A stretch of 64,000 bases of DNA, from assembly GCF_000633535.1 (NCBI RefSeq), contig NZ_AYMR01000007.1, forward strand, positions 310,001-374,000, given 5' to 3'. Of the stretch, positions 1-64,000 are shown piece by piece. Every line of letters begins with the position of its first letter. Positions within the stretch are counted from its first letter, which is position 1. The stretch is from Leifsonia aquatica H1aii (GTDB lineage: Bacteria > Actinomycetota > Actinomycetes > Actinomycetales > Microbacteriaceae). The notes below the pieces were generated by a model. The model worked only from the letters and a program-made list of their open reading frames with translations, ran no database searches and was not told where the DNA came from. Both the position numbers and the translations under genes were made by a program.

Positions 1-55
1 CGACACGCCGTCGGCGGGCGCGCACAAGTCCGGAGGTGATGGCTTCATCACGTAA
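1..55 (+). CDS. Possible 3' end of an upstream gene (partial)
   Basis: A reading frame open from the window edge ends at TAA 53-55, nine bases before the folD ATG. The visible 17 codons read D-T-P-S-A-G-A-H-K-S-G-G-D-G-F-I-T. In many actinobacteria glyA (serine hydroxymethyltransferase) lies directly before folD, so this could be its C-terminus, but the stretch is too short to recognise. The stop and close spacing suggest co-transcription with folD. Confidence 0.35.
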   Translation, partial: DTPSAGAHKSGGDGFIT

Positions 56-64
56 GGAACGCAG

Positions 65-946
65 ATGAGCGCACAGATTCTGGACGGCAAGGCCACGGCG
101 GCCGCGATCAAGAGCGAGCTGACGGAGCGCGTGGCGCGGCTGCGCGAGCAGGGCGTCGTGCCCGGGCTCGGCACCATCCTGGTCGGCGACGACCCGGGGT
201 CGCAGTGGTACGTCGCGGGCAAGCACCGGGACTGCGCGGAGGTGGGCATCGCGTCCATCCGCCGCGACCTCCCGGCCGACATCTCGCAGGCCGAGCTGGA
301 GGCCGTGATCGAGGAGCTGAACGCCGACCCCGACTGCACCGGGTTCATCGTCCAGCTGCCGCTGCCGGCGCACCTCGATACCGACGCCATCCTGGAGCTG
401 GTCGACCCGGCCAAGGACGCGGACGGGCTGCACCCGACGAACCTGGGCCGCCTCGTGCTCAACGTCAACCGCCCGATCACCACGCCGCTGCCGTGCACGC
501 CGCGCGGCGTCATCGAGCTGATGGAGCGGCACGGGATCGCGCTGAACGGCAAGCACGTCGTCGTCGTCGGCCGCGGCGTCACCGTCGGCCGCCCGATCGG
601 CTCGCTGCTGACCCGTCGCGAGTACAACGCCACGGTCACGCTGACCCACACCGGCACGGTCGACCTGGACGAGCACCTCAAGCGTGCCGACGTGATCGTC
701 GCCGCAGCGGGCGTCGCCGGCCTGGTCTCGGCGGAGAACGTGAAGCCGGGGGCGATCGTCCTCGACGTCGGTGTCAGCCGGGTGGAGGACCCGGTGACCG
801 GCAAGAGTGTGGTGGCCGGCGATGTGGCGGCGGATGTCGCCGAGGTCGCCGCGTGGGTCTCGCCGAACCCGGGCGGAGTGGGGCCGATGACGCGCGCCCT
901 CCTGCTGCAGAACGTCGTCGAGTCCGCGGAGCGGGCGCTGGCATGA
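65..946 (+). CDS. folD: Bifunctional methylenetetrahydrofolate dehydrogenase / methenyltetrahydrofolate cyclohydrolase FolD
   Basis: FolD interconverts 5,10-methylene-THF and 10-formyl-THF in the cytosol, using NADP, to supply one-carbon units for purines and formyl-Met-tRNA. The 293-residue length is normal. The catalytic Tyr49 and Lys53 are present (YVAGKHRDC), as are Gln97 in VQLPLP, Asp120 in DGLHP, the PCTPRG segment at 143-148, and the Rossmann motif [11 protein letters not shown] at 169-179. The C-terminal [12 protein letters not shown] signature is intact. The start is preceded by AAGGA seven bases upstream. It overlaps the next gene by ATGA, so the two are translationally coupled. 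Confidence 0.97.
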
Positions 947-1440
947 GCGGGCAGGGCGCCGACCGCACGCATCCCGCCGTCGAGCGGGTGGAGGCGGCGC
1001 TGCTCGCCGCCGGTGTGGAGCCGCGGGTCCGCTGGTTCGAGGCGGCCACGCCGACGGCCGCCTCGGCGGCGGAGGAGTTGGGCGTGGAGGTCGGTGCGAT
1101 CGCGAACTCCCTCGTCTTCACGATCGACGGCGACCCGCTGCTCGTGATGACCTCCGGCGCGCACCGCGTCGACACGGCCTTCCTCGGCGAGCGGCTCGGC
1201 GGGCGCATCCGTCGCGCCGACCCTGAGACGGTGAAAGCGGCGACCGGTCAGACCATCGGCGGCGTCGCGCCGCTGGGCCACCCCGCCCCGCTGCGCACGG
1301 TCGTGGACGTGGCGCTCGCCGGCTACCCCGAGGTCTGGGCGGCGGCGGGGCACCCGCACACCGTCTTCCCGACCACCTTCGCCGAGCTGGTGCGCCTCAC
1401 GGACGGCGACCCGGTCCCGGTCGAGCGTCCCGCCTCCTGA
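943..1440 (+). CDS. YbaK/EbsC-family aminoacyl-tRNA deacylase-like protein
   Basis: This 165-residue protein belongs to the YbaK/ProX editing-domain family, which hydrolyses mischarged aminoacyl-tRNAs in trans. The core reads [13 protein letters not shown], then [17 protein letters not shown], then [12 protein letters not shown], in the family order. In E. coli YbaK the first motif carries a functional lysine (K-S/T-L); here the aligned position is Asn (IANSL), as I recall for an actinobacterial subgroup, so activity or substrate may differ. The ATG at 943 overlaps the folD stop (ATGA), which fixes the start. A long reading frame beginning further upstream only runs through folD in another frame. 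Confidence 0.88.
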
Positions 1441-1448
1441 AACCTCGC

Positions 1449-1482
1449 CGACGCCACCCCCGTCGACGCCACCCCCGTCGAC
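1449..1482. repeat. 15-bp tandem repeat, about 2.3 copies
   Basis: Two exact copies of CGACGCCACCCCCGT (1449-1463, 1464-1478) plus the first four bases of a third lie just after the YbaK-like gene. No function is evident; slippage is the simplest origin. Confidence 0.7.
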
Positions 1483-1531
1483 GTTCACGTCGTTGCGCCG
1501 AAAACGGCGGAATGACCGCGACGACGTGAAC
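1483..1531. terminator. Long hairpin between convergent genes (terminator or REP-like palindrome)
   Basis: The arms GTTCACGTCGT (1483-1493) and ACGACGTGAAC (1521-1531) are perfect reverse complements and extend inward, with one G-T pair, to about 15 bp. An inner CCG-AAAA-CGG hairpin caps the loop. The element lies between the converging YbaK-like and carbonic-anhydrase-like genes, so a bidirectional terminator is likely. There is no T-run. A short AACCTCG repeat flanks it (1441-1447, 1529-1535). Confidence 0.6.
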
Positions 1532-1536
1532 CTCGG

Positions 1537-2055
1537 TCAGTGGTCGGCGGCCGGGTGGGCGTTCGCGAGGTCGAGGTAGGCGGCGGCGTTGCGGTGCAGG
1601 CCGGCGCGTTCGTCGTCGGTGAGCGCGCGGCGCAGCTTGCCGGGCACGCCCGCGACGAGGGAGCCGGGCGGGACGATCGTCCCCTCGAGCACCACGGTCC
1701 CTGCCGCGATCAGGGAACCGGCCCCGATCACGGCCCCGTTGAGGACGGTCGCGTGCATCCCGATCAGGGCGCCGTCCTCGATCGTGCAGCCGTGCAGCAC
1801 GGCGTTGTGACCGACGGAGACGTCCGCGCCGACCGAGAGTGGGTAGCCGGCGTCGACGTGGCAGGAGACGTTGTCCTGGATGTTGCTGCGCTCCCCGAGC
1901 ACGATCTCCTCCGCCTCCGCCCGGAGCACCGCGTTGTACCAGACGCTGGAGCCGGCCAGGAGGCGCACCCGCCCGGCGAGCACCGCGCCGGCGGCGACGA
2001 ACGCGTCCGGTGCGAGGGTGGGAGCGGAGCCGTCGGCGAGGGTGACGAGGGTCAT
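1537..2055 (-). CDS. Gamma-carbonic-anhydrase family protein (left-handed beta-helix)
   Basis: This 172-residue protein is a left-handed parallel beta-helix of hexapeptide repeats, like gamma carbonic anhydrases and the YrdA/PaaY group. The three zinc histidines of the family are visible as H66 (SCHVD), H83 (VGHN) and H88 (LHG), and IGMHATVLNGA follows as usual. The RGD-type segment of classical Cam is replaced by RAE, which is common in the YrdA-like branch, so CO2 hydration is possible but unproven. The start has no Shine-Dalgarno. Instead TAAACT lies exactly six bases upstream, suggesting a leaderless mRNA. Confidence 0.85.
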   Translation of the reverse strand: MTLVTLADGSAPTLAPDAFVAAGAVLAGRVRLLAGSSVWYNAVLRAEAEEIVLGERSNIQDNVSCHVDAGYPLSVGADVSVGHNAVLHGCTIEDGALIGMHATVLNGAVIGAGSLIAAGTVVLEGTIVPPGSLVAGVPGKLRRALTDDERAGLHRNAAAYLDLANAHPAADH

Positions 2056-2061
2056 CCCGTC

Positions 2062-2067
2062 AGTTTA
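2062..2067 (-). promoter_or_regulatory. Leaderless -10 box of the carbonic-anhydrase-like gene
   Basis: On the minus strand TAAACT stands six bases before the ATG. The same TANNNT-N6-ATG spacing recurs at several genes of the window, which supports transcription starting at the start codon. Confidence 0.55.
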
Positions 2068-2078
2068 ACCAGCGGCCC

Positions 2079-2903
2079 TCATCCGATGGGGGCGGCCCGG
2101 TCCGAGCTCTCGTCGACCACGATGAAGCGCTTGCGGACGACGCGGCCGTCCGCGGACTCCGGCAGGTCGTCGAGCGCCGAGCGCACCCGGTTCAGGATGC
2201 GCGGCGGCAGTTCCAGCGGCGGCTCGTCGGGCTGATCGAGCGTGCCGGGCGGGTAGGCGACGCCCGGCTCCTGCGACATCTCGATGTGCGCCCCGCGCAG
2301 CTCCCGCACCCGTGTGGGCGCGGCGTCGCGGAACCGGATGAGCCGGTCGATGGTCGCGGCGTACTGCGCGCGGTCGCGGATGTAGAGGTGGGCGGGCAGC
2401 ACGGTGTCCCCGGTGAACATGATCCCGGTCCTCCGGTCGAAGAAGACGACCGCGGACGGTTCGTGACCGGGGCCGCCGACCACGTCGATCGGCCGCTGTC
2501 CGAGGTCGAACTCGACGACCTCGTCCGGCCAGGACCGGAACCCGAAGAACGAGATGACCTGCGCGGGAGTCGTCCCGACGATGGTGGTCGCCGGGCGCCC
2601 GGCGAGCAGCGGATCGCCGGCGATGTGGTCCCGGTGGGCGTGGGTGTGCGCGACGACCAGCGGGTAGGGCCGGAGGAACACGGCGGGGGTCCGCCGGAGC
2701 CAGGTGTCCGTCAGCCGGTCGATCGTCGCACGGAGCGGGAACACCGCCTCGTCGGCGGTCGCGCCGGTGTCGAGCAGCAGTGCGCGCCGCCGCCCGAACA
2801 GCAGGAACAGGAACGGCGCCTCCCAGTGCGACGACTTCGGCTGCCGAAGCTGCACCGTGTCGGCGTCGAGCCAGGTGATCTCGGGTTCCGTCATCCGTTC
2901 CAT
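2079..2903 (-). CDS. MBL-fold metallo-hydrolase
   Basis: A metallo-beta-lactamase-fold protein of 274 residues. The metal-binding motif HTHAHRDH is at 86-93, followed by a second-metal histidine region (GGPGHEPSA) and TGDTVLP, all in the usual order, so two-metal hydrolase chemistry is expected. The substrate is unknown. I chose the ATG at 2903 because AGGAGG lies just upstream; a second ATG at 2894 (MTEPE) is possible, with a longer spacing. The open frame extends further into the LacI operator region, where the sequence no longer looks coding. It is divergent from the LacI-led operon and may share its operator. Confidence 0.85.
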   Translation of the reverse strand: MERMTEPEITWLDADTVQLRQPKSSHWEAPFLFLLFGRRRALLLDTGATADEAVFPLRATIDRLTDTWLRRTPAVFLRPYPLVVAHTHAHRDHIAGDPLLAGRPATTIVGTTPAQVISFFGFRSWPDEVVEFDLGQRPIDVVGGPGHEPSAVVFFDRRTGIMFTGDTVLPAHLYIRDRAQYAATIDRLIRFRDAAPTRVRELRGAHIEMSQEPGVAYPPGTLDQPDEPPLELPPRILNRVRSALDDLPESADGRVVRKRFIVVDESSDRAAPIG

Positions 2904-2972
2904 CTTCCTCCTGTGCGGTAGCCGGGAGGTGAACGGTGGCGGCGATGGTGCGTCCAGGGACGGAGAATGTGC

Positions 2973-2986
2973 GCAAACTAGTTTGC
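2973..2986. promoter_or_regulatory. LacI-family operator O1 (14-bp palindrome)
   Basis: GCAAACTAGTTTGC is a perfect 14-bp palindrome between the divergent MBL gene and the LacI gene. It shares the arm CAAAC/GTTTG with a second palindrome 68 bp downstream (centre to centre), as expected for a looping or autoregulating LacI-family repressor. Confidence 0.75.
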
Positions 2987-3041
2987 AAAACACGCACCCG
3001 TATGCCATCATGAATCAACGCATCACTGCATCAACGAGGAG

Positions 3042-3053
3042 CAAACCGGTTTG
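3042..3053. promoter_or_regulatory. LacI-family operator O2 overlapping the start codon
   Basis: CAAACCGGTTTG is a perfect 12-bp palindrome with the central CG typical of LacI-family operators. The TTG start codon (3051-3053) forms its last three bases. Repressor bound here would block the start of its own gene and so of the whole operon. Confidence 0.75.
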
Positions 3054-4067
3054 GTCAAAGCATCCAGTTCCGAGTCGCTGAACATCCAGACGGTCGCTGC
3101 GGCCGCCGGGGTCAGCAAGACCACCGTGTCGCACGTCCTGAGCGGCAAGCGCCCCGTCTCGCCGGCCACGCGCCGCCGGGTCGAGCGCGTGATGGAGGAG
3201 CTCGGCTACCAGCCCAACTTCTTCGCGCAGGCCCTGAACTCCCGGCGCAGCAACTCGGTGGCCCTCCTGGTGCAGGACATCACCAACCCGTTCTACCCGG
3301 CGCTCGCCCGCGGCGTCCAGAGCGTGGTCGCCTCCGCGGATCAGGTCGTCATGCTCTTCGACGTCGGCGCGGGGGAGGGCTTCCTGGACGCGTTCGTCCG
3401 TGACGCCATCCAGCGCCACGTCGACGGAGTGATCATCGCCGTCAACGACGAGATCGAACCGCAGCTGCTCGCCCTGCACGACGCGGGCATCCCGGTCGTG
3501 GGCGTCGGCTCCGGGCTCAGCGAGTCCCCCCTGGACTGGGTGTCGGCCGACGACATCGCCATCGGCACGACCGCGGTCGCCCACCTCCGTTCCGTCGGGC
3601 ATCGCCGGATCGCGACCATCAGCGGCCCGATCGACCACGAGCCCGGCCGGGGCCGGTACGAGGGCTACCGGCGTGCGGTGCGCGAGCACGGCCTCGACGA
3701 GTCCGAGGACCTGCGGATCGCGGCCGACTTCACCCGGGAGGGCGGATACGCGGCGATGAAGCGGCTGCTGCGCCTGGATCCCCGCCCCGAGGCGGTGGTC
3801 TGCGCGAACGATCTGATGGCGATCGGCGCTCTGGATGCCGCGCTCGAGGCCGGGCTCGCCGTGCCGGACGACATCGCGATCATGGGCGTCGACGACATCG
3901 ACGCCGCCGGACTGGTCCGTCCCGCCCTCTCCACGGTGCGGGTCCCCGCCGAAGAGATCGGGCGTGCGGCCGGCGACCTCCTGCTCCAGCGGATGGAGGA
4001 GCCGTCCACCGAGCCCGCACGCCACATCCTCGTCCAGCACTCCCTCGTCCGGCGACAGTCGGCATAA
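3051..4067 (+). CDS. LacI-family transcriptional regulator of the ribosyl-compound operon
   Basis: A 338-residue LacI/PurR-type repressor. The N-terminal helix-turn-helix with hinge spans residues 10-60 (NIQTVAAAAGVSKTTVSHVL, then VMEELGYQPN), followed by a periplasmic-binding-protein-like sensor domain (VALLVQDITNPFYPALARG, and later VVCANDLMAIGALDAA and IMGVDDID). The start is TTG at 3051 with GAGGAG nine bases upstream; no ATG or GTG suits the HTH. It is the first gene of an operon running to 12391, with 26 bp to the next gene. Two palindromes around the start imply autoregulation. The effector is unknown; a nucleoside, ribose or related compound is my inference from the neighbours. Confidence 0.93.
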   Translation: MVKASSSESLNIQTVAAAAGVSKTTVSHVLSGKRPVSPATRRRVERVMEELGYQPNFFAQALNSRRSNSVALLVQDITNPFYPALARGVQSVVASADQVVMLFDVGAGEGFLDAFVRDAIQRHVDGVIIAVNDEIEPQLLALHDAGIPVVGVGSGLSESPLDWVSADDIAIGTTAVAHLRSVGHRRIATISGPIDHEPGRGRYEGYRRAVREHGLDESEDLRIAADFTREGGYAAMKRLLRLDPRPEAVVCANDLMAIGALDAALEAGLAVPDDIAIMGVDDIDAAGLVRPALSTVRVPAEEIGRAAGDLLLQRMEEPSTEPARHILVQHSLVRRQSA

Positions 4068-4093
4068 CGGCACCCCTGAAAGGCACCACGACG

Positions 4094-5389
4094 ATGCATG
4101 ACGTCCTCGACAAGAGAGACCTCGTCCCCGACGAGGCCGAGCAGCTCCTCCACACCGGTCACGCGGTCGAGGACCTGGTCGCCCGCGCGCGCAGTGCGGC
4201 GGACGACGCGGACTACGGGGCACTCGAAGAGATCGAGCAGCTGCTGGTCGCGGCTCCCCGCGGCCCGCACTGGGCCTACGACGACGCCGACGGCGACGCC
4301 GTCCTGACTCCGCTGATCGACGCACTCCCCGCACGACCGGTCTCGGCGGACCTCGCTGAGCGCACCCACGGCGCCTGGCTCGGCCGCTGCGTGGGCAACA
4401 CGCTGGGCAAGCCGGTCGAAGGCCTGACCCGTGCCGAGGTCCGCCGCTATCTGGAGGCCGTCGGCCAGTGGCCGCAGACCGGGTACCTCCCGCTCCTCGA
4501 CGAGCTCCCCGAGGGTGTGAGCCACCTGCACGAGTCGGCGCCGTTCGCTGCCGCCGGGCGCTTCGAGGACGTTCCGCGCGATGACGACATCGACTGGACG
4601 ATCCTCGGGCTCTGGCTGCTGGAGCAGCACGGCCGCGCGCTGACGATCGACGACATCGCGGCGGCCTGGCTCGACCGGTTGCCGTTCACGCAGACCTTCA
4701 CGGCCGAACGCGCCGCGTATCGCAACCTCGTCCGGGGCATCCCCGCCGAGCGCGCCGCCCTGGTCGGCAACCCCTACCGGGAGTGGATCGGCGCGCTCAT
4801 CCGTGCGGACATCTTCGGCTACGCCTTCCCGGGGCGCCCGGCGGAGGCGGCACGGCTGGCTCTGCGCGACGCGCGGCTGAGCCACGTGGGCAACGGGGTG
4901 TTCGGAGAGCTGTGGGCTGCCGCGCTGGTCTCGGCGTCGTTCACGACGGAGACGGCGGCCGACGCGCTCGAGACCGCGCTCGCCGTGGTTCCGGCCCGGT
5001 CTCGCCTGCATGCGGCGCTGGCGGGTGTGCTCCACCTGTCGGCGTCCGGCGCCTCCGCCTTCGAGGCCCTCGACTGGGTGGACGACGAGCTCGGGCACTA
5101 CAACTGGGTGCACACGATCAACAACGCGGCGATCCTCTCGGTGGGCCTCCTCTGGGGCACCGACTTCACGACGACGCTCGCCCTGACGATCGCGGGCGGC
5201 CGCGACACCGACTCCTCCGCGGCGACCGCGGGCAGTGTGTACGGCGCCCTCCACGGGGCCGGTGCGATCCCGCAGCGGTTGGTCGGTACGACCCACGTCC
5301 GCGTGCGCAGCGCGGTCCGCGACTTCGACCGCGTCGCGATCGCCGAGCTGGCGGAGCGCACGACCACCCTGCAGGAGGCTCTGCGATGA
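4094..5389 (+). CDS. ADP-ribosylglycohydrolase family protein
   Basis: A 431-residue member of the ADP-ribosylglycohydrolase (DraG/ARH) superfamily, whose known members cleave N- or O-glycosidic bonds to ribose with two Mg ions. The domain begins near residue 90 (ERTHGAWLGRCVGNTLGKPVEG). The first acidic metal motif is DDDIDWT at 163-169 and the second is GGRDTDSS, with D371 and D373. An N-terminal helical extension of about 90 residues has no obvious function. Between LacI and a nucleoside hydrolase, ending in an ATGA overlap, it is probably a catabolic glycosidase acting on an imported ribosylated compound rather than a protein de-ADP-ribosylase; that is inference. Confidence 0.88.
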   Translation: MHDVLDKRDLVPDEAEQLLHTGHAVEDLVARARSAADDADYGALEEIEQLLVAAPRGPHWAYDDADGDAVLTPLIDALPARPVSADLAERTHGAWLGRCVGNTLGKPVEGLTRAEVRRYLEAVGQWPQTGYLPLLDELPEGVSHLHESAPFAAAGRFEDVPRDDDIDWTILGLWLLEQHGRALTIDDIAAAWLDRLPFTQTFTAERAAYRNLVRGIPAERAALVGNPYREWIGALIRADIFGYAFPGRPAEAARLALRDARLSHVGNGVFGELWAAALVSASFTTETAADALETALAVVPARSRLHAALAGVLHLSASGASAFEALDWVDDELGHYNWVHTINNAAILSVGLLWGTDFTTTLALTIAGGRDTDSSAATAGSVYGALHGAGAIPQRLVGTTHVRVRSAVRDFDRVAIAELAERTTTLQEALR

Positions 5390-6390
5390 GCGCGCTGCCC
5401 GTCATCATCGACACCGACCCCGGCCTGGGCGAGCCGGGAAGCGACATCGACGATGGTCTCGCCATCGCGCTGGCCCTGCGCTCTCCGGAGCTGGAGGTGC
5501 TCGGGCTCACCGTCGTGAACGGCAACGTCGACCTCGCCACCGGCGTCACGGTGGCCCGCGATCTCGTGGAGCGGCTCGGCCAGCCGGATCTGCCCGTGCT
5601 CGCGGGCGCCGACGTGCCGCTGGTGCGGCCGATGGGGCCGGTGCGTGCCCTGTTCGACGCCGTCCTCGGTGCTGAGCAGGTCGAGAGCCCCACCCGCCGG
5701 GACGCGGCGACGACCGAGCACGCGGCCGACTTCCTCGTCCGCACGGCGGCCGCCCGGCCCGGCGAGGTGACGGTCATCGCGATCGGACCGATGACGAACC
5801 TGGCCCTGGCGATCCAGCGCGACCCGTCGTTCGCCGCCAACGTCGGCGAGCTCGTGCTCATGGCCGGCAGCGCGACCGGGTACGCCCAGAACGTCACCGT
5901 GGTCGGCGACTTCAACGCCTACGTCGACCCGGAGGCGCTCGACATCGTCCTCCGCAGCGGAGCGCGCATCCGGATGGTCGGGCTCGATCAGACCTCCCGC
6001 GTGATGCTCACCCGCGCGGACGCAGCAGACCTGCGTGCCACCGGCAGCGGGTTCGGCGACTGGGTCGCCGACTGCACCGACGCGTGGATCGACTTCCTCG
6101 GCCGGGCCTTCCCGCTCCGGCCCGAGCACCGGGACGCCTGCTTCCTCCACGACCCGCTCGTGATCGCCGCCGTCACCCACCCGCAACTGCTCACCTGGGC
6201 GGATGCGGACGTGCGGACCGAGCTCGTGAGCGAGCTCGCCCGCGGACTCGTGGTCGCCGACCGCGGGCTCGCCCTCCAGCCACCTGCAGGAAGCAACGCC
6301 TCCGTCGCCATCGATACCGATGTCGACGCGTTCCGGCGGCTCTTCCTCTCGCGCATCAGCGCGGAACCCTCGCCCGCCCCGGGCAACTGA
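5386..6390 (+). CDS. Nucleoside hydrolase (inosine-uridine preferring type)
   Basis: This 334-residue enzyme of the IunH family would hydrolyse the N-glycosidic bond of ribonucleosides to ribose and base. The calcium-binding start is DTDPG at 9-13 followed by DIDDGLAIALA. The family DTDPGxDD motif is stretched by an inserted GEPGS-like loop, a form I have seen in some members. GPMTNLALA and the active-site histidine in FLHDPLVIA are present. The ATG at 5386 overlaps the preceding stop (ATGA). The following binding protein begins 25 bp later. The ribose released would feed the ribokinase at 9625. Confidence 0.93.
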   Translation: MSALPVIIDTDPGLGEPGSDIDDGLAIALALRSPELEVLGLTVVNGNVDLATGVTVARDLVERLGQPDLPVLAGADVPLVRPMGPVRALFDAVLGAEQVESPTRRDAATTEHAADFLVRTAAARPGEVTVIAIGPMTNLALAIQRDPSFAANVGELVLMAGSATGYAQNVTVVGDFNAYVDPEALDIVLRSGARIRMVGLDQTSRVMLTRADAADLRATGSGFGDWVADCTDAWIDFLGRAFPLRPEHRDACFLHDPLVIAAVTHPQLLTWADADVRTELVSELARGLVVADRGLALQPPAGSNASVAIDTDVDAFRRLFLSRISAEPSPAPGN

Positions 6391-6415
6391 CACAGCAACG
6401 AAGGAGTACCCGAGA

Positions 6416-7762
6416 ATGCCGAATCACAAGGATGTGACGCGTTGGATCGCCGTCGCGGCGACCGCGGCGATCACCGTCGCCGGACTCGCCGCCTGCAGCG
6501 GCTCCACCGCCTCCGGGAGCATCGACGGCGTCGCGCCGGCCAGCCTGACCGAGCCGACGGAGCCGATCACCATCACCTACGCGGGCGCCGCCTACGACGC
6601 CAAGCAGATCCAGCCCGTGCTGGATGCGTTCCACAAGGAGCACCCGAAGATCACGGTCAAGTACGAGGCCGTGCCGTTCGACGACTTCAACAGCGTGCTC
6701 GCCGCACGCCTGACCTCGTCGGCTGACTCGATCGACGTCTTCGACGTCGACATGCCGCGTACCTCGGCCTACGCGGCGCGCGGCTGGCTGAGCGACCTGA
6801 CGAAGACGTTCCCGACCCTGTCGAAGGAGGTCGACCCGGGCAGTCTGAAGGCGGCGACCGTGGACGGCAAGCTCGTGACGATGCCCTACCAGACCTCGAC
6901 GAACATCATGTACTACAACAAGACGCTGCTGGCGGCTGCAGGCATCACCCCGCCGAGCGCGGCGGCCGCGGACCGGGAGACCTGGGAGCAGGTGACCGCG
7001 GACGCCACCACGGCGAAGACGGCCGGCGCGCAGTACGGGCTCGTGTTCGACCAGATCGACCGCTACTACCAGCTGCAGCCGCTCGCCGAGAGCGCAGGCG
7101 GAGGAGCCGGAGGGAAGGGCGCAGGCAACCTGACCCCCGACGTCACGAACGCCGGATGGACCAAGGCCTTCACGTGGTATGGCAGCCTCTTCGCCGACGG
7201 CCTCTCGCCGCGCGGCGTCGCGGTGGCGGACACGCCCAACCTGTTCGCCGCGGGCAAGGTCGCCTACTATGTGGGCGGCCCGTGGTGGGGCACCCAATTC
7301 GTCGCCGAGAAGGGCCTCGACTTCGGCGTGGCCCCCTTCCCGGCGTTCGAGGGCGGCACGGCTTCCACCCCGACCGGTGGATGGTCGCTCGGCCTGAACC
7401 CGAAGGCGACCGCCGCGAAGGCGAACGCCGGAGCGCTCTTCATGAAGTTCATGGGCATCGACGACGGGGGCTACGCCCAATACCTGTCGGCACTCGCGGT
7501 GCCCCCGTCGAACCTGAAGGGCTCCGCCGCCTTCTACGGCTCCCCGACGTTCCAGGACCCGCGTTTCGCGGGCGTCGTCGACCTCATGAAGTCCGAGCTC
7601 GCCCACACGGCGACGCTGCGTCTCCAGACCGTGGGATACGTCGAGTTCGAGGACACCTTGACGAAGACCTTCGACGACATCATCAACGGCACCCCCGCCG
7701 AGAAGGCGCTGACGTCGGCCTCGAGTCAGCTCGACGACGCCTGGGCCAAGTACCGCAAGTAG
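6416..7762 (+). CDS. ABC transporter substrate-binding lipoprotein (CUT1-type, sugar-like)
   Basis: A 448-residue family-1 extracellular solute-binding protein. It has an N-terminal signal with lipobox LAAC and Cys27 as the lipidation site, then TITYAGAAYDAKQIQPVLDA and other segments typical of carbohydrate-binding proteins of CUT1 systems. It would deliver its ligand to the two permeases that follow. AAGGAG lies ten bases before the ATG. The ligand cannot be read from sequence; the operon context suggests a ribosylated or ribose-containing compound or an oligosaccharide. Confidence 0.93.
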   Translation: MPNHKDVTRWIAVAATAAITVAGLAACSGSTASGSIDGVAPASLTEPTEPITITYAGAAYDAKQIQPVLDAFHKEHPKITVKYEAVPFDDFNSVLAARLTSSADSIDVFDVDMPRTSAYAARGWLSDLTKTFPTLSKEVDPGSLKAATVDGKLVTMPYQTSTNIMYYNKTLLAAAGITPPSAAAADRETWEQVTADATTAKTAGAQYGLVFDQIDRYYQLQPLAESAGGGAGGKGAGNLTPDVTNAGWTKAFTWYGSLFADGLSPRGVAVADTPNLFAAGKVAYYVGGPWWGTQFVAEKGLDFGVAPFPAFEGGTASTPTGGWSLGLNPKATAAKANAGALFMKFMGIDDGGYAQYLSALAVPPSNLKGSAAFYGSPTFQDPRFAGVVDLMKSELAHTATLRLQTVGYVEFEDTLTKTFDDIINGTPAEKALTSASSQLDDAWAKYRK

Positions 7763-7829
7763 TCCCGCCGCACGCGGCGCAGTCGCCCGGTGCCGGATCC
7801 TCCGGCACCGGGCCCCGGGAGAGAGACAC

Positions 7830-8789
7830 ATGACTTCGGCAACACACCTCGACAGGGCGCAGCCGGCCTCGCCGCCGCGTGCGCCCCAGCACCGGCCCCC
7901 GCGGGAACGCGGGCGCCGCAGGCGCCGCGATCTCATCGCCGCGGCGGCCTTCCTGGCCCCGACGCTGGTGCTCATCGCGCTGCTGCGGATCTGGCCCACC
8001 ATCACCGCGGTGATCGATTCGACCAGGTCGGGCCTGCCGGGGAGCCTCGCCGCACCCGAGTTCGTGGGCTTCGACGTCTTCGCGAAGATGTTCGCCAGCC
8101 CGGCGTTCTGGAACAGCGTCACCCAGACGCTGGTCTTCAACGTCATCGTCAACCCGCTGCAGATCTTCGTCGCCCTGCTGCTGGCCGTGCTGCTCACTCG
8201 GGCGATCCCGGCCCGCGGTCTCTGGCGGACCCTCATCTTCCTCCCGGCGGCCGTCCCCCTGGCCGGATCCACCATCGTGTGGGGGATCGCGCTGCGGCCC
8301 GACGGACCCGTGAACGGGTTCCTCGCGCTCCTCGGCATTCCCGCCCAGCCCTGGTTCACCAGTCCCGACCAGGTGATCCTGTCGATCGTCCTGCTCGCCA
8401 GCTGGATCGGCATCGGCTACTGGATGATGTTCCTCATCGCCGGCCTCAACGACATCCCGCCGGTGTACTACGAGGCGGCGCGGATCGACGGCGCGGGAGC
8501 CCTCCGGACCTTCTTCTCGGTGACGCTCCCGATGCTGCGCCGGCCGTTGCTGTTCGTGCTCGTCGCCGACACAGTCTCCAACTTCGTCCTGTTCGCCCCC
8601 GTGCAGATCCTCACCAGGGGCGGGCCGGAGAGCCGCAGCGACTTCCTGATGTACGACATCTTCCACCGCAGCTTCGAGCTCAGCGACCCCTACCAGGCGT
8701 CGGCCCAACTCGTGGTGCTGCTGATCCTGATGATCGCGATCGTCGGAGTGCAGTTCCGACTCCTCGGGTCCGGGGAGGCCGACGAATGA
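7830..8789 (+). CDS. ABC transporter permease (MalF-like)
   Basis: A 319-residue inner-membrane permease with about six transmembrane helices and a basic N-terminus of about 30 residues. The cytoplasmic EAA loop that docks the ATPase is at residues 215-235 (EAARIDGAGALRTFFSVTLP). It is a CUT1 permease of the MalF/UgpA type. It overlaps the next permease by ATGA. No ATPase gene is in the operon, so a shared MsiK/MsmK-type ATPase encoded elsewhere is likely. Confidence 0.93.
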   Translation: MTSATHLDRAQPASPPRAPQHRPPRERGRRRRRDLIAAAAFLAPTLVLIALLRIWPTITAVIDSTRSGLPGSLAAPEFVGFDVFAKMFASPAFWNSVTQTLVFNVIVNPLQIFVALLLAVLLTRAIPARGLWRTLIFLPAAVPLAGSTIVWGIALRPDGPVNGFLALLGIPAQPWFTSPDQVILSIVLLASWIGIGYWMMFLIAGLNDIPPVYYEAARIDGAGALRTFFSVTLPMLRRPLLFVLVADTVSNFVLFAPVQILTRGGPESRSDFLMYDIFHRSFELSDPYQASAQLVVLLILMIAIVGVQFRLLGSGEADE

Positions 8790-9628
8790 ACGCGCGCATG
8801 CGCCTGCTCCCGCGCGTCGTCCTCGCCGTCGTCGCCATCGGGATATCCCTCGCCTTCCTCGTGCCGGTGCTCTGGCTCGTCGCGAGCACCTTCCGGAGCG
8901 CGACCGAGACGTTCGCCGCCAGCTCGCCCCTCAGCTGGCAGGTCCTCTGGCCGCAGGACTGGACGCTCGACAACCTCGTCTCAGCGGTCGACAGCGGGTT
9001 CCTCACCGCTCTGGGCAACAGCCTCATCGTGGCGGGGGTCACCGTCGTCGTCGGCCTCGTCGTCAGTTCGGCGGCGGCGTTCGCGCTCGCCGTGATCCCC
9101 TTCCGGGGCCGCGGCGCGGTCTTCACGATCGTGGTCCTGAGTTTCCTGATCCCGTTCGAGGCGATCGCGATCCCGCTCTCCCGCACGTTGAGCGACTGGG
9201 GGCTGGCGAACACGCTGGTCGCCCTGATCCTGCCCGGCCTGGGCAACGGTCTGGCCGTGTTCACCCTGCGCCAGTTCTTCCTCGGCATCCCGCCGTCGCT
9301 CTCGGAGGCCGCGCACCTCGACGGGGCGAACTGGTTCCGGATCTACTGGTCGATCTACCTGCCGCTGACCCGGCCGGCGCTGATCGGCGCCGGACTGATC
9401 CTCTTCCTGTTCCAGTGGCAGGCCTACCTGTGGCCGATCCTGATCACCTCATCCGACGCGATGGATCTGGCGCCGGTCGCCATCGCCAAGTCGTTCGGTG
9501 CGTTCTCGACCGACTACGGCCGGGTCTTCGCCGAGACCGCCATCCTCGCCGTGATCCCCGCGATCATCCTGCTGGCGCTGCAGCGGTTCTTCGTCACCTC
9601 CGTCGCGAGCACCGGGAGCAAGGAATGA
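8786..9628 (+). CDS. ABC transporter permease (MalG-like)
   Basis: This 280-residue partner permease has six predicted helices and the EAA loop starting at residue 174 (EAAHLDGANWFRIYWSIYLP). The N-terminal helix and the periplasmic FRSATETF segment match MalG/UgpE-type permeases. It starts within the stop of the upstream permease and ends in an ATGA overlap with the ribokinase gene, so transport and phosphorylation of the sugar product are translationally coupled. Confidence 0.93.
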   Translation: MNARMRLLPRVVLAVVAIGISLAFLVPVLWLVASTFRSATETFAASSPLSWQVLWPQDWTLDNLVSAVDSGFLTALGNSLIVAGVTVVVGLVVSSAAAFALAVIPFRGRGAVFTIVVLSFLIPFEAIAIPLSRTLSDWGLANTLVALILPGLGNGLAVFTLRQFFLGIPPSLSEAAHLDGANWFRIYWSIYLPLTRPALIGAGLILFLFQWQAYLWPILITSSDAMDLAPVAIAKSFGAFSTDYGRVFAETAILAVIPAIILLALQRFFVTSVASTGSKE

Positions 9629-10488
9629 GCGGCACCGTCGCCGTCGTCGGGTCGGTCAACCTCGATATCGTGATCTCGGTGGACCGGAGGCCCGGCGCCG
9701 GCGAGACGGTGACGGGCTCCGGTGTCCAGGAGGTGCTGGGCGGCAAGGGCGCGAACCAGGCCGTCGCGGCCGCGCGCGTGGTCCCCACCATCCTGGTCGC
9801 CGCGGTCGGCGGCGACGGCGCCGGACGCGCGGCGCGGGCGCAGCTCGCGGACGCGGCCGTCGGCACGGCGGCACTGCGTTCGTCCCCGCTGCCCACCGGT
9901 CGCGCGTACATCGTCCTCAGCGCGGACGCCGAGAACAGCATCGTCGTCGTCCCGATGGCGAACTCCGACCTCACGGCCGGCCACGTCGTGGAGTCCCTCG
10001 AGCAGACGGGGCCCTCGACGGTCCTCGCCCAGCTGGAGGTCCCTCCCGGCGCGGTCGCGGCGGCGGCGGCATGGTGCGAGCGATCGGGGGCACGGTTCAT
10101 CCTGAACCCGAGCCCGATCACGCAGGTGGACGAGAGCATCATCGCCGCCGCCGACCCGCTCATCGTCAACCGGCACGAGGCCGCCCAGCTCTGCGGGCTC
10201 GGCGGCGGCCACGACCAGCCGCTCGAGGCGCTCGCGTCGGCACTCGTCGGGCTCAGCCGATCGGTCGTGATCACCGACGGCCCCCGTGGCGCGGTCACGG
10301 CGGACGGCCGGGTCACCGATGCGGTGGCGGCCCCCGTCGTGACGGCCGTCGACACCACCGGCGCCGGAGACGCCTTCGCCGGCACCCTGGCCGCCCGTCT
10401 CGCCGCCGGCGACACCCTTCCGGAGGCCGCCCGCCGCGCTGTCGCGGAGGCCTCCCGACTCGTCCGTCTGCCGCGCTCGGAGCGGTGA
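9625..10488 (+). CDS. rbsK: Ribokinase (PfkB family)
   Basis: This 287-residue kinase would phosphorylate ribose to ribose-5-phosphate. The first PfkB signature contains GGKGANQA at 39-46, the form typical of ribokinase rather than fructo- or adenosine kinases. The second signature DTTGAGDAF carries the catalytic base Asp249. The NxxE motif appears as NRHEA. It follows the permease with an ATGA overlap. In this operon it would capture the ribose released by the nucleoside hydrolase and the ADP-ribosylglycohydrolase-like enzyme. Confidence 0.92.
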   Translation: MSGTVAVVGSVNLDIVISVDRRPGAGETVTGSGVQEVLGGKGANQAVAAARVVPTILVAAVGGDGAGRAARAQLADAAVGTAALRSSPLPTGRAYIVLSADAENSIVVVPMANSDLTAGHVVESLEQTGPSTVLAQLEVPPGAVAAAAAWCERSGARFILNPSPITQVDESIIAAADPLIVNRHEAAQLCGLGGGHDQPLEALASALVGLSRSVVITDGPRGAVTADGRVTDAVAAPVVTAVDTTGAGDAFAGTLAARLAAGDTLPEAARRAVAEASRLVRLPRSER

Positions 10489-10552
10489 CGGCACGTCCCC
10501 GCGGGGACGAACCAGCGACACCCGTGCACCACCCCTCACCGAAGGAGCACCG

Positions 10553-12391
10553 ATGAAGTCGATCCGTCGCGGCCTCGCCCTGGCCGCCGTCACCGCCCTC
10601 GCGCTGGGAGCGCTCACGCTCGCATCGCCCGCCGTCGCCGACCCCCTCTCCCCGGCGACGGGAGCGCGCCCCTCCACCTCCGGAACACCCGTCCCGGGTA
10701 CGGGCGGGGCGGTCTACTACGTCGACGCGGCGGCGGGCTCCGACACCAATGCCGGCACCTCGCCGACGGCGGCGTGGAAGACCCTCGCGCGCGTCACCGC
10801 GCAGACCTTCGGGCCCGGCGACGTCGTCGCGTTCGAGCGCGGCGAGACCTTCACCGGCTCGGCGACGATCAGTGGAGGCGGAACGGCCTCGCTCCCGGTC
10901 ACGGTCACCGCGTACGGGACGGGCGCCCAGCCGGTCCTCACCAATCCGGGCGGCCTCACCATGCTGAAGGTGGACGCGCCCTCCGTCGTCGTCGCGGATC
11001 TCGCCTTCACCACCGGGGTCGTCTTCGACAACGCCGACGGGCTCGGCATCGTCGGCCCGAAGTACGAGAACAGCGGCGCCGTCGCGATCACGGGCAACGG
11101 CACAGGGGCGCTCGTCCGGGACAGCACGTTCACCGACGTGGGCGTGGGCGTCAAGGTCTACGGTGCCGGCTCGAAGGTGCTGCACAACACCTTCCAGCAC
11201 CTCCGGATCGCCTTCCGCGGCATGGACTCAGGCCACGAGACCTCCTACGGAGCGATCGGGGTCTCGATCGACAACAGCCAGGTCGAGGTGGCGTACAACG
11301 ACTTCATCGACTGCCGGTCGACCGACAGTCCGTATGGAGCGGACGGCGGCGCGATCGAGATCGAGGGCTTCCTGCACACCAAGGACGACATCGCCATCCA
11401 CCACAACTACTCGCGCGGCTCCCAGGGCTTCCTGGAGGTCACCGAGACGACGACGTCCAAGGTCAGCATCACCGAGAACGTCAGCGACGACTACCAGCAG
11501 TTCATCGCCTGGGACACCACGACGACCCCGAGCGGATACCTGGCCCAGAACAACACGGTCATCCGCTCCTCCGACACCTCGAAGCTGTTCGACCAGTACT
11601 ACTACCGGGTCACCGGACCGACGCCGAGTGCGGCCTGGATCACGATCAGGAACAACATCTTCCAGACCGCGGGTCCGTTCAGCTTCTACGACTTCCCGCA
11701 CGACCACAACCTGTTCGCGCCCTCGGTCTCCCTGCCATACGCGCTCGGCGCGGGTGATCTGATCGCCACGCCCGCCTACGCGAACGCCGCGGGCCGGGAC
11801 TACCGGCCGACCCAGCTCAGCCCGGCCGTCGACAACGGAGCGGCGACCGGCGTGGGGACCGACCTCGCGGGCAACCCGCTCGGCGTCGGCCTCGGGACGG
11901 ACATCGGCGCCTTCGAGCTCCAGAGCTCGCCCTCCTCGACCGGGTCGACCCTGGTGAGCGACGGCGGATTCGAGTCCCAGACCGCGATCACGGCGACCTC
12001 CACCCCGTGGTGGAGTGACGGAGCCCTGACCTACGGGGTGGACATCAACGCGGGCAAGGCGCACAGCGGGCAGGACGACGGCTGGATCGCGACGTCCGGC
12101 ACCGGCTGGGGTGCACTCCGGCAGACCGTCGCGGTGACCCCGAACACGAACTACCGCTTCTCGGTGTGGGTGCGGACATCCGCCGTCGTGAACAACGCCT
12201 GGCTCGGCGCCAAGACCACGGGCGGGGCCGTGCTGGGGGAGGTGCGGCACGGTCAGGCGGGTGCGTACACGCGCTATGTCGTGACGTTCAACAGCGGCGC
12301 CAACTCCACGGCCGTGCTCCACGTCGGGCTCTGGGGTGCGGGTACGGGGACCTGGGAGCAGGTCGACGACGCCTGGCTGCAGCAGCTCTGA
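10553..12391 (+). CDS. Secreted right-handed parallel beta-helix protein with C-terminal carbohydrate-binding-like domain
   Basis: This 612-residue exported protein has a signal peptide cleaved near AVA-D (residues 29/30), then YYVDAAAGSDTNAGTSPTAAWKTL, the classic entry strand of Pel/PbH1 beta-helix proteins. Repeating beta-helix coils run to about residue 450. The last 150 residues (SDGGFESQ to the end) look like a jelly-roll of the CBM4/9 type. It may be a polysaccharide lyase or hydrolase that releases the substrate imported by the ABC system, but no catalytic residues can be assigned. GAAGGAGCACCG precedes the ATG, 64 bp after rbsK, and a strong terminator follows. Confidence 0.85.
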   Translation: MKSIRRGLALAAVTALALGALTLASPAVADPLSPATGARPSTSGTPVPGTGGAVYYVDAAAGSDTNAGTSPTAAWKTLARVTAQTFGPGDVVAFERGETFTGSATISGGGTASLPVTVTAYGTGAQPVLTNPGGLTMLKVDAPSVVVADLAFTTGVVFDNADGLGIVGPKYENSGAVAITGNGTGALVRDSTFTDVGVGVKVYGAGSKVLHNTFQHLRIAFRGMDSGHETSYGAIGVSIDNSQVEVAYNDFIDCRSTDSPYGADGGAIEIEGFLHTKDDIAIHHNYSRGSQGFLEVTETTTSKVSITENVSDDYQQFIAWDTTTTPSGYLAQNNTVIRSSDTSKLFDQYYYRVTGPTPSAAWITIRNNIFQTAGPFSFYDFPHDHNLFAPSVSLPYALGAGDLIATPAYANAAGRDYRPTQLSPAVDNGAATGVGTDLAGNPLGVGLGTDIGAFELQSSPSSTGSTLVSDGGFESQTAITATSTPWWSDGALTYGVDINAGKAHSGQDDGWIATSGTGWGALRQTVAVTPNTNYRFSVWVRTSAVVNNAWLGAKTTGGAVLGEVRHGQAGAYTRYVVTFNSGANSTAVLHVGLWGAGTGTWEQVDDAWLQQL

Positions 12392-12420
12392 GGCGCCGGG
12401 CGGCACCGCGCCCGACAGCA

Positions 12421-12458
12421 GGAACGGCCGGGAGGACGATCGTCCTCCCGGCCGTTCC
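12421..12458. terminator. 38-bp perfect palindrome, bidirectional terminator
   Basis: The sequence from GGAACGGCCGGGAGGACGA to its exact reverse complement forms a 19-bp stem with essentially no loop. It lies between the converging ribosyl operon and galK and so probably terminates both. It is GC-rich and lacks a T-run, as usual in actinobacteria. Confidence 0.85.
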
Positions 12459-12466
12459 GTCGTCGA

Positions 12467-14820
<2,354 letters not shown>

Positions 14821-14836
14821 GCCAGCCTTTCGTTTG

Positions 14837-14864
14837 CGAAAGCAAATCTACTCATCTGCTTTCG
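14837..14864. promoter_or_regulatory. Inverted repeat, probable DeoR-type operator of the gal genes
   Basis: CGAAAGCA (14837-14844) and TGCTTTCG (14857-14864) form a perfect 8-bp inverted repeat with a 12-base spacer. Further GCAAA/TTTGC half-sites lie at 14833-14837, 14842-14846 and 14874-14878. It overlaps the galT promoter, so repression by the divergent DeoR protein is likely. Confidence 0.65.
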
Positions 14865-14873
14865 TATTGACAA
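14845..14873 (-). promoter_or_regulatory. Promoter of galT-galK
   Basis: On the minus strand TTGTCA (14873-14868), 17 bases, then TAGATT (14850-14845) make a good vegetative promoter 25 bases before the galT ATG. On the plus strand TTGACA at 14867-14872 could serve as a -35 for the regulator. Confidence 0.6.
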
Positions 14874-14902
14874 GCAAACGCAACCAGAACACGATGGGGC
14901 GT

Positions 14903-15694
14903 ATGAGCGAACCGCTGCCCGCCGCCCTCCGCCGCGAACGGATGCTCGAACGCATCGGCCGCGCCGGCTTCGTACGGGTCAGCGAGCTGAGCGAGGAGTT
15001 CCAGGTCTCCGACGTGACCGTGCGCAGCGACCTCGACGCCCTCGACGAGCAGCAGAGCATCCGCCGCGTCCACGGCGGCGCCGTGCTGCGCGGTGCTGGG
15101 ATGCGCGAGGCGAGCTTCGAGGAGGCCCTGGAGTCGTCCGCGGACGAGAAGCGCGCGATCGGCCTCGCTGCCGCCGCACTGGTCGCCCCCGGCAGCAGCG
15201 TCCTGCTCGACGTCGGCACCACGACCGCAGCGATCGCCCGTGCACTCGCCGACCGGGAGGATCTGACCGGGGTGACGGTGATCACCAATGGGCTCACCAT
15301 CGCGCTGGAGCTGGAGCGCGCCATCCCACGGTTCCAGGTGGTCGTGACCGGCGGGACCCTGCGGCCGCTGCAGCATTCCCTGGTGGAGCCTCTCGCCTCC
15401 AGCCTGCTCGAGCGCGTGCACGCCGATCTCGCCTTCATCGGCTGCACGGGCGTGCACCCCGTCGGCGGCGTCACCAACGTGAACCTGCCCGAAGCCGACC
15501 TGAAGCGCGCCATGGTGACGACGGCGGAGCGTGCCGTGGTCGTCGCGGACGGCTCCAAGCTCGGCCGCACCCACCTCGGCCGGATCGCCGGCGTCGAGGA
15601 GGTCTCCGCCCTCATCACGGGTGCCTCCGCCTCCGCCGACGCCCTGATCGCGCTGCGCGAAACCGGGCTGCCGGTGACGGTCGCCGGGGCCTAG
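14903..15694 (+). CDS. DeoR/GlpR-family transcriptional regulator of galactose genes
   Basis: This 263-residue regulator has an N-terminal DeoR winged helix (RRERMLERIGRAGFVRVSELSEEFQVSDVTVRSDLDAL, then IRRVHGGAVL) and a C-terminal DeoR sensor domain (LDVGTTTAAIARAL, VVTGGTLRPLQHSLVEP, VVVADGSKLGRTHLG), which in this family binds a phosphorylated sugar. An effector such as galactose-1-phosphate is inference from position. I start at ATG 14903; ATG 14894 is equally readable, and longer versions run into the promoter. Its TAG stop lies inside the -10 box of the following galM-like gene. Confidence 0.92.
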   Translation: MSEPLPAALRRERMLERIGRAGFVRVSELSEEFQVSDVTVRSDLDALDEQQSIRRVHGGAVLRGAGMREASFEEALESSADEKRAIGLAAAALVAPGSSVLLDVGTTTAAIARALADREDLTGVTVITNGLTIALELERAIPRFQVVVTGGTLRPLQHSLVEPLASSLLERVHADLAFIGCTGVHPVGGVTNVNLPEADLKRAMVTTAERAVVVADGSKLGRTHLGRIAGVEEVSALITGASASADALIALRETGLPVTVAGA

Positions 15695-15697
15695 GCT
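15692..15697 (+). promoter_or_regulatory. Leaderless -10 box of the galM-like gene
   Basis: TAGGCT followed by GAGGCC and ATG 15704 gives the TANNNT-N6-ATG spacing. The first three bases are also the stop codon of the upstream regulator gene. Confidence 0.55.
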
Positions 15698-15703
15698 GAG
15701 GCC

Positions 15704-16639
15704 ATGCGAGCTCCCACCGGCGACCAGTACGACCTCGAGTTCGGGGATCTCAGTGCCACCATCACGCAGGTGGCGGCGGGCATCCGCACCCTGCGGTACG
15801 CGGGGGTCGACCTCACCGAGCCGTTCCCCGAGAGCGCGACCCCGCCGTCCGCCGATGGCATCGTGCTCGTCCCGTGGCCGAACCGGGTCAAGGACGGGCG
15901 CTGGGAGCTCGACGGCGCGGTGCAGCAGCTGGCGCTCACCGAGCCGCCTCTCGGCAACGCCAGCCACGGGCTTCTGCGCTTCGCGCCGTACACGCTCGTC
16001 GCGCGCACCGATTCGTCCGTCACGCAGGCCGCGACCATCTATCCGCAGGCCGGCTACCCGTTCCTGCTCGACACCACCGTCGAGCACGAGCTCGACACCG
16101 AAGGGCTCACGGTCACGCACACGATCGTCAACCGGGGCGAGCTCCGCGCGCCCGTCGCGATCGGCACCCATCCCTACCTGCGGATCGGCGACGTGCCGGC
16201 GGATGAGCTCACCCTGACCGTGGCCGCGCGCACCCGCTTCGAGACGGACGACCGGCTCAATGTGACCGGGGAGGTGCCGGTGGCCGGCACCCGCTTCGAC
16301 TTCTCGGAGGGCGTGCGGGTGGGCGGGCTGGAGGTCAACGACGGCTTCGGCGGTCTGACGGACCGGCCCGAGCACGTGCTCGCCGCGGACGATGGGCGCC
16401 GGGTCGTGCTGTGGAGCGACCCCGCCTTCGCCTACGTGCAGGTCTTCACGCATCGCGCGTTCGCCACGAAGGAGCCGGGGGAGGTCGCCCTCGCCGTCGA
16501 GCCGATGACCGCGCCGGCGAACGCCCTCAACTCCGGTCAGGGCCTCCGCTGGCTCGAGCCGGGGGAGGAGTGGACCGTGAGCTGGGGCATCCGGCCGGAG
16601 GGCTTCGCCGGGTCGTCCTACCTGGCCAGCTGGGGGTAG
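15704..16639 (+). CDS. Aldose 1-epimerase family protein (galactose mutarotase-like)
   Basis: A 311-residue beta-sandwich mutarotase-type protein that would interconvert alpha and beta anomers of galactose or a related hexose. Catalytic features seen are the histidine in NASHGLLRF, the second in GTHPYLRI and the C-terminal glutamate in VALAVEPMTAP. It is closer in length and motifs to the YihR/GalM-like actinobacterial group than to classical GalM. Its neighbours are galTK and DeoR, which supports galactose use. Its 3' end overlaps the convergent SDR gene by 22 bp. Confidence 0.88.
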   Translation: MRAPTGDQYDLEFGDLSATITQVAAGIRTLRYAGVDLTEPFPESATPPSADGIVLVPWPNRVKDGRWELDGAVQQLALTEPPLGNASHGLLRFAPYTLVARTDSSVTQAATIYPQAGYPFLLDTTVEHELDTEGLTVTHTIVNRGELRAPVAIGTHPYLRIGDVPADELTLTVAARTRFETDDRLNVTGEVPVAGTRFDFSEGVRVGGLEVNDGFGGLTDRPEHVLAADDGRRVVLWSDPAFAYVQVFTHRAFATKEPGEVALAVEPMTAPANALNSGQGLRWLEPGEEWTVSWGIRPEGFAGSSYLASWG

Positions 16640-17322
16640 AGGACGCGCACGTCCTCGTGGAGCTTCGACTTCACGTGGCGTGCCACGTCGCCCACGATCG
16701 CCTCGGCGTCGCCGGCCGCGACGGCGTCCAGTGCTTCGGCGACGACCTGCGCGGGCGGGACTTTGACGCCCTCGGCGCCGGCCGCCATCTCGGTGTCGAC
16801 GTAGCCGACGTGCACACCGACCACCTGGATGCCCTGCGGCGCCAGCTCGACCCGGGCCGAGTTGCTCGCCGACCAGAGGGCTGCCTTGGTCGCGCTGTAC
16901 GAGCCGAGGGCGAGCCAGCTGAGCGCCGAGTGCATGTTGACGATCGCGCCGCCGCCGTTGCGGGCGATGGCCGGTGCGAAGGCGCGGGTGATCAGCACCG
17001 GGCCCCAGAAGTTGGTGTCGAACTCGCGGTGGATCTCGGCCGGATCGCCCGACACGAGCGACTGGTTCACGGCGATGCCGGCGTTGTTGACGAGCACGGT
17101 GACGTCGGACGCCGCCTCGGCGGCGCGCCGGATGCTCTCGGCGTCCGTCACGTCGAGGGCGAGCGGTACGACACGCGGGTCGTCGACCGTGACGGTCTCG
17201 GGGCGGCGCGCGGCGGCGTAGACCTTCGCGACGCCGCGTTCGAGCAGCCCGGCCACGAACGCGGCGCCCAGCCCGCGGTTCGCTCCGGTGACGAGGGCGG
17301 TGCGCCCGGTGAGGTCGGTCAT
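16618..17322 (-). CDS. SDR-family NAD(P)-dependent oxidoreductase
   Basis: A classical short-chain dehydrogenase of 234 residues. It has the cofactor motif TGANRGLGAAF near the N-terminus, NNAGIA, and the active-site S...YSATK (HSALSWLALGSYSATKAAL). The substrate is unknown. It is divergent from a TetR regulator, and two near-identical operators separate the starts, so it is the likely target of that repressor. The end overlaps the convergent galM-like gene. Confidence 0.93.
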   Translation of the reverse strand: MTDLTGRTALVTGANRGLGAAFVAGLLERGVAKVYAAARRPETVTVDDPRVVPLALDVTDAESIRRAAEAASDVTVLVNNAGIAVNQSLVSGDPAEIHREFDTNFWGPVLITRAFAPAIARNGGGAIVNMHSALSWLALGSYSATKAALWSASNSARVELAPQGIQVVGVHVGYVDTEMAAGAEGVKVPPAQVVAEALDAVAAGDAEAIVGDVARHVKSKLHEDVRVLYPQLAR

Positions 17323-17334
17323 GGTTCCTCCAGA

Positions 17335-17379
17335 AGTAAACAGATCGGTTTACTCGAAATGTACACAGATCGGTTTACT
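17335..17379. promoter_or_regulatory. Twin TetR operators between SDR and TetR genes
   Basis: Two 20-bp near-palindromes, AGTAAACAGATCGGTTTACT (17335-17354) and TGTACACAGATCGGTTTACT (17360-17379), match at 18 of 20 positions with centres 25 bp apart. They sit in the divergent promoter region and are the probable binding sites of the adjacent TetR protein. Confidence 0.8.
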
Positions 17380-17396
17380 TTGTCCACTCTCGCCCC

Positions 17397-17402
17397 TAGA
17401 AT
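17397..17402 (+). promoter_or_regulatory. Leaderless -10 box of the TetR gene
   Basis: TAGAAT, six bases (CGACGC), then ATG 17409. No Shine-Dalgarno is seen. Confidence 0.55.
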
Positions 17403-17408
17403 CGACGC

Positions 17409-18008
17409 ATGACCACCGCCCCCGCCGAACCCCGGCCCAAGCCACGCGAGCGGGTGCTCGCCGCGGCCGCCCGGCTGTTCATCGGCGAGGGGGTGAACGC
17501 CGTCGGCGTGGACCGCATCGCCCAGGAGGCGGCGGTGTCCAAGCGATCCATCTACCAGCACTTCGACGGCAAGGATGCGATCGTGGCCGAGATGCTGCGC
17601 GAGTACGGGCCGCGCGTGGTCTCCGGGTACTTCACCGTGGACGACGAGCGCACGCCGCGCGAGCGGGTGCTGCACGTCTATGACGCACTGCACGAGGCGG
17701 CGCAGGCGGGCGACTTCTTCGGCTGCCCGTTCGTCAACGTCGCGACCGAGCTCCGCGACCGGGAGCATCCCGCCAGCCGGGTCGCTCAGCACTTCAAGAG
17801 CGAGCTGACCGGATACTTCGAGCGGCAGGCCGTCGCCGCAGGGACGGCGGATCCCCACGTGCTCGCGGTGCAGCTGACCCTGCTCTTCGACGGGGCGTCG
17901 GCCAGCGCCGCGATGTGCGGGGGGACGCCGGCCGCGGCGCGGCTCGCCGCCGAGCAGCTGTTCGACACGGCCGTAGCGGCCGGCCCCGGTATCAGCTCCG
18001 GGTGCTGA
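17409..18008 (+). CDS. TetR/AcrR-family transcriptional regulator
   Basis: This 199-residue repressor has an N-terminal helix-turn-helix: RERVLAAAARLFIGEGVNAVGVDRIAQEAAVSKRSIYQHF without gaps in the family pattern, residues 13-52, followed by an all-helical ligand domain. It lies divergent from the SDR gene, separated by twin operators, so it most likely controls the SDR and itself. The ligand is unknown. The transcript appears leaderless. Confidence 0.93.
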   Translation: MTTAPAEPRPKPRERVLAAAARLFIGEGVNAVGVDRIAQEAAVSKRSIYQHFDGKDAIVAEMLREYGPRVVSGYFTVDDERTPRERVLHVYDALHEAAQAGDFFGCPFVNVATELRDREHPASRVAQHFKSELTGYFERQAVAAGTADPHVLAVQLTLLFDGASASAAMCGGTPAAARLAAEQLFDTAVAAGPGISSGC

Positions 18009-18150
18009 TCGCCCGCCAGCTGCCGGCGCGGTCGTCGGCGATGAGCCGGCGGAGGAAGGCGCAGACGTTCCCATCGAGCACGAAGCACGGCTGGACGGTC
18101 CGTTCGAGGTGGGCGTCGACGCGCGGATCCCGTGCTCCCCTGGGCACCGG

Positions 18151-19260
18151 CTACGGCGCGACCGACAGGAAGATGAACGCCGCGAACAGGATGAGGTGGA
18201 TGCCGCCCTGCATCCGCACAGCCCGGCCCGGCATGAGCGTGAGGATGCTGACCGCGACCGTGAGGGCCAGCAGCACGATCTGGCTCGCGCCCAGTCCGAG
18301 GTGGAGGGCGCCGGGCAGCCAGATCGACGCGACCGCGATCACCGGGATGGTGAGGCCGATGCTCGCGATGGCCGAGCCGAGGGCCAGGTTGAGGCTGGTC
18401 TGCATCCGGTTGAGCTTCGCCGCCTTGGCGGCCGCGATACCCTCGGGGAGCAGGACCAGCAGCGCGATGATCACACCGACGAACGACTGCGGCAGTCCGG
18501 CCCCGGTGACTGCGCGCTCGATCGGCGTCGACTCGAGCTTGGCCAGCCCGACGACCGCCACCAGCGCGACGAGCAGCAGGCCGAGACTGATCAGCGCCGT
18601 GCGGGTGGACGGGCGCTCGGCGTGTGTGTCCTCATCGTCGCCGTTGCCGTTGCCCTCCGACGGCTTGAGCGCGACGGGCAGGAAGAAGTCGCGGTGGGCG
18701 AACGTCTGGGTGAAGACGAACATCGCGTACAGCGAGATGGAGGCGAGGGCCGCGAACACCAGCTGGCTCGGCGAGAACTGCGGACCCGGTGTCTCGGTGA
18801 ACGTCGGCACCACCATCGTCAGTGTCGCCATCGCGGTCACGGTCGCGAGGGCGGCGCTGCTGCCCTTGGCGTTGAACGAGGTCATCGACCCGCGGCCCGA
18901 GCTGAGGAGGAGCGACAGGCCCACGATGCCGTTCATCGTGATCATCACGGCCGAGAACACCGTGTCCCGTGCCAGCGTCTCGGAATCCTTGCCCGACGTC
19001 ATCAGCGTGACGATCAGGGCGACCTCGATCACCGTGACCGCGACGGCGAGCACCAAGGAGCCGAACGGCTCACCGACCCGGTGCGCAACGACCTCCGCGT
19101 GCTGCACGGCGGCGAGCACGGTTCCACCGAGCACGAGAGCGATCAGCACGACCGCCCACGGCTGGAGTTCGACCGTCCAGAACGCGGCGAGCAGGACGAT
19201 GCCGATGATCGGGACGACGACCGCCCAGGAGCGGGTGAGCCAGGATGCGATCGCTTTCAT
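18151..19260 (-). CDS. Calcium/proton antiporter, ChaA/CAX-like (CaCA superfamily)
   Basis: A 369-residue integral membrane protein with ten or eleven helices in two homologous halves. The alpha-1 region is SLVLAVAVTVIEVALIV and the alpha-2 region is LLPEGIAAAKAAKLNR followed by SLNLALGSAIASIGLT, the ChaA/CAX signature with its key acidic residues. It would export Ca2+ or Na+ in exchange for H+. I start at ATG 19260 (MKAIASWLTRSW); longer versions of this frame run through a 22-bp tandem repeat and into a neighbouring gene and are rejected. A CAGGAT six bases before the ATG weakly resembles the leaderless pattern. Confidence 0.9.
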   Translation of the reverse strand: MKAIASWLTRSWAVVVPIIGIVLLAAFWTVELQPWAVVLIALVLGGTVLAAVQHAEVVAHRVGEPFGSLVLAVAVTVIEVALIVTLMTSGKDSETLARDTVFSAVMITMNGIVGLSLLLSSGRGSMTSFNAKGSSAALATVTAMATLTMVVPTFTETPGPQFSPSQLVFAALASISLYAMFVFTQTFAHRDFFLPVALKPSEGNGNGDDEDTHAERPSTRTALISLGLLLVALVAVVGLAKLESTPIERAVTGAGLPQSFVGVIIALLVLLPEGIAAAKAAKLNRMQTSLNLALGSAIASIGLTIPVIAVASIWLPGALHLGLGASQIVLLALTVAVSILTLMPGRAVRMQGGIHLILFAAFIFLSVAP

Positions 19261-19293
19261 GGGTCCATCCTGCCAGCCGGGTTCTCCGCACCG

Positions 19294-19425
19294 CACAGTG
19301 TTTTCGGATCGGAGTCCCCGTGGTTCCGGATCGGCGACACCGTGCTCCCCGGTCGACGTCACCGTGCTCCGTCGTCGGCGGCACCGTGCTTTCCGGTCCG
19401 CGGCACCGTGCTCGCCGATCGGCAG
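19294..19425. repeat. Six-unit 22-bp degenerate tandem array upstream of the antiporter
   Basis: Units begin at 19294, 19316, 19338, 19360, 19382 and 19404. The last four each start with CACCGTGCT at an exact 22-bp period, and the first two are diverged (7 of 9 matches in that core). The second half of each unit resembles CCGGATCGGC, partly palindromic. The period equals about two helical turns. The array fills the region between the divergent antiporter and DUF4232 genes. Since 22 is not a multiple of three it does not encode a protein repeat. Confidence 0.85.
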
Positions 19426-19477
19426 GAACCTCGGCGCGCTGCCGCGACGACGCCCGGCAGGCTGATGGGATGGGGGC

Positions 19478-20128
19478 ATGGCCCGTTCACGGAACCTCTC
19501 CTCCGCCCGGCCGCGTCGCGTCGGCGCCGCCGCCTCCCGCTTCGCCGCCGCCGCGCTCGCCGCCGGTGCCGTGGTCCTCGCCATCTCGGGATGCACGCCG
19601 TCGGCGTCGCCGAGCGCATCGCCGTCGGCCTCGACCTCGTCGCCCTCGGGGAGCGCCGCGCCACGGCCCACCGGTACGAGCACCTCCGCTCCGATCGACG
19701 GCCAGTGCGACACGGGCTCCCTCACCGGCAGCATCCAGCCGGGCGAAGGCGGCGCCGCGGGCAGCACGGAGGTCACCCTCGTGCTGACCAACGGCGGGTC
19801 GAGCGCCTGTGCTCTGCAGGGCTGGCCAGGGGTCTCCTTCGTCGGAGACGGCAACGGCACCCAGCTGGGAGCACCGGCCGATCTCGACCGCAGTGCTCCG
19901 CACCCCACCGTGACGCTGCAGCCGGGCGGAACCGCCCAGGCGCCGCTGAAGATCGTGCAGGCGCTCAACTACTCGAAGGCGGACTGCAATCCACAGCAGG
20001 CGGACGGCTTCCGTGTCTACCCGCCCGGCTCGACCGCGTCGCTCTTCGTGAAGGACGCCGATGCGACCGCCTGCCAGTCGGCCTCCATCTCCCTGTTGAC
20101 CGTTGGCGCGCTCGTCCCGGGCGCCTGA
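19478..20128 (+). CDS. DUF4232-containing lipoprotein
   Basis: A 216-residue exported protein with a basic N-terminus, hydrophobic segment and lipobox ISGC (Cys39). A Ser/Pro/Thr-rich linker to about residue 72 precedes a beta-rich DUF4232 domain (LVLTNGGSSACALQGWPGVSFVG, later SASISLLTVGAL) with conserved cysteines. Such proteins are common in actinobacteria and of unknown role at the cell surface. It is divergent from the antiporter and 23 bp before the chloride-channel gene, so the two may share a transcript. Confidence 0.85.
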   Translation: MARSRNLSSARPRRVGAAASRFAAAALAAGAVVLAISGCTPSASPSASPSASTSSPSGSAAPRPTGTSTSAPIDGQCDTGSLTGSIQPGEGGAAGSTEVTLVLTNGGSSACALQGWPGVSFVGDGNGTQLGAPADLDRSAPHPTVTLQPGGTAQAPLKIVQALNYSKADCNPQQADGFRVYPPGSTASLFVKDADATACQSASISLLTVGALVPGA

Positions 20129-20151
20129 CCCGCTCCATTACGCTGGGACGC

Positions 20152-21429
20152 GTGCCTTCCGCCCGAGCCGCGCGCCCGTCCGGCGCCCCCGCCTGGGTGC
20201 TCCGCCTCGTCGTCGTCACCGCCCTCGTCGGCATCGGCGGCGGGATCGGCGGCGCCCTCGTCTATCTCGCCCTGCACGCGATCCAGCATCTGGCGTTCGG
20301 ATACTCGGAGGGCTCGTTCCTCCAGGGTCTGCTGGAGGCCCCGCCGGTCAGCAGGGTCGTCGCGCTGATCGTCGCCGGCGTCATCGGCGGCGTCGGCTGG
20401 TGGCTGCTCCGCCGGTGGGGGAGGCGACGGCCGGAGCACGCCGTCGTCTCGGTCGAGGCCTCCGTCGGCGGTCGCCGCATGCCCGTCGTCGTGACGCTGG
20501 TGAACGCCGGGCTGCAGATCGTGATCGTCGGCCTCGGGGCGTCGATCGGTCGTGAGGTGGCGCCCCGGGAGGTCGCTGCGCTCTGGGCGGGCTGGCTCTC
20601 GGAACGCGCCGGAGTGACCGCGCGCGAACGGCGCATCCTGGTCGCCTGCGGCGCGGGCGCCGGCCTCGCCGCCGTCTACAACGTCCCGCTCGGCGGGGCC
20701 GTCTTCGCCGTCGAGATCCTGCTCGCCGAGGTCAGCTTCGCCACCGTGCTCCCGGCCCTCGCGACGTCGGCCATCGCGGCGTTGGTGGCGCGCATCGTCG
20801 TCCCGGCCAATCCCCTGTACGTGGTCGAGCAGGTGCCGCTCACGCCGACGATCGTGATCTGGTCGGTGCTGGCCGGCCCGGTCCTCGGGCTCGCGGCCGT
20901 CGGTTTCGTGAAGCTCGCGGCGTTCGCCCAGCGGCACCGACCGAGATCCTGGGGCATCCTCATCGTCATGCCGCTGGTGTTCGCGGCCGTCGGGGTGGTC
21001 TCGCTGTGGCTTCCGGCGATCCTGGGCAACGGCCGTTCGCTCGGCCAGCTGGCATTCACGGCGACCATCCCGGTGCTGCTGGTCCTGGCCATCACCCTCG
21101 TGAAGACGGTGTCGACCGTCGGCACCATCGGCGCCGGAGCCGCAGGCGGGACGCTGACGCCGTCGCTGGCCATCGGCGCCGGGCTCGGGCTCACGATCGG
21201 CGCGGCGTGGGATCTGCTCTGGCCCGGTGCTCCGCTCGCCGGGTTCGCGCTGATCGGCGCGGCAGCCTTCCTGGCCGTCACCATGCGAGCGCCCCTGACG
21301 GCCCTCGTGCTCGTCCTGGAGTTCACGAACCAAGGGCTCCAGTTGCTCGCGCCGATCATGCTCTGCATCGCGGGCGCGGTCGCGGTCGGCTACCTGATGG
21401 AGCGCGGGCGCGTCACCGGTGTCGCGTAG
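20152..21429 (+). CDS. ClC-family chloride channel / transporter
   Basis: This 425-residue membrane protein of the ClC family has about 14-18 membrane-embedded segments. Motifs seen are GLGASIGREVAPREVAAL (equivalent to the GREGP selectivity loop with its gating glutamate), NVPLGGAVFAVEILL, and GAGAAGGTLTPSLAIGA. It could exchange Cl- for H+ or act as a channel. The start is GTG 20152; TACGCT seven bases upstream suggests a leaderless or nearly leaderless mRNA. A far longer open frame upstream overlaps two other genes and is not coding. Confidence 0.93.
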   Translation: MPSARAARPSGAPAWVLRLVVVTALVGIGGGIGGALVYLALHAIQHLAFGYSEGSFLQGLLEAPPVSRVVALIVAGVIGGVGWWLLRRWGRRRPEHAVVSVEASVGGRRMPVVVTLVNAGLQIVIVGLGASIGREVAPREVAALWAGWLSERAGVTARERRILVACGAGAGLAAVYNVPLGGAVFAVEILLAEVSFATVLPALATSAIAALVARIVVPANPLYVVEQVPLTPTIVIWSVLAGPVLGLAAVGFVKLAAFAQRHRPRSWGILIVMPLVFAAVGVVSLWLPAILGNGRSLGQLAFTATIPVLLVLAITLVKTVSTVGTIGAGAAGGTLTPSLAIGAGLGLTIGAAWDLLWPGAPLAGFALIGAAAFLAVTMRAPLTALVLVLEFTNQGLQLLAPIMLCIAGAVAVGYLMERGRVTGVA

Positions 21430-21440
21430 GCGGGCCAGGA

Positions 21441-21478
21441 CGGACGGCCCACGCACCGCAGGGTGTGTGGGCCATCCG
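21441..21478. terminator. Bidirectional terminator between clC and the HtaA-like gene
   Basis: Arms GGACGGCCCACGCACC (21442-21457) and GGTGTGTGGGCCATCC (21462-21477) pair over 16 bp with two G-U pairs around a GCAG loop. They lie between convergent genes. Confidence 0.8.
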
Positions 21479-21492
21479 CCGTCGGGGTGCCG

Positions 21493-23601
21493 CTAGGCGA
21501 CAGGTGGTGTCCGCTCGCCGGCCGCGCGGACACGGCGACGGAGCAGCGCGACGGCCCCGGCCGTCAGCCCGCCGAGGAGCAGGATGCCCGCGCCGGCGAG
21601 CGGGAAGGCGGCGTTCGACCCGGTGCTCGCCAGGGCGCCGGCCGAACCGGCGGTCGTCGTGCCGCTCGTGCTCGTGCTCGTGCCGCTCCCCGCACCGGCG
21701 CCGCCGACCGGGTCGCCCGATCCCGGGGTGCCGCTCCCGTCGCCTCCGCCGGGGGTGCCGCCAGGAGTGCCGCCAGGAGTGCCACCAGGCTCCGGCTGCC
21801 CCACGGCCGCCGCGGTGAACGCGACGGTGAACGGGTTCGGTGCCTTCTTGGCGTCCATGCTCGCTCCGGTGGAGTGCCACCACGAGCGCATGGACGGGTC
21901 GAACCAGTCGATGAACTCGGCCGGGAAGGAGGAGGTGCTGGCACCGTACGCGCGTCCGGCGTACTGGGGAGCCACGGTCAGCGTGACATCGTCGCCCGTG
22001 CGGGCGACGGAGACGCCGCTGAACGTCGCCACGGTCAGCCGGCGGTAGCCGTCGCTGGCGGTGTCGGCGGAGACCGACCAGGCCACGTCCATCGTCAGGG
22101 TGCCGGTGCCGTCGGCCGCCACGGTGAGGACCGGGTTGCCGAGCGTCGAGACGACCTCAGGAGCGAGGGCGGCGTAGTGCCGGAAGCGGAAGCCGTCCGC
22201 CCAGGCGAGAGAGGCGGCTCCCGTCGCCGGGTCGGTCCAGCCCGTGCCGCCCGTGAACACGAAGTCGTCTGCCGCGAGGTCGACCGTGCCCAGGCCCTCG
22301 CGGGTCCAGGCCTTCGCGTACTCGTTGAAGGACCACGACAGCCGGGCGGAGCCGATCGCCGTCGCGCCGGCGGGTGCGGTCGTCGCGGATCCCCGGCTCG
22401 GTCCAGCCCAGGGGTCGTTGGCCGGCGTCTCCGGCGTGGTGCCGCCGTCCTGGCCGGGCGTCACAGGCTGGGCCGTCACGGCGGGGGCGGCGCCCGTGCG
22501 CGTGATGACGCTCATCCTGGCCTTCCCGTAGGGGTGGGTCGCGTAGAGGGTCGTTCCGTCGCCGCTCACCCCGAGCGCCCAGACGTCCGCGTTCGCGGTG
22601 CCGGTCCCCGCGGTGACGCCGAGGGCGGTGAAGTCGAGCGTGTGCGCGACGGTCCAGGTGTCGGGGCTGATCACGGAGAGCGAGTTCGAGAACCCGTTGA
22701 GGGTGTAGACCTCGTGGGTGGCGGGGTTCACCCGGATCGAGCGCGCGGTCTCGCCGACGACGATCGGCGCGCCGAGCCGCTTGGTCGTCTTCGTGTCGAT
22801 CGCGACCACGCGGTCCTCGTCCCAGCTGTCGGTGAGGGTGGACTGGACGACCACGTAGAGCTTCGAGAGCTCCTCGTCGACGGCGAGCAGCGCGGGGCGG
22901 CCGCCGAGCGCCGTGCTGTCGTAGGAGAAGGAGCTGATCGGGATGGCGAGGCTGTCGATCCACCGCCCCGAGACCGTGCTGAAACCGGTGACCACCTTCG
23001 CGCGGCCTTCGGCGATCCAGATCATGCGGTTCGTGGAGTCGTAGACCGCGTCCTTCAGGAGGGGGTACGCCTGGGTCGAGATCGGGATCTCGGCTCCGAC
23101 GGCCCCCGTCGCCGGGTCGACCGGCGTCAGGCCGTCGTCGAGCACGTAGAGCATTCCGCTGTCGGTGTCCTGCACCAGGCCGCTCGCGTAGGCGGGGAGC
23201 CCGGTGATGGTGCGGACGACGGCGCCGGTGGCTGCGTCGACCACGGACAGTGTGCTCCTGCCATAGTGCAGCACGTAGAGGGTGGAACCGTCGGGGCTGA
23301 GCACCACGTTCTCGGGGGCGGCCGTGCCGAGCGGATAGGAGTCCGCGCTCGCGGTCCGGGTGGCACTGTCCAGCCAGGTGACGGCGCCGGGGTCGCCGGA
23401 GACGGGGACGTAGACGCGTGAGCGCTGGTCGTCGACGGCGAGACTGCGTGTCGTCGCGCCGACCGGCACAGTGGTCTCGAGACGGTAGGCGCCGGGGTCC
23501 GCCGAGGCGGCCGTCGCGGCGGGGGAGCCGGCGAGCACGCCGGCCGCTGCGAGTCCGAGCGCCGCGAGGGCGGCGCTCCACGGACGAAGGGATCGTGACA
23601 T
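21493..23601 (-). CDS. Iron-regulated cell-wall-anchored protein: beta-propeller plus HtaA-like domain
   Basis: A 702-residue exported protein. A signal peptide ends near residue 31 (AATAASA). Residues 40-390 form YncE-like beta-propeller blades (VVLSPDGSTLYVLHYG, IRVNPATHEVYTLNG, ALGVSGDGTTLYATHP). Residues 415-600 resemble the HtaA domain of corynebacterial haem-binding proteins (LSWSFNEYAKAW at its start). A Gly/Pro/Thr-rich spacer (604-655) with GGTPGGTPGGTPG follows, then LASTG (657-661), a membrane helix and RRRVR, a sortase signal. Two IdeR/DtxR boxes upstream imply expression under iron starvation. Surface haem or iron capture is therefore likely. No haem transporter genes are next to it. 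Confidence 0.88.
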   Translation of the reverse strand: MSRSLRPWSAALAALGLAAAGVLAGSPAATAASADPGAYRLETTVPVGATTRSLAVDDQRSRVYVPVSGDPGAVTWLDSATRTASADSYPLGTAAPENVVLSPDGSTLYVLHYGRSTLSVVDAATGAVVRTITGLPAYASGLVQDTDSGMLYVLDDGLTPVDPATGAVGAEIPISTQAYPLLKDAVYDSTNRMIWIAEGRAKVVTGFSTVSGRWIDSLAIPISSFSYDSTALGGRPALLAVDEELSKLYVVVQSTLTDSWDEDRVVAIDTKTTKRLGAPIVVGETARSIRVNPATHEVYTLNGFSNSLSVISPDTWTVAHTLDFTALGVTAGTGTANADVWALGVSGDGTTLYATHPYGKARMSVITRTGAAPAVTAQPVTPGQDGGTTPETPANDPWAGPSRGSATTAPAGATAIGSARLSWSFNEYAKAWTREGLGTVDLAADDFVFTGGTGWTDPATGAASLAWADGFRFRHYAALAPEVVSTLGNPVLTVAADGTGTLTMDVAWSVSADTASDGYRRLTVATFSGVSVARTGDDVTLTVAPQYAGRAYGASTSSFPAEFIDWFDPSMRSWWHSTGASMDAKKAPNPFTVAFTAAAVGQPEPGGTPGGTPGGTPGGGDGSGTPGSGDPVGGAGAGSGTSTSTSGTTTAGSAGALASTGSNAAFPLAGAGILLLGGLTAGAVALLRRRVRAAGERTPPVA

Positions 23602-23655
23602 GGGATGGGGAGCTTTCGCTTCGGGAGGGAGGCCGGAGACGGCCGAGACTATTAC

Positions 23656-23689
23656 TTAGGTAAGCCTAAGTGAGGTTAGCCTATCCTTA
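23656..23689 (-). promoter_or_regulatory. Two overlapping IdeR/DtxR iron boxes
   Basis: Against the DtxR/IdeR consensus (TTAGGTTAGCCTAACCTAA, 19 bp), 23656-23674 matches at about 15 positions and 23671-23689 at 16. The first contains the perfect repeat CTTAGG-TAAG-CCTAAG. They lie 55-88 bp upstream of the HtaA-like gene start, where the repressor would block its promoter. Confidence 0.88.
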
Positions 23690-23785
23690 ACTAATCACGA
23701 TCGTCCATTGCGCAGCCCGCTGGGCCAGCACGATGCTCGCCGGACGCGGTGGGCACTCGAGCGCGGTGCGCGGCCGAAGCGCGGT

Positions 23786-23893
23786 TCAGGATCGGGTGCG
23801 GTTCGTTGTTCGCCGCACCCAGAGCACCGCACCGACGAACGTGGCGATGAAGGCGACCGTCCCCAGGGTCACCAGGATGTTCCAGAGGGCCAT
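23786..23893 (-). CDS. Small membrane protein, 35 residues
   Basis: This short minus-strand frame starts MALWNILVTLGTVAF and continues as one hydrophobic helix to VLW, then a basic tail (VRRTTNRTRS). AAGGAG lies six bases before the ATG, an excellent ribosome site. Codon third positions are mostly G or C, as in its neighbours. It looks like a real single-span membrane peptide, but I recognise no family. Confidence 0.55.
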   Translation of the reverse strand: MALWNILVTLGTVAFIATFVGAVLWVRRTTNRTRS

Positions 23894-24228
23894 GACGCTC
23901 CTTGCTCGTCCGCGATCAGTGCGGACGCGAGGTCATCCCATCGTGGCCGGGCGCCCGGGGAAACTCAACGTTTGCCATGCGTGCATTCCGGCGACGCGAC
24001 GGCGCACCTGCGCGTCGTGTATCGAAAAACATGCCGCTCTGAATCGAACGCGGCCGTGAGTCACACCCCGACGGACAGGCCTGCGTGAACGACCGCACCC
24101 ACGCAATCAATCTCCCGACTCGAAGAATCTCGCGCATCGACGACGACCCATAACCGCTCAGGGCCGGTTCGGGTCACCTGAAGCAACTTCCGCATTGGTC
24201 GATCGAGCTTCAACTGGATTACGACGGG
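23894..24228. other. Intergenic stretch without a supported gene
   Basis: About 330 bases of lower GC content. Frames exist on both strands but have poor codon bias, no ribosome sites and no recognisable motifs. It marks the left edge of the accessory segment that continues to about 26.9 kb. Confidence 0.5.
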
Positions 24229-24507
24229 TTGACCAGCACGCCGATCTTGCTGCACTCGGCGCTCAGCGCACTGAACGCCTTTTGGCCTTTGTCGATGGTT
24301 GCCTGGTCGGTTGCAACAACACTCCCGGAGCTCACGAGGATCGCCGCTGACCACAATGCAGACGACCTCACCACGGTGCCGGACATGATCGACGTCGCTA
24401 CCGCCTTCACACAACTGCTGCGCATGCTCCAGGACGCCACCGCGCAGCGCGACTGCCGGCCCGAATTCAACGAGGCGCTGAGGCTGCACGCTCTGCTACT
24501 GTCGTAG
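24229..24507 (+). CDS. Hypothetical protein, doubtful
   Basis: A possible 92-residue helical protein starting at TTG. The second half (LPELTRIAADHNADDL, then MIDVATAFTQLLRML) has natural composition and good third-position GC, but the first half does not, and no clear ribosome site precedes the start. A frame on the opposite strand (24219-24470, ending ALSAECSKIGVLVNPS) is almost as plausible at its C-terminal end. One of the two may be a gene or a remnant. It sits 58 bp before a lipoprotein gene. Confidence 0.3.
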   Translation: MTSTPILLHSALSALNAFWPLSMVAWSVATTLPELTRIAADHNADDLTTVPDMIDVATAFTQLLRMLQDATAQRDCRPEFNEALRLHALLLS

Positions 24508-24565
24508 AGCTTTCGCGTAGTTGGTCGAGGAACGATCGACCAGCCGATTTGGGGGATCTTCGGGG

Positions 24566-25093
24566 ATGTTGAGGCGGGGTTCTACTGCTGTGTCCGTGAG
24601 CGGGCGCGGCAGCGTGAGTGTGGCCGTGCTGGCGATCGTGTTGACTCTGGGTGTCACCGGCTGCTCGCCGGAGCACGAATCACATGGCGAACGCGGCGGT
24701 TCCTCCTCCAGCCCGATGCCTTCATCAGCGACTGCGTCGCCGCGTCATTCGGCACCCCCGCCGCACAGCACGCCCACCTCGACGAACCCGAACTCGCCGG
24801 GGCCGGCTCAGAGCTCGACGCCTAGCGACGAGGCTACCGCTCTCGCCGTCAAGGCGTGCGAGGCCATCCTCCCCGGCCTCTCCGCCGATCGGGTCGCCGT
24901 CGCCACCCCCTTGGCAGTGCAGGCAGCCGCGATCGATTCCACATGGGCACCGCTTGCCACGCGTTTGACGTTCGTGCGAGACCACCCCATCGATCCAAAC
25001 ACTGGGCAGGGGCCGCAGCAGACCATTGATGACTCGCACGCTGCCGCCGACGACTGTTTCACCCTGGCCCACGTCCCTGTCGCCAACGACTGA
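24566..25093 (+). CDS. Hypothetical lipoprotein
   Basis: A 175-residue exported protein. It has a positively charged N-terminus, a hydrophobic stretch and lipobox GVTGC with Cys33, then a Ser/Pro/Thr-rich low-complexity linker to about residue 95, then a small domain (EATALAVKACEAILPGL to the end) with two cysteines. I recognise no family. I prefer ATG 24566; an earlier TTG at 24521 adds 15 residues. It lies 46 bp before the lectin gene, with which it is probably co-transcribed. Confidence 0.65.
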   Translation: MLRRGSTAVSVSGRGSVSVAVLAIVLTLGVTGCSPEHESHGERGGSSSSPMPSSATASPRHSAPPPHSTPTSTNPNSPGPAQSSTPSDEATALAVKACEAILPGLSADRVAVATPLAVQAAAIDSTWAPLATRLTFVRDHPIDPNTGQGPQQTIDDSHAAADDCFTLAHVPVAND

Positions 25094-25139
25094 TCCCGCT
25101 TCGCTGATCGCGCTCTCCACCTCACCAGAAGGACACGAA

Positions 25140-26828
25140 ATGAGAACACCACAACCTCGGGGACGGCTGCACCGTACCTTCGTGTCGATCGTCACCGCCG
25201 TTGCTGTAGCAGTTGCCGGGCTGACGATATCGGTCCCGACTGCCGCCCAGGCTGCCGACTGCGGTGCTCCCTGCATGGGCGTGCCGGCAACCGCCGCCGG
25301 CGCCGCGGCCCAGCTCATCGCCGACAACACGGCCAACAAATTCATCGTCGAGCACGACGAAGCCGACATCATTCCCAAAGAGATCCAGCGGATCGCCGAC
25401 GGGTCGATATCCCAGAACCCCGAATGCGGTATCGATACCCGCACCCTGCAGATGCTGGTGATCATCATCCGCCAGTACGGGCAGGTGCAGATCAGCGATC
25501 TCAGCCGTCGGTGCGCCAACGACGGAAAGGCGACCTGCCTTTCCAACCCCTCGTCGTACCACTGTGTGCCCTACGGCAACGTCAACGCCGTCGACATCAC
25601 CTACGTCGGCAGGGCTCGCACCCGCGGTAACGACGCTGCGTCGTCCGGACTGCTGACGTTCCTCGACACCTTCCTCCCCGCCGGCTCACGCGCCGGTCAG
25701 ATCGCCAACGGCGAGGGAGCAGGACATGTGCCCTGCGGCAACTACACGATGCCGTCCCTCGGCAACATCTCCCGCTTCGCCGACGACTGCACACACCAAC
25801 ACGTCGACCTCGGAAACAGCACCGGCCCACTGCGCAACATCACCACCACCGCGCCCGCCACTCCGTCCACCGATGCCGTGTTCAGTGCGGTGGTCAACCC
25901 CAACGGCAACCAGAATGTGTTCTGGCGCGACAAGTCGAACGGTCACCTGAAGCGCGTCTGGAAGACCGCAACCGGACAGTGGAGCGGCGTCATCGACCAC
26001 GGCTTCGCCATCGGTGGTGCGCCCACCGCTATCTCCACGGGAGGGGGCGGCATCGATGTCTTCTTCGCCGGTACAGATGGACACTTGCGGCACAGCTACT
26101 ACACTGGCGCGACCTGGGTCGACGATGTGGCGATTCCACACATCGGCGGGAGCATCAAGGGGACGATCTCCGCGATTTCCAAGAGCGGCGGCGCAGAGAA
26201 CGTCTTCTGGCGCGACTCCGATGACAAACTCCAGCAGAGCTACTTCGCATCGGGAGGATGGTTCCCGTCTTCGTCGCTGGCGAGCGGCCTGACCGGCTCC
26301 CCGACCGCACTCCTGGCCTCGAGCTCGACCGATGTCTTCTTCCGCGGGGCCGGAAATGCAGCTTTCCACGTCTGGTACGGCACATCCTGGTCCGGCGTGC
26401 AGAGCCTCCCGACCGGCGATGTGGCCGGCGCGATCACCGCGACCATGGGCGGGAACATCGAGAACGTATTCTGGCGTGGCTCGAACGGCACCCTCAACCA
26501 CATCTATGCGGGACCGGCTACAGGAGGATGGAAGGCGAACGGTTCCCTCGCGTCTGGACTCACGGGCGACCCCACGGCCATCACCACCCAAAGCGGTATG
26601 GACGTCTTTTTCGCCGCGTCCAGCTCCTCACTGAATCACGTCTGGTACGGAAACACGTGGTCGCCGGCGCTCGGGATTCCCTACACCAGTGCGGTGAACA
26701 GCGCGATCGCCGCGACGACAAATGGCGCCGGAACCGAGAACGTGTTCTGGATGGGCGACGGCAAACTCTCGCAGAGCTACGTCCTTCCCGGAGGACAGTG
26801 GCTGCCCTCCCCGCCGATCACTCCGTAG
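25140..26828 (+). CDS. Secreted protein with PLL-like lectin beta-propeller
   Basis: A 562-residue exported protein with a signal peptide cleaved near AAQA-A (38/39). Residues 40-235 form a cysteine-rich domain with YHCVPYGNVNAVDI and a later HQHVDLG, reminiscent of the zinc residues of LAS/VanY-type peptidases, though the His-Asp spacing is longer than in that family. Residues 240-562 hold seven repeats of about 45 residues alternating NVFWRD-like and DVFFxG-like strands, the pattern of the PLL fucose-binding lectins (bacterial lectin beta-propeller). AGAAGGA precedes the ATG. It may bind and act on foreign or host glycans; the function is inference. Confidence 0.75.
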   Translation: MRTPQPRGRLHRTFVSIVTAVAVAVAGLTISVPTAAQAADCGAPCMGVPATAAGAAAQLIADNTANKFIVEHDEADIIPKEIQRIADGSISQNPECGIDTRTLQMLVIIIRQYGQVQISDLSRRCANDGKATCLSNPSSYHCVPYGNVNAVDITYVGRARTRGNDAASSGLLTFLDTFLPAGSRAGQIANGEGAGHVPCGNYTMPSLGNISRFADDCTHQHVDLGNSTGPLRNITTTAPATPSTDAVFSAVVNPNGNQNVFWRDKSNGHLKRVWKTATGQWSGVIDHGFAIGGAPTAISTGGGGIDVFFAGTDGHLRHSYYTGATWVDDVAIPHIGGSIKGTISAISKSGGAENVFWRDSDDKLQQSYFASGGWFPSSSLASGLTGSPTALLASSSTDVFFRGAGNAAFHVWYGTSWSGVQSLPTGDVAGAITATMGGNIENVFWRGSNGTLNHIYAGPATGGWKANGSLASGLTGDPTAITTQSGMDVFFAASSSSLNHVWYGNTWSPALGIPYTSAVNSAIAATTNGAGTENVFWMGDGKLSQSYVLPGGQWLPSPPITP

Positions 26829-26840
26829 GTCAATCGGCTG

Positions 26841-26885
26841 TTCGGGAGCGTCCCACCATCGCCGAGGTGGTGTGACGCTCCCGAA
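26841..26885 (+). terminator. Intrinsic terminator after the lectin gene
   Basis: TTCGGGAGCGTC (26841-26852) pairs with GACGCTCCCGAA (26874-26885), with an inner CCACC/GGTGG stem, and TTT follows. It lies 12 bp after the stop codon. Confidence 0.85.
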
Positions 26886-27065
26886 TTTGGAGAGATGAAC
26901 TACGTCAGAACGGCGCCCCGTCCCTGTCCCGCGACAGCTCACCCCGAAGGGCATGGGGTCCGGAAAGCGAGGCGCCCCTCCACTCCCCTGGTCTCACGAC
27001 CGTCGAGTGCATCCGCGCCACCATCTCGATCCGCGCCCGATTCGTCAACGAGCGGAGGCGGCTTC

Positions 27066-28007
27066 TCACCCCGCGGAGACGCCACCCTCCGCCCGGACAG
27101 CGAAGCCGTCCCGAATCGCGGCGACGAGGTGACGCACGGCGGCGGAGGGGCGACGGTTCGCATCCTCCGCGGCGGTGGCCACGAGGATCGAGCGCACGAA
27201 AGCGGGGTCGCGCAGCGGGCGCAGGACGATGCCGGGATGTGCGGCGGCGGTCGCGAGGCTCGGGATCACCCCGACCGCCATGCGGGCGGCCGTCATGCCG
27301 AGGAGGACCTGGAAGTCGTCGGTGCGGAAGGCGACGTCCAGGACGTGCCCCTCGGCGGCGAACGCGTCGATGACGATGCGGTCCATCGCGTCGTCCGTGG
27401 AGGTGGCGAACACCCAGCGTTCGTCGCGGAGCGAGAGGAGGGCGGCGAGATCGATCGACGGACGCGACGCGAGCGGGTGGCCGGCGGGCAGTGCCAGCAT
27501 CAGCGGATCGCGGTACACCTCCATCGTCGTCACGCTCGGGCGGAACGGCAGCTCGTAGCCGGGAACGGTGTAGACGAGTGCGGCGTCGTACGCGCCGCGA
27601 TTGATCCGGTCGACGAGCGCGGGAACCTCCTCGAAGGTGGTGTCGATCCCGATGCCGAGGTCGCCGAGGCGGGCCGCGACGAACGGCAGGATGCTCGCCG
27701 CCGCCGTCGCGAAGATGCCGAACCGCAGCCGCACGCGCCCGAGCTGGCCGAACTCACGCGCGTCGCCGATCGCCCGCTCGCTGAGCGTGAGGATCTCCTG
27801 CGCGCGTTCGAGGAGGAGGACGCCGACCGGGGTCAGCCTGCTCCCCCGCGGCGACCGCGCGAGCACCGGCGAGCCGACCAGCCGTTCGAGGTTCTTGAGG
27901 TGGTAGTCGACGGTCGGCTGACCCCAGCCCAGGCGGCGGGCGGCCGCGGTGACCGAGCCTTCGGCGTGCACCGCCCTGAGCGCTTCGAACTGCCGCAGAT
28001 CCGCCAT
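27066..28007 (-). CDS. LysR-family transcriptional regulator
   Basis: This 313-residue LysR regulator has an N-terminal helix-turn-helix (MADLRQFEALRAVHAEGSVTAAARRLGWGQPTVDYHLKNLE in family order, residues 1-41) and a periplasmic-binding-protein-like effector domain. It faces the decarboxylase operon, with a 122-bp intergenic region holding a LysR-type box, so it most likely regulates that operon. The effector, perhaps an amino acid, is inference. Confidence 0.93.
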   Translation of the reverse strand: MADLRQFEALRAVHAEGSVTAAARRLGWGQPTVDYHLKNLERLVGSPVLARSPRGSRLTPVGVLLLERAQEILTLSERAIGDAREFGQLGRVRLRFGIFATAAASILPFVAARLGDLGIGIDTTFEEVPALVDRINRGAYDAALVYTVPGYELPFRPSVTTMEVYRDPLMLALPAGHPLASRPSIDLAALLSLRDERWVFATSTDDAMDRIVIDAFAAEGHVLDVAFRTDDFQVLLGMTAARMAVGVIPSLATAAAHPGIVLRPLRDPAFVRSILVATAAEDANRRPSAAVRHLVAAIRDGFAVRAEGGVSAG

Positions 28008-28056
28008 CGGATCCCCTGTCTGGATGTCGAGGGTGCTCCCCGGTCGGGAAGCGAGT

Positions 28057-28073
28057 CACATACAGTCTATGTG
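28057..28073. promoter_or_regulatory. LysR-type box
   Basis: CACATA-CAGTC-TATGTG is a perfect inverted repeat with a 5-base spacer and fits the T-N11-A rule. It lies 50 bp before the LysR start and 57 bp before the decarboxylase start. Confidence 0.7.
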
Positions 28074-28129
28074 GGTAGGTCGATGTTCGGGGGGTTCTGA
28101 CGGCGGGACCGCAGCCTCACGATGGAGGA

Positions 28130-29710
28130 ATGGCATCCGCACGCTCCTCCGCGATAGACGGCCCGCTCGACGGCGAGATCGACCGCCCGCTCGACCGCCC
28201 GCTCCCCCGGCCCGCCGCCGACCTCCGCCACTGGGAGACCCCCTACGCGGACGCGCTGGAGCGCCACGCGGCCCGCGGCGCCCTCCCGCTCATGGTCCCC
28301 GGTCACGGCGGGGACGGACTCGGCCTCAGTGCACGGCTCGCCGACTTCCTCGGGTCGCGGCCGCTGGAGCTCGACGTCCCGATGCTGCTGGACGACATCG
28401 ACCTGGGCGAGGACGCGCCGCTGAGTCGCTCGCTCGACCTCGCGGCGGACGCGTGGGGCGCGCGCCGCACCTGGTTCCTCACCGGCGGTGCCTCGCAGGC
28501 CAACCGCGTCGCCGCGCTGGCCGTGCGCGGGCTGGGCGAGAACATCCTCTCCCAGCGGAGCGCGCACTCCAGCTTCAGCGACGGCGTGCTCTCCGCGGGG
28601 CTGGTGCCCTCATTCGTGCTGCCGTCCCTCGACGCCGCGAACGGTGTCGCGCACGGCGTCTCGCCGGCCGCGCTCGACGAGGCGCTGGCGGCGGCGGCCC
28701 GGGAGGGACGCCCGGCGGCCTCGGTCTACCTCGTCTCCCCCAGCTACTTCGGCTCGGTGGCGGATGTGGCCGGCCTGGCGCGGGTCGCGCACGCACACGG
28801 CGCTCCGCTCATCGTCGACGGCGCCTGGGGGCCGCACTTCGGGTTCCACCCCGACCTCCCGGAGTCGCCTGCCCGTCTCGGCGCCGACCTGGTGGTGTCG
28901 AGCACTCACAAGCTCGGGGGATCACTCACCCAGTCGGCCATGCTCCACCTGGGAGACGGTCCGTTCGCCGAGGTGCTGGAACCGCTCGTCGAGCGCGCCG
29001 TCTCGATCACGGCGTCGACCTCCACGTCTGCGCTGCTGCAGGCCTCCCTCGACATCGCGCGGCACTCGCTCGCCACCGGCGCCGAGTTGATCGGCCGGTC
29101 GATCGCGGTCGCCGATGCGTTCCGCGACGCACTGCGTGCGGATCCGCGCTTCGGCGTGCTGAGCGATGGGTTCGGCGCGTTCGACGACATCGTCGCCGTC
29201 GACCCGCTGCGCGTGGCGATCGACGTGTCGGCCACCGGCGTCAGCGGCCACTGGCTGCGCCAGCGTCTCCTCGACGCCGACGCGATCTTCTTCGAGATGT
29301 CGACGGCGACGACGCTCGTCGCGCTCATCGGTGCCGGCAAGACGCCGGACCTCGACAGGGCGCACCGGGCACTCGTCGCGGCCGCCGAGTCGGCGGAGGC
29401 CCGAGCCGAGCGGGCACGCGGCGCAGCCGACGACTTCCCTCCCCTGCCGGCGTCCGGCCCACTGCGCATCCTCCCGCGCGACGCGTTCTTCGCCGACACG
29501 GAACTCGTGACGGCGGCGGACGCGGTCGGACGCGTCTCGGCCGACACCCTCGCCGCCTATCCCCCGGGCATCCCGAACGTCATCCCGGGCGAGGAGATCA
29601 CGGCGCCGGTCGTCGCGTTCCTGCAGGCCGTCGCGGCGTCGCCGTCCGGGTACGTCCGAGGCGCGGTCGACTCGCGCGTCGAGCGGTTCCGGGTGACCGT
29701 CAGGAGCTGA
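28130..29710 (+). CDS. Orn/Lys/Arg-decarboxylase-like PLP enzyme (fold type I)
   Basis: A 526-residue aspartate-aminotransferase-fold enzyme related to SpeA/Cad-type decarboxylases. It has the opening MVPGHGGDG, the PLP-binding SSTHKLGGSLTQSA with Lys261, a preceding VDGAWGPHFGFH, and a C-terminal domain containing AYPPGIPNVIPGEEI, a strong family mark. It would remove CO2 from a basic amino acid to give a diamine or agmatine. The exact substrate cannot be read. It is first in an apparent operon with a permease, a Usp and a second PLP decarboxylase. Confidence 0.88.
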   Translation: MASARSSAIDGPLDGEIDRPLDRPLPRPAADLRHWETPYADALERHAARGALPLMVPGHGGDGLGLSARLADFLGSRPLELDVPMLLDDIDLGEDAPLSRSLDLAADAWGARRTWFLTGGASQANRVAALAVRGLGENILSQRSAHSSFSDGVLSAGLVPSFVLPSLDAANGVAHGVSPAALDEALAAAAREGRPAASVYLVSPSYFGSVADVAGLARVAHAHGAPLIVDGAWGPHFGFHPDLPESPARLGADLVVSSTHKLGGSLTQSAMLHLGDGPFAEVLEPLVERAVSITASTSTSALLQASLDIARHSLATGAELIGRSIAVADAFRDALRADPRFGVLSDGFGAFDDIVAVDPLRVAIDVSATGVSGHWLRQRLLDADAIFFEMSTATTLVALIGAGKTPDLDRAHRALVAAAESAEARAERARGAADDFPPLPASGPLRILPRDAFFADTELVTAADAVGRVSADTLAAYPPGIPNVIPGEEITAPVVAFLQAVAASPSGYVRGAVDSRVERFRVTVRS

Positions 29711-29768
29711 CGCGCGCGACGCGTGCGACGAATTGCGCAGGACCCCACCAATCAAAGGAGACTGGTAT

Positions 29769-31268
29769 ATGCCCACCATCGCCGAGCAACTGCTGCGCCG
29801 CAAACCGACGACCCCGGTCGCCAGCGGCGACGTGCACCTGAAACGCAGCATCGGACTGTTCTCGCTGACCATGATCGGCGTCGGAGGGACGCTCGGAACG
29901 GGGATCTTCTTCATCCTGTCCCAGGCCGTCCCGATCGCCGGCCCCGCCGTGATCTGGTCGTTCGTCATCGGCGGCGTCGTGGCGGGGCTCACCGCGCTCT
30001 GCTACGCGGAGATGGCGGGAGCCGTGCCGGTGTCGGGGTCGACCTACTCCTACGCGTACGCGACACTCGGCGAAGGCACCGCCATGGCGGTGGGAGCCTG
30101 CCTGCTGCTGGAGTACGGCGTCTCCACCGCCGCGGTCGCGGTCGGGTGGTCGCAGTACGTCAACCAGCTGCTGCAGAACCTCTTCGGCTGGCAGCTCCCG
30201 GTGCAGCTCTCCCAGGCGCCCGAGCAGGGCGGGATCGTCAACATCCCCGCGGTGATCGTCATCGTGCTGTGCTCGCTGCTGCTGCTGCGCGGGGCGCGCG
30301 AGTCCACGACGGTCAACAGCATCATGGTGGTCATCAAGATCGCGGTCGTCGTGTTCTTCTGCGCGGTCGCGTTCACCGGGTGGAACGCCGACCACTTCCA
30401 CAACTTCGCCCCCGCCGGGTTCGCGGGCATCGTGGGCGGCGCCGGCATCATCTTCTTCTCGTTCGTCGGGCTCGACGCGGTGTCCACGGCCGGCGAGGAG
30501 GCCAAGAACCCGAAGCGCAACCTGCCGCTCGCCATCATCTTCGCGCTCCTGATCATCATCGTGCTCTACGTGCTCACCTGCATCTCCGCACTCGGGGCGC
30601 AGGCTCCGGCCGAGTTCGCCGACCAGGACGCGGGACTGGCCGCGATCCTCCAGAACATCATCGGTTCGAGCTGGCCGGGGACCGTCGTGGCCGTCGGCGC
30701 CATCATCTCGATCTTCTCCGTGACCCTCGTGGTGCTGTACGGCCAGACCCGCATCCTGTTCGCGATGTCGCGCGACGGGATGATCCCGAAGGTGTTCGCC
30801 AAGGTGAACCCGCGCTCGATGACCCCGGTGCAGAACACCCTCATCGTCATGGTCGCGACCAGCATCCTCGCCGCCGTGATCCCGATCGACTTCCTCGCCG
30901 AGATGACCAGCATCGGGACGCTCGTCGCCTTCCTCGTCGTGTCGCTCGGCGTGATCATCCTGCGCGTCCGCGAGCCGCAGCTGGAGCGGGGCTTCCGCCT
31001 CCCCTTCGGCTGGACGATCCCCCTCCTGTCGATCGCCGGATGCATCGCGATCATCACCCAGCTGCGGGTGATCACGATCGTCGTCTTCCTGATCTGGACC
31101 GCCGTCTTCCTGACCTTCTACTGGTTCTACGGAAGGAAGCACTCGGCGCTGCAGCTCGGACGCCCGGTCGTCGCCTCCGAGGCGCCCTACACGAGCAACT
31201 TCGCGCAACCGAGCCGGAGCGAGATCCGGGAGGCCGCCGCGCGCCGCAAGAAGGCGGACAAGAGATGA
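29769..31268 (+). CDS. APC-superfamily amino acid permease (CAT-like)
   Basis: A 499-residue permease with twelve or more helices. The conserved first helix is GVGGTLGTGIFFILSQ, then VPVSGSTYSYAYATLGE, and helix 6 contains FFSFVGLDAVSTAGEEAKNP, the pattern of the cationic-amino-acid transporter branch. It may import the amino acid or exchange it for the amine product. AAAGGAG lies nine bases before the chosen ATG. It overlaps the Usp gene by ATGA. Confidence 0.92.
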   Translation: MPTIAEQLLRRKPTTPVASGDVHLKRSIGLFSLTMIGVGGTLGTGIFFILSQAVPIAGPAVIWSFVIGGVVAGLTALCYAEMAGAVPVSGSTYSYAYATLGEGTAMAVGACLLLEYGVSTAAVAVGWSQYVNQLLQNLFGWQLPVQLSQAPEQGGIVNIPAVIVIVLCSLLLLRGARESTTVNSIMVVIKIAVVVFFCAVAFTGWNADHFHNFAPAGFAGIVGGAGIIFFSFVGLDAVSTAGEEAKNPKRNLPLAIIFALLIIIVLYVLTCISALGAQAPAEFADQDAGLAAILQNIIGSSWPGTVVAVGAIISIFSVTLVVLYGQTRILFAMSRDGMIPKVFAKVNPRSMTPVQNTLIVMVATSILAAVIPIDFLAEMTSIGTLVAFLVVSLGVIILRVREPQLERGFRLPFGWTIPLLSIAGCIAIITQLRVITIVVFLIWTAVFLTFYWFYGRKHSALQLGRPVVASEAPYTSNFAQPSRSEIREAAARRKKADKR

Positions 31269-32170
31269 GCATCGTGGTCGGAGTCGATCCCGCCCATCGG
31301 TCCGCCTCCGTGCTGCACCTGGCCGCGATGCTCGCGCGCTCGACCGGCACCGGCCTCGTCGTGGCCGCGATCGTGCCTCCCGCCTGGCCGACGACGGCGG
31401 GAGGGGCGGACGCGGAGTGGCGCGGCTACACGCGAGAGAACGCGGAGAGCGCGCTCGACCATGCCGCGGCGGTGCTCGGCGGCGCGACCGCGGCGGAGTA
31501 CCTCCTGCACGACGCCCCGTCGGCTCGCCGCGGCCTCATGGAGCTGGCGGAGCAGCGCAGTGCGTCGATGATCGTCGTCGGTTCCGCCGGGGAGGGACGG
31601 CCGGGACGGATCGCGCTCGGATCGGCGAGCGACACCCTGCTGCACGCGTCCCCGGTGCCGGTGGCGATCGCGCCCCGTGGCTACCGGACGGCGGAGAATG
31701 CACGGGTGAGCCGGGTGACCGCCGCCTATCGCGGCACCGGCGCATCGTCCGACGTCGTGCTCGGGGCAGCGGGCGTGGCCGCCTCCGCCGGCGCGGAACT
31801 GCGGATCGCCTCGTTCGCCGTCGTTCCCCGCGACTCCGGGACCTCCGGCGCCGGACTCGACGCCGAGACGGCGATCGCAGACACCTGGGCGGCCGACGTC
31901 GCGACGCACGCGGCGTCGCTCGTCCGACAGGTGACGGAGCAGGCCGACGCTCCGGCGGTCTCCACCGTCGCCGTCGGCCGGGGCGAGACCTGGGACGACG
32001 CCATGGCCGACATCCGCTGGGAGCCGGGCGAGGTGCTGGTCGTCGGATCGAGCACGCTCGGGCCGGTCGCCCGCGTGTTCCTCGGGTCGCACGCGGCCAA
32101 GATCCTCCGCCACTCCCCCGTGCCGGTGATCGTCGTCCCGCACGGGCTCGCGGGCCGGGAGCGCGACTGA
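31265..32170 (+). CDS. Universal stress protein, two Usp domains
   Basis: This 301-residue protein has two tandem UspA folds. Domain 1 (MSIVVGVDPAHRSASVL to PVPVAIAPRG) has the ATP-binding-like VVGSAGEGRPGRIALGS stretch; domain 2 has VVGSSTLGPVARVFLGS followed by VPVIVVPHG. It is coupled to the permease by an ATGA overlap. Usp proteins joined to amino acid permeases are often regulatory partners of the transporter; that role here is inference. Confidence 0.92.
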   Translation: MSIVVGVDPAHRSASVLHLAAMLARSTGTGLVVAAIVPPAWPTTAGGADAEWRGYTRENAESALDHAAAVLGGATAAEYLLHDAPSARRGLMELAEQRSASMIVVGSAGEGRPGRIALGSASDTLLHASPVPVAIAPRGYRTAENARVSRVTAAYRGTGASSDVVLGAAGVAASAGAELRIASFAVVPRDSGTSGAGLDAETAIADTWAADVATHAASLVRQVTEQADAPAVSTVAVGRGETWDDAMADIRWEPGEVLVVGSSTLGPVARVFLGSHAAKILRHSPVPVIVVPHGLAGRERD

Positions 32171-32258
32171 CCGTCGACTCCACCACCCACTCCGCCGACC
32201 GGCTTCTTCACCGCACCGCACCGCACCGCCTGTTCACCATCGGACCGAAAGACCCATC

Positions 32259-33518
32259 ATGTCGCACCCCCTCCTCGACCTCTTCCCGAACGGCACGACC
32301 GTCGACCGCGACGGCGTCCTCGTGGTCGGCGGCTGCCGGGTCGACGACCTCGCACGGGAGTTCGGGACCCCCGCGATCGTCGTCGACGAGGCCCCCCTGC
32401 GGGCCCGCGCACGCGAATACCGCACGGCGCTCACCTCCCGCCGGCCGAACGCACGGGTCGTATTCGCGTCGAAGGCATTCCCGGCGACCGCCGTGCAGCG
32501 GGTCATGGTGGAGGAAGGTCTCGGTCTGGACGTCGCCGGCGGCGGCGAGATCCTCAGCGCGCTGCGCGCGGGTGTCGACCCGGCGCTCATGGTCCTGCAC
32601 GGCAACGCCAAGACCACGGAGGAGCTCCGGATCGCCGTCGAGGCCGGGATCGGGCTGGTCGTCGTCGACAACGCGGACGACGTCGACCGCCTCGAGCAGC
32701 TCGTCGCGCCCGGGAGCGTGCAGGGCGTCCTCGTCCGGATCGTGCCCGACGTCGTCTCCTCGACGCATCCCGCCGTGCAGACGGGCCAGGTGGGATCCAA
32801 GTTCGGGTTGACGGCCGCCGCAGCGCGGGTGCTCATCGCTCGGATCGAGGCGAGCCCCCTGTTGGAGATGCGCGGGGTGCACGCCCACGTCGGTTCTCAG
32901 ATCATGGACCCGGCTGAGCTCGCCGCCGCCGTCGCACCGCTCGCCGCCCTCGGCGCGTTCCCGGTCTACGACCTGGGCGGTGGCCTCGGCACCCGCTACA
33001 CGAACGCCGACCGGCCGGCGTCCGTCGACGAGTACGTCGCGGCGCTCCTCGCGGCGGCCGACGAGCACCTGCCCGCCGATGCAGAGGTCATCATCGAACC
33101 CGGCCGCAGCATGGTGAACGCCTCGGCGTTCACCCTCTACACGGTGACGACCGTCAAACGCGACGCCCGGACCTTCGTGGCGGTCGACGGGGGCATGGGC
33201 GACAACCTGGAGGTCGCGCTCTTCCAGCAGCGCTTCGAGGCCGTCCTCGCGGGACGCCTGCACGACGCGGATGCGGAGGAGGTCGTCGTCGTCGGCCGGC
33301 ATTGCGAGTCCGGCGACGTGCTCATCGATCCGCTGACGCTCCCGGCTGCGCGGGTCGGCGACCTCCTCGCCGTTCCCGCGACGGGCGCCTACACGCACAC
33401 CATGGCGAACAACTACAACGGCTACCGCCGCCCGCCCGTGATCTTCGTGCGCGACGGCTCGGCGCGAGCCGTCATCCGGCGTGAGACCTGGGACGACCTC
33501 TTCGACCGCGACGTGTGA
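32259..33518 (+). CDS. LysA-like PLP decarboxylase (fold type III)
   Basis: A 419-residue alanine-racemase-fold enzyme of the diaminopimelate/ornithine decarboxylase group 2. The PLP lysine is K72 in RVVFASKAFPA. GVHAHVGSQI and the later YDLGGGLGTRY form the phosphate-binding part, EPGRSMV follows, and the active-site cysteine is C349 in GRHCESGD. The C-terminal MANNYNGYRRPPVIFV matches LysA. LysA makes lysine from meso-DAP, but in this inducible-looking locus it may be a paralogue with another substrate. It lies 88 bp after the Usp gene. Confidence 0.9.
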   Translation: MSHPLLDLFPNGTTVDRDGVLVVGGCRVDDLAREFGTPAIVVDEAPLRARAREYRTALTSRRPNARVVFASKAFPATAVQRVMVEEGLGLDVAGGGEILSALRAGVDPALMVLHGNAKTTEELRIAVEAGIGLVVVDNADDVDRLEQLVAPGSVQGVLVRIVPDVVSSTHPAVQTGQVGSKFGLTAAAARVLIARIEASPLLEMRGVHAHVGSQIMDPAELAAAVAPLAALGAFPVYDLGGGLGTRYTNADRPASVDEYVAALLAAADEHLPADAEVIIEPGRSMVNASAFTLYTVTTVKRDARTFVAVDGGMGDNLEVALFQQRFEAVLAGRLHDADAEEVVVVGRHCESGDVLIDPLTLPAARVGDLLAVPATGAYTHTMANNYNGYRRPPVIFVRDGSARAVIRRETWDDLFDRDV

Positions 33519-33588
33519 GGGGCGCCGCTCGCAGCGGTCACTGAGACGTCGGTGGGCACGACCGTCGGAGGTCCCCCAGCTGCTCCCC

Positions 33589-34509
33589 CTACGCGATGAT
33601 GACGATCGGTGTTCCGAGGGCCAGTGCGTCAACGGCCGTGATGGCATCCGCGCCGAGGCGGATGCAGCCGTGAGAGACGGCGCCAGAGGCTTCGGACTCG
33701 TAGTGGATGCCGATGAGCCCGCCATCGGAGCCGCCGTACGGCTCGTCCGCCGCCGTTGCGTGTAAGGAGGTGAGCTGGATCCGGTGGAGACGCTGACCTT
33801 GGTCGGGGTCCAGATACTGCGCCTCGAGATATCCGGTGACGCCGACAGGGGTCGGCGTTCCCGGAGCGCCGACCCCGACCGCGAACGTATGTTCAGCTCG
33901 TCCTGTCGCGTCAGTGATCGTCAACGATTGTGCCGAGACGGAGACCACGACACGGTTCCTCACGGTGGCTGCGGGGGTCAAGGCGCTCGTGGGCAGCCAT
34001 CCGGCGCTCTGAGCGGGAGCCGACCGCCCCTCCCCCGCTTGCGAGGGCAAGATCTGCCTACTCGGTACGAGGACGAGGGACCACGGCCCGTCGACCGCCA
34101 CTCTGACCACGACAGACGGCTCGCCCAGGAAGTCGCGTGATTCGAACCGCGCGATCGGAGCTGACCTATCGCCGCCGAACAGCGGCGTGTCGGCCTGGAG
34201 GTTGAAGACGGACATCCAGGTGGCAGCGGGAGGAGCTGGCACAAGCCCCGGGATCACGGCGCGGTAGTCAGCCGGTGCGAGTGCAGCCACCTGTGCTGGG
34301 GTGAGGTTCGGTGGTGCCTGAGCCCGGGAGGGCGACGTCCCTGGTCGGACGGGCACTGCGGCGGTTGGAGCCGTGTGTGCCGTGGTCGGTCCCGAGAGTC
34401 GTGCCGTGGGCACGGCCGGGTCGGAGAGGGCGATCGCTGACACGCCGGCTCCGGCGACGACGATGACGGACGCGCCGATGGCGAGTGAGAGGCGCACCGG
34501 ACGCCGCAT
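33589..34509 (-). CDS. L,D-transpeptidase (YkuD domain), exported
   Basis: A 306-residue protein with an N-terminal signal anchor (LSLAIGASVIVVAGAGV) and a Pro/Thr/Ala-rich spacer. An SH3-like middle region follows, then a C-terminal YkuD domain ending in IGIHYES...SHGCIRL, with catalytic Cys282 and His280. It would form 3-3 crosslinks in peptidoglycan or attach proteins to it. The start is ATG 34509; a GTG at 34512 is also in frame. It follows a secreted Ig-like protein gene by only a few bases, so the two are one operon. Confidence 0.9.
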   Translation of the reverse strand: MRRPVRLSLAIGASVIVVAGAGVSAIALSDPAVPTARLSGPTTAHTAPTAAVPVRPGTSPSRAQAPPNLTPAQVAALAPADYRAVIPGLVPAPPAATWMSVFNLQADTPLFGGDRSAPIARFESRDFLGEPSVVVRVAVDGPWSLVLVPSRQILPSQAGEGRSAPAQSAGWLPTSALTPAATVRNRVVVSVSAQSLTITDATGRAEHTFAVGVGAPGTPTPVGVTGYLEAQYLDPDQGQRLHRIQLTSLHATAADEPYGGSDGGLIGIHYESEASGAVSHGCIRLGADAITAVDALALGTPIVIIA

Positions 34510-34512
34510 CAC

Positions 34513-35322
34513 TCAACCGCTGACGACGGGAAGGGCACGCGGAGTCGCCTGTACCGGGCTCACCTGGGCAGGAACTCCCGGATCGGACGTGGTCGCCGGA
34601 TCGGCAGGCGAGGTGGATCCACCGATGGTCGGTCCTGTGATTGCGACAGTGGCTCTCCAGTGCGCGGTTGCGCCCGTAGCGTCGAGCACGACACTACCGG
34701 CAGCAGTGACACCGGTTCGCACGTACTGCCACACGACGGAGCCGGACTTGTCCGCCACAAGAGAGCTCGGCGCCGGAAGGTTCACGCCGTTGTAGACCGC
34801 TGAGAAGGCGACAGCCTCCCCGGGAGTGAACCCACTGGCCTGGACGGCGAGGCCGATCGTGGAGTCCATGAACTGGGCTGTCGTCAAGGACGGCGCATTC
34901 GTCTCGATACCGGGGGGATTGCGAACATCGAATGCAACCGCGTTCGACGTGTCTCCTGCATCGCTGGTAGCCGAGAGCATGAGAGTGAGATCGGCCCAGC
35001 TGTCCGGCCCCATCGCGGGAATCCATCCGATGACGGAGATGACGCCCGATGCGCTCGCGGCCGTGGTCGTGTCACCGTAATGCACCTTCTGTCCGTTGCT
35101 GGCATTCACCCAGTCGATCGAGAGAGTCACTGTCGAACTCGGGGTGAAGCCGCCGCCGATCACATCGATTCCGCTTCCCCACGAGTCCGTGTAGACGACC
35201 GGAACGGTCACACCGATCGAGGCCGTTGCCGCCTGAGCGGGAGTGGACGCCAACGTGGCGCCAACGACCAGAGCCGTGATGGCTGTGATGAGTGTCCAGC
35301 GTGAGCGCGCAGATCTGACCAT
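34513..35322 (-). CDS. Secreted protein with two Ig-like repeats, function unknown
   Basis: A 269-residue protein with a signal peptide cleaved near AQAA-T (residue 32). Two beta-sandwich-like segments share the pattern GFTPSSTVTLSI and GFTPGEAVAFSA, about 100 residues apart, suggestive of IPT/TIG or bacterial Ig-like domains. It has a Ser/Pro/Thr-rich tail. No enzyme motif is seen. It is co-transcribed with the L,D-transpeptidase, so a cell-wall-associated role is plausible. Confidence 0.8.
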   Translation of the reverse strand: MVRSARSRWTLITAITALVVGATLASTPAQAATASIGVTVPVVYTDSWGSGIDVIGGGFTPSSTVTLSIDWVNASNGQKVHYGDTTTAASASGVISVIGWIPAMGPDSWADLTLMLSATSDAGDTSNAVAFDVRNPPGIETNAPSLTTAQFMDSTIGLAVQASGFTPGEAVAFSAVYNGVNLPAPSSLVADKSGSVVWQYVRTGVTAAGSVVLDATGATAHWRATVAITGPTIGGSTSPADPATTSDPGVPAQVSPVQATPRALPVVSG

Positions 35323-35361
35323 GGGTCCCCCTGAATTCCGTGGCCCGAAGCGGGCTCACCA

Positions 35362-35391
35362 ACAGTACGAGGAGTGAACAATTGACGTCAA
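35362..35391 (-). promoter_or_regulatory. Promoter of the Ig-like / L,D-transpeptidase operon
   Basis: On the minus strand TTGACG (35391-35386), 18 bases, then TACTGT (35367-35362), about 40 bases before the ATG at 35322. AGGGGG gives a ribosome site. Confidence 0.55.
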
Positions 35392-35859
35392 GCAAGTATC
35401 TCCGAGACCTGCCCCCACTTCGGGTGGTCGATGGCGCATCGAGGTGCCTTCGTCATGCGATGCGAACCGGTGACGGGCGCCCTCCTCGTGCATCGCTTGG
35501 CGCCCGCGCAGCTCTGCGACAGCATTGGCGGCACGATGAGGGTCGACAGCCTCGCAACCACCCGATGGGAGGAGGATGCCCGAGCCGCACTCGCCGCCGG
35601 CTCGGCAACGCTTACACCGACCGAGCGCGATCAACGGCGGAACGGGCTCTCCCGCACTCGACGATCTCGCTGGAGGTGCCGACCCGGCAGAGTCGGGTTC
35701 GCTGAGTTGGAGCGTGTCTCTGCAAGTGGATATCTCCAAGCAGGCCATACCCGAGGCGACCGCTCCCTCGCCTTGTCGCCGTCCGAGTAGCGTGATCCAG
35801 GTTCGGGCGTGCGCTGAATACGCGCCCCCAGCAACGCCCCACCTCGAGCGACGCGAGTC
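35392..35859. other. Gene-poor stretch, no supported gene
   Basis: Open frames exist on both strands (for example 35431-35790 plus, 35356-35748 minus) but have poor composition, no ribosome site and no motif I recognise. GC content is lower than in the flanking genes. It may be decayed sequence next to the arsenic locus. Confidence 0.5.
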
Positions 35860-36189
35860 CTACGTCCCGACGCCGGTGCTGGCGGCGAGTCGTTCTCGCA
35901 GCGTCTCGGCGATCATGTCCACGGTCGGTGAACCCGCGAAGCCCGTCGGGGTGCGGTAGACCCGGCAGACGAGGTGTGTGGTCGGTTCGCCGGGGAACAG
36001 ATCGACTCCGTCCGCGAGGATCGTCGGCGACCCGGCGAATCCGGTGGCGGCCGCGTCGGCCGGCGTCGCGATGAGCCGGACGTCGACCGGGACATCGGCG
36101 CGGCCCAGCACCCGGAGCGCAGCTGTCACTCGGCGCCCCGCCTCGGCCCAGCTCGGGCAATCGTCGATGTGCAGCACGACCAACTCCAT
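35860..36189 (-). CDS. Thioredoxin-like protein of the arsenic locus
   Basis: A 109-residue protein starting MELVVLHIDDCPSWAEAG, with a single N-terminal cysteine (C11, CPxW) followed by SPTILADGVDLFP and a second similar PTGFAGSPTVD segment. This thioredoxin-fold type is known from actinobacterial arsenic and mercury clusters. It could hand electrons to ArsC or bind metal, but only one of the two usual redox cysteines is present at the N-terminus, so this is uncertain. It is divergent from the ArsR-ArsC fusion across a 30-bp gap that holds the operator. Confidence 0.75.
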   Translation of the reverse strand: MELVVLHIDDCPSWAEAGRRVTAALRVLGRADVPVDVRLIATPADAAATGFAGSPTILADGVDLFPGEPTTHLVCRVYRTPTGFAGSPTVDMIAETLRERLAASTGVGT

Positions 36190-36204
36190 CCCCTCATCCT
36201 GCCG

Positions 36205-36222
36205 CATAGAGTTGCGTCTATG
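36205..36222. promoter_or_regulatory. ArsR operator 1, overlapping the fusion gene start codon
   Basis: CATAGA-GTTGCG-TCTATG is a perfect 6-bp inverted repeat with a 6-base spacer. Its last three bases are the ATG of the ArsR-ArsC gene. The same arms and spacing recur at 37168-37185. Confidence 0.85.
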
Positions 36223-37143
36223 GATCGGGTGCCGGATCGGGATGCGCTGCGAAGCGTGCGGCGCATCGGCGATCCGAGTCGTGCGCGCATCCTGCGGATC
36301 CTGCTGGAGGCACCGGAAGGGCGTGAGTCCGTCACGCGACTCGCCGTGCGGCTCGGGCTGCGGCAGCCGACCGTCTCCCACCACCTGAAGCTGCTGCGCG
36401 AGGACGAGCTGGTGGTGCGGGTCCAGGACGGGCGGACCGCGTGGTACTCGATCGCTCCAACCGAGGTCGACCGGGTCGCCGCACTCGTCGGAGAGGACCC
36501 GCTCCCGAGATCGGAGGCGTCCGCGGATGAGGCGGCCGCACTCCCCCGCATCGTCGCCGATCTCACCACGCGTTATCGCGGCGTGCTCGCGCCGGAGAGC
36601 ATCGAGCTGTACGTCCGGGACAGCTACGCCCGCCTCGACGGGCGCGCGGGACGGGCGTCGCTGGCCAGTGCGTTCGCCGTGTCTCGGTTGGATGCTCTGC
36701 TGCGATGGACCGACGAGCGATCCAACGCGCCGTCCCGTACGCCCGAGGTGCTCTTCGTGTGCGTGCAGAATGCGGGCCGCTCCCAGCTCGCCGCGGCGAT
36801 CCTGCGCCAGCTCGCCGGGGATCGCGTGGTCGTCCGCACGGCCGGCTCCGAACCCGCCGATGCCGTCCGTTCGACGATCGTGGCCGTGCTCGACGAGGTC
36901 GGTACTCCCCTGGGCGCCGAGTTCCCGAAGCCGCTGACCGATGAGGTGGTGCGCGCGGCCGACTACGTGGTCACGATGGGCTGCGGGGACGCTTGCCCGG
37001 TCTACCCCGGCCGGGTCTACCTCGACTGGGACATCCCCGACCCCGCCCCCCTGCCGATCGACGCCGTCCGGGAGATCCGCGACGACATCGAACAGCGGGT
37101 CCGCGACCTGCTGAGTGGCATCGAGGGTCGGCACCGACCGTGA
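36220..37143 (+). CDS. ArsR regulator fused to arsenate reductase (LMW-phosphatase type)
   Basis: This 307-residue fusion protein carries an ArsR winged helix at residues 10-85 (IGDPSRARILRILLEAP, then RLGLRQPTVSHHLKLLRE), a helical linker with a three-helix segment (about 100-160), and a low-molecular-weight-phosphatase arsenate reductase with the P-loop CVQNAGRS (Cys181, Arg187) and MGCGDACPVYPG with the resolving cysteines. It would repress through the inverted repeat over its own start and also reduce arsenate to arsenite. No ribosome site precedes the ATG, so the mRNA may be leaderless. I see no separate arsenite-binding cysteine pair in the ArsR part. Confidence 0.9.
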   Translation: MDRVPDRDALRSVRRIGDPSRARILRILLEAPEGRESVTRLAVRLGLRQPTVSHHLKLLREDELVVRVQDGRTAWYSIAPTEVDRVAALVGEDPLPRSEASADEAAALPRIVADLTTRYRGVLAPESIELYVRDSYARLDGRAGRASLASAFAVSRLDALLRWTDERSNAPSRTPEVLFVCVQNAGRSQLAAAILRQLAGDRVVVRTAGSEPADAVRSTIVAVLDEVGTPLGAEFPKPLTDEVVRAADYVVTMGCGDACPVYPGRVYLDWDIPDPAPLPIDAVREIRDDIEQRVRDLLSGIEGRHRP

Positions 37144-37167
37144 TCGCGTTCGCCGCATCGCATAAGC

Positions 37168-37185
37168 CATAGATATCGGTCTATG
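37168..37185. promoter_or_regulatory. ArsR operator 2, upstream of arsC
   Basis: CATAGA-TATCGG-TCTATG has the same arms and spacing as the site at 36205-36222 and lies 28 bp before the arsC ATG. This shows that the arsC gene is under the same repressor. Confidence 0.85.
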
Positions 37186-37213
37186 CTTTCGGACGAGAGA
37201 AAGCGAGTCCCCG

Positions 37214-37627
37214 ATGCCCCTCACCACCCCGACCGTGCTGTTCGTCTGCGTGCACAACGCCGGTCGCTCGCAGATGGCCGCCGCGTTCCTGCGCGAACTC
37301 GCCGGCGGCCGGGTCGAGGTCCTCTCCGCCGGCTCCGAGCCCGCGGACCGGCTCAACACGGCGGTCGTTCAGGCGATGGCCGAGGTGGGCATCGACATCG
37401 TGAATGAGCAGCCGAAGATCCTCACCACCGAGGCCGTGAGGGAGTCTGACGTGGTGATCACCATGGGGTGCGGGGACACCTGTCCGATCTTCCCCGGGAA
37501 GCGCTACGAGGACTGGGAGCTCACCGATCCGGCTGGTCGCGCCGTCGACGAGGTGCGCACCATCCGCGACGAGATCAGGCGCCGGGTCGAGAACCTGCTG
37601 GCCGAGCTGAACCCCGCGACGGCCTGA
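37214..37627 (+). CDS. arsC: Arsenate reductase ArsC (LMW-phosphatase family)
   Basis: A 137-residue single-domain arsenate reductase. The P-loop is FVCVHNAGRSQMA with Cys12 and Arg18, and the relay cysteines are C86 and C90 in MGCGDTCP. It reduces arsenate to arsenite in the cytosol with thioredoxin- or mycothiol-type electrons. It is closely similar to the C-terminal half of the preceding fusion, so one arose by duplication. It has its own operator. No arsenite efflux gene (arsB or acr3) lies in the window. Confidence 0.94.
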   Translation: MPLTTPTVLFVCVHNAGRSQMAAAFLRELAGGRVEVLSAGSEPADRLNTAVVQAMAEVGIDIVNEQPKILTTEAVRESDVVITMGCGDTCPIFPGKRYEDWELTDPAGRAVDEVRTIRDEIRRRVENLLAELNPATA

Positions 37628-37924
37628 GCAGACGGCGGCGCCGGATGCCGCGCATCATCTTCGAACCGGCCCGGGTTCGCTCCATCGCGAGCCGCCGCCA
37701 CGTGCACAGAGGGGCGTGAGCGGCCCTCGGGCGTGGCCGAGGACGACACCGGAGCGTCGGAGCGACCGCCGGTCGGATCATCCGGAGGAATGACCGGGCT
37801 GCACCGTGCGACCGACGCGGCCGCTGGCCCACCGGAAATACCGTGGGCACCAGGCCCGACGATACGCCGGGCCCGGCGGCAGGTCCGCCACTGCTGCCAC
37901 CCCACAACTCGGAGGAGCCTGCCC
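37628..37924. other. Intergenic stretch, nothing recognised
   Basis: About 300 GC-rich bases between arsC and the membrane hydrolase. A short repeat GAACC-GGCCC-GGGTTC near 37664 could be a weak hairpin. An upstream extension of the hydrolase frame runs through here but has a poor composition and a worse start. Confidence 0.45.
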
Positions 37925-39265
37925 GTGCCCTGGATCGACATCTCCGCGACGCTCTTGATCGTCGCCGCCCTCATCGTCGGGGCATTCACCCGGAGACGGA
38001 GCGCCGTCCCTGTGATCGCCGTCGGCACGGCGGCCGTGGTGCTGCTCGTGGTCGCCGCACTGCTGGAGGGGATGCGGATGCAGGTGGTCGGCGGATTCGT
38101 CGCCGCGGCGGTCGGAGCCGCCGTGGTGCTCTGGATGCGGTCGCGCACCGCGCCACGACTCGCGGTCGCCGGGACGTCGGTGGTCGCGGTCGGCGTGCTC
38201 GGCATCGCCGCGGTGGCGTGGGTGCTGCCGCCGATGTCGGTGCCGGCCCCGACCGGCTCGCACGCCGTCGGCGTCACCAGCCACGTCTGGACGGACCCCA
38301 CGCGCGACGCCCGCGGCGGCAGCACTCCGGGTCAGCAGCGCTCGCTGCCGGTGACCATCTGGTACCCGGCCGAGCGCGCCGGCTCCCCCTCGCCGTACCT
38401 CCCGCAGGAATCGACCCGCACGGCGCTGACGGCGGCCCTCGCGCAGCAGTACGGTCTCCCGCCGCTCCTGTTCGACGGCCTCCGGCGCGCGACGAGCGAG
38501 GAGACGTGGGAGGCGCCGGCCGCCCACGGCTCGTTCCCCGTCGTGATCGCGTCCCCCGGATTCGCGAGCACGCGCTGGTTCTTCACCTCGTGGGCCGAGG
38601 AGCTCGTCAGCCACGGCATCGTCGTGATCGCCGTCGACCATCCGTACGACGCGGCGGTGGCCGAGCTCGCCGACGGCACACTGGCCACCGACGAGCAGGA
38701 GGCGACCGGCGACGATGCGGCGGACCAGGCCGCGGCCGATCGCGCCGCCGGCGTGCGCGCGGCCGACGTGCGGGCGATCATCGACCACCTGGAGGCGACG
38801 CCGTCACCGGCGCCCGAGCTGGTGGGAGCGGACCTCACGACGATCGTCGCCGCGGGCCACTCCGCGGGCGGTGCGAGCGCCATCGAGGCGGCACGGCTCG
38901 ACGACCGCATCACCGGAGTCGTGGACATCGACGGGATGCCCCGCTCCCCCGCCGGCACCCGCCTCAGCCAACCCCTCGTCGCGGTCGTCGCCGGGGACAT
39001 GGACCCGAACCCGGAGTACGGGCAGGCGCTGAACAGCCTCCTGAGCGGTGGCACCGGCGCACGGGTCACGCTCGACGGCGTCGCGCATCTGGGGATGATG
39101 GACGCGAGCCGGCTCCTCGGCCCGGTGCCGGGCCTCACCGGCGTGAATGGTCCCGACGGCCCACGACGCGCGGCCCAGGCGACGTTGACGCTCGTCACGG
39201 CGGTGGAGACGGGCCGCCCCCTCGACCTGGCGGCGCTGCGACGGGTCGGGAAGGTCCAGGGGTGA
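37925..39265 (+). CDS. Membrane-anchored alpha/beta-hydrolase (PAF-acetylhydrolase-like)
   Basis: This 446-residue protein has about four N-terminal transmembrane helices (residues 5-110) and an extracytoplasmic alpha/beta-hydrolase domain. The nucleophile motif is GHSAGG with Ser313. VTIWYPAE and SFPVVIASPGFAST are typical of the platelet-activating-factor acetylhydrolase/dienelactone-hydrolase-like group. The acid in GDMDPNPEYG and the His in VAHLGMMD complete the triad. GTG 37925 is chosen because GGAGGAG lies seven bases upstream. The substrate is unknown, possibly a lipid ester. Confidence 0.85.
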   Translation: MPWIDISATLLIVAALIVGAFTRRRSAVPVIAVGTAAVVLLVVAALLEGMRMQVVGGFVAAAVGAAVVLWMRSRTAPRLAVAGTSVVAVGVLGIAAVAWVLPPMSVPAPTGSHAVGVTSHVWTDPTRDARGGSTPGQQRSLPVTIWYPAERAGSPSPYLPQESTRTALTAALAQQYGLPPLLFDGLRRATSEETWEAPAAHGSFPVVIASPGFASTRWFFTSWAEELVSHGIVVIAVDHPYDAAVAELADGTLATDEQEATGDDAADQAAADRAAGVRAADVRAIIDHLEATPSPAPELVGADLTTIVAAGHSAGGASAIEAARLDDRITGVVDIDGMPRSPAGTRLSQPLVAVVAGDMDPNPEYGQALNSLLSGGTGARVTLDGVAHLGMMDASRLLGPVPGLTGVNGPDGPRRAAQATLTLVTAVETGRPLDLAALRRVGKVQG

Positions 39266-39538
39266 ACCGAGGCGCTCGCGACCACGAGGCGCGCGCGAGT
39301 ACCGAGGCGAGCGTGCACGCGGCGTGCAGAGTCTGTACGTTCTCTCAGACATGCTCCGCGGTGCTGCACACTCCCCCGTCGCCGCGGCCCGCCACCGTCC
39401 GTCCGGCCCCCGTCGGCGGGTAGGCGACACGGTCGCGGCCGGCCGGCGATGCGGCCGCTCGCAGTGGGTCTGCGGGCTTTACCAGGTTCGTTCTGATCAC
39501 ACTCGTATGTCGATGCGAACGAACGAAGGGACCCCTCC
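39266..39538. other. Intergenic stretch upstream of the LCP gene
   Basis: About 270 bases with no coding evidence. It presumably holds the promoter of the LCP gene; I see no clear -35/-10 pair or terminator. Confidence 0.4.
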
Positions 39539-40813
39539 GTGAGCGAACAGAACGTCGGGCCGCGCCATCAGCGTGGCCGCCGGATCCGGAGGCGCCGCAT
39601 CGTCGGCCTCGTGGCGGGGGCCGTCGCCGTCGTGCTCGTCGCCGCGGGCGGGGTGGCCGTGTGGAAGTACATCGACCTGACGAACGGCATACACCGCTCC
39701 CCGATCGCCCTGCCGACCGGCACCTCCACGCCGGGCATCGCCCAGAACACCGGCGAGGCCAACATCCTCGTGATGGGCCTCGACAGCCGCGTCGACCAGG
39801 AGGGCAAGCCGCTTCCCGCCGAGATGTACGACGCGATCCGCGCCGGCGACGCCTCCGACGGCGGGTACAACGCCAACGTGCTGATGCTGATCCACATCCC
39901 TGCTGGCGGAGGCAAAGCGACCGGGATCTCCATCCCGCGTGACGACTATGCGGAGCTGGCCGGCGCCCCGGACGGCGTGACGAAGTCGAAGATCAAGGAG
40001 GCGTACGGCCTCCGGCTGGACGAGAAGCTCACCGAGCTGCGCCGAGAGGGCATCGAAGGGGACGACGCCTACCAGCAGGCACGGACCGCCGCGCGGCAGA
40101 CCCAGATCCAGACGGTCTCCGACTTCCTCGGCGGCGTGCGGATCGACCACTTCGTCGAGATCACGATGGCGGCCTTCTACGAGATCGCGACGGCCGTGCA
40201 GCCGATCACCGTCTGCCTGAACCAGGCGACCCAGGATCGCTTCTCCGGCGCCGACTTCCCGGCCGGCGTGCAGGAGATCAGCGCCTCCCAGGCGATGAGT
40301 TTCGTGCGCCAGCGCCGCGACACCGGCCCGTCCGACCTCGAGCTCACCGACCTGGACCGCACCCGCCGCCAGCAGGCGTTCATCGTCTCGCTCGCGGTCA
40401 AGCTGCGGGAGGCGAAGACGTTCACCGACTTCGGCACCCTGCAGACCCTGATCGACACGGCCAAGAAGTACATCGCCCTCGACGATGGCTTCGACCTGCT
40501 CAGCTTCGCCGGCCAGGCACAGCGGCTGGCCGGCGGCAACATCGTCTTCGAGACGCTCCCCGTGGAACGCTACGAGACGATCGACGGCAAAGCGGTGAAC
40601 GTCGTCGACAGCGAGAAGATCCACGCGATCGTGGCAGCCGTGCTGAATCCGCCCGCGGAGAGCCCCAGCACTCCGGCGACGGACGCGCCCGGTGGTGCGA
40701 CGACGAGCGACGTCCCTGCGGACCCGGGCACCGAGTCGTCCGCCCCGCCCGCCAACACCTACACGGACGCGAGCACGCCGCTGCACTCCGGCGCCATCCC
40801 CTGTGTGAACTGA
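39539..40813 (+). CDS. LytR-CpsA-Psr (LCP) family cell-wall ligase
   Basis: A 424-residue membrane-anchored protein. It has a short basic cytoplasmic N-terminus, one helix (IVGLVAGAVAVVLVAAGGVAVW) and an external LCP domain. Motifs are ANILVMGLDSRVD, GISIPRDDYAEL, GGVRIDHFVEI and SFVRQRRDTGPSDLELTDLDR. LCP proteins transfer undecaprenyl-linked polymers onto peptidoglycan. The C-terminal 60 residues are Pro/Ser/Thr-rich and end with two cysteines not expected to be catalytic. The start is GTG 39539. Confidence 0.92.
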   Translation: MSEQNVGPRHQRGRRIRRRRIVGLVAGAVAVVLVAAGGVAVWKYIDLTNGIHRSPIALPTGTSTPGIAQNTGEANILVMGLDSRVDQEGKPLPAEMYDAIRAGDASDGGYNANVLMLIHIPAGGGKATGISIPRDDYAELAGAPDGVTKSKIKEAYGLRLDEKLTELRREGIEGDDAYQQARTAARQTQIQTVSDFLGGVRIDHFVEITMAAFYEIATAVQPITVCLNQATQDRFSGADFPAGVQEISASQAMSFVRQRRDTGPSDLELTDLDRTRRQQAFIVSLAVKLREAKTFTDFGTLQTLIDTAKKYIALDDGFDLLSFAGQAQRLAGGNIVFETLPVERYETIDGKAVNVVDSEKIHAIVAAVLNPPAESPSTPATDAPGGATTSDVPADPGTESSAPPANTYTDASTPLHSGAIPCVN

Positions 40814-40829
40814 GCGCACGCGACGTCGG

Positions 40830-41288
40830 CTAGCGGGATCCGGTCGCGTGATCCCCCTCCGCCGCCTGCAGGTTCTCGCGGAGCCGTCGAGCCACCCGCA
40901 CCGCCGTGGCGAGGTCCTCCTCCCCGACCGCCGCGGCCGTCCTGCGCGCCCAGGCGGTGCGGGCCGGACGGATGCGCTCCAGCGCCGCCCTCCCCCGCTC
41001 GGTGAGCGCGACGAGGGGCGCACGGGCGTCGAGCGGGTCCGGTGTGCGCGTCACCAGGCCCGCGCGTTCCAGCGCCGCGACGCCCTCCGCGGCCGATTGG
41101 CGTCGCATCCCGCGGCGGCGTGCGATCCCGGCGACGCTCAGCGGTCCGTGCGCCACCGCACCGAGCGTCAGCCAGCGCGCCGCGGTGAGCCCCTCCTCCG
41201 CCGCCATCGCGTCCCCGGCGGAGGTGAAGGCGTCGGCCAGGCGGAACACCTCGTCGACCAGCTCGGTGAGCTGCCGTTCCGCGCTCAC
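40830..41288 (-). CDS. MarR-family transcriptional regulator
   Basis: A 152-residue winged-helix regulator. The MarR core spans ARWLTLGAVAHGPLSVAGIARRRGMRRQSAAEGVAALERAGLVTRTPDPLDAR in family order, residues 45-97. It starts at GTG 41288, overlapping the stop of the VOC gene (GTGA), so the two are coupled. A longer frame upstream is not coding. It probably controls itself and the VOC gene through the repeat at 41666-41679. Confidence 0.88.
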   Translation of the reverse strand: MSAERQLTELVDEVFRLADAFTSAGDAMAAEEGLTAARWLTLGAVAHGPLSVAGIARRRGMRRQSAAEGVAALERAGLVTRTPDPLDARAPLVALTERGRAALERIRPARTAWARRTAAAVGEEDLATAVRVARRLRENLQAAEGDHATGSR

Positions 41289-41644
41289 CGCTGCTCGACC
41301 AGGCAGACGACATGGCCGTCGGGGTCGCGCACGACGGCCATCCGCTCGCCCCAGGGCTGCTCTGCAGGCGGGTCGATCACCGCGCCGCCGAGAGCGGCCC
41401 AGCGGTCGACGGCCGCGTCCATCCCGGCCAGGGCGAAGGCGGGAGCGACGGCGGCATCCGATGGCACGGCGGGGCGCTCGTGCAGCATGAGCACGGTGCC
41501 GTCCCCGGTCTGCAGCCAGGCGACGGGACCCTCCCTGTTCTGTACCCGCAGGCGCAGCAGGTCCGCGTAGAACGCGAGGGAGGCCGGAAGCGAGGAGACG
41601 GAGACGATGAGCCGGTGCAACGCGGCGGCGGAGGTCGTGGACAC
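41285..41644 (-). CDS. VOC-family (glyoxalase/bleomycin-resistance-like) protein
   Basis: This 119-residue protein has two beta-alpha-beta-beta-beta units. It begins HRLIVSVSSLPASLAFYADLLRLRV and ends VVRDPDGHVVCLVEQ, with the usual C-terminal glutamate. Metal ligands are incomplete to my eye. It may be a dioxygenase, isomerase or binding protein. It is translated from GTG 41644 and coupled to the MarR gene. Confidence 0.88.
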   Translation of the reverse strand: MSTTSAAALHRLIVSVSSLPASLAFYADLLRLRVQNREGPVAWLQTGDGTVLMLHERPAVPSDAAVAPAFALAGMDAAVDRWAALGGAVIDPPAEQPWGERMAVVRDPDGHVVCLVEQR

Positions 41645-41665
41645 GAGGATCAGTGTGCGCGTATC

Positions 41666-41679
41666 GACAGGGGCCTGTC
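41666..41679. promoter_or_regulatory. Inverted repeat at the VOC-MarR promoter
   Basis: GACAGG-GG-CCTGTC is a perfect 6-bp inverted repeat overlapping a minus-strand TTGACA (41681-41676), 32 bp before the VOC start. It is the probable operator of the MarR protein. Confidence 0.55.
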
Positions 41680-41806
41680 AATATGTCGTGACCGATGTCA
41701 CCCCTGCTCCTGACACCTCGCCACTTCTGCGCCGCGGTCCGGGCCGCTTGGCTGGGAGCACACAGCGGGCCGCACCCGACCCGCACGCACCGAGAACGAG
41801 AGCCGC

Positions 41807-42760
41807 ATGCGCAGACCCGTGAAGATCACCCTCCTGAGCCTGGGCGCCATCGTGGCGCTCCCCGTGCTGCTGTTGACGACGACGACCGTCGTGAACGCCA
41901 TGGCGACGAACGCGGAGCGATCGCAGATCGCCGACTACGGCCGGCGCGTCCCGGTCGACGGCAAGCGCATGAACGTCGTCGTCGCCGGCACGGATGCCGC
42001 AGGCAGCGACACGATCGTGCTGCTGCCCGGCCTGGGGACGGCGGCACCGGGCCTGGACTTCCAGCCCCTGATCGCGGCGCTGGCACCGACGCATCGGGTC
42101 GTCGCCGTCGAACCGTTCGGTACCGGTCTGAGCGATCAGACCACGGTCCCGCGCACGGCCGCCACGATCGCGCGGGAGGTGCACGCGGCGCTGCAGCAGC
42201 TGGGCATCCACCGCTACGTGCTGATGGGCCATTCGATCGCCGGCGTGTACGCGCTCGCCTACAGCACCGCCTACGCGGACGAGCTGGTCGCGTTCGTGGG
42301 GATCGACAGCAGCGTGCCCGGACAGCCGGGCTGGGACGATCCGTCGGCGGCGGACGGCTTGGCGGTGCTCGGCGGCCTCGGGCTCGTCCGGGCGCTGGGG
42401 GCGCTCGCCCCGGACCCGTACGAGGGCCTCGGCTATTCGGAGGAGACGCGTCGGCAGCTGCGGCTGCTGACCGCACAGAACGGCACCGGCCCGGCCATCC
42501 TCGACGAGATGAGCCGCGCCCGCGAGAACTTCGCGGCGGTGGCCGGAACGACCTTCCCGGCATCGCTGCCGGTCCTGCTGTTCGTCGTCGCGGACGACCC
42601 CGAGGCGCCGGGCTGGCTGCAGCTGCACGAACGCCAGGCGGCGACCGTCGAGCGGGGCGAGGTGATCGCCCTCGACGGCGACCAGTACCTCCACCACACG
42701 CAATCGGCCGCCATCGCGCGGGACACGACGGCCTTCCTGCGGAGTCTGCCGGCGGACTGA
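41807..42760 (+). CDS. Membrane-anchored alpha/beta-hydrolase
   Basis: A 317-residue hydrolase with an N-terminal membrane segment (ITLLSLGAIVALPVLLL). The active-site elements are LLPGLGTAAPG (oxyanion loop), GHSIAG with Ser143, an acid near FVVADDPEAPG and the His in QYLHHTQS. It resembles haloperoxidase/esterase-type proteins. The substrate is unknown. It stands alone, facing the GNAT gene on the opposite strand with 21 bp between the stops. Confidence 0.88.
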   Translation: MRRPVKITLLSLGAIVALPVLLLTTTTVVNAMATNAERSQIADYGRRVPVDGKRMNVVVAGTDAAGSDTIVLLPGLGTAAPGLDFQPLIAALAPTHRVVAVEPFGTGLSDQTTVPRTAATIAREVHAALQQLGIHRYVLMGHSIAGVYALAYSTAYADELVAFVGIDSSVPGQPGWDDPSAADGLAVLGGLGLVRALGALAPDPYEGLGYSEETRRQLRLLTAQNGTGPAILDEMSRARENFAAVAGTTFPASLPVLLFVVADDPEAPGWLQLHERQAATVERGEVIALDGDQYLHHTQSAAIARDTTAFLRSLPAD

Positions 42761-42781
42761 TCCGGAGGTTGCGCCCGGGCC

Positions 42782-43315
42782 TCAGTCCTCGATCGGCAGT
42801 CCCCGCCCCGTCGGCACCGGGTCGGTCGCCAGGCGCGCGTGGGTCTCCACGTCGAACCGCTCGTCGCCGTAGCGCAGCTTGGCGCGCTCGAGACCCTCCG
42901 CGACGAATCCCGCCCGGGATGCCACGTGGCACGACGCCGGGTTGTTCACCCGGTGCCCGAGTTCGAGCCGGAAGAGGCCGTCGGCGAAGGCATAGTCGAC
43001 GACGGCGGTCAGGGCGTCCGTCGCGAGCCCGCGACCCCGGGCGCCCGCGGCGAGCCAGTAGGACACCCAGGCGGTCTCGTGCCGCCATTCGATCGCCGAG
43101 AGAGCGATGTCGCCGACCGCCACCCCGTCGTCGACGATCGCCCAGTGCTTGGTGCGACCGCCGAAGGGCAGGGCGGAGGCGATGTGGGCGGCGGCCTGGT
43201 CGGTCGTCGACAGGTCCACGTCGGGGAACTGCGTGTCCAGATCGGCGGCGGAGGCGCGAGCGGCCACCAGCGCCGGCGCGTCCGTGGGCCGCCAGGGGCG
43301 CAGGAGGACCGTCAT
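42782..43315 (-). CDS. GNAT-family N-acetyltransferase (RimJ/RimL-like)
   Basis: A 177-residue acetyltransferase. VLLRPWRPTDAPALVAARA opens the fold, ARGRGLATDALTAVVDYAF is the acetyl-CoA motif A, and LELGHRVNNPASCHVASRAGF is motif B. Such enzymes acetylate protein N-termini, small amines or peptides. I take ATG 43315; an upstream extension of this frame would cover the promoter region of the magnesium operon. Confidence 0.9.
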   Translation of the reverse strand: MTVLLRPWRPTDAPALVAARASAADLDTQFPDVDLSTTDQAAAHIASALPFGGRTKHWAIVDDGVAVGDIALSAIEWRHETAWVSYWLAAGARGRGLATDALTAVVDYAFADGLFRLELGHRVNNPASCHVASRAGFVAEGLERAKLRYGDERFDVETHARLATDPVPTGRGLPIED

Positions 43316-43395
43316 GTCCCCACCCTGCCACAGCAGCGGCACCGGGCGGAGTCCTCGAAAGCGTTCAGAGTGGCCCGCTCGTGTGGAACAGCTGC

Positions 43396-43401
43396 TACAG
43401 T
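43396..43401 (+). promoter_or_regulatory. Candidate -10 box of the magnesium operon
   Basis: TACAGT lies 13 bases upstream of the first conserved M-box base, at a suitable distance for a start at the riboswitch edge. A good -35 is not evident. Confidence 0.4.
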
Positions 43402-43413
43402 CGAACCGCAGAC

Positions 43414-43573
43414 CTTCGTTAGGCGAGGCTCCTGCGCGAACACAGGCCACTGATCTGACGACGTCGAGAGACGCCCAAGATCAGGACAGGTCTCCCCGGA
43501 TTAAGGGGTGATCCCAAGTGGCTTCCCGCTCCGGCGGGACACGTCGTGCAGTGCCGAAACTCTTACGTGGAAG
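43414..43573 (+). promoter_or_regulatory. M-box (ykoK-type) magnesium riboswitch
   Basis: The 5' edge CTTCGTTAGGCGAGGCTCCT is the hallmark M-box start. ACGACGTCGAGAGACGCCC (the GACGC core), GTGCAGTGCCGAAACTC and the 3' edge ACGTGGAAG follow in the family order and spacing, as in the B. subtilis ykoK leader. Length (160 nt) fits. It precedes an MgtA-type ATPase gene, as expected for a Mg2+-sensing riboswitch that shuts expression off when Mg2+ is plentiful. Confidence 0.93.
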
Positions 43574-43611
43574 TGTCTCGGACGAAGCATCGTGCTTCCT
43601 GCTCCCACGTC
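43564..43611 (+). promoter_or_regulatory. Alternative stems at the M-box 3' edge (expression platform candidate)
   Basis: ACGTGG (43565-43570), part of the closing P1 strand of the M-box, can instead pair with CCACGT (43605-43610). Inside this lies a compact hairpin, GAAGCA-TCG-TGCTTC (43584-43598). Competition between P1 and this longer stem could couple Mg2+ binding to termination or Rho access. There is no T-run. Confidence 0.5.
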
Positions 43612-43646
43612 TGCGAAGTGCTGCCGACCGTGAAGGAGGTGACCCG

Positions 43647-43709
43647 ATGAGCGACGGCGACAGTCGATCTCTCTGCACCCGCGGGCCGGCTCCGATGCGG
43701 TCCCTCTGA
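43647..43709 (+). CDS. 20-codon leader ORF of the magnesium operon
   Basis: AAGGAGGTGA, a near-full match to the 16S anti-Shine-Dalgarno, lies five bases before ATG 43647. The peptide reads MSDGDSRSLCTRGPAPMRSL and stops at TGA 43709, 115 bp before mgtA. The position between the M-box and an Mg2+ transporter resembles the mgtL leader of Salmonella, where ribosome movement over a proline-containing peptide adds a second control. Two prolines flank an Ala here. Confidence 0.6.
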   Translation: MSDGDSRSLCTRGPAPMRSL

Positions 43710-43824
43710 CCACGCTCCTCGTCGTCTCCGCGGGTATCCCTCCCCCAGCTGCGCTTGTGCGCGCGAACCGGGCCGCTCGCGGACCCCGGTGATTCGTCGC
43801 GCCCGAATCCGAGGAGACACTCCC

Positions 43825-46551
43825 ATGCGCCCCTTCTTCCGTACCGATCTCGACACGATCAACCCCGCCCTCCGCGGCGACCGCCCCGAGCGCGACGACA
43901 GCCGTCGCGAGGAGGCCCGGCGCGGCGCCGTGCCCGCCGGGCAGCAGCGCGTCCTCGTGGAATCCGCCACCCTCCCGGCCGAGGCGACCATCAAGTCGTT
44001 CTCCACCGGGCTCGACGGCCTGACCGCCGAGTCCGTCCGCAGCCGCCGTGCGCGCTTCGGCGACAACGCGGTGACGCACGGCAAGCCCGCGCCGGCGGTG
44101 CTGCAGTTCCTGGCGGCGTTCCGCAACCCGTTCATCCTGATCCTGCTGTTCCTCGTGGTGGTGATGGTGTTCACCGACATCGTCTTCGCCGACCCGGCGG
44201 ACGGCCCCGACTACACCGGGGTGATCACGGTCGGCATCATGGTGCTGATCAGCGTCACCCTGCGCTTCTGGCAGGAGTACCGCTCCTCCCGGGCGGCGGA
44301 GGCGCTCAAGGCGATGGTGCGCACCACGACCGCGGTGACCCGCTCGTCGCACGGCACCCCGGTGACCAGCGAGATCCCGGTCGAGGACGTCGTGCGCGGC
44401 GACATCGTCCAGCTGGCGGCCGGCGACATGATCCCGGCCGACCTGCGCATCGTGCGGGCGAAGGACCTGCAGGTGAACCAGTCGATGCTCACCGGTGAGG
44501 CGATCCCGGCGGAGAAGTCCGCGGACGCGGACCCCACGGTCACCGAGGCGACCCTGCTCGACGCCGCGAACCTGGGGTTCATGGGCACGTCGGTGGTCTC
44601 CGGCTCGGGGACGGGCGTGGTGATCGGCACCGGACGCTCCACCTCGTTCGGGAGCCTGTCGTCGGCCATCGTCGGGGCGCGGCCCGAGACGGCGTTCGAC
44701 ACCGGGATCCGCACGGTGACGGTCACCCTCATCCGCTTCATGGTGATCATGGTGCCGGTGGTCTTCGTCATCAACGGGATCACGAAGGACTGGACCAGTG
44801 CGTTCCTCTTCGGGGTCACCACCGCGGTCGGACTGACCCCCGAGATGCTGCCGCTGATCGTCACCGCGAACCTCGCCAAGGGCGCTCAGTTCATGGCCAA
44901 GCGCAAGGTGATCGTCAAGCGGCTCAACTCGATCCAGAACCTGGGGGCGATCGACATCCTGGCGACGGACAAGACCGGCACGCTCACCGAGGACCGCATC
45001 GTGCTCGAGCGGCACCTCGACGCCACGGGGCGCTCCAGCGAGACCACGCTCGGTCACGCCGCCGCGAACGCGCTGTTCCAGACCGGGCTGCGCAACCTTC
45101 TCGACGAGGCGGTCGTCGCCGCGGCGGGGCCGGACGAGCTCGACCGGATCCGCCGGGAGTGGACGCTGGTGGACGAGCTGCCGTTCGACTTCGAGCGTCG
45201 GCGGATGTCCGTCGTCGTCGACCGGGGCGACGCGCACGTGCTGATCACGAAGGGTGCCGTCGAGGAGGTGCTCGCCGTCTGCACGTCGGAGCACACCCGA
45301 GACGGCGTCGTCGCGCTGACCCCGGGGCGACTGGCCGAGATCGACCAGCTCGTCGCCGAGCAGAACGAGCAGGGGCTGCGTGTACTCGCCGTCGCGGTCC
45401 GCGAGTTCGAGGGCGGCACGCGCACCGAGTACGTCCGCGAGGACGAGGACGCCCTGACCCTGCTGGGCTTCCTGGCCTTCCTGGACCCGCCGAAGGCGAG
45501 CGCGGGAGCGGCGATCGCCAGCCTCCGCCGGCACGGCACCGGGGTGAAGGTCATCACCGGCGACAACGCCCTGGTCACGGCCTCGGTGTGCGCGAAGGTC
45601 GGGATCGACCCCGGAACGATCGTGCTCGGACCGGAGACCGACGAGCTCACCCTCGCGGAGCTCGGCGCGCTCGCCGAGGAGACCACCGTCTTCGCCAAGG
45701 TCGCCCCGGCGCAGAAGGCGCGCATCGTGGAGGCGATGCGGGCGGCCGGGCACACCGTCGGCTACCTGGGCGACGGCATCAACGACACGGCGGCGCTCCG
45801 CGCGGCGGACGTGGGCATCTCGGTCGACACCGCGGTGGACATCGCCAAGGAGTCGGCGGACATCATCCTGCTCGAGAAGGACCTCACGGTGCTCGAAGGC
45901 GGCGTGATCGAGGGCCGGCGCACCTTCGTCAACACGATGAAGTACATCAAGATGACCGCGTCGTCGAACTTCGGGAACATGTTCTCCGTCCTGGTCGCGA
46001 GCGCGCTGCTGCCGTTCATCCCGATGATCCCGATCGTGGTGCTCGTGCAGAACCTCACCTACGACCTCTCGATGCTGACCCTGCCCTGGGACGACGTCGA
46101 CAAGGAGGACCTGAAGAAGCCGCGGGCGTGGGAGTCGACCAGCCTGTCGTCGTTCATGATCCGCATCGGCCCGATCTCGTCGATCTTCGACATCAGCACC
46201 TTCGCCCTGATGTGGTTCGTCTTCCAGGCGAACAGCCCGGAGCACGCCGCGCTGTTCCAGTCCGGCTGGTTCGTCGAGTCGATCATCTCCCAGACGCTGA
46301 TCGTCCACCTGCTGCGCACGAAGCGGCTGCCGTTCGCCCAGTCGCGGGCCAGCCTGCCGGTGCTGCTGGCAACGGGCGCGGTGTGCGTCTTCGGGCTGGT
46401 GCTGCCGTTCACCGGCTGGGGGCACACGCTCGGCCTCGTCTCGCTGCCGTGGACCTACTTCCCCTGGCTGGTCGCGACGCTGGCCGCCTACTGCGCACTC
46501 ACCCAGGTGCTCAAGACCGTGTTCATCCGCCGCTTCGGCACCTGGATCTGA
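43825..46551 (+). CDS. mgtA: Magnesium-transporting P-type ATPase (MgtA/MgtB, P3B)
   Basis: This 908-residue ATPase imports Mg2+. An N-terminal cytoplasmic region precedes TIKSFSTGLDGLTAESVRSR. The phosphorylation site is D382 in DKTGTLT, the TGE loop is in SMLTGEAIP, the hinge is LGDGINDTAALR with D650 and D654, and about ten membrane helices include the MgtA-specific LVQNLTYDLSMLTLPWDDVD near the C-terminus. ATG 43825 has GAGGAG eight bases upstream. It lies under an M-box and is followed 13 bp later by mgtC, so both respond to Mg2+ limitation. Confidence 0.97.
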   Translation: MRPFFRTDLDTINPALRGDRPERDDSRREEARRGAVPAGQQRVLVESATLPAEATIKSFSTGLDGLTAESVRSRRARFGDNAVTHGKPAPAVLQFLAAFRNPFILILLFLVVVMVFTDIVFADPADGPDYTGVITVGIMVLISVTLRFWQEYRSSRAAEALKAMVRTTTAVTRSSHGTPVTSEIPVEDVVRGDIVQLAAGDMIPADLRIVRAKDLQVNQSMLTGEAIPAEKSADADPTVTEATLLDAANLGFMGTSVVSGSGTGVVIGTGRSTSFGSLSSAIVGARPETAFDTGIRTVTVTLIRFMVIMVPVVFVINGITKDWTSAFLFGVTTAVGLTPEMLPLIVTANLAKGAQFMAKRKVIVKRLNSIQNLGAIDILATDKTGTLTEDRIVLERHLDATGRSSETTLGHAAANALFQTGLRNLLDEAVVAAAGPDELDRIRREWTLVDELPFDFERRRMSVVVDRGDAHVLITKGAVEEVLAVCTSEHTRDGVVALTPGRLAEIDQLVAEQNEQGLRVLAVAVREFEGGTRTEYVREDEDALTLLGFLAFLDPPKASAGAAIASLRRHGTGVKVITGDNALVTASVCAKVGIDPGTIVLGPETDELTLAELGALAEETTVFAKVAPAQKARIVEAMRAAGHTVGYLGDGINDTAALRAADVGISVDTAVDIAKESADIILLEKDLTVLEGGVIEGRRTFVNTMKYIKMTASSNFGNMFSVLVASALLPFIPMIPIVVLVQNLTYDLSMLTLPWDDVDKEDLKKPRAWESTSLSSFMIRIGPISSIFDISTFALMWFVFQANSPEHAALFQSGWFVESIISQTLIVHLLRTKRLPFAQSRASLPVLLATGAVCVFGLVLPFTGWGHTLGLVSLPWTYFPWLVATLAAYCALTQVLKTVFIRRFGTWI

Positions 46552-46564
46552 GAGGAGGGAGACC

Positions 46565-47278
46565 ATGGACACCACCATCGACATCGCCCTCCGGGTGCTG
46601 CTCGCCGGCGGCTGCGGAGCACTGATCGGACTGGAACGCCAGTGGCGGGCCCGCACCGCGGGGGTGCGCACCAACGCGCTCGTCAGCCTCGGGGCGGCGC
46701 TGTTCGTGGTGATGGGTGCGTACAGCTTCCACGGTCCCGACGCCGACCCCACCCGCGTGGCGGCACAGGTCGTCTCGGGCATCGGCTTCCTCGGCGCCGG
46801 GGTGATCATGAAGCAGGGCGCCTCGGTGTCCGGCCTCAACACGGCGGCGACGCTCTGGGCGTCCGCCGCGGTCGGCGCGCTCGCCGGCGGCGGCCTGTAC
46901 GGGGTCGCCGCCGGCGGGACGCTCGTCATCATGCTCGCCAACACGATGCTGCGGCCGCTCGGCCGGTTGCTCGATCGGCGGCGCGGCAGTGCCGGCGCGG
47001 AGAACCCGGAGGTCGACTACCACTTCGAGGTGCGCTGCCGGGTGGACGCGGAGTCGGACGTACGGGCGCTCGTCTTCGACGCCGTCCACCAGCCGGGATT
47101 CACGGTCCGCTCGATCACGGCCACCGACGAGCCCGACGACGCGGTGCTCATCACCGCCGCCGTGCACAGCGAGGAGCGGGACGACCGGGCGATCGAGGAG
47201 GCGCTCGCCGCGGTGGTGCGGGCCGAGGCGGTCACGGCCGTGCGGTGGACGGCCGCGGAGACGGTGGTCGTGGACTGA
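46565..47278 (+). CDS. mgtC: MgtC/SapB-family membrane protein
   Basis: A 237-residue protein. Four or five N-terminal helices hold the MgtC signature (GGCGALIGLERQWRAR, RTNALVSLGAALFVVMGAY, GIGFLGAGVIMK, GLNTAATLWASAAVGALAG). The C-terminal cytoplasmic ACT-like domain starts near residue 150. In other bacteria MgtC aids survival at low Mg2+ and restrains the ATP synthase. It is co-transcribed with mgtA (13-bp gap, GAGAGGAGGGAG ribosome site). Confidence 0.95.
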   Translation: MDTTIDIALRVLLAGGCGALIGLERQWRARTAGVRTNALVSLGAALFVVMGAYSFHGPDADPTRVAAQVVSGIGFLGAGVIMKQGASVSGLNTAATLWASAAVGALAGGGLYGVAAGGTLVIMLANTMLRPLGRLLDRRRGSAGAENPEVDYHFEVRCRVDAESDVRALVFDAVHQPGFTVRSITATDEPDDAVLITAAVHSEERDDRAIEEALAAVVRAEAVTAVRWTAAETVVVD

Positions 47279-47283
47279 TCGCG

Positions 47284-47313
47284 CGGCGTGCCCGGCGCTA
47301 GCCGGGCACGCCG
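47284..47313. terminator. Bidirectional terminator after mgtC
   Basis: CGGCGTGCCCGGC (47284-47296) and GCCGGGCACGCCG (47301-47313) form a perfect 13-bp stem with a 4-base loop. The stop codon of the convergent MBL gene lies in the loop. Confidence 0.85.
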
Positions 47314-48131
47314 TGGTCGCCGTCGCGGTAGCGGGTGCCGAGCCCGACGAGGCGATCACGCTGGGCCACGTGGAGGTCGTCGACCCATTCCCACCCGGCG
47401 GGAGCGGACGGCCCGAGACGCGGGTCGTCGGGGTCGTCATGGTCGAGCAGGGCCTGCAGGTAGGCGCGGTCACGGGCGATCCGCTCCGTGGCCTCCTCCG
47501 CGCGGGCGACGGAGCCATGACCCGGGATCACGGTGCCGGCAACGCGCGCCGCGCCCTCGAGCAGCGCCAGGGCCGCGAGATAGTCGCCGATCGGGTCGGG
47601 CGGGCCGTTCAGATCGGGCATCGGGATGAGCACGTCGGACAGCATGTCCCCGGCGACCAGGACTCCGGCCTCCGCGATCAGGAGGGCGGCGTGGCCGGGA
47701 GCGTGGGCGCGATGCTCGACGATCCGGACCTCCGGGCCGTCCCAGGGCAGGCGGTCCGCATCGACCGGCAGTCCCCCGATGCCGCCGAGGTGCTCGACGT
47801 TCACCTCGTCGGGGATGCCCAACCGCCGGGCATCGATCCCGCCGGCCAGGCGCTCGCGCGCCGTCGAGGCGCAGAGCGCGGTCCCCACGCGCCGGACGTG
47901 GCCGAGGGCCGGGTGCCACAGCAGGTGGTCCCAGTGCGGATGGGTCGAGAATCCCAGGACGATCGTCCGCCCGCGGTCCGCGAGCTCCTGGGCGAGCGCC
48001 TTCAGCTCGCTCTCGTGGACGCCCGCGTCGACCACCAGTGCGCCGTGGCCGCCGTCGAGAACGACCACGGCGTTGCTGCGGCAGAACGCACTCTGGCTCA
48101 CCAGCACCCCGTCGGCGACCGCGGTCAGCAC
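47298..48131 (-). CDS. MBL-fold metallo-hydrolase
   Basis: A 277-residue metallo-beta-lactamase-fold protein with the zinc motif THPHWDH (63-69), AHAPGHAALLI, VAGDMLSD and VIPGHGSVA, the full set of two-zinc ligands. The substrate is unknown. The start is GTG 48131, which fits the family N-terminus (VLTAVADGVLVSQSAFCRSNAVVV). Upstream, a leaderless-type promoter points to a different ATG (48187) in another frame, giving a 20-codon upstream ORF that ends across this GTG, so translation may depend on re-initiation. Confidence 0.87.
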   Translation of the reverse strand: MLTAVADGVLVSQSAFCRSNAVVVLDGGHGALVVDAGVHESELKALAQELADRGRTIVLGFSTHPHWDHLLWHPALGHVRRVGTALCASTARERLAGGIDARRLGIPDEVNVEHLGGIGGLPVDADRLPWDGPEVRIVEHRAHAPGHAALLIAEAGVLVAGDMLSDVLIPMPDLNGPPDPIGDYLAALALLEGAARVAGTVIPGHGSVARAEEATERIARDRAYLQALLDHDDPDDPRLGPSAPAGWEWVDDLHVAQRDRLVGLGTRYRDGDHGVPG

Positions 48132-48187
48132 GCGGCGCTCACGGTCGAGGGGCGGGGTCCGGACCAGGAGGTCAGCGCACCGATCAT
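48125..48187 (-). CDS. 20-codon leaderless upstream ORF overlapping the MBL start
   Basis: TAGGCT, six bases, then ATG 48187 match the leaderless pattern of the window. The frame runs 20 codons (M-I-G-A-L-T-S-W-S-G and so on) to TGA 48125, with the GTG of the MBL gene embedded four bases before that stop. It could couple translation to the MBL gene. The alternative is a one-base indel that separated the original ATG from the MBL frame. Confidence 0.45.
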   Translation of the reverse strand: MIGALTSWSGPRPSTVSAAC

Positions 48188-48217
48188 GGGGGCAGCCTAC
48201 TCAGCCGCCCCCATGAT
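48183..48217. terminator. Hairpin after the patatin gene, enclosing the MBL -10 box
   Basis: ATCATGGGGGC (48183-48193) and GCCCCCATGAT (48207-48217) are perfect 11-bp arms around a 13-base loop. It starts three bases after the patatin stop (minus strand) and so probably terminates it. The loop carries TAGGCT (48194-48199), the -10 box for the MBL unit. Confidence 0.65.
48194..48199 (-). promoter_or_regulatory. Leaderless-type -10 box of the MBL unit
   Basis: On the minus strand TAGGCT, six bases (GCCCCC), then ATG 48187, which opens a 20-codon upstream ORF rather than the MBL frame. Confidence 0.5.
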
Positions 48218-48219
48218 GG

Positions 48220-49149
48220 TCAGCGCCAGAACGCAGCGAGCTGCGCCGCGAGCGCGCGCCCCTGCTCGAAACCGCCCCGTGCCGCCCGCGGACGCGTGCC
48301 GGGATCCAGCGCGTTCGCGTCGAACACGTCGCCGGCTCCCTCGTCGGGGAACACGCTCTCGACCGCGCTCCCGCCGGCCCGCAGCTCGTGCAGCTGCGTG
48401 GCGAGATCCATCCCCCACGCGTGCGGGTGCCGGGAGCGCCCGCTGAACGGCGACAGGACGAGCACCCGGTCGCACCCGGCGGCGAGATCCGCGTTCTCAT
48501 TCCGCCGGTAGCCGCCGTTGAGATAGCGGGCATCGCCGATGCGGTAGGGGGTCATCGCCGAGGTGCTCGCCGCGACGGCGTCCACCAGCTCCACGCCGCT
48601 CGCCCGGTCGAAGACGACCGGCACGCCCGTGCGGGCGTCGACGGCCGGGATCAGCACGCGCCGGATCGGCCACTCGCGCCCGGGCAGCCGGGAGGCGACC
48701 GTCGCGCGCCACCGGTCCGCGGCTTCGCCGTCCGTGGTGTCGCGCGCGAGGGCGGCCTCCCCCATCCGACGTCGCATGTCTGCGGCGTCCGCGGCCGACC
48801 GGATGACGTCGTCGGACCACAGCAGATAGTCGGCGCCGGAGGTCCGGGGGCCCGGACCGTGCGCGGCAGGGACCCCGCCGCCCGGAGGCGTCGGGGCGGA
48901 GAGGATCGCGGCGTAGAGCTCCGCCGGGGTCGCGTCGCCGGTGATCTGCGCCGCGACCGTCGATCCGGAGGAGGTCCCGACGATGGTGTCGGCGTCGGTG
49001 ACGTCCGTGCCGCCGTCGGCGAGGCCGGCGATCAGCCCGAGGGCCCAAGCGTTGCCGGCTGCACCGCCGCCGCCGACGACCAGGGCACGGGAAGGCGCCG
49101 GCGGGGTGTCCGAGGGGTCGGACGGGGAGGGGGAAGAGAGAGTGTTCAT
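48220..49149 (-). CDS. Patatin-like phospholipase family protein, catalytic Asp replaced
   Basis: A 309-residue patatin-fold protein. The oxyanion glycine loop is VVGGGGAAGNAWALG and the nucleophile motif G-T-S-S-G (58-62) has Ser60. The catalytic dyad aspartate normally lies in a DGG/DGA motif; here the sequence is ARYLNGGYRRNENADLA with Asn211 (codon AAC) at that place. The protein may therefore be inactive, altered in activity, or use another acid. A 17-codon leader ORF with a very strong ribosome site precedes it, while its own ribosome site is weak. Confidence 0.87.
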   Translation of the reverse strand: MNTLSSPSPSDPSDTPPAPSRALVVGGGGAAGNAWALGLIAGLADGGTDVTDADTIVGTSSGSTVAAQITGDATPAELYAAILSAPTPPGGGVPAAHGPGPRTSGADYLLWSDDVIRSAADAADMRRRMGEAALARDTTDGEAADRWRATVASRLPGREWPIRRVLIPAVDARTGVPVVFDRASGVELVDAVAASTSAMTPYRIGDARYLNGGYRRNENADLAAGCDRVLVLSPFSGRSRHPHAWGMDLATQLHELRAGGSAVESVFPDEGAGDVFDANALDPGTRPRAARGGFEQGRALAAQLAAFWR

Positions 49150-49199
49150 GGGAGTCGCCTTTCGCGAACGAGGGTTCGGCGCTCCCGAGCGCGACGAGG

Positions 49200-49253
49200 T
49201 CAGTCGCGCGATCGTGGACGACGGGGAGCGCCCACTGCGGATACTGCGTACAT
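49200..49253 (-). CDS. 17-codon leader ORF upstream of the patatin gene
   Basis: AGGAGGTGAGACCC then ATG on the minus strand: nine bases match the 16S 3' end. The peptide is MYAVSAVGAPRRPRSRD and stops at TGA 49200, 50 bases before the patatin ATG. The contrast with the weak site of the main gene suggests translational coupling or attenuation through the Arg/Pro-rich end of the peptide. Confidence 0.5.
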   Translation of the reverse strand: MYAVSAVGAPRRPRSRD

Positions 49254-49335
49254 GGGTCTCACCTCCTGTCGACGGAACACGATCGCGAGAACGTTAGCAG
49301 GGTGCCGCCCGGCATGCAATCGGGTCGATCGGCTC

Positions 49336-50124
49336 TCAGCCGCCGAGGGCGGCACGCCAGACGTGCTCGTACCGTGCCGCGTACGCGGTGGCGGAGCGCC
49401 AGTGCGCGCCGTGGCCCTCGGCGTACATCGTCGCCCACGGCTCGCGGCCCGTCGCGTGCGCCGTCCCGAGCAGGTCGTACATGGCTGCCGCCCGCTGGGC
49501 CAGCAGCTTCGGCAGCGACGACCGCAGGGCGTCGTCTGCACCGTAGCCGGCGACGAACGCGGCGAGTCCGGCCGCGGCCGTGTCGGCAGGCACGGCGGGG
49601 TCGTTGAGCGTGAACGCCTGTGCGGCGTAGGCGAGGTCCCACGACCGGGTGCTCGGCCCGGCACCGTCCCAGTCGATGAAGACCCACCGCTCCCCCACGA
49701 TCAGGTTCCACGGCCCGAGGTCGTTGTGGCAGATCAGGTCCGCATCCGGCACCGGGATCAGGACGTCCCATGCCGCTCCCACCGGTGGCGCGTATCCGGC
49801 GGCGGCGTCGTGGATCGAGCGGACCATTCGGCCGACGCGTTCCAACTCCGGGAGGCTCAGCGGTCCACGGTGCATCGCCAGGTCACCCGGGATGTACTCG
49901 AGGATCAGCCGACCGAGCTCGTCGCGACCGAGCGTGCGCGGGAGGTCGAGGCCACGGGCGGCGAGGCGGTCCGTGAACGCCGCAACGGCGGGCGCGGCAC
50001 GCGACCAGGGTTTCCGGACGGTGTCGCCCACCCGGACGACGCCCGCCGACGCATTGCCGCCGTCGAGCGGCACTTCGACCGCACTCCCGTCGTCGGCCGC
50101 CACGATGCGAAGGCGCCGGGTCAA
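49336..50124 (-). CDS. Phosphotransferase enzyme family protein (APH-like)
   Basis: A 262-residue kinase-fold protein of the aminoglycoside-phosphotransferase/choline-kinase type. The catalytic loop is H133-N-D135-LGPWN (Brenner motif) and the metal motif is FIDWDGAGPSTRSWDLAY. The N-terminal ATP-binding lobe is short. It phosphorylates an unknown small molecule; antibiotic resistance should not be assumed. It starts inside the stop of the preceding NAD(P)-binding gene. Confidence 0.88.
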   Translation of the reverse strand: MTRRLRIVAADDGSAVEVPLDGGNASAGVVRVGDTVRKPWSRAAPAVAAFTDRLAARGLDLPRTLGRDELGRLILEYIPGDLAMHRGPLSLPELERVGRMVRSIHDAAAGYAPPVGAAWDVLIPVPDADLICHNDLGPWNLIVGERWVFIDWDGAGPSTRSWDLAYAAQAFTLNDPAVPADTAAAGLAAFVAGYGADDALRSSLPKLLAQRAAAMYDLLGTAHATGREPWATMYAEGHGAHWRSATAYAARYEHVWRAALGG

Positions 50125-50765
50125 TAGGCGACCGAGAAGTGGGCGCGCCGATGCTCGCCCTTCTCCAGCTCGTCGATGACCGCGGTGGCGAAATCGGCTC
50201 CGGAGATCGCCGACTCGCCGTCCGCGTCGACGAGTGCCACGTCGTCGCCGATCCGGTACCGACCGGTGGCGACGCCGGGAGCGTACGCGCCGTAGGCGGC
50301 CCCGGGGCTGACGAAGAACCAGTCCAGCTCCGCCGGGGCCGACGTCAGGAGATCCTCGAGGATCTCCGTCATCTCTCGGGCCTCGGCGGCGAACTGGGGC
50401 GGAACGTCGGGCCCGTCGGCGAACCGCGCGGCGCCGGGAGCCGGGCGCAGGCCGCTGAATCCGCCGATCACCCCGAGCCGGACCCCCTCGTCGGCGGCGA
50501 GCTCGGCAAGGCGCGCGTCGATCCCGCGCAGGCGCCCCTCCATCTCGCCGCGCGGCGACAGCGCGGAGACGACGGCGTCGGCGCCGGTGACCGCGCGTCG
50601 CTGCACCGCATCGTCAAGCAGCGACCCGGTCTCGTAGCGGACGGCGTCGAGCGGCTCGGCCGGATGCGAGCGGCTGTAGGAGGTGACGTCGTGACCGCGG
50701 GATGCCGCCTCCCGGACCAGGTTCGAGCCGGTGAAGCCGGTGCCTCCCAGGATGGTGATGCGCAT
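50121..50765 (-). CDS. NAD(P)-binding atypical SDR (NmrA/YwnB-like)
   Basis: A 214-residue Rossmann protein. RITILGGTGFTGSNLVREAASRGHDVTSYSR is the nucleotide-binding opening, followed by DAVVSALSP and FVSPGAAYGAY, as in the YwnB/NmrA-like group that lacks the classical YxxxK. It may be a reductase or redox sensor. I take ATG 50765 (MRITILGG). It is coupled to the phosphotransferase by a 4-bp overlap. TAGGCT at 50814-50809 on the minus strand could be its -10. Confidence 0.88.
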   Translation of the reverse strand: MRITILGGTGFTGSNLVREAASRGHDVTSYSRSHPAEPLDAVRYETGSLLDDAVQRRAVTGADAVVSALSPRGEMEGRLRGIDARLAELAADEGVRLGVIGGFSGLRPAPGAARFADGPDVPPQFAAEAREMTEILEDLLTSAPAELDWFFVSPGAAYGAYAPGVATGRYRIGDDVALVDADGESAISGADFATAVIDELEKGEHRRAHFSVAY

Positions 50766-50915
50766 GGTGCCGCCCTTCGATCGCGTGCGGGACGCCCGCA
50801 CTCCCCCAGCCTAGGCACCGGACCGCGGCGCGCCAGTCCCTGCTCCTTCCGATCCCCTCACGGGGCCGACCGCGGTCCTTCGGTAGCCTGGAGGCACGAC
50901 GGGCGAGGGAGCGGG

Positions 50916-52175
50916 ATGTCGGGATCGGCGCGAGGGGACGTCTTCCGCATCCGCGGGTTCGCGGCCTACTGGGCGTCGTACACGGTGTCGGGGTTCGGCG
51001 CCTACGTCACGACCCTGGCCCTCCAGGTACTGGTGCTCGTCCAGCTGGGCGGGACCGCCGTGGACGTCGGACTGGTGAGCGCGGCCCGCTGGCTGCCCTA
51101 CCTGCTGGTCGGCCTCCTCGTCGGGGCGCTCGTCGACCGTCGTCGTCGTCGGCCGCTCCTGATCGGGAGCGCTCTCGGCCGCGCCGTGCTCCTGTTGCTC
51201 ATCCCGGCCGTGTTCGCCGTCGGCTGGCTGCGCGTCCCGGTGCTCCTCGTCGTCGTCGCCGTCGTGGGTCTCCTGTCGCTCGTCGGGGACGCGTCGGCGC
51301 AGGCGCTCGTCCCCCGCATCGTGCCGCGGAGCGCGCTCGTGGCGGCGCACGCGCGCACCGATCAGAGCGACGCGATCGCCCAGGCGACGGGTCCGCTGCT
51401 CGCCGGGGCCCTGGTCTCCGCTGTGGGGGCGGCCGCAGCGCTCGTCGTGGACGCCGTCGCGTCCGTGTTCTCCGCGCTGGCCATCTTCCGGGTCCGGGTG
51501 CAGGAGGCGGTCGTGCCGCCGGAGCACTCGCGCAGCCTGCGTCGCGAGATCGCCGACGGTCTGCGCTGGGTCTACCGGCACCGGGTGCTCGGGCCGCTGG
51601 CAATCGGTTCGCACGTCTGGTTCTTCTTCTCCAGCATCCTGAACACCGCGTTCGTGCCGTTCGTGCTGGTGGGGCTGGGGCTCTCGGCGTTCCAGCTCGG
51701 CGTCGCACTCGCGGGGGCGGGCGCGGCCGCCCTGGTCGGGAGCTCGCTGTCCCTGCGGGCGGGGCGGAGGTGGGGCGCCGGTGTGGCTGTGATCGTCAGC
51801 AACCTGGCGATGGCACTGGGGTGGGCGATGGTCGCCCTCGTGCCTGCGACGATCGGCGCGGGGGCGATCCTGGTCGTGCTCGCGCTGGGCCAGGGATTCG
51901 TCGGGTTCGGAATGGGTCTCAGCAACGCCAACGAGATGGGCTACCGCCAGGCCGTCACTCCGGACGAGCTGCAGGCGCGCACGAACACCACGATGCGGTC
52001 GGCCAACCGGGCCATGATCGTGATCGGCGCTCCCCTGGGCGGGCTGATCGCGACCGTCGCCGGGTACCGTCCCGCTCTGTGGCTCGGGGTGGCGGGGGTT
52101 CTCGCGGCCACCGCCATCCTCGCCTTCTCCCCGGCCCGCTCGGCGCGGCACGACCTCGACGCTCCCCCCGGCTGA
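50916..52175 (+). CDS. MFS transporter
   Basis: This 419-residue major-facilitator protein has twelve helices in two halves. It begins RIRGFAAYWASYTVSGFGAYVTTLALQVLVL and has the loop motif GALVDRRRRRPLLIGSALGR after helix 2 and a similar basic loop LRAGRRWGAG after helix 8. It resembles actinobacterial macrolide/multidrug efflux MFS proteins (MefA/EntS type). The substrate is unknown. GAGGGAGCGGG precedes the ATG. The MarR gene 108 bp downstream may regulate it. Confidence 0.9.
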   Translation: MSGSARGDVFRIRGFAAYWASYTVSGFGAYVTTLALQVLVLVQLGGTAVDVGLVSAARWLPYLLVGLLVGALVDRRRRRPLLIGSALGRAVLLLLIPAVFAVGWLRVPVLLVVVAVVGLLSLVGDASAQALVPRIVPRSALVAAHARTDQSDAIAQATGPLLAGALVSAVGAAAALVVDAVASVFSALAIFRVRVQEAVVPPEHSRSLRREIADGLRWVYRHRVLGPLAIGSHVWFFFSSILNTAFVPFVLVGLGLSAFQLGVALAGAGAAALVGSSLSLRAGRRWGAGVAVIVSNLAMALGWAMVALVPATIGAGAILVVLALGQGFVGFGMGLSNANEMGYRQAVTPDELQARTNTTMRSANRAMIVIGAPLGGLIATVAGYRPALWLGVAGVLAATAILAFSPARSARHDLDAPPG

Positions 52176-52218
52176 CGACGCGGTGGAGGGCCGGTCCGGC
52201 GAATAAGCGGGCGAACGA

Positions 52219-52268
52219 TTGAAATGCGTAGTAGTACTCAGTAAATGCTATGGTCTCCTCAGTATTTT
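52219..52268 (+). promoter_or_regulatory. Promoter/operator region of the MarR-YbhB operon
   Basis: TTGAAA (52219-52224) could be a -35 with a weak -10 at 52242-52247. TACTCAGTA (52235-52243) is a 9-bp palindrome, and the heptamer CTCAGTA recurs at 52237-52243 and 52258-52264, exactly 21 bp apart, placing both on one DNA face. A MarR dimer pair is the likely binder. Confidence 0.5.
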
Positions 52269-52283
52269 GTGGAGGGACGAACC

Positions 52284-52709
52284 ATGACGGACGAGGCCGA
52301 CGATGTGGGCGGCGAGCTGCGACGCGCCGTCGCGCGGCTGTACAGCCGATTCCGCTCGGAGCGGGTGGAGGGCGAGGTGGCGGACGCGCCGCTGCTCGTG
52401 CTCATGGTGCTTCTCAAGCAGGGGCCGCAGAGCCTCAGCCAGCTCGCCGCTCTCGCGCACGTCACCCTCGGGTCGATGAGCCAGACCGTCCGCCGCCTCG
52501 AGCAGCTGGATTTCGTGACCAAGTCGCGTGGTGTCGAGGACCGCCGGACGGTGATCCTCCGGCTCACCGAGCGTGGTGAGGCCGCAGCGACCGCCTCTCG
52601 TCGGCACCGGCACGACTGGCTCGACGGCCGGCTCGCCGCACTCTCCCCCGCCGAGCGCGCGGACATCCTCCGCGCCTCGCGACTCCTCCTCCGCCTCGCC
52701 GACTCCTGA
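52284..52709 (+). CDS. MarR-family transcriptional regulator
   Basis: A 141-residue winged-helix protein. The recognition region reads GPQSLSQLAALAHVTLGSMSQTVRRLEQLDFVTKSRGVEDRRTV in family order, with the wing DRR. ATG 52284 has GGAGGG eight bases upstream; a longer version runs into the promoter. It is co-transcribed with the YbhB gene (10-bp gap). Autoregulation through the CTCAGTA repeats is likely. Confidence 0.92.
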   Translation: MTDEADDVGGELRRAVARLYSRFRSERVEGEVADAPLLVLMVLLKQGPQSLSQLAALAHVTLGSMSQTVRRLEQLDFVTKSRGVEDRRTVILRLTERGEAAATASRRHRHDWLDGRLAALSPAERADILRASRLLLRLADS

Positions 52710-52719
52710 ACGGAACACC

Positions 52720-53289
52720 ATGCATCCTGTCGAAGCCCTTTTCGTCCCCCTCGGGATGGCGCTGCGGAAGCGCCGCCCGGATGCGTCGCTCAGCATCGCT
52801 GCGACGCCGGCGCTGACGACGCCGAACCGGATCGAGCTCACCTCCCCCGCGTTCGGCGACGGCGAGATGATCCCGGCGAAGCACTGCAGCCTCTTCATCG
52901 GCGACGACATCTCGCCCGCGCTGACGTGGGGCGCCCTGCCCGACGGGACGGTCGAACTGGTGCTGGTGCTCGAAGACCTGGACGTGCCGTCGGGTGTGCC
53001 CGGTCTGCACACGGTCGTCGGCTTCGCGCCTCGTGCCGGTGGCCTGGCGGAGGGCGCGCTGCGCCGCGACGATCCGGAGCTCCGGTTCGTGCCCACCCGC
53101 TGGGGGCGCGCGCAGTATGCCGGTCCGCGACCGTTGCCCGGCCACGGCCCGCACCACTACCGCTTCCATCTCTACGCCCTCGACACGGAGGTCGACCTCT
53201 CCGCCCTCTCCAACGGCGTCGAGCTGCCGGCGGCGCTGGACGGTCACGTCCTGGCGGCCGGAACCCTGACCGGGACCCGCACGACCTGA
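52720..53289 (+). CDS. YbhB/YbcL-family (PEBP / Raf-kinase-inhibitor-like) protein
   Basis: A 189-residue phosphatidylethanolamine-binding-protein fold. It shows IELTSPAFGDGEMIPAKHC, ISPALTWGALP, VLEDLDVPSG, HTVVGFAP and GPHHYRFHLYAL, the conserved ligand-pocket motifs. The DxDxP and GPxxYRF segments are intact. The role of bacterial PEBPs is poorly known. It is the second gene of the MarR operon. Confidence 0.92.
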   Translation: MHPVEALFVPLGMALRKRRPDASLSIAATPALTTPNRIELTSPAFGDGEMIPAKHCSLFIGDDISPALTWGALPDGTVELVLVLEDLDVPSGVPGLHTVVGFAPRAGGLAEGALRRDDPELRFVPTRWGRAQYAGPRPLPGHGPHHYRFHLYALDTEVDLSALSNGVELPAALDGHVLAAGTLTGTRTT

Positions 53290-53320
53290 TCCGCCGGTGC
53301 GTGCGCCGGTCGCCTCCCAC

Positions 53321-53722
53321 CTACTCGGGCACGACCTCCTGGCCGGCCAGCCGGCGTCGCATCCGCGTCCACGCGTAGCCGAAGCCGCACGCGATCAGGA
53401 GCACCGGGGCGATGCCGAGCACCGGCACGGCGCCGCGATCCACGATCAGGAGGATTCCGGTGCCGACCAGCACGAGGAAGCCGGCGAGGGAGACCGCTCC
53501 GACGATCCGGGTGCGGAGCACGAGCGCGCGATGCTCGCGTCCGGTGACGATGTCGACGCGGACCCACTCGGTGCCGGTCGCCCGCCACCGGTTGCCGGAG
53601 GCGTCCAGCACCACCGACCCCGGCACCACGTCGTCCGCGCTCGGGAGCCCCACCGGCGTCGACGCCGGACCGGGCCGCATGCCGCCGGACAGGAAGACCG
53701 GCTCGCGCTCGTTCTCACCCAT
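53321..53722 (-). CDS. Small membrane protein, unknown
   Basis: This 133-residue protein has a cytoplasmic first half (SVVLDASGNRWRATGTEWVRVDIVTGRE) and two membrane helices (IVGAVSLAGFLVLVGTGILLIV and AVPVLGIAPVLLIACGFGYAW), ending with a basic MRRRLAGQEVVPE. I recognise no domain. ATG 53722 is chosen because the longer frame has a biased, non-coding composition. It converges on the YbhB gene. Confidence 0.7.
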   Translation of the reverse strand: MGENEREPVFLSGGMRPGPASTPVGLPSADDVVPGSVVLDASGNRWRATGTEWVRVDIVTGREHRALVLRTRIVGAVSLAGFLVLVGTGILLIVDRGAVPVLGIAPVLLIACGFGYAWTRMRRRLAGQEVVPE

Positions 53723-53838
53723 CCCTGCTCCGTCCCGTCTCGGCCGCGCCGTCGATGCGTGGCGGGTCCCGTCCGTTAGATTATGCGTCCGCGGAGCGGA
53801 GAATGCTGCGCGTCCGGTTACCGAGGGCCGGCCGCGCG

Positions 53839-53844
53839 TAGCCT
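53839..53844 (+). promoter_or_regulatory. Leaderless -10 box of the GNAT gene
   Basis: TAGCCT, six bases (GAGGCC), then ATG 53851. Twelve of the thirteen bases up to the A of the ATG match the galM-like start at 15692. Confidence 0.6.
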
Positions 53845-53850
53845 GAGGCC

Positions 53851-54561
53851 ATGGTCGATCCCCGAACGGTCGCGGACGAGTACTGGGCCGCCGTTTTCGC
53901 GGTTCCGCGCGGCCGCGCGCTCTGGGCCCCGGGCATCCACACGACATACGTCCCCGAAGCGGGAGGGGGCGTCTACGTGCTGGTCGTCGGCGCAGCGGTT
54001 CGTGTGCGCGCCCCGGCACGTCTTCGCACCGACATTGCGGCGGTGCTCGAGGGCCTGACGCCCGAGTCGGCTCTTAAGCGGGATGTCTGGAGTGTCGGCC
54101 TGCGCGCGCACGAGCCGCTCGTCCTCGGCCCTGCGACGCACTATCTGGCCGGCGGATCGGATCGTTTCGACGGAGCGGCGGAACGGGTCACGCCGTCGGC
54201 GGTCGCGGAGCTGGCTCGTACCGTCCCCGCTGACGAGATCGAGGAGTCGGGTGTCTGCGAGCCGGACGCAGTGCTGTTCGGACTTCACTCCGAAGGCGAA
54301 CTCGCTGCGGTCGCGAGCTTGTCGCCCTGGGCCGGCGCGCACACGGATGTCGGCATCCTCACGATGCCGGTCCATCGTGGCCGGGGGTTCGCGCGTGAGG
54401 TCGGCGGTGCAGCGCTCGCGGCCGCGATACGTGGTGCCGGATTCGCTCGCTGGCGCAGCCGGGACGACAACGCCGCCTCGACCGCGTTGGCGCGCCGGCT
54501 CGGACTCGCCGCCTACGGCAGGAATCTCGGGATCCGGCTCGGGGCGGGAACGTCGCGCTGA
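53851..54561 (+). CDS. GNAT-family N-acetyltransferase
   Basis: A 236-residue protein whose C-terminal half holds an acetyl-CoA motif (GILTMPVHRGRGFAREVGGAALAAAI) and RWRSRDDNAASTALARRLGL. The N-terminal half (EYWAAVFAVPRGRALWAPGIH) is typical of two-lobed actinobacterial GNATs. The substrate is unknown. The start follows a leaderless-type -10 box by six bases. Confidence 0.85.
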   Translation: MVDPRTVADEYWAAVFAVPRGRALWAPGIHTTYVPEAGGGVYVLVVGAAVRVRAPARLRTDIAAVLEGLTPESALKRDVWSVGLRAHEPLVLGPATHYLAGGSDRFDGAAERVTPSAVAELARTVPADEIEESGVCEPDAVLFGLHSEGELAAVASLSPWAGAHTDVGILTMPVHRGRGFAREVGGAALAAAIRGAGFARWRSRDDNAASTALARRLGLAAYGRNLGIRLGAGTSR

Positions 54562-54577
54562 AAGTGTTCTCAGCTCC

Positions 54578-54607
54578 ATGGACTCCCCCGAAATGGACTC
54601 CCCCGAA
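54578..54607. repeat. 15-bp tandem duplication
   Basis: ATGGACTCCCCCGAA occurs twice in direct succession (54578-54592, 54593-54607), just upstream of the operator of the histidine-phosphatase gene. It reads MDSPE-MDSPE in one frame, but no gene is supported. Confidence 0.75.
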
Positions 54608-54628
54608 TTGGTTCGTGCACTAACCAAT
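54607..54628. promoter_or_regulatory. 22-bp operator-like palindrome at the histidine-phosphatase promoter
   Basis: ATTGGTT-CGTGCACT-AACCAAT: 7-bp perfect arms with a GTGCAC core, 20 of 22 positions symmetric. It abuts the -10 box TAGGCT (54628-54633). It looks like a TetR- or MarR-type operator, but no regulator gene of that type adjoins it. Confidence 0.7.
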
Positions 54629-54633
54629 AGGCT
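54628..54633 (+). promoter_or_regulatory. Leaderless -10 box of the histidine-phosphatase gene
   Basis: TAGGCT, six bases (GAGGGC), then ATG 54640, nearly identical to the sites at 15692 and 53839. Confidence 0.6.
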
Positions 54634-54639
54634 GAGGGC

Positions 54640-55188
54640 ATGCGACCGACTCCCCCGCCCGCCTCTCCAACGATCGCCCTGGTGCGGCATGGTGAGACCG
54701 CATGGAACGCGGCCGGGCGTTATCAAGGACGCGTCGATCTGCCCCTCAACGAGCGCGGGCGCGAGCAAGCCATCGCGGCGGGGCGCACGCTCGCGGAGGA
54801 GGGGCGCTGGGAGGCGGTCGTCAGCTCGCCGTTGCTACGAGCGCGCGAGACCGCCCGATCGATAGCGGACGGGGTCGGGCTCGCGGACGTGCTGGTCGAG
54901 GACGGCTTGATCGAGCGGTCGTTCGGCGACGCCGAAGGGATGTCGATGGCGGAGGCGCACGCGCGCTGGCCGCAGGGCGACCTCCCGGGCGCCGAGCCGG
55001 AGGCCGCGGTCGCCGCCCGCGCCCTGGCGGCTTGGGGTCGCATCGCCGTTCCCGGCCGACGCACGATCGTCGTCTGCCACGTGGCGGTGATCCGCGCTCT
55101 GATGCGCGGCATCGGCGCCGCGGACCCCGGCCACGTCGGCAACGGGACGGTGCTGCGGGTGCCGGACTTGCGATCGTACGCGACTTAA
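54640..55188 (+). CDS. Histidine phosphatase family protein (phosphoglycerate-mutase-like)
   Basis: A 182-residue phosphatase. The catalytic RHGET is at residues 16-20 (His17) in IALVRHGETAWN, QGRVDLPLNERGREQA follows, and the second histidine is in VVCHVAVIRALM. This CobC/GpmB-type branch usually has phosphatase rather than mutase activity. The substrate is unknown. A strong operator-like palindrome precedes the leaderless start. Confidence 0.92.
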   Translation: MRPTPPPASPTIALVRHGETAWNAAGRYQGRVDLPLNERGREQAIAAGRTLAEEGRWEAVVSSPLLRARETARSIADGVGLADVLVEDGLIERSFGDAEGMSMAEAHARWPQGDLPGAEPEAAVAARALAAWGRIAVPGRRTIVVCHVAVIRALMRGIGAADPGHVGNGTVLRVPDLRSYAT

Positions 55189-55195
55189 GCTTTTA

Positions 55196-55215
55196 ATCTG
55201 CGTATGGATGCAGAT
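55196..55215. promoter_or_regulatory. ArsR/SmtB operator overlapping the regulator start codon
   Basis: ATCTGC (55196-55201) and GCAGAT (55210-55215) form an inverted repeat with an 8-base spacer that contains the ATG (55204). No ribosome site precedes the ATG. Confidence 0.7.
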
Positions 55216-55596
55216 AAGCCGATATGCGGCCGACTTCCCGACAGTCAGTACGTGGAGCTCGCCGTGGAGGTGTTCGGGATGCTCGCCGACGCCACACGCG
55301 TGCGCATCGTGCTCGCACTCCGAGATGCCGGCGAGCTCTCGGTCAACCATCTCGCCGACATCCTGGACAAGCAGCCCGCCGCGGTGTCCCAGCACCTTGC
55401 GAAGCTGCGGCTGGCCCGGATCGTCGCGACCCGGCAAGAGGGTCAGCGCGTCTTCTACCGGCTCGAGAACGAGCACGCCAGCCGGCTGGTCAGCGATGCC
55501 ATCTTCCACGCGGAGCACTCCCTCGGCGGGACGCCGCGACACCACCACCCGGCCGCAGCGGAGCACGAGCAGGCCGAGACGCGGAGGCGCGGATGA
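55204..55596 (+). CDS. ArsR/SmtB-family metal-responsive repressor
   Basis: A 130-residue winged-helix regulator. The core is VEVFGMLADATRVRIVLALRDAGELSVNHLADILDKQPAAVSQHLAKLRLARIV in family order, residues 17-70, followed by the wing and alpha-5 with HAEHSLGGTPRHHHPAAAEHEQ. The His/Glu-rich tail and Cys8 near the N-terminus match the KmtR/NmtR/CzrA type that senses Zn, Ni or Co. It is coupled to the CDF gene by ATGA, so it probably represses this metal-efflux operon through the palindrome at its own start. Confidence 0.92.
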   Translation: MDADKPICGRLPDSQYVELAVEVFGMLADATRVRIVLALRDAGELSVNHLADILDKQPAAVSQHLAKLRLARIVATRQEGQRVFYRLENEHASRLVSDAIFHAEHSLGGTPRHHHPAAAEHEQAETRRRG

Positions 55597-56678
55597 GTGC
55601 GCACCCGCACGTCCGTCGCCACGACCACGGTCCTCATGCCATCGGGCACGAGAACGAGCACGGCCACGACGGACACCGGCATCCCGCCGGGATCAGGGGC
55701 TTCCTCTACGAACTCGTCGTTCCGCACACACACGACGCCGCCGACACCATCGACGACGCGCTCGAAGCCAGCACGGCGGGTGTCCGCGCGCTCAAGATCA
55801 GCCTCTTCGTGCTCCTCGGCACGACCGTTGCCCAGGCGGTTGTCGTCGCATTGAGCGGCTCCGTCGCGCTGCTGGCCGACACGGTCCACAACTTCTCCGA
55901 CGCACTCTCGGCGGTGCCGCTGTGGATCGCGTTCGTGCTCGGCCGCCGCGTCGCCTCGCGTCGCTACACCTTCGGGCTGGGGCGGGCGGAGGATCTCGCA
56001 GGACTCTTCATCGTCGTCGTGGTCGCTCTCTCCGCCGTGGTCGCCGCATGGCAATCGGTCGAGCGATTCCTCCACCCACAGCCGCTCACGCACCTGGGCT
56101 GGGTGGCCGTGGCGGGCGTCGTCGGGTTCGCCGGCAACGAAGCGGTCGCGGTCTACCGGATCCGGGTCGGCCGACGCATCGGCTCGGCGGCGCTTGTCGC
56201 CGACGGTGTCCACGCCCGCATCGACGGTTTCACCTCGCTGGCCGTGGTGCTGGGCGCGCTCGGGGTGCTGCTGGGCTTCCCGCTCGCCGACCCGATCGTC
56301 GGCCTTCTGATCTCCATCGCGATCATCGTGCTCCTCGGGGGCACCGTGCGCAGCATCGGCCGGCGGCTGCTCGACGGCATCGAGCCGGGACTGGTCGACG
56401 ACCTCGACCACGCTCTGGCGGACACGGACGGTGTGGTCGACGTCGAGCGCGTTCAACTGCGCTGGATCGGCCACCGGATGCAGGGTGCCGCGCGGATCCA
56501 GGTGAGGGCGGCCTCCTTCGAGGAGGCGGCCACGACCGTCGCGACGGCGCGGGACCGGGCGCTCGCGCGTGTGCCGAGACTCGACGACCTGACGATCGAA
56601 TCGGTCCCGGCGATGCACCTTCCCGCCGAGCAGCCGTCGGTGAAGTCGCGCCGCGCGTCGCCGCCGCGACGGCCGTGA
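55593..56678 (+). CDS. Cation diffusion facilitator (CDF) metal exporter
   Basis: This 361-residue protein has a His-rich N-terminus (HPHVRRHDHGPHAIGHENEH within the first 25 residues), six helices and a C-terminal ferredoxin-like cytoplasmic domain. The transport-site motifs are LLADTVHNFSDAL and VADGVHARIDGF (HxxxD pairs), typical of Zn/Co/Cd-exporting CDF proteins. It exports metal in exchange for H+. It starts in the stop of the ArsR gene. Confidence 0.94.
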   Translation: MSAHPHVRRHDHGPHAIGHENEHGHDGHRHPAGIRGFLYELVVPHTHDAADTIDDALEASTAGVRALKISLFVLLGTTVAQAVVVALSGSVALLADTVHNFSDALSAVPLWIAFVLGRRVASRRYTFGLGRAEDLAGLFIVVVVALSAVVAAWQSVERFLHPQPLTHLGWVAVAGVVGFAGNEAVAVYRIRVGRRIGSAALVADGVHARIDGFTSLAVVLGALGVLLGFPLADPIVGLLISIAIIVLLGGTVRSIGRRLLDGIEPGLVDDLDHALADTDGVVDVERVQLRWIGHRMQGAARIQVRAASFEEAATTVATARDRALARVPRLDDLTIESVPAMHLPAEQPSVKSRRASPPRRP

Positions 56679-56691
56679 CAGACTGGGCGCG

Positions 56692-57642
56692 ATGGGGGTC
56701 TCATTCACGGTCCCGCCGCGCGTCGGGCGGGCGTACTTCGCGCTGCAGGCCGGGGCGGGCGCGCTCTGGTGGGTCGGTGTCGCTGCTCTGCCGTCGGTGC
56801 GGACGGCGACGCTCGGCGGCCTGGACCCGGTGGCCGTCGCCGCCGCCGACCTCCCCCTGTTCGTCCTCGCGTCCGCGCTGGCGGCGGCCGGAGTTCGCAC
56901 GGCGGCCGTCGTCGCGACCGGATGGACGGTGGTGGTCGCCGTCGCGATGGCCGTCTACGCCACCGCGACGCGGGAGGCGGGAGTGGGCGTCCTGCTGATG
57001 CTGGGCGCGGCGGTCTGCTCCGTGCTCGCCCTGTGCGTGGTCCGGTGGGGGCGGATCCCCGCCGAGTGGATCGTGCAGGGCCCGTTCCGGTTCCGCCCGG
57101 CCGCGAGCGCGCATTCGACCGCGGCCCACGTGGCGGCCACCTTCGGTCAGCTCGTCGTGTTCTGGGGGGTGTTCCTCGCGGCGGCTCCAGCCGCGATCGC
57201 CTTCGTCGAGGAGCGCTGGCGGCTGCGGGTCGCGTTTCCACCGGGCGCGGGCATCGTCGGTGTCGTCGTGCTGACCCTGGCCAGCGCGCTGGGGATCGGT
57301 GCGGCGATCGCGATGTCCGCACGCGGTGGCGGCACCCCGCTGCCGGTGGCGATGCCGAACCGGCTGGTCATCGCCGGGCCGTACCGCTTCGTCCGCAATC
57401 CGATGGCGCTGGCCGGGATCACGCAAGGCGCGGCCGTCGGCCTCCTCCTGGGGTCGTGGCTGGTCGTCGCCTACGCGATCGCCGGATCGCTGGTCTGGAA
57501 CCTGCTGGTGCGCCCGTTCGAGGAGGACGATCTGGCGCAGCGCTTCGGCGAGCAGTTCATCGACTATCGCGAGAATGTGCGGTGCTGGCTCCCGCGCGTG
57601 ACGCCATGGGCGCCGTCATCGCGACCGGTTCCCGCGCCGTGA
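56692..57642 (+). CDS. Isoprenylcysteine-methyltransferase / phospholipid-methyltransferase-like membrane protein
   Basis: A 316-residue membrane protein with about seven helices. The C-terminal third contains NRLVIAGPYRFVRNPMALAGI and FEEDDLAQRFGEQFIDYRENVRCWLP, the signature of the ICMT/PEMT family that binds S-adenosylmethionine at the membrane. The N-terminal two thirds are hydrophobic without a known motif. The substrate is unknown. It lies 13 bp after the CDF gene, so it may be read with it. Confidence 0.82.
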   Translation: MGVSFTVPPRVGRAYFALQAGAGALWWVGVAALPSVRTATLGGLDPVAVAAADLPLFVLASALAAAGVRTAAVVATGWTVVVAVAMAVYATATREAGVGVLLMLGAAVCSVLALCVVRWGRIPAEWIVQGPFRFRPAASAHSTAAHVAATFGQLVVFWGVFLAAAPAAIAFVEERWRLRVAFPPGAGIVGVVVLTLASALGIGAAIAMSARGGGTPLPVAMPNRLVIAGPYRFVRNPMALAGITQGAAVGLLLGSWLVVAYAIAGSLVWNLLVRPFEEDDLAQRFGEQFIDYRENVRCWLPRVTPWAPSSRPVPAP

Positions 57643-57680
57643 CGCGCCGCGACCGTGCGCTCAGCGCATGCACGCGATGA

Positions 57681-58145
57681 TCAGTACTCGCCCTTGATCA
57701 CGAAGAACGATCCGCGGATCTCGCCGGCGAGCTTCGACTTCTGCCGGGCGAACTTGAACCGCTCCGCCAGCTCGGCGGGCACCTCCATGCCCTGCGAGAG
57801 CTTGAAGCCGACCGCCCGCTTGCCGGCCGGATCGAGGGCGTACATCACGTTGATCGCGAGGCCGGACTCGTAGAAGACGTAGTCCATCCGCAACCCGTCG
57901 ACCTCGAAGGTCGTCGCCTCCAACGGTGTGGAGGCGATGTGGAGGTCGCGCTCGTCCGCCAGCACACGGGTCAGCCGCTCGACGGCCTCCGTCTCCTCGC
58001 TCGCGGGCCCGACCGCGAAGTCGTGGTCGTACTTGTTCTTGTAGTAGCGCGCCTCGTTCGCCCGCAGGCCGGCCAGCGCGTCGACCACCGGGCTGGACTC
58101 GAGTCCGCGCGTGGACACGGTGACGAAATCGACGATCTCCCGCAT
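57681..58145 (-). CDS. Conserved protein of unknown function
   Basis: A 154-residue protein with a natural mixed composition. It starts MREIVDFVTVSTRGLESSPVV, has ALAGLRANEARYYKNKYDHDF in the first third, and ends ARQKSKLAGEIRGSFFVIKGEY. It has no signal, helix or catalytic motif that I recognise. GGGAGG lies five bases before the ATG. It is a single gene between two convergent neighbours. Confidence 0.75.
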   Translation of the reverse strand: MREIVDFVTVSTRGLESSPVVDALAGLRANEARYYKNKYDHDFAVGPASEETEAVERLTRVLADERDLHIASTPLEATTFEVDGLRMDYVFYESGLAINVMYALDPAGKRAVGFKLSQGMEVPAELAERFKFARQKSKLAGEIRGSFFVIKGEY

Positions 58146-58217
58146 GAAGCCTCCCAGCCGTCTTTCGCACCACGATACTGGACGGCGTCGCGCGACGCCG
58201 GGGACCGCCGCCTGCTC

Positions 58218-59087
58218 CTAGTCGTCCGCAGGCAGACCGTCGGAAACGAGCCCCGTCTGCGCCTCGAACGGCGCGGCCAGCGATCCGAGCAGGGTCACGG
58301 CGTCCGCCGCCTCCGCGGTGGCCGGGTGGTAGAGGACGAGCACCAGCCCGTCGGTACCCGTGACCTGCAGCTTCTCCCGGTGCACGATCAGCTCGCCGAC
58401 GACGGGGTGCTGGAAGGTCAGGGTGCCGCCCCGGCGCTCGCGCACGTCGTGCCGGCTCCACAGCCGGCGGAAGGTCGGGCTCGCGATGGAGAGCTCGCCG
58501 ACCAGCTCGACCACGCGCGCGTCGTCGGCGTCCGCCCCCACCGAGCGGCGGAATCCCGCGAGCAGCACCGCCGACGCCGACTCCCAATCGGGGAACAGGG
58601 CTTGCTCGGCCGGGTCGAGGAATACGTCCCGCATCCGGTTGCGACCGGCGACGAGCCGGGGTGAGAGCGCCGTCGCGAGCGCGTTCGCGGCGAGCACGTC
58701 GAGGTACCGACCCTCGACGAAGGCGGGGAACGGCAACTGCGGGACGAGCGCGGCGAGACTCGCCGGGAGCGCCTCCGCGCGGGGGCGGCGCGTGCGACGC
58801 GAACGGTCGTCGGCCCGGACGAGCCCCAGGAGGTGTGCAGTGGCCTCCTCGTCGAGCTGCAGCACGCCCGCGACCGATCGGAGCACCTGCGCGGACGGGT
58901 TGCGGTCGCGCCCCTGCTCGAGCCGCAGATAGTACTCGGCGCTGATCCCGGCGAGCATCGCGACCTCCTCCCGCCGCAGCCCGGCCACCCGTCGCGTGCC
59001 GTGCACCGGGATGCCCACCGTCCCCGGCGCGACCAGCTCGCGTCGGGCGCGGAGGAACTCCCCCAGCAGGTTCTGCTCGCCGTCCAT
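58218..59087 (-). CDS. XRE-type helix-turn-helix regulator with MmyB-like ligand domain
   Basis: This 289-residue regulator has an N-terminal XRE helix-turn-helix (GEFLRARRELVAPG, then LRREEVAMLAGISAEYYLRLEQGR) and a C-terminal MmyB-like PAS-type domain (FPAFVEGRYLDVLAANALATALSP, later TLTFQHPVVGELIVHREKL). Such regulators often sit divergent from oxidoreductase genes, as here with an SDR. The start follows TAGCGT by six bases, a leaderless arrangement. Confidence 0.93.
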   Translation of the reverse strand: MDGEQNLLGEFLRARRELVAPGTVGIPVHGTRRVAGLRREEVAMLAGISAEYYLRLEQGRDRNPSAQVLRSVAGVLQLDEEATAHLLGLVRADDRSRRTRRPRAEALPASLAALVPQLPFPAFVEGRYLDVLAANALATALSPRLVAGRNRMRDVFLDPAEQALFPDWESASAVLLAGFRRSVGADADDARVVELVGELSIASPTFRRLWSRHDVRERRGGTLTFQHPVVGELIVHREKLQVTGTDGLVLVLYHPATAEAADAVTLLGSLAAPFEAQTGLVSDGLPADD

Positions 59088-59093
59088 GGCCCC

Positions 59094-59099
59094 ACGCTA
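59094..59099 (-). promoter_or_regulatory. Leaderless -10 box of the XRE gene
   Basis: On the minus strand TAGCGT, six bases (GGGGCC), then ATG 59087. Confidence 0.55.
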
Positions 59100-59134
59100 C
59101 CCACCCGGTCGCCGTGTTGCCTGTCCCTGCGGAT

Positions 59135-59157
59135 ACCAGTGTCGCGGGAGCACTGGT
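59135..59157. promoter_or_regulatory. Operator-like inverted repeat between XRE and SDR genes
   Basis: ACCAGTG-TCGCGGGAG-CACTGGT: perfect 7-bp arms with a 9-base spacer, 48 bp from the XRE start and 61 bp from the SDR start. It is the probable XRE-protein binding site controlling the SDR. Confidence 0.6.
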
Positions 59158-59217
59158 CGGCAGCGATCCGGAGGGGAACGATCGGAGAGTCAGCACTCCA
59201 CGAAAGGGGTACATCCC

Positions 59218-60252
59218 ATGTCGACATCGCGCATCCTCGTCACCGGCGGCTCCGGCTTCATCGCCGGCCACATCATCCTGCGCCTGCTGGAGGACGGGGC
59301 GTCCGTGCGCGCAACGCTCCGCTCCCTCGATCGCGAGCCCGAGGTGCGCCGCGTGCTGCGCGCCGCGGGGATGACCCGCGAAGAGGCCCTGGAGTTCGTG
59401 CGCGCGGATCTTCTCGACGACGCCGGCTGGGCGGAGGCCATGAGCGGCGTCGACGGGGTGCTGCATGTCGCCTCGCCGGTCCACCTCGGTCCGGTCACCG
59501 ATGAGGCTCAGGTGATCGACCCCGCCCGGGAAGGGACCCTCCGCGCGCTTCGAGCGGCGCGGGACGCCGGGGTTGGCCGGGTCGTGGTGACCTCGGCCTT
59601 CCACGCGGTCGGCTTCGGTCATCCCCCGCTGGAGCGCGCGTTCACCGAGGACGACTGGTCGGTGCTGGACGGACCGGGGATGGACGCGTACGGCCGCAGC
59701 AAGGTCCTCGCCGAGCGCGCCGCGTGGGAGTTCGCGGCGGCCGAGGGCGGGGGCATCGAACTGGTGACGATGCTCCCGGTCGCGGTGGTCGGTCCCCTGC
59801 TCGGCGACGGCATCTCCGGGGCGAATCACCTCGTCCACCGGGTGCTGGTCGGCGAGCTGCCCGGCTACCCCGACTTCGCCGTGCCTCTCGTCGATGTGCG
59901 CGACGTGGCCGCCGCGCACATCGCGGCACTCTCGGCCGACGGCGCGGCGGGCGAGCGCTTTTTGCTCACCAGCCAGGAGGACGCGGTCCCCCTCGCCGAC
60001 GTCGGAGCGCAGCTGCGGGCCGTCCTCGGCGAGCGTGCCCCACGGATCCCGACGGCGCAGCTCCCCTCCGACGCGGTGCGCGCGGCCGCGGCGGACAACC
60101 CGGGTCTGCAGCCGATGGCCGCGGAACTCGGCTACCGCAAGAAGGTGTCGGGCGAGAAGGCCCGGCGCGTGCTCGGTTTCCGGCCCCGCACGTGGCAGGA
60201 GGCGGTGGCGGCGGCGGGCGAGAGCATGCTCGCGCGCGGTCTTGGCGCCTAG
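59218..60252 (+). CDS. Extended SDR, NAD-dependent epimerase/dehydratase-like reductase
   Basis: A 344-residue extended SDR of the dihydroflavonol-reductase/cinnamoyl-reductase-like type. RILVTGGSGFIAGHIILRLLEDG is the NAD(P) motif, VLHVASPVHLG follows, and AYGRSKVLAE holds the catalytic Tyr and Lys. It likely reduces a ketone or aldehyde. ATG 59218 is preceded by GAAAGGGG. The gene converges on the LysR gene, and the stop codons of both overlap within CCTAGG. Confidence 0.92.
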   Translation: MSTSRILVTGGSGFIAGHIILRLLEDGASVRATLRSLDREPEVRRVLRAAGMTREEALEFVRADLLDDAGWAEAMSGVDGVLHVASPVHLGPVTDEAQVIDPAREGTLRALRAARDAGVGRVVVTSAFHAVGFGHPPLERAFTEDDWSVLDGPGMDAYGRSKVLAERAAWEFAAAEGGGIELVTMLPVAVVGPLLGDGISGANHLVHRVLVGELPGYPDFAVPLVDVRDVAAAHIAALSADGAAGERFLLTSQEDAVPLADVGAQLRAVLGERAPRIPTAQLPSDAVRAAAADNPGLQPMAAELGYRKKVSGEKARRVLGFRPRTWQEAVAAAGESMLARGLGA

Positions 60253-61184
60253 GCGGCAGGTCCGGCGGGTGCGGCGTCGCCGGGCCGGGCCGTTGCCACG
60301 CCGAGAGCCCGGGCCAACGCGTCGCGGTAGGCCTGGACCGCCGGATGCGCCGCCCGGGTGGCGCGGGTGAGGGTGAAGAGGCGACGCCTCGGGCGACCCG
60401 GCAGCCGCACGCGCGCCACGCCGCGCGTGTTCGCCTCGCCCAGCAGGTCGGGCAGCACGGTCACCGCCAGTCCTGCCCGCACCACGTGCACGTGCGTGAG
60501 CAGGTCGACGCCGTCGAACCGTACGTCCGGATCGAAGCCGGCGCCGCGGCAGAGCGCGCGCAGCCAGCGCCCGGGCTCGGTCTCCACCGGGTCCGTCGCC
60601 CAGGGCGCCGACGCGAGCTCGGCGAGGGAGCGCGTCCCGGCCAACGGGCCGACCTCCGGCACCGCGAGCCGCAGCTCGTCGTCGCACAGGTCGACCCGGT
60701 CGATGCGCTCGGGCGTGCGCTGCGGGTTGTCGTCGTACTCCTCCCCCAGGACCAGGTCGAAGTCGCCGGAGAGCAGACCCGCCGTCGCGTCGTGCGCCTC
60801 GCGCTGGGCGACGTCGACCCGCAGGCCGGGATGTCGATCGCGCAGATCGGCCAGCACCGGGGTGGACCCCGACAGCAGGACGGTCTGGAACGTCGCCACC
60901 CGCAGGACTCCGCCCACCCGGTCCTGGACCGCCGCGAGCTCGGACTCCGCGAGCTCCAGCTGGGCGATCGCCTCCCGAGCGTGGCGGACCAGGATGTGCG
61001 CGGCATCGGTGAGGCGCACCCCGCGGCCGATCGGCTCGAGCAGCACGGCCCCGCATTCGCGCTCCAGCTGGGTCAGCTGCTGCGAGACCGCGGACGGCGA
61101 ATAGGACAGCGCGTCCGCGACGGCTGCGAGGGTGCCGCGGCTCTCGAGCTCGGCCAGGATCGCCAGACGGTGCAGATTGAGCAC
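60249..61184 (-). CDS. LysR-family transcriptional regulator
   Basis: A 311-residue LysR regulator. The HTH is in LHRLAILAELESRGTLAAVADALSYSPSAVSQQLTQLERECG in family order, residues 4-46. The effector domain contains GGVLRVATFQTVL and LRDRHPGLRVDV. It starts at GTG 61184 with GGGAGG nine bases upstream. It is divergent from an EamA exporter and probably controls it, as LysR/EamA pairs often do for amino acid or metabolite efflux. Confidence 0.93.
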   Translation of the reverse strand: MLNLHRLAILAELESRGTLAAVADALSYSPSAVSQQLTQLERECGAVLLEPIGRGVRLTDAAHILVRHAREAIAQLELAESELAAVQDRVGGVLRVATFQTVLLSGSTPVLADLRDRHPGLRVDVAQREAHDATAGLLSGDFDLVLGEEYDDNPQRTPERIDRVDLCDDELRLAVPEVGPLAGTRSLAELASAPWATDPVETEPGRWLRALCRGAGFDPDVRFDGVDLLTHVHVVRAGLAVTVLPDLLGEANTRGVARVRLPGRPRRRLFTLTRATRAAHPAVQAYRDALARALGVATARPGDAAPAGPAA

Positions 61185-61211
61185 GGATGACCTCCCGACT
61201 CATCAGATTCA

Positions 61212-61229
61212 CTGACCAATATACGTCAG
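61212..61229. promoter_or_regulatory. LysR-type box
   Basis: CTGAC-CAATATAC-GTCAG is an inverted repeat with an AT-rich centre lying between the divergent LysR and EamA starts. Confidence 0.55.
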
Positions 61230-61274
61230 AAGCTTTCGCTGGAGTGACCAACCGGGGGCCGTCACGATGGAAGC

Positions 61275-62489
61275 ATGACGCGCGCGACCTCTCCCACCTC
61301 GGCGCCCGCCGTACTGATGATCGTCGGGTCGTGCACCTCGCTCCAGCTCGGCGCCGCGATCGCCACCCCGCTACTCGGTGCGCTGGGCCCGGGCCTGACC
61401 ACGGCGTTGCGCCTCCTGCTGGCCGGTGCCGTCCTGGTCGTCGTGTCGAGGCCGCGGTTCTGGCGCTGGCCCCGCGGCGGCCTGCGTGGCGTCGTCCTCT
61501 TCGGCGTCGTCCTGGCCGGGATGAACGGCTGCTTCTACGCGGCGCTCGACCGCATCCCGCTCGGCACGGCGGTCACCATCGAGTTCATCGGACCGCTGGC
61601 GCTCGCGGCGGTGCTCTCCCGGCGCTGGCGCGACCTGACCTGGGTGCTGCTCGCGGCCGGCGCGATCGCCGTCCTGGGGCTCGAGGGCGAAGCGGCCGGA
61701 TCGGGGCCGCTCGATCCGCTGGGGGTGGTCTTCGCCCTGGCCGCCGGCGGATTCTGGGCGCTCTACATCCTCGCGGGCAAGAAGGTGGGGGCGACCGTGG
61801 CCGGCCAGGGACCGCTCGCGCTGGCCATCGTGGTCGGCGCCGTCGTCATGGTGCCGTTCGGGGTGGGGTCCGTGGGCACTCTGGTGGCGCAGCCGGCACT
61901 GCTCCTCCCGCTGGCGGCGGTCGCCCTGCTGTCCTCGCTCATTCCGTACTCGCTCGAGTTTGCAGCCCTGCGCCGGCTGACGCCGCGCGTCTTCGGTGTG
62001 CTGCTGAGCCTCGAACCGGTGATCGCCGCCCTCGCCGGCTGGGCGCTCCTCGGCCAGGGCATGACCTGGATCGCGGTGGCGGCGATGGCCGTCGTGGTGG
62101 CGGCGTCGATCGCGTCGACGGCGTCCGCGGCAGCGCCGACGCCCCCGGCCGCCTCGCCGTCGACCGCCTCAGTGCCGGTCGTCGCCCGTGATCGCAACGG
62201 ATCCCAGGAGGTCCAGGTCGGGGCCCAGCAGGACGAGTCGTCGGGTGGCCCTGGTCATGGCGACATATCGGTCGACACCACCCGCCACGCCCCCGCCGAA
62301 GCCCGTCGGGTCGACGAGGACGACCAGGTCGAACTCGAGTCCCTTGGCGAGCGCCGGAGTCAGCAGCTGGACGCGCGTCCGCCCGGCCACGGCCCGCAGG
62401 CCGTCGCGGGCAGTCGCCACGGCCCGCTCCGCGGCGATGACGCCGACGACGCCCTCGGCGTTCTCGGCGAGCCAGTCCTCAACGAGTGA
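61275..62489 (+). CDS. EamA-family (RhtA-like) exporter with an odd C-terminal extension
   Basis: The first 295 residues form a ten-helix DMT/EamA transporter with two repeats (ALGPGLTTALRLLLAGAVLV; ALYILAGKKVGATVAGQGPL; PYSLEFAALRRLTPRVFGVLLSLEPVIAAL), as in the threonine/homoserine exporter RhtA. The family usually ends near residue 290-300. Here the frame has no stop until 62489, adding about 110 hydrophilic residues encoded antisense to the HelR-like gene (321-bp overlap). A stop-losing mutation or a frameshift near 62165 would explain this. The transporter core is certain; the true end is not. Confidence 0.85.
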   Translation: MTRATSPTSAPAVLMIVGSCTSLQLGAAIATPLLGALGPGLTTALRLLLAGAVLVVVSRPRFWRWPRGGLRGVVLFGVVLAGMNGCFYAALDRIPLGTAVTIEFIGPLALAAVLSRRWRDLTWVLLAAGAIAVLGLEGEAAGSGPLDPLGVVFALAAGGFWALYILAGKKVGATVAGQGPLALAIVVGAVVMVPFGVGSVGTLVAQPALLLPLAAVALLSSLIPYSLEFAALRRLTPRVFGVLLSLEPVIAALAGWALLGQGMTWIAVAAMAVVVAASIASTASAAAPTPPAASPSTASVPVVARDRNGSQEVQVGAQQDESSGGPGHGDISVDTTRHAPAEARRVDEDDQVELESLGERRSQQLDARPPGHGPQAVAGSRHGPLRGDDADDALGVLGEPVLNE

Positions 62490-64000
62490 CCCGAGCTCCG
62501 CGACCTCCCCACGACCGACCGGGACACCGCTGGACCGGATCGCGCTCGGCACCGTTGCGTCGGGCAGCACCGCGCGGATGACCGGCTCGGCGACGGCCAT
62601 CACCTCGCTCGGTGTCCGGTAGTTCACACTCAGTCCGGCGACGCGTGCGTCGACAACGCCCACCCGTGCCAGGCGCTCGCGCCAGCTCTCGCTGAAGCCC
62701 TGGCGTGCCTGAGCCCGGTCGCCGACGATCGTGAAACTGCGCGACGGACACCGGGACAGCAGCATGCCCCACTCGGCATCCGTCAGCTCCTGCGCCTCGT
62801 CGACGACGACATGCGCGAACGGCCCGGCGAGCTCGTCGGGGGCGAGCGCCTCCGGGACGGCGTCGTCCACGAGGGTGGTCTGCACGTCCTCGCCGCGCAG
62901 CATCGTGACCAGGCCCTCCCCGTCGTCGTCGGCGGCGATCAGGTCGTCGACCACAGCGGCCATCCGCTCCCGTTCGGCGGCGACGGCCGCACGACGCCGT
63001 CGGCGGCGCGCGGCGGCATCGGGGTCGCCGATCCGTCGCCGGGCGGCGTCGAGGAGCGGCAGGTCCGCGCTCGTCCAGGCCCGGGCGTCGACCCGCTGCA
63101 GGAGCGCGACCTGCTCGTCCGACAGCCACGGCGCACACCGGCGCAGGTAGCCGGGCGTCGCCCACAGATCGGCGACGACCCCGGCAGGGTCGAGCATCGG
63201 CCACGCCCGGTCGAACGCGGCGCGCAGCCCGTCGTGCGCCGCGAGGACGCGGTGCACGAGCGCGGCCGGGGCGGCGCCGTCGTGCCGGTCCACGAGGATC
63301 TCCAGCAGCGCATCCCAGACCTCCTCACGGGCGTCGTCGTGCGCGACTCCCGGTGCGGACGCGAACGCGTCGGCCCAATCCTCCGGTGTCAGCGGGATGT
63401 CGGCCCACTCGGTCTCGATCAGGAGCGGTTGCGCGGGCGGACGCTCGTAGCCCCGCACCGCCGTCTCGATCACCGCGCCCCACCGGCCGTCCGCCTTGAG
63501 GCCCGCAACGGTCGGGTCCGCCTCTGCGACGGCGTCCGCACCCTCCTCGACCAGGTCGGCGAGGGTGCAGAGCTGCACTCCCTCCTCCCCCAGCGCGGGC
63601 AGCACGTCCGAGACGAAGGCCAGGTAGGGCCGGCTGGGCCCCACGAACAGCACGCCGCCGCGCCGGTGCTCGAGCCGGGGGTCGGAGTACAGCAGGTACG
63701 CGGCCCGATGCAGGGCCACCACGGTCTTGCCGGTTCCCGGGCCGCCGTCGACGACCAGAGCGCCGCGGGAGCCCTCCCGGATGATCGCGTCCTGATCCGC
63801 CTGGAGGGTCGCCAGCACGTCCCGCATCCGCGTCGACCTGCTCGCCCCCAGACTCGCAATGAACTCGGACTGATCGTCGAGGGCGGCGGCGCCGGCGAAA
63901 CCCTCCGTGGCGAGCGCCTCGTCCCAGTAGTCCGTCACCCTCCCACCGCTCCAGCGGTAGCGTCGTCGGCTGACCAGTCCCATCGGGTCGGCGAGCGTCG
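62169..64000 (-). CDS. HelR/HelD-like superfamily 1 ATPase acting on RNA polymerase (partial, 5' end outside window)
   Basis: The C-terminal 610 residues are visible. The frame is open to the window edge (T-L-A-D-P-M-G-L-V-S-R-R-R), so the Met at 63983 is internal and the N-terminal coiled-coil part is missing. Walker A is VVDGGPGTGKTVVALHRAAYLL, Walker B is VVVDEAQELTDAEW, and later motifs are FTIVGDRAQA, LSVNYRTPSEV and YVAMTRATRRLVLLG. The pattern matches HelR/HelD proteins, which remove stalled RNA polymerase and in actinobacteria (HelR) protect against rifampicin. A general UvrD-like helicase is the alternative. Confidence 0.85.
   Translation of the reverse strand, partial: TLADPMGLVSRRRYRWSGGRVTDYWDEALATEGFAGAAALDDQSEFIASLGASRSTRMRDVLATLQADQDAIIREGSRGALVVDGGPGTGKTVVALHRAAYLLYSDPRLEHRRGGVLFVGPSRPYLAFVSDVLPALGEEGVQLCTLADLVEEGADAVAEADPTVAGLKADGRWGAVIETAVRGYERPPAQPLLIETEWADIPLTPEDWADAFASAPGVAHDDAREEVWDALLEILVDRHDGAAPAALVHRVLAAHDGLRAAFDRAWPMLDPAGVVADLWATPGYLRRCAPWLSDEQVALLQRVDARAWTSADLPLLDAARRRIGDPDAAARRRRRRAAVAAERERMAAVVDDLIAADDDGEGLVTMLRGEDVQTTLVDDAVPEALAPDELAGPFAHVVVDEAQELTDAEWGMLLSRCPSRSFTIVGDRAQARQGFSESWRERLARVGVVDARVAGLSVNYRTPSEVMAVAEPVIRAVLPDATVPSAIRSSGVPVGRGEVAELGSLVEDWLAENAEGVVGVIAAERAVATARDGLRAVAGRTRVQLLTPALAKGLEFDLVVLVDPTGFGGGVAGGVDRYVAMTRATRRLVLLGPDLDLLGSVAITGDDRH

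Follow-up and report, generated by a model that had tools for sequence, protein, structure and literature searches.

A conserved operon of Leifsonia aquatica with a probable role in the use of a ribose-like sugar compound

Eight adjacent genes of Leifsonia aquatica H1aii bring together an ADP-ribosylglycohydrolase (ARH)-fold protein, a nucleoside hydrolase (NH), a CUT1-type importer, a ribokinase-like kinase and a secreted beta-helix protein (BH), and the question they raise is which compound such a set would handle. We analysed them in a stretch of 64,000 nucleotides, hereafter the window, for which an earlier note had proposed an operon that scavenges ribosyl compounds.

Layout and recurrence of the operon

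All eight open reading frames were confirmed on the + strand within positions 2973..12391, and their coordinates bear out the packing with ATGA overlaps and short gaps that had been described. The overlaps, of 4 nt each, lie at three joints (ARH/NH, P1/P2 and P2/kinase), and the remaining gaps measure 26, 25, 67 and 64 nt. The features are as follows, in gene order.

2973..2986, no strand: operator O1, palindrome GCAAACTAGTTTGC
3041..3054, no strand: operator O2, GCAAACCGGTTTGG, overlapping the TTG start of lacI
3051..4067, +: LacI-family regulator; TTG start; Pfam PF00356/PF13377; nearest NCBIfam model RbsR, below cut-off
4094..5389, +: ARH-fold hydrolase; PF03747 over residues 93-395; N-terminal extension of ~90 residues
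5386..6390, +: NH; PF01156; DTDPG-(7-residue insert)-IDD motif; Asp175
6416..7762, +: sugar-binding protein (SBP); PF01547; lipobox LAAC, read by eye
7830..8789, +: CUT1-type permease 1 (P1); BPD_transp_1
8786..9628, +: CUT1-type permease 2 (P2); BPD_transp_1
9625..10488, +: ribokinase-like PfkB kinase; PF00294; below the TIGR02152 cut-off
10553..12391, +: secreted BH; signal peptide by eye; beta-helix ~47-454; C-terminal module ~465-610
12421..12458, no strand: hairpin of 17 pairs with a loop of 4, between BH and a convergent galactokinase

A motif scan returned four operator matches where 0.06 were expected, from two sites that each read on both strands, with a mismatch in one of the four. 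None of 100 shuffles reached four, in agreement with the double operator claimed earlier. The same palindrome with a YR centre, GCAAAC-YR-GTTTGC, precedes lacI in all eight copies of the operon that we found; a second site is strict in the L037 copy and looser in L006 and L025. The position of O2 over the start region of lacI suggests autoregulation. The hairpin 3′ of BH is a presumed terminator; its region (12392-12475) has a folding z of -6.41, and no T run follows the hairpin.

The earlier note had staked its reading on the genes being conserved together in relatives, and eight distinct copies were recovered, with identical gene order, 63-86% DNA identity and mostly unlike flanks. The eight-gene set is a true unit, which related bacteria carry whole at differing genomic locations. 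Before counting, records were dropped as duplicates on shared 60-mers: L038, being the same record as L003 (225 of 225), L043 for L012 (272 of 272), L044/G800 for L008 (233 of 233) and L042/G601 for L025 (233 of 250, the remainder lying outside the compared range). BH is present in all eight copies, and full-length BH was found in operon carriers only, so the exported protein belongs to the operon as had been proposed. The kinase is absent from one copy (L023), which we counted against the explanation preferred below.

Kinship of the encoded proteins

Nucleoside hydrolases act on beta-N-ribosyl bonds and ARH-type enzymes on alpha-ribosyl bonds. The operon NH is a member of its family (PF01156, 242.1 bits; cut-off 34.2) and keeps both the Asp residues of the DxDPG..DD calcium motif and the terminal HDP motif; some form of the 7-residue insert in this motif occurs in 5 of 21 comparison NHs. 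The position of Asp175, which we take to be the ribose 5′-site (Glu166 in the crithidial enzyme), is Asp in all eight operon NHs and in L024, and the 21 other NHs have Glu in 19 cases, Ser in one (L054) and Asp in one divergent sequence (L058). The protein scores under the equivalog cut-offs for RihC (162.2 of 382), UriH (161.5 of 450), RihA (143.5 of 433) and ribosylpyrimidine nucleosidase (115 of 459).

The ARH likewise belongs to its family (PF03747, 157.1 bits; cut-off 26.2), and E109, D163-D165, D371 and D373, presumably acidic metal-site residues by comparison with DraG, are invariant across 20 sequences. Where DraG has the stretch GDALG, the operon ARH has GNTLG. ARHs 57-66% identical to it belong to CUT1 clusters of a different kind, which contain GH36, alcohol dehydrogenase (ADH) and Gfo/Idh genes, to which the Arthrobacter examples add ThuA and a TIM-barrel isomerase. 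Eight of nine such GH36-cluster loci have no NH, and the ninth (L008) carries one of 41% identity. The family name is therefore no ground for reading 'ADP-ribosyl' into the ARH, whose specificity need not be for ribose. In 67 genomes, at least 48 of 84 ARH-clade matches lie next to a PfkB kinase, and the pairing of the two is widespread in actinobacteria. For this count, 57 of the 150 PfkB matches listed were picked by eye for sharing a contig with an ARH and the window kinase was added; the counts are lower bounds, with distances assuming a kinase length of 900 nt.

The kinase scores 211.4 bits against the ribokinase equivalog TIGR02152, under its cut-off of 299.65 and the best among the 16 models listed, and all 14 solved-structure matches at 1e-20 are named ribokinase. 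The ribokinase claimed earlier thus stands as a ribokinase-like PfkB protein and falls short of the equivalog. The regulator reaches 226.8 of 382 bits against RbsR (NF047341), the best among 20 models listed. These scores limit the naming to 'ribokinase-like' and 'RbsR-like', and the equivalog shortfalls of kinase, regulator and NH were all counted against the preferred explanation.

BH has a right-handed beta-helix (~47-454). It has no Pfam match at 0.001 (CBM_4_9, at 0.0057, misses this cut-off), and it scores 26.6 bits against NCBIfam choice-of-anchor Q (cut-off 25). The predicted model is weak (mean pLDDT 57.3); residues ~46-149 alone match GH136-type lacto-N-biosidase entries, and the fold matches of several GH/PL families lie close together, the families considered including GH136, GH141, PL6 and GH91. 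The C-terminal module has its nearest relative in the putative D-arabinan-binding module of the endo-D-arabinanase EndoMA1 of Microbacterium arabinogalactanolyticum, a kinship that is new in this analysis. The core of one EndoMA1 sugar site is kept in BH; four subsite B-D arabinan contacts are not. Foldseek gave 2.2e-8 for EndoMA1 versus 2.3e-8 for a phage tail fibre, the latter at an rmsd of 21 Å. The weak model, the lost contacts, the nearness of these two scores and the status of the EndoMA1 module, which its authors describe as not yet established as a CBM (PMC10509167), were also counted against the preferred explanation.

The compound handled by the operon

Taken together, the eight genes probably cut, import and burn a ribose-like sugar compound. 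From the gene content and order, the conservation as a unit, the conserved operator and the domain kinships observed here, we infer activities, a ribose product and a substrate that would make the operon a unit, repressed by LacI, for the use of a pentofuranosyl compound that most likely contains D-ribofuranosyl residues, and we hold this with middling confidence; use of a D-ribofuranosyl oligomer or polymer is the best reading. BH, judging from its C-terminal module, would bind an extracellular furanose-containing polymer or glycoconjugate and would probably cut it on its putatively catalytic beta-helix. The lipoprotein SBP and the two permeases would import the oligomer or glycoside, powered by an ATPase that is presumably shared and encoded elsewhere. 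Inside the cell, ARH and NH may split two kinds of glycosidic bond, and the ribokinase-like kinase may phosphorylate the ribose so released, which would enter the pentose phosphate pathway. The presence of two riboside-type hydrolases with such a kinase supports ribose, as does the widespread pairing of ARH and PfkB kinase. The ribose-scavenging scheme proposed earlier thus has partial support: one regulated catabolic unit and a hydrolase-plus-kinase logic pointing to pentofuranose are retained, and the relatives of the ARH in GH36 clusters speak against a simple reading of that protein.

A bolder form, which we regard as speculative and rather unlikely, would make this the first utilisation locus for a D-ribofuranose polymer or oligomer, either a ribofuranan of capsule or cell wall or poly(ADP-ribose) with its ribosyl-adenosine core. 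BH would then be a depolymerase of a new kind, and the members of the ARH clade would be alpha-pentofuranosidases with a PfkB kinase as partner, and not de-ADP-ribosylases. An ARH and an NH are exactly the enzymes that the poly(ADP-ribose) core would call for, given its alpha-ribosyl-ribose bonds and its beta-N-ribosyl bonds.

The sugar may instead not be ribose at all, with ARH and NH having taken on another furanoside or hexoside, as has probably happened to the ARH of the GH36/Gfo-Idh clusters. The second ARH context agrees with this, as do the sub-threshold scores of kinase and NH and the presence of CUT1 permease matches at 23 of 30 ARH loci, with NH at only 8. The retained calcium-motif and HDP residues of the NH and the uniformly ribokinase-named kinase matches argue against it, and we consider it somewhat unlikely.

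Ordinary nucleoside scavenging, in which CUT1 imports nucleosides, NH splits them and the kinase takes the ribose, with ARH and BH as accessories, would follow a known scheme. The corynebacterial uriR-uriH-rbsK cluster combines a LacI-family regulator, NH and ribokinase and to our knowledge holds no ARH, CUT1 or secreted beta-helix; UriR and UriH exist as NCBIfam models, and the operon regulator and NH score far under their cut-offs. The bifidobacterial RbsR2/RbsR3 nucleoside regulons likewise join NH and ribokinase under a LacI-family regulator, but the described parts mention neither an ARH nor CUT1 nor a secreted beta-helix (PMC4746261). The window's genome encodes eight NHs, and at least three of the others, on contigs C6, C5 and C8, have a PfkB kinase within ~5 kb, so ordinary nucleosides look covered. 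Moreover, the operon NH has Asp where most others have Glu, the nearest solved relatives of SBP bind oligosaccharides or glycosides, BH is kept in every copy, and a plain scheme has no need of an ARH. We therefore think this explanation unlikely.

A quite unlikely alternative is a locus for D-arabinan of mycobacterial arabinogalactan or lipoarabinomannan, with BH as a new endo-D-arabinanase, to which the EndoMA1-like module would point. The D-arabinan locus of M. arabinogalactanolyticum, as described in PMC10509167, resembles the operon in having a secreted depolymerase with a related C-terminal module, an ABC importer, intracellular exo-hydrolases and a kinase, but it uses GH183, GH172, GH116 and an isomerase where the operon has beta-helix, ARH and NH. 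Among the eight carrier genomes, GH183 (PF13810) exceeded its cut-off in none (a partial match in the L004 genome reached 38.6 of 39.5 bits) and GH172 (PF11175) occurred in only two (L004 and L006), the window's genome having neither. A FucI-type enzyme (PF07881), which we take to be a D-arabinose isomerase, was over cut-off in none of the eight, with one weak match in the L023 genome. These gaps make D-arabinan unlikely, and the operon contains no isomerase and BH lacks the subsite B-D contacts.

Protein de-ADP-ribosylation or an NAD-related system is suggested by the ARH family name and by Brachybacterium L007, where a phosphoribosyltransferase-type gene (below the Pfam cut-off in both its scores) begins ~0.3 kb after the ARH, with a nicotinamide phosphoribosyltransferase next, and where a gene with no Pfam match is NUDIX-like by eye, but it is highly improbable, since L007 is one of 30 loci, the DraG equivalog (TIGR02662) scores only 29.2 of 337.05 bits, no Pfam ADP-ribosyltransferase was found among the eight genes, and importer and kinase are catabolic partners.

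Related systems and significance

The claim that exactly this gene set is undescribed holds within the literature searched, where partial analogues exist. In our own data these are the actinobacterial clusters L017 and L047, which share a CUT1 importer, ARH and PfkB kinase in one locus; in place of NH and BH, L017 has GH36, Gfo/Idh and ADH, and L047 has three ARHs. The Bacteroides thetaiotaomicron locus from BT2804 onward is, we presume, the ribose-scavenging locus of Glowacki et al. 2020. It unites a ribokinase, TonB receptor, SusD, DUF4969, NH and permease (PMC10434189), and thus resembles the operon in placing NH, ribokinase and a dedicated importer together, but imports through TonB/SusD instead of CUT1 and lists no ARH or beta-helix in the part cited here; the same paper names components of the present set at separate loci. 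In E. coli, yegTUV (the GgaR/YegW regulon) combines a transporter, an ARH-fold protein and a PfkB-type sugar kinase, but the transporter is an MFS nucleoside symporter and, as far as PMC10819704 is drawn on here, there is no NH or secreted protein; its authors tie it to glycogen/ADP-glucose.

ARH-fold proteins beside PfkB kinases are common, E. coli yegUV included (PMC10819704), and the papers examined report no substrate for them. In this operon the ARH has for company an NH, a ribokinase-like kinase and a secreted protein whose binding module is of a furanan type, and the candidate substrates shrink to a short list that can be tested. The operon offers a route to the substrate of an enzyme family that is common and has received little study. 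Should the product prove to be ribose from a ribofuranan, the ARH fold would gain a new role as a glycosidase, and a new family of depolymerases would be defined.

Conservation and layout of the operon

An ORF, profile and operator search bore out the eight genes and double operator claimed in the earlier note: a LacI regulator, an ARH-fold hydrolase (ARH), a nucleoside hydrolase (NH), a sugar-binding protein (SBP), CUT1-type permeases P1 and P2, a ribokinase-like PfkB kinase and a secreted beta-helix protein (BH). Neighbouring genes overlap by ATGA at three joints and are otherwise separated by 25–67 nt; a signal peptide at the start of BH and a lipobox in SBP were recognised by eye. Because a hairpin and a convergent galactokinase lie directly beyond BH, the operon probably ends there. 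The window (71% G+C) lies on contig C7 of the 4.58 Mb H1aii genome.

Two features at the BH end of the operon:
12421-12458, window: hairpin of 17 pairs between BH and the convergent galactokinase (z -6.41 for an 84-nt stretch)
15582-15690, locus L023: P2–BH junction of the sole kinase-less operon copy, BH beginning about 100 nt after P2

An ARH-based scan of one genome per species (84,980 species) gave 30 loci. The order LacI–ARH–NH–SBP–P1–P2–kinase–BH was found in six of them (L002, L003, L004, L006, L023 and L025), from a Rhodoglobus MAG, an Actinomycetota MAG, two Leifsonia and two Microbacterium; L023 departs from it in its missing kinase, and no kinase-like stretch was found anywhere in that locus. 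A BH search in 299 family genomes added L037, giving eight distinct copies with the window. The operon is one unit. DNA identity among copies is 63–86%, and among the flanks compared (about 3 kb per side, tblastx 1e-15) the sole match was between the right flanks of L006 and L025. L037 also carries a tandem BH pair (12266-16239), whose members share 62% and 60% identity with the BH of the window.

The operon is rare. Full-length BH occurs in 3/299 family genomes (E 1e-20) and 2/396 order genomes (E 1e-40), H1aii included each time, and all four genomes that carry it have the operon. The palindrome GCAAACYRGTTTGC lies upstream of lacI in 8/8 copies. Its strict core also begins 42 nt upstream of ARH in the Promicromonospora locus L024, whose LacI, ARH and NH are 57, 61 and 52% identical to the window's and whose permeases are only 27–29% identical; kinase and BH matches were not found in that locus, nor the strict core in the remaining 23 of the 30 loci.

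ARH and nucleoside hydrolase in other contexts

Profile scores place the window ARH fully within PF03747 but not in DraG, and it has invariant acidic residues. CUT1-type permease matches accompany ARH in 23 of the 30 loci, and NH and ribokinase-like matches in eight each. A second context was common, with a ROK regulator, CUT1 genes, ARH, GH36, a zinc-type dehydrogenase and Gfo/Idh; its Arthrobacter form has a TIM-barrel isomerase and ThuA, and in L016, L017 and L020 it includes a kinase resembling the window's. The GH36 cluster, which resembles a pathway for alpha-galactosides or keto-sugars, occurs in nine loci (L008, L013, L015, L017 at 299-11302, L018, L019, L020, L021 and L022). Its ARHs, where measured, are 57–66% identical to the window's, and no NH match was found in eight of the nine, L008 having one at 41%.

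Among 394 genomes sampled from the class, 67 yielded a total of 84 matches to the wider ARH clade (E 1e-60). A PfkB kinase lies within about 5 kb of at least 48 of these, and within about 500 bp of at least 45, while an NH lies within 20 kb of only two, the window and G800 (the L008 genome). The general pairing is thus ARH with a kinase; what sets the operon apart is NH and BH. Three tandem ARH paralogues followed by a PfkB kinase occur in L046 (3514-8378, genome G714) and L047 (360-9030, genome G794), the latter also with CUT1-type permeases. In Brachybacterium L007 (10001-14594), three genes come after ARH: one of phosphoribosyltransferase type (weak Pfam match), one for a nicotinamide phosphoribosyltransferase and one that by eye resembles NUDIX genes.

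The operon NH retains the calcium and HDP motifs, and its 7-residue insert recurs in 5/21 other NHs. Asp replaces Glu in 9/9 sequences (the operon NHs and L024) at a position that we take to be the crithidial NH residue contacting the ribose 5'-OH; the 21 comparison NHs, seven from H1aii, have 19 Glu, one Ser and one Asp. From sequence, this substitution suggests an altered fit around C5. H1aii has eight NHs, and besides that of the operon at least three lie no more than about 5 kb from a PfkB kinase; ordinary nucleosides are thus probably processed by genes outside the operon.

Candidate substrates and proposed mechanism

The nearest kinds of known system are the Bacteroides thetaiotaomicron ribose-scavenging locus, corynebacterial uriR–uriH–rbsK, the bifidobacterial RbsR2/R3 regulons (PMC4746261) and E. 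coli yegTUV (PMC10819704). As far as seen, none of the four combines ARH, NH, CUT1 and a secreted beta-helix protein.

The kinase is closest to ribokinase and the regulator to RbsR, both below equivalog cut-offs. An oligosaccharide or glycoside fits as the SBP ligand, because the nearest solved binders are of acarbose/maltose and sulfoquinovosyl-glycerol types. A second secreted beta-helix protein of H1aii (PF13229; L039 904-2967, contig C22) adjoins other CUT1-type permeases; it matches BH partially, sharing its N-terminal part and differing at the C-terminal end (weak F5/8-type match).

D-arabinan and ribofuranan were weighed as sources. Presumably the isomerase of the published D-arabinan locus is of FucI type; no such isomerase passed the cut-off in the eight carrier genomes (one weak match), nor did GH183 (one partial match, 38.6 of 39.5 bits, in the L004 genome), and GH172 was found in two of the eight. 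Along with a putative isomerase and kinase, that locus comprises GH183, GH172 and GH116 (PMC10509167). Unlike that of D-arabinan, D-ribose use would need only the operon's own kinase.

We propose that secreted BH would loosen furanose-containing material, a fragment of which would enter via SBP and the CUT1 permeases; ARH and NH would release residues from two kinds of bond, and the kinase would yield the 5-phosphate. LacI would shut the operon from O1 (2973..2986) and O2 (3041..3054), the latter overlying the lacI start, with ribose or a riboside as its probable effector. Both bond kinds would occur together in the ribosyl-adenosine core of poly(ADP-ribose), one candidate substrate; the other main candidate would be a capsular or wall ribofuranan.
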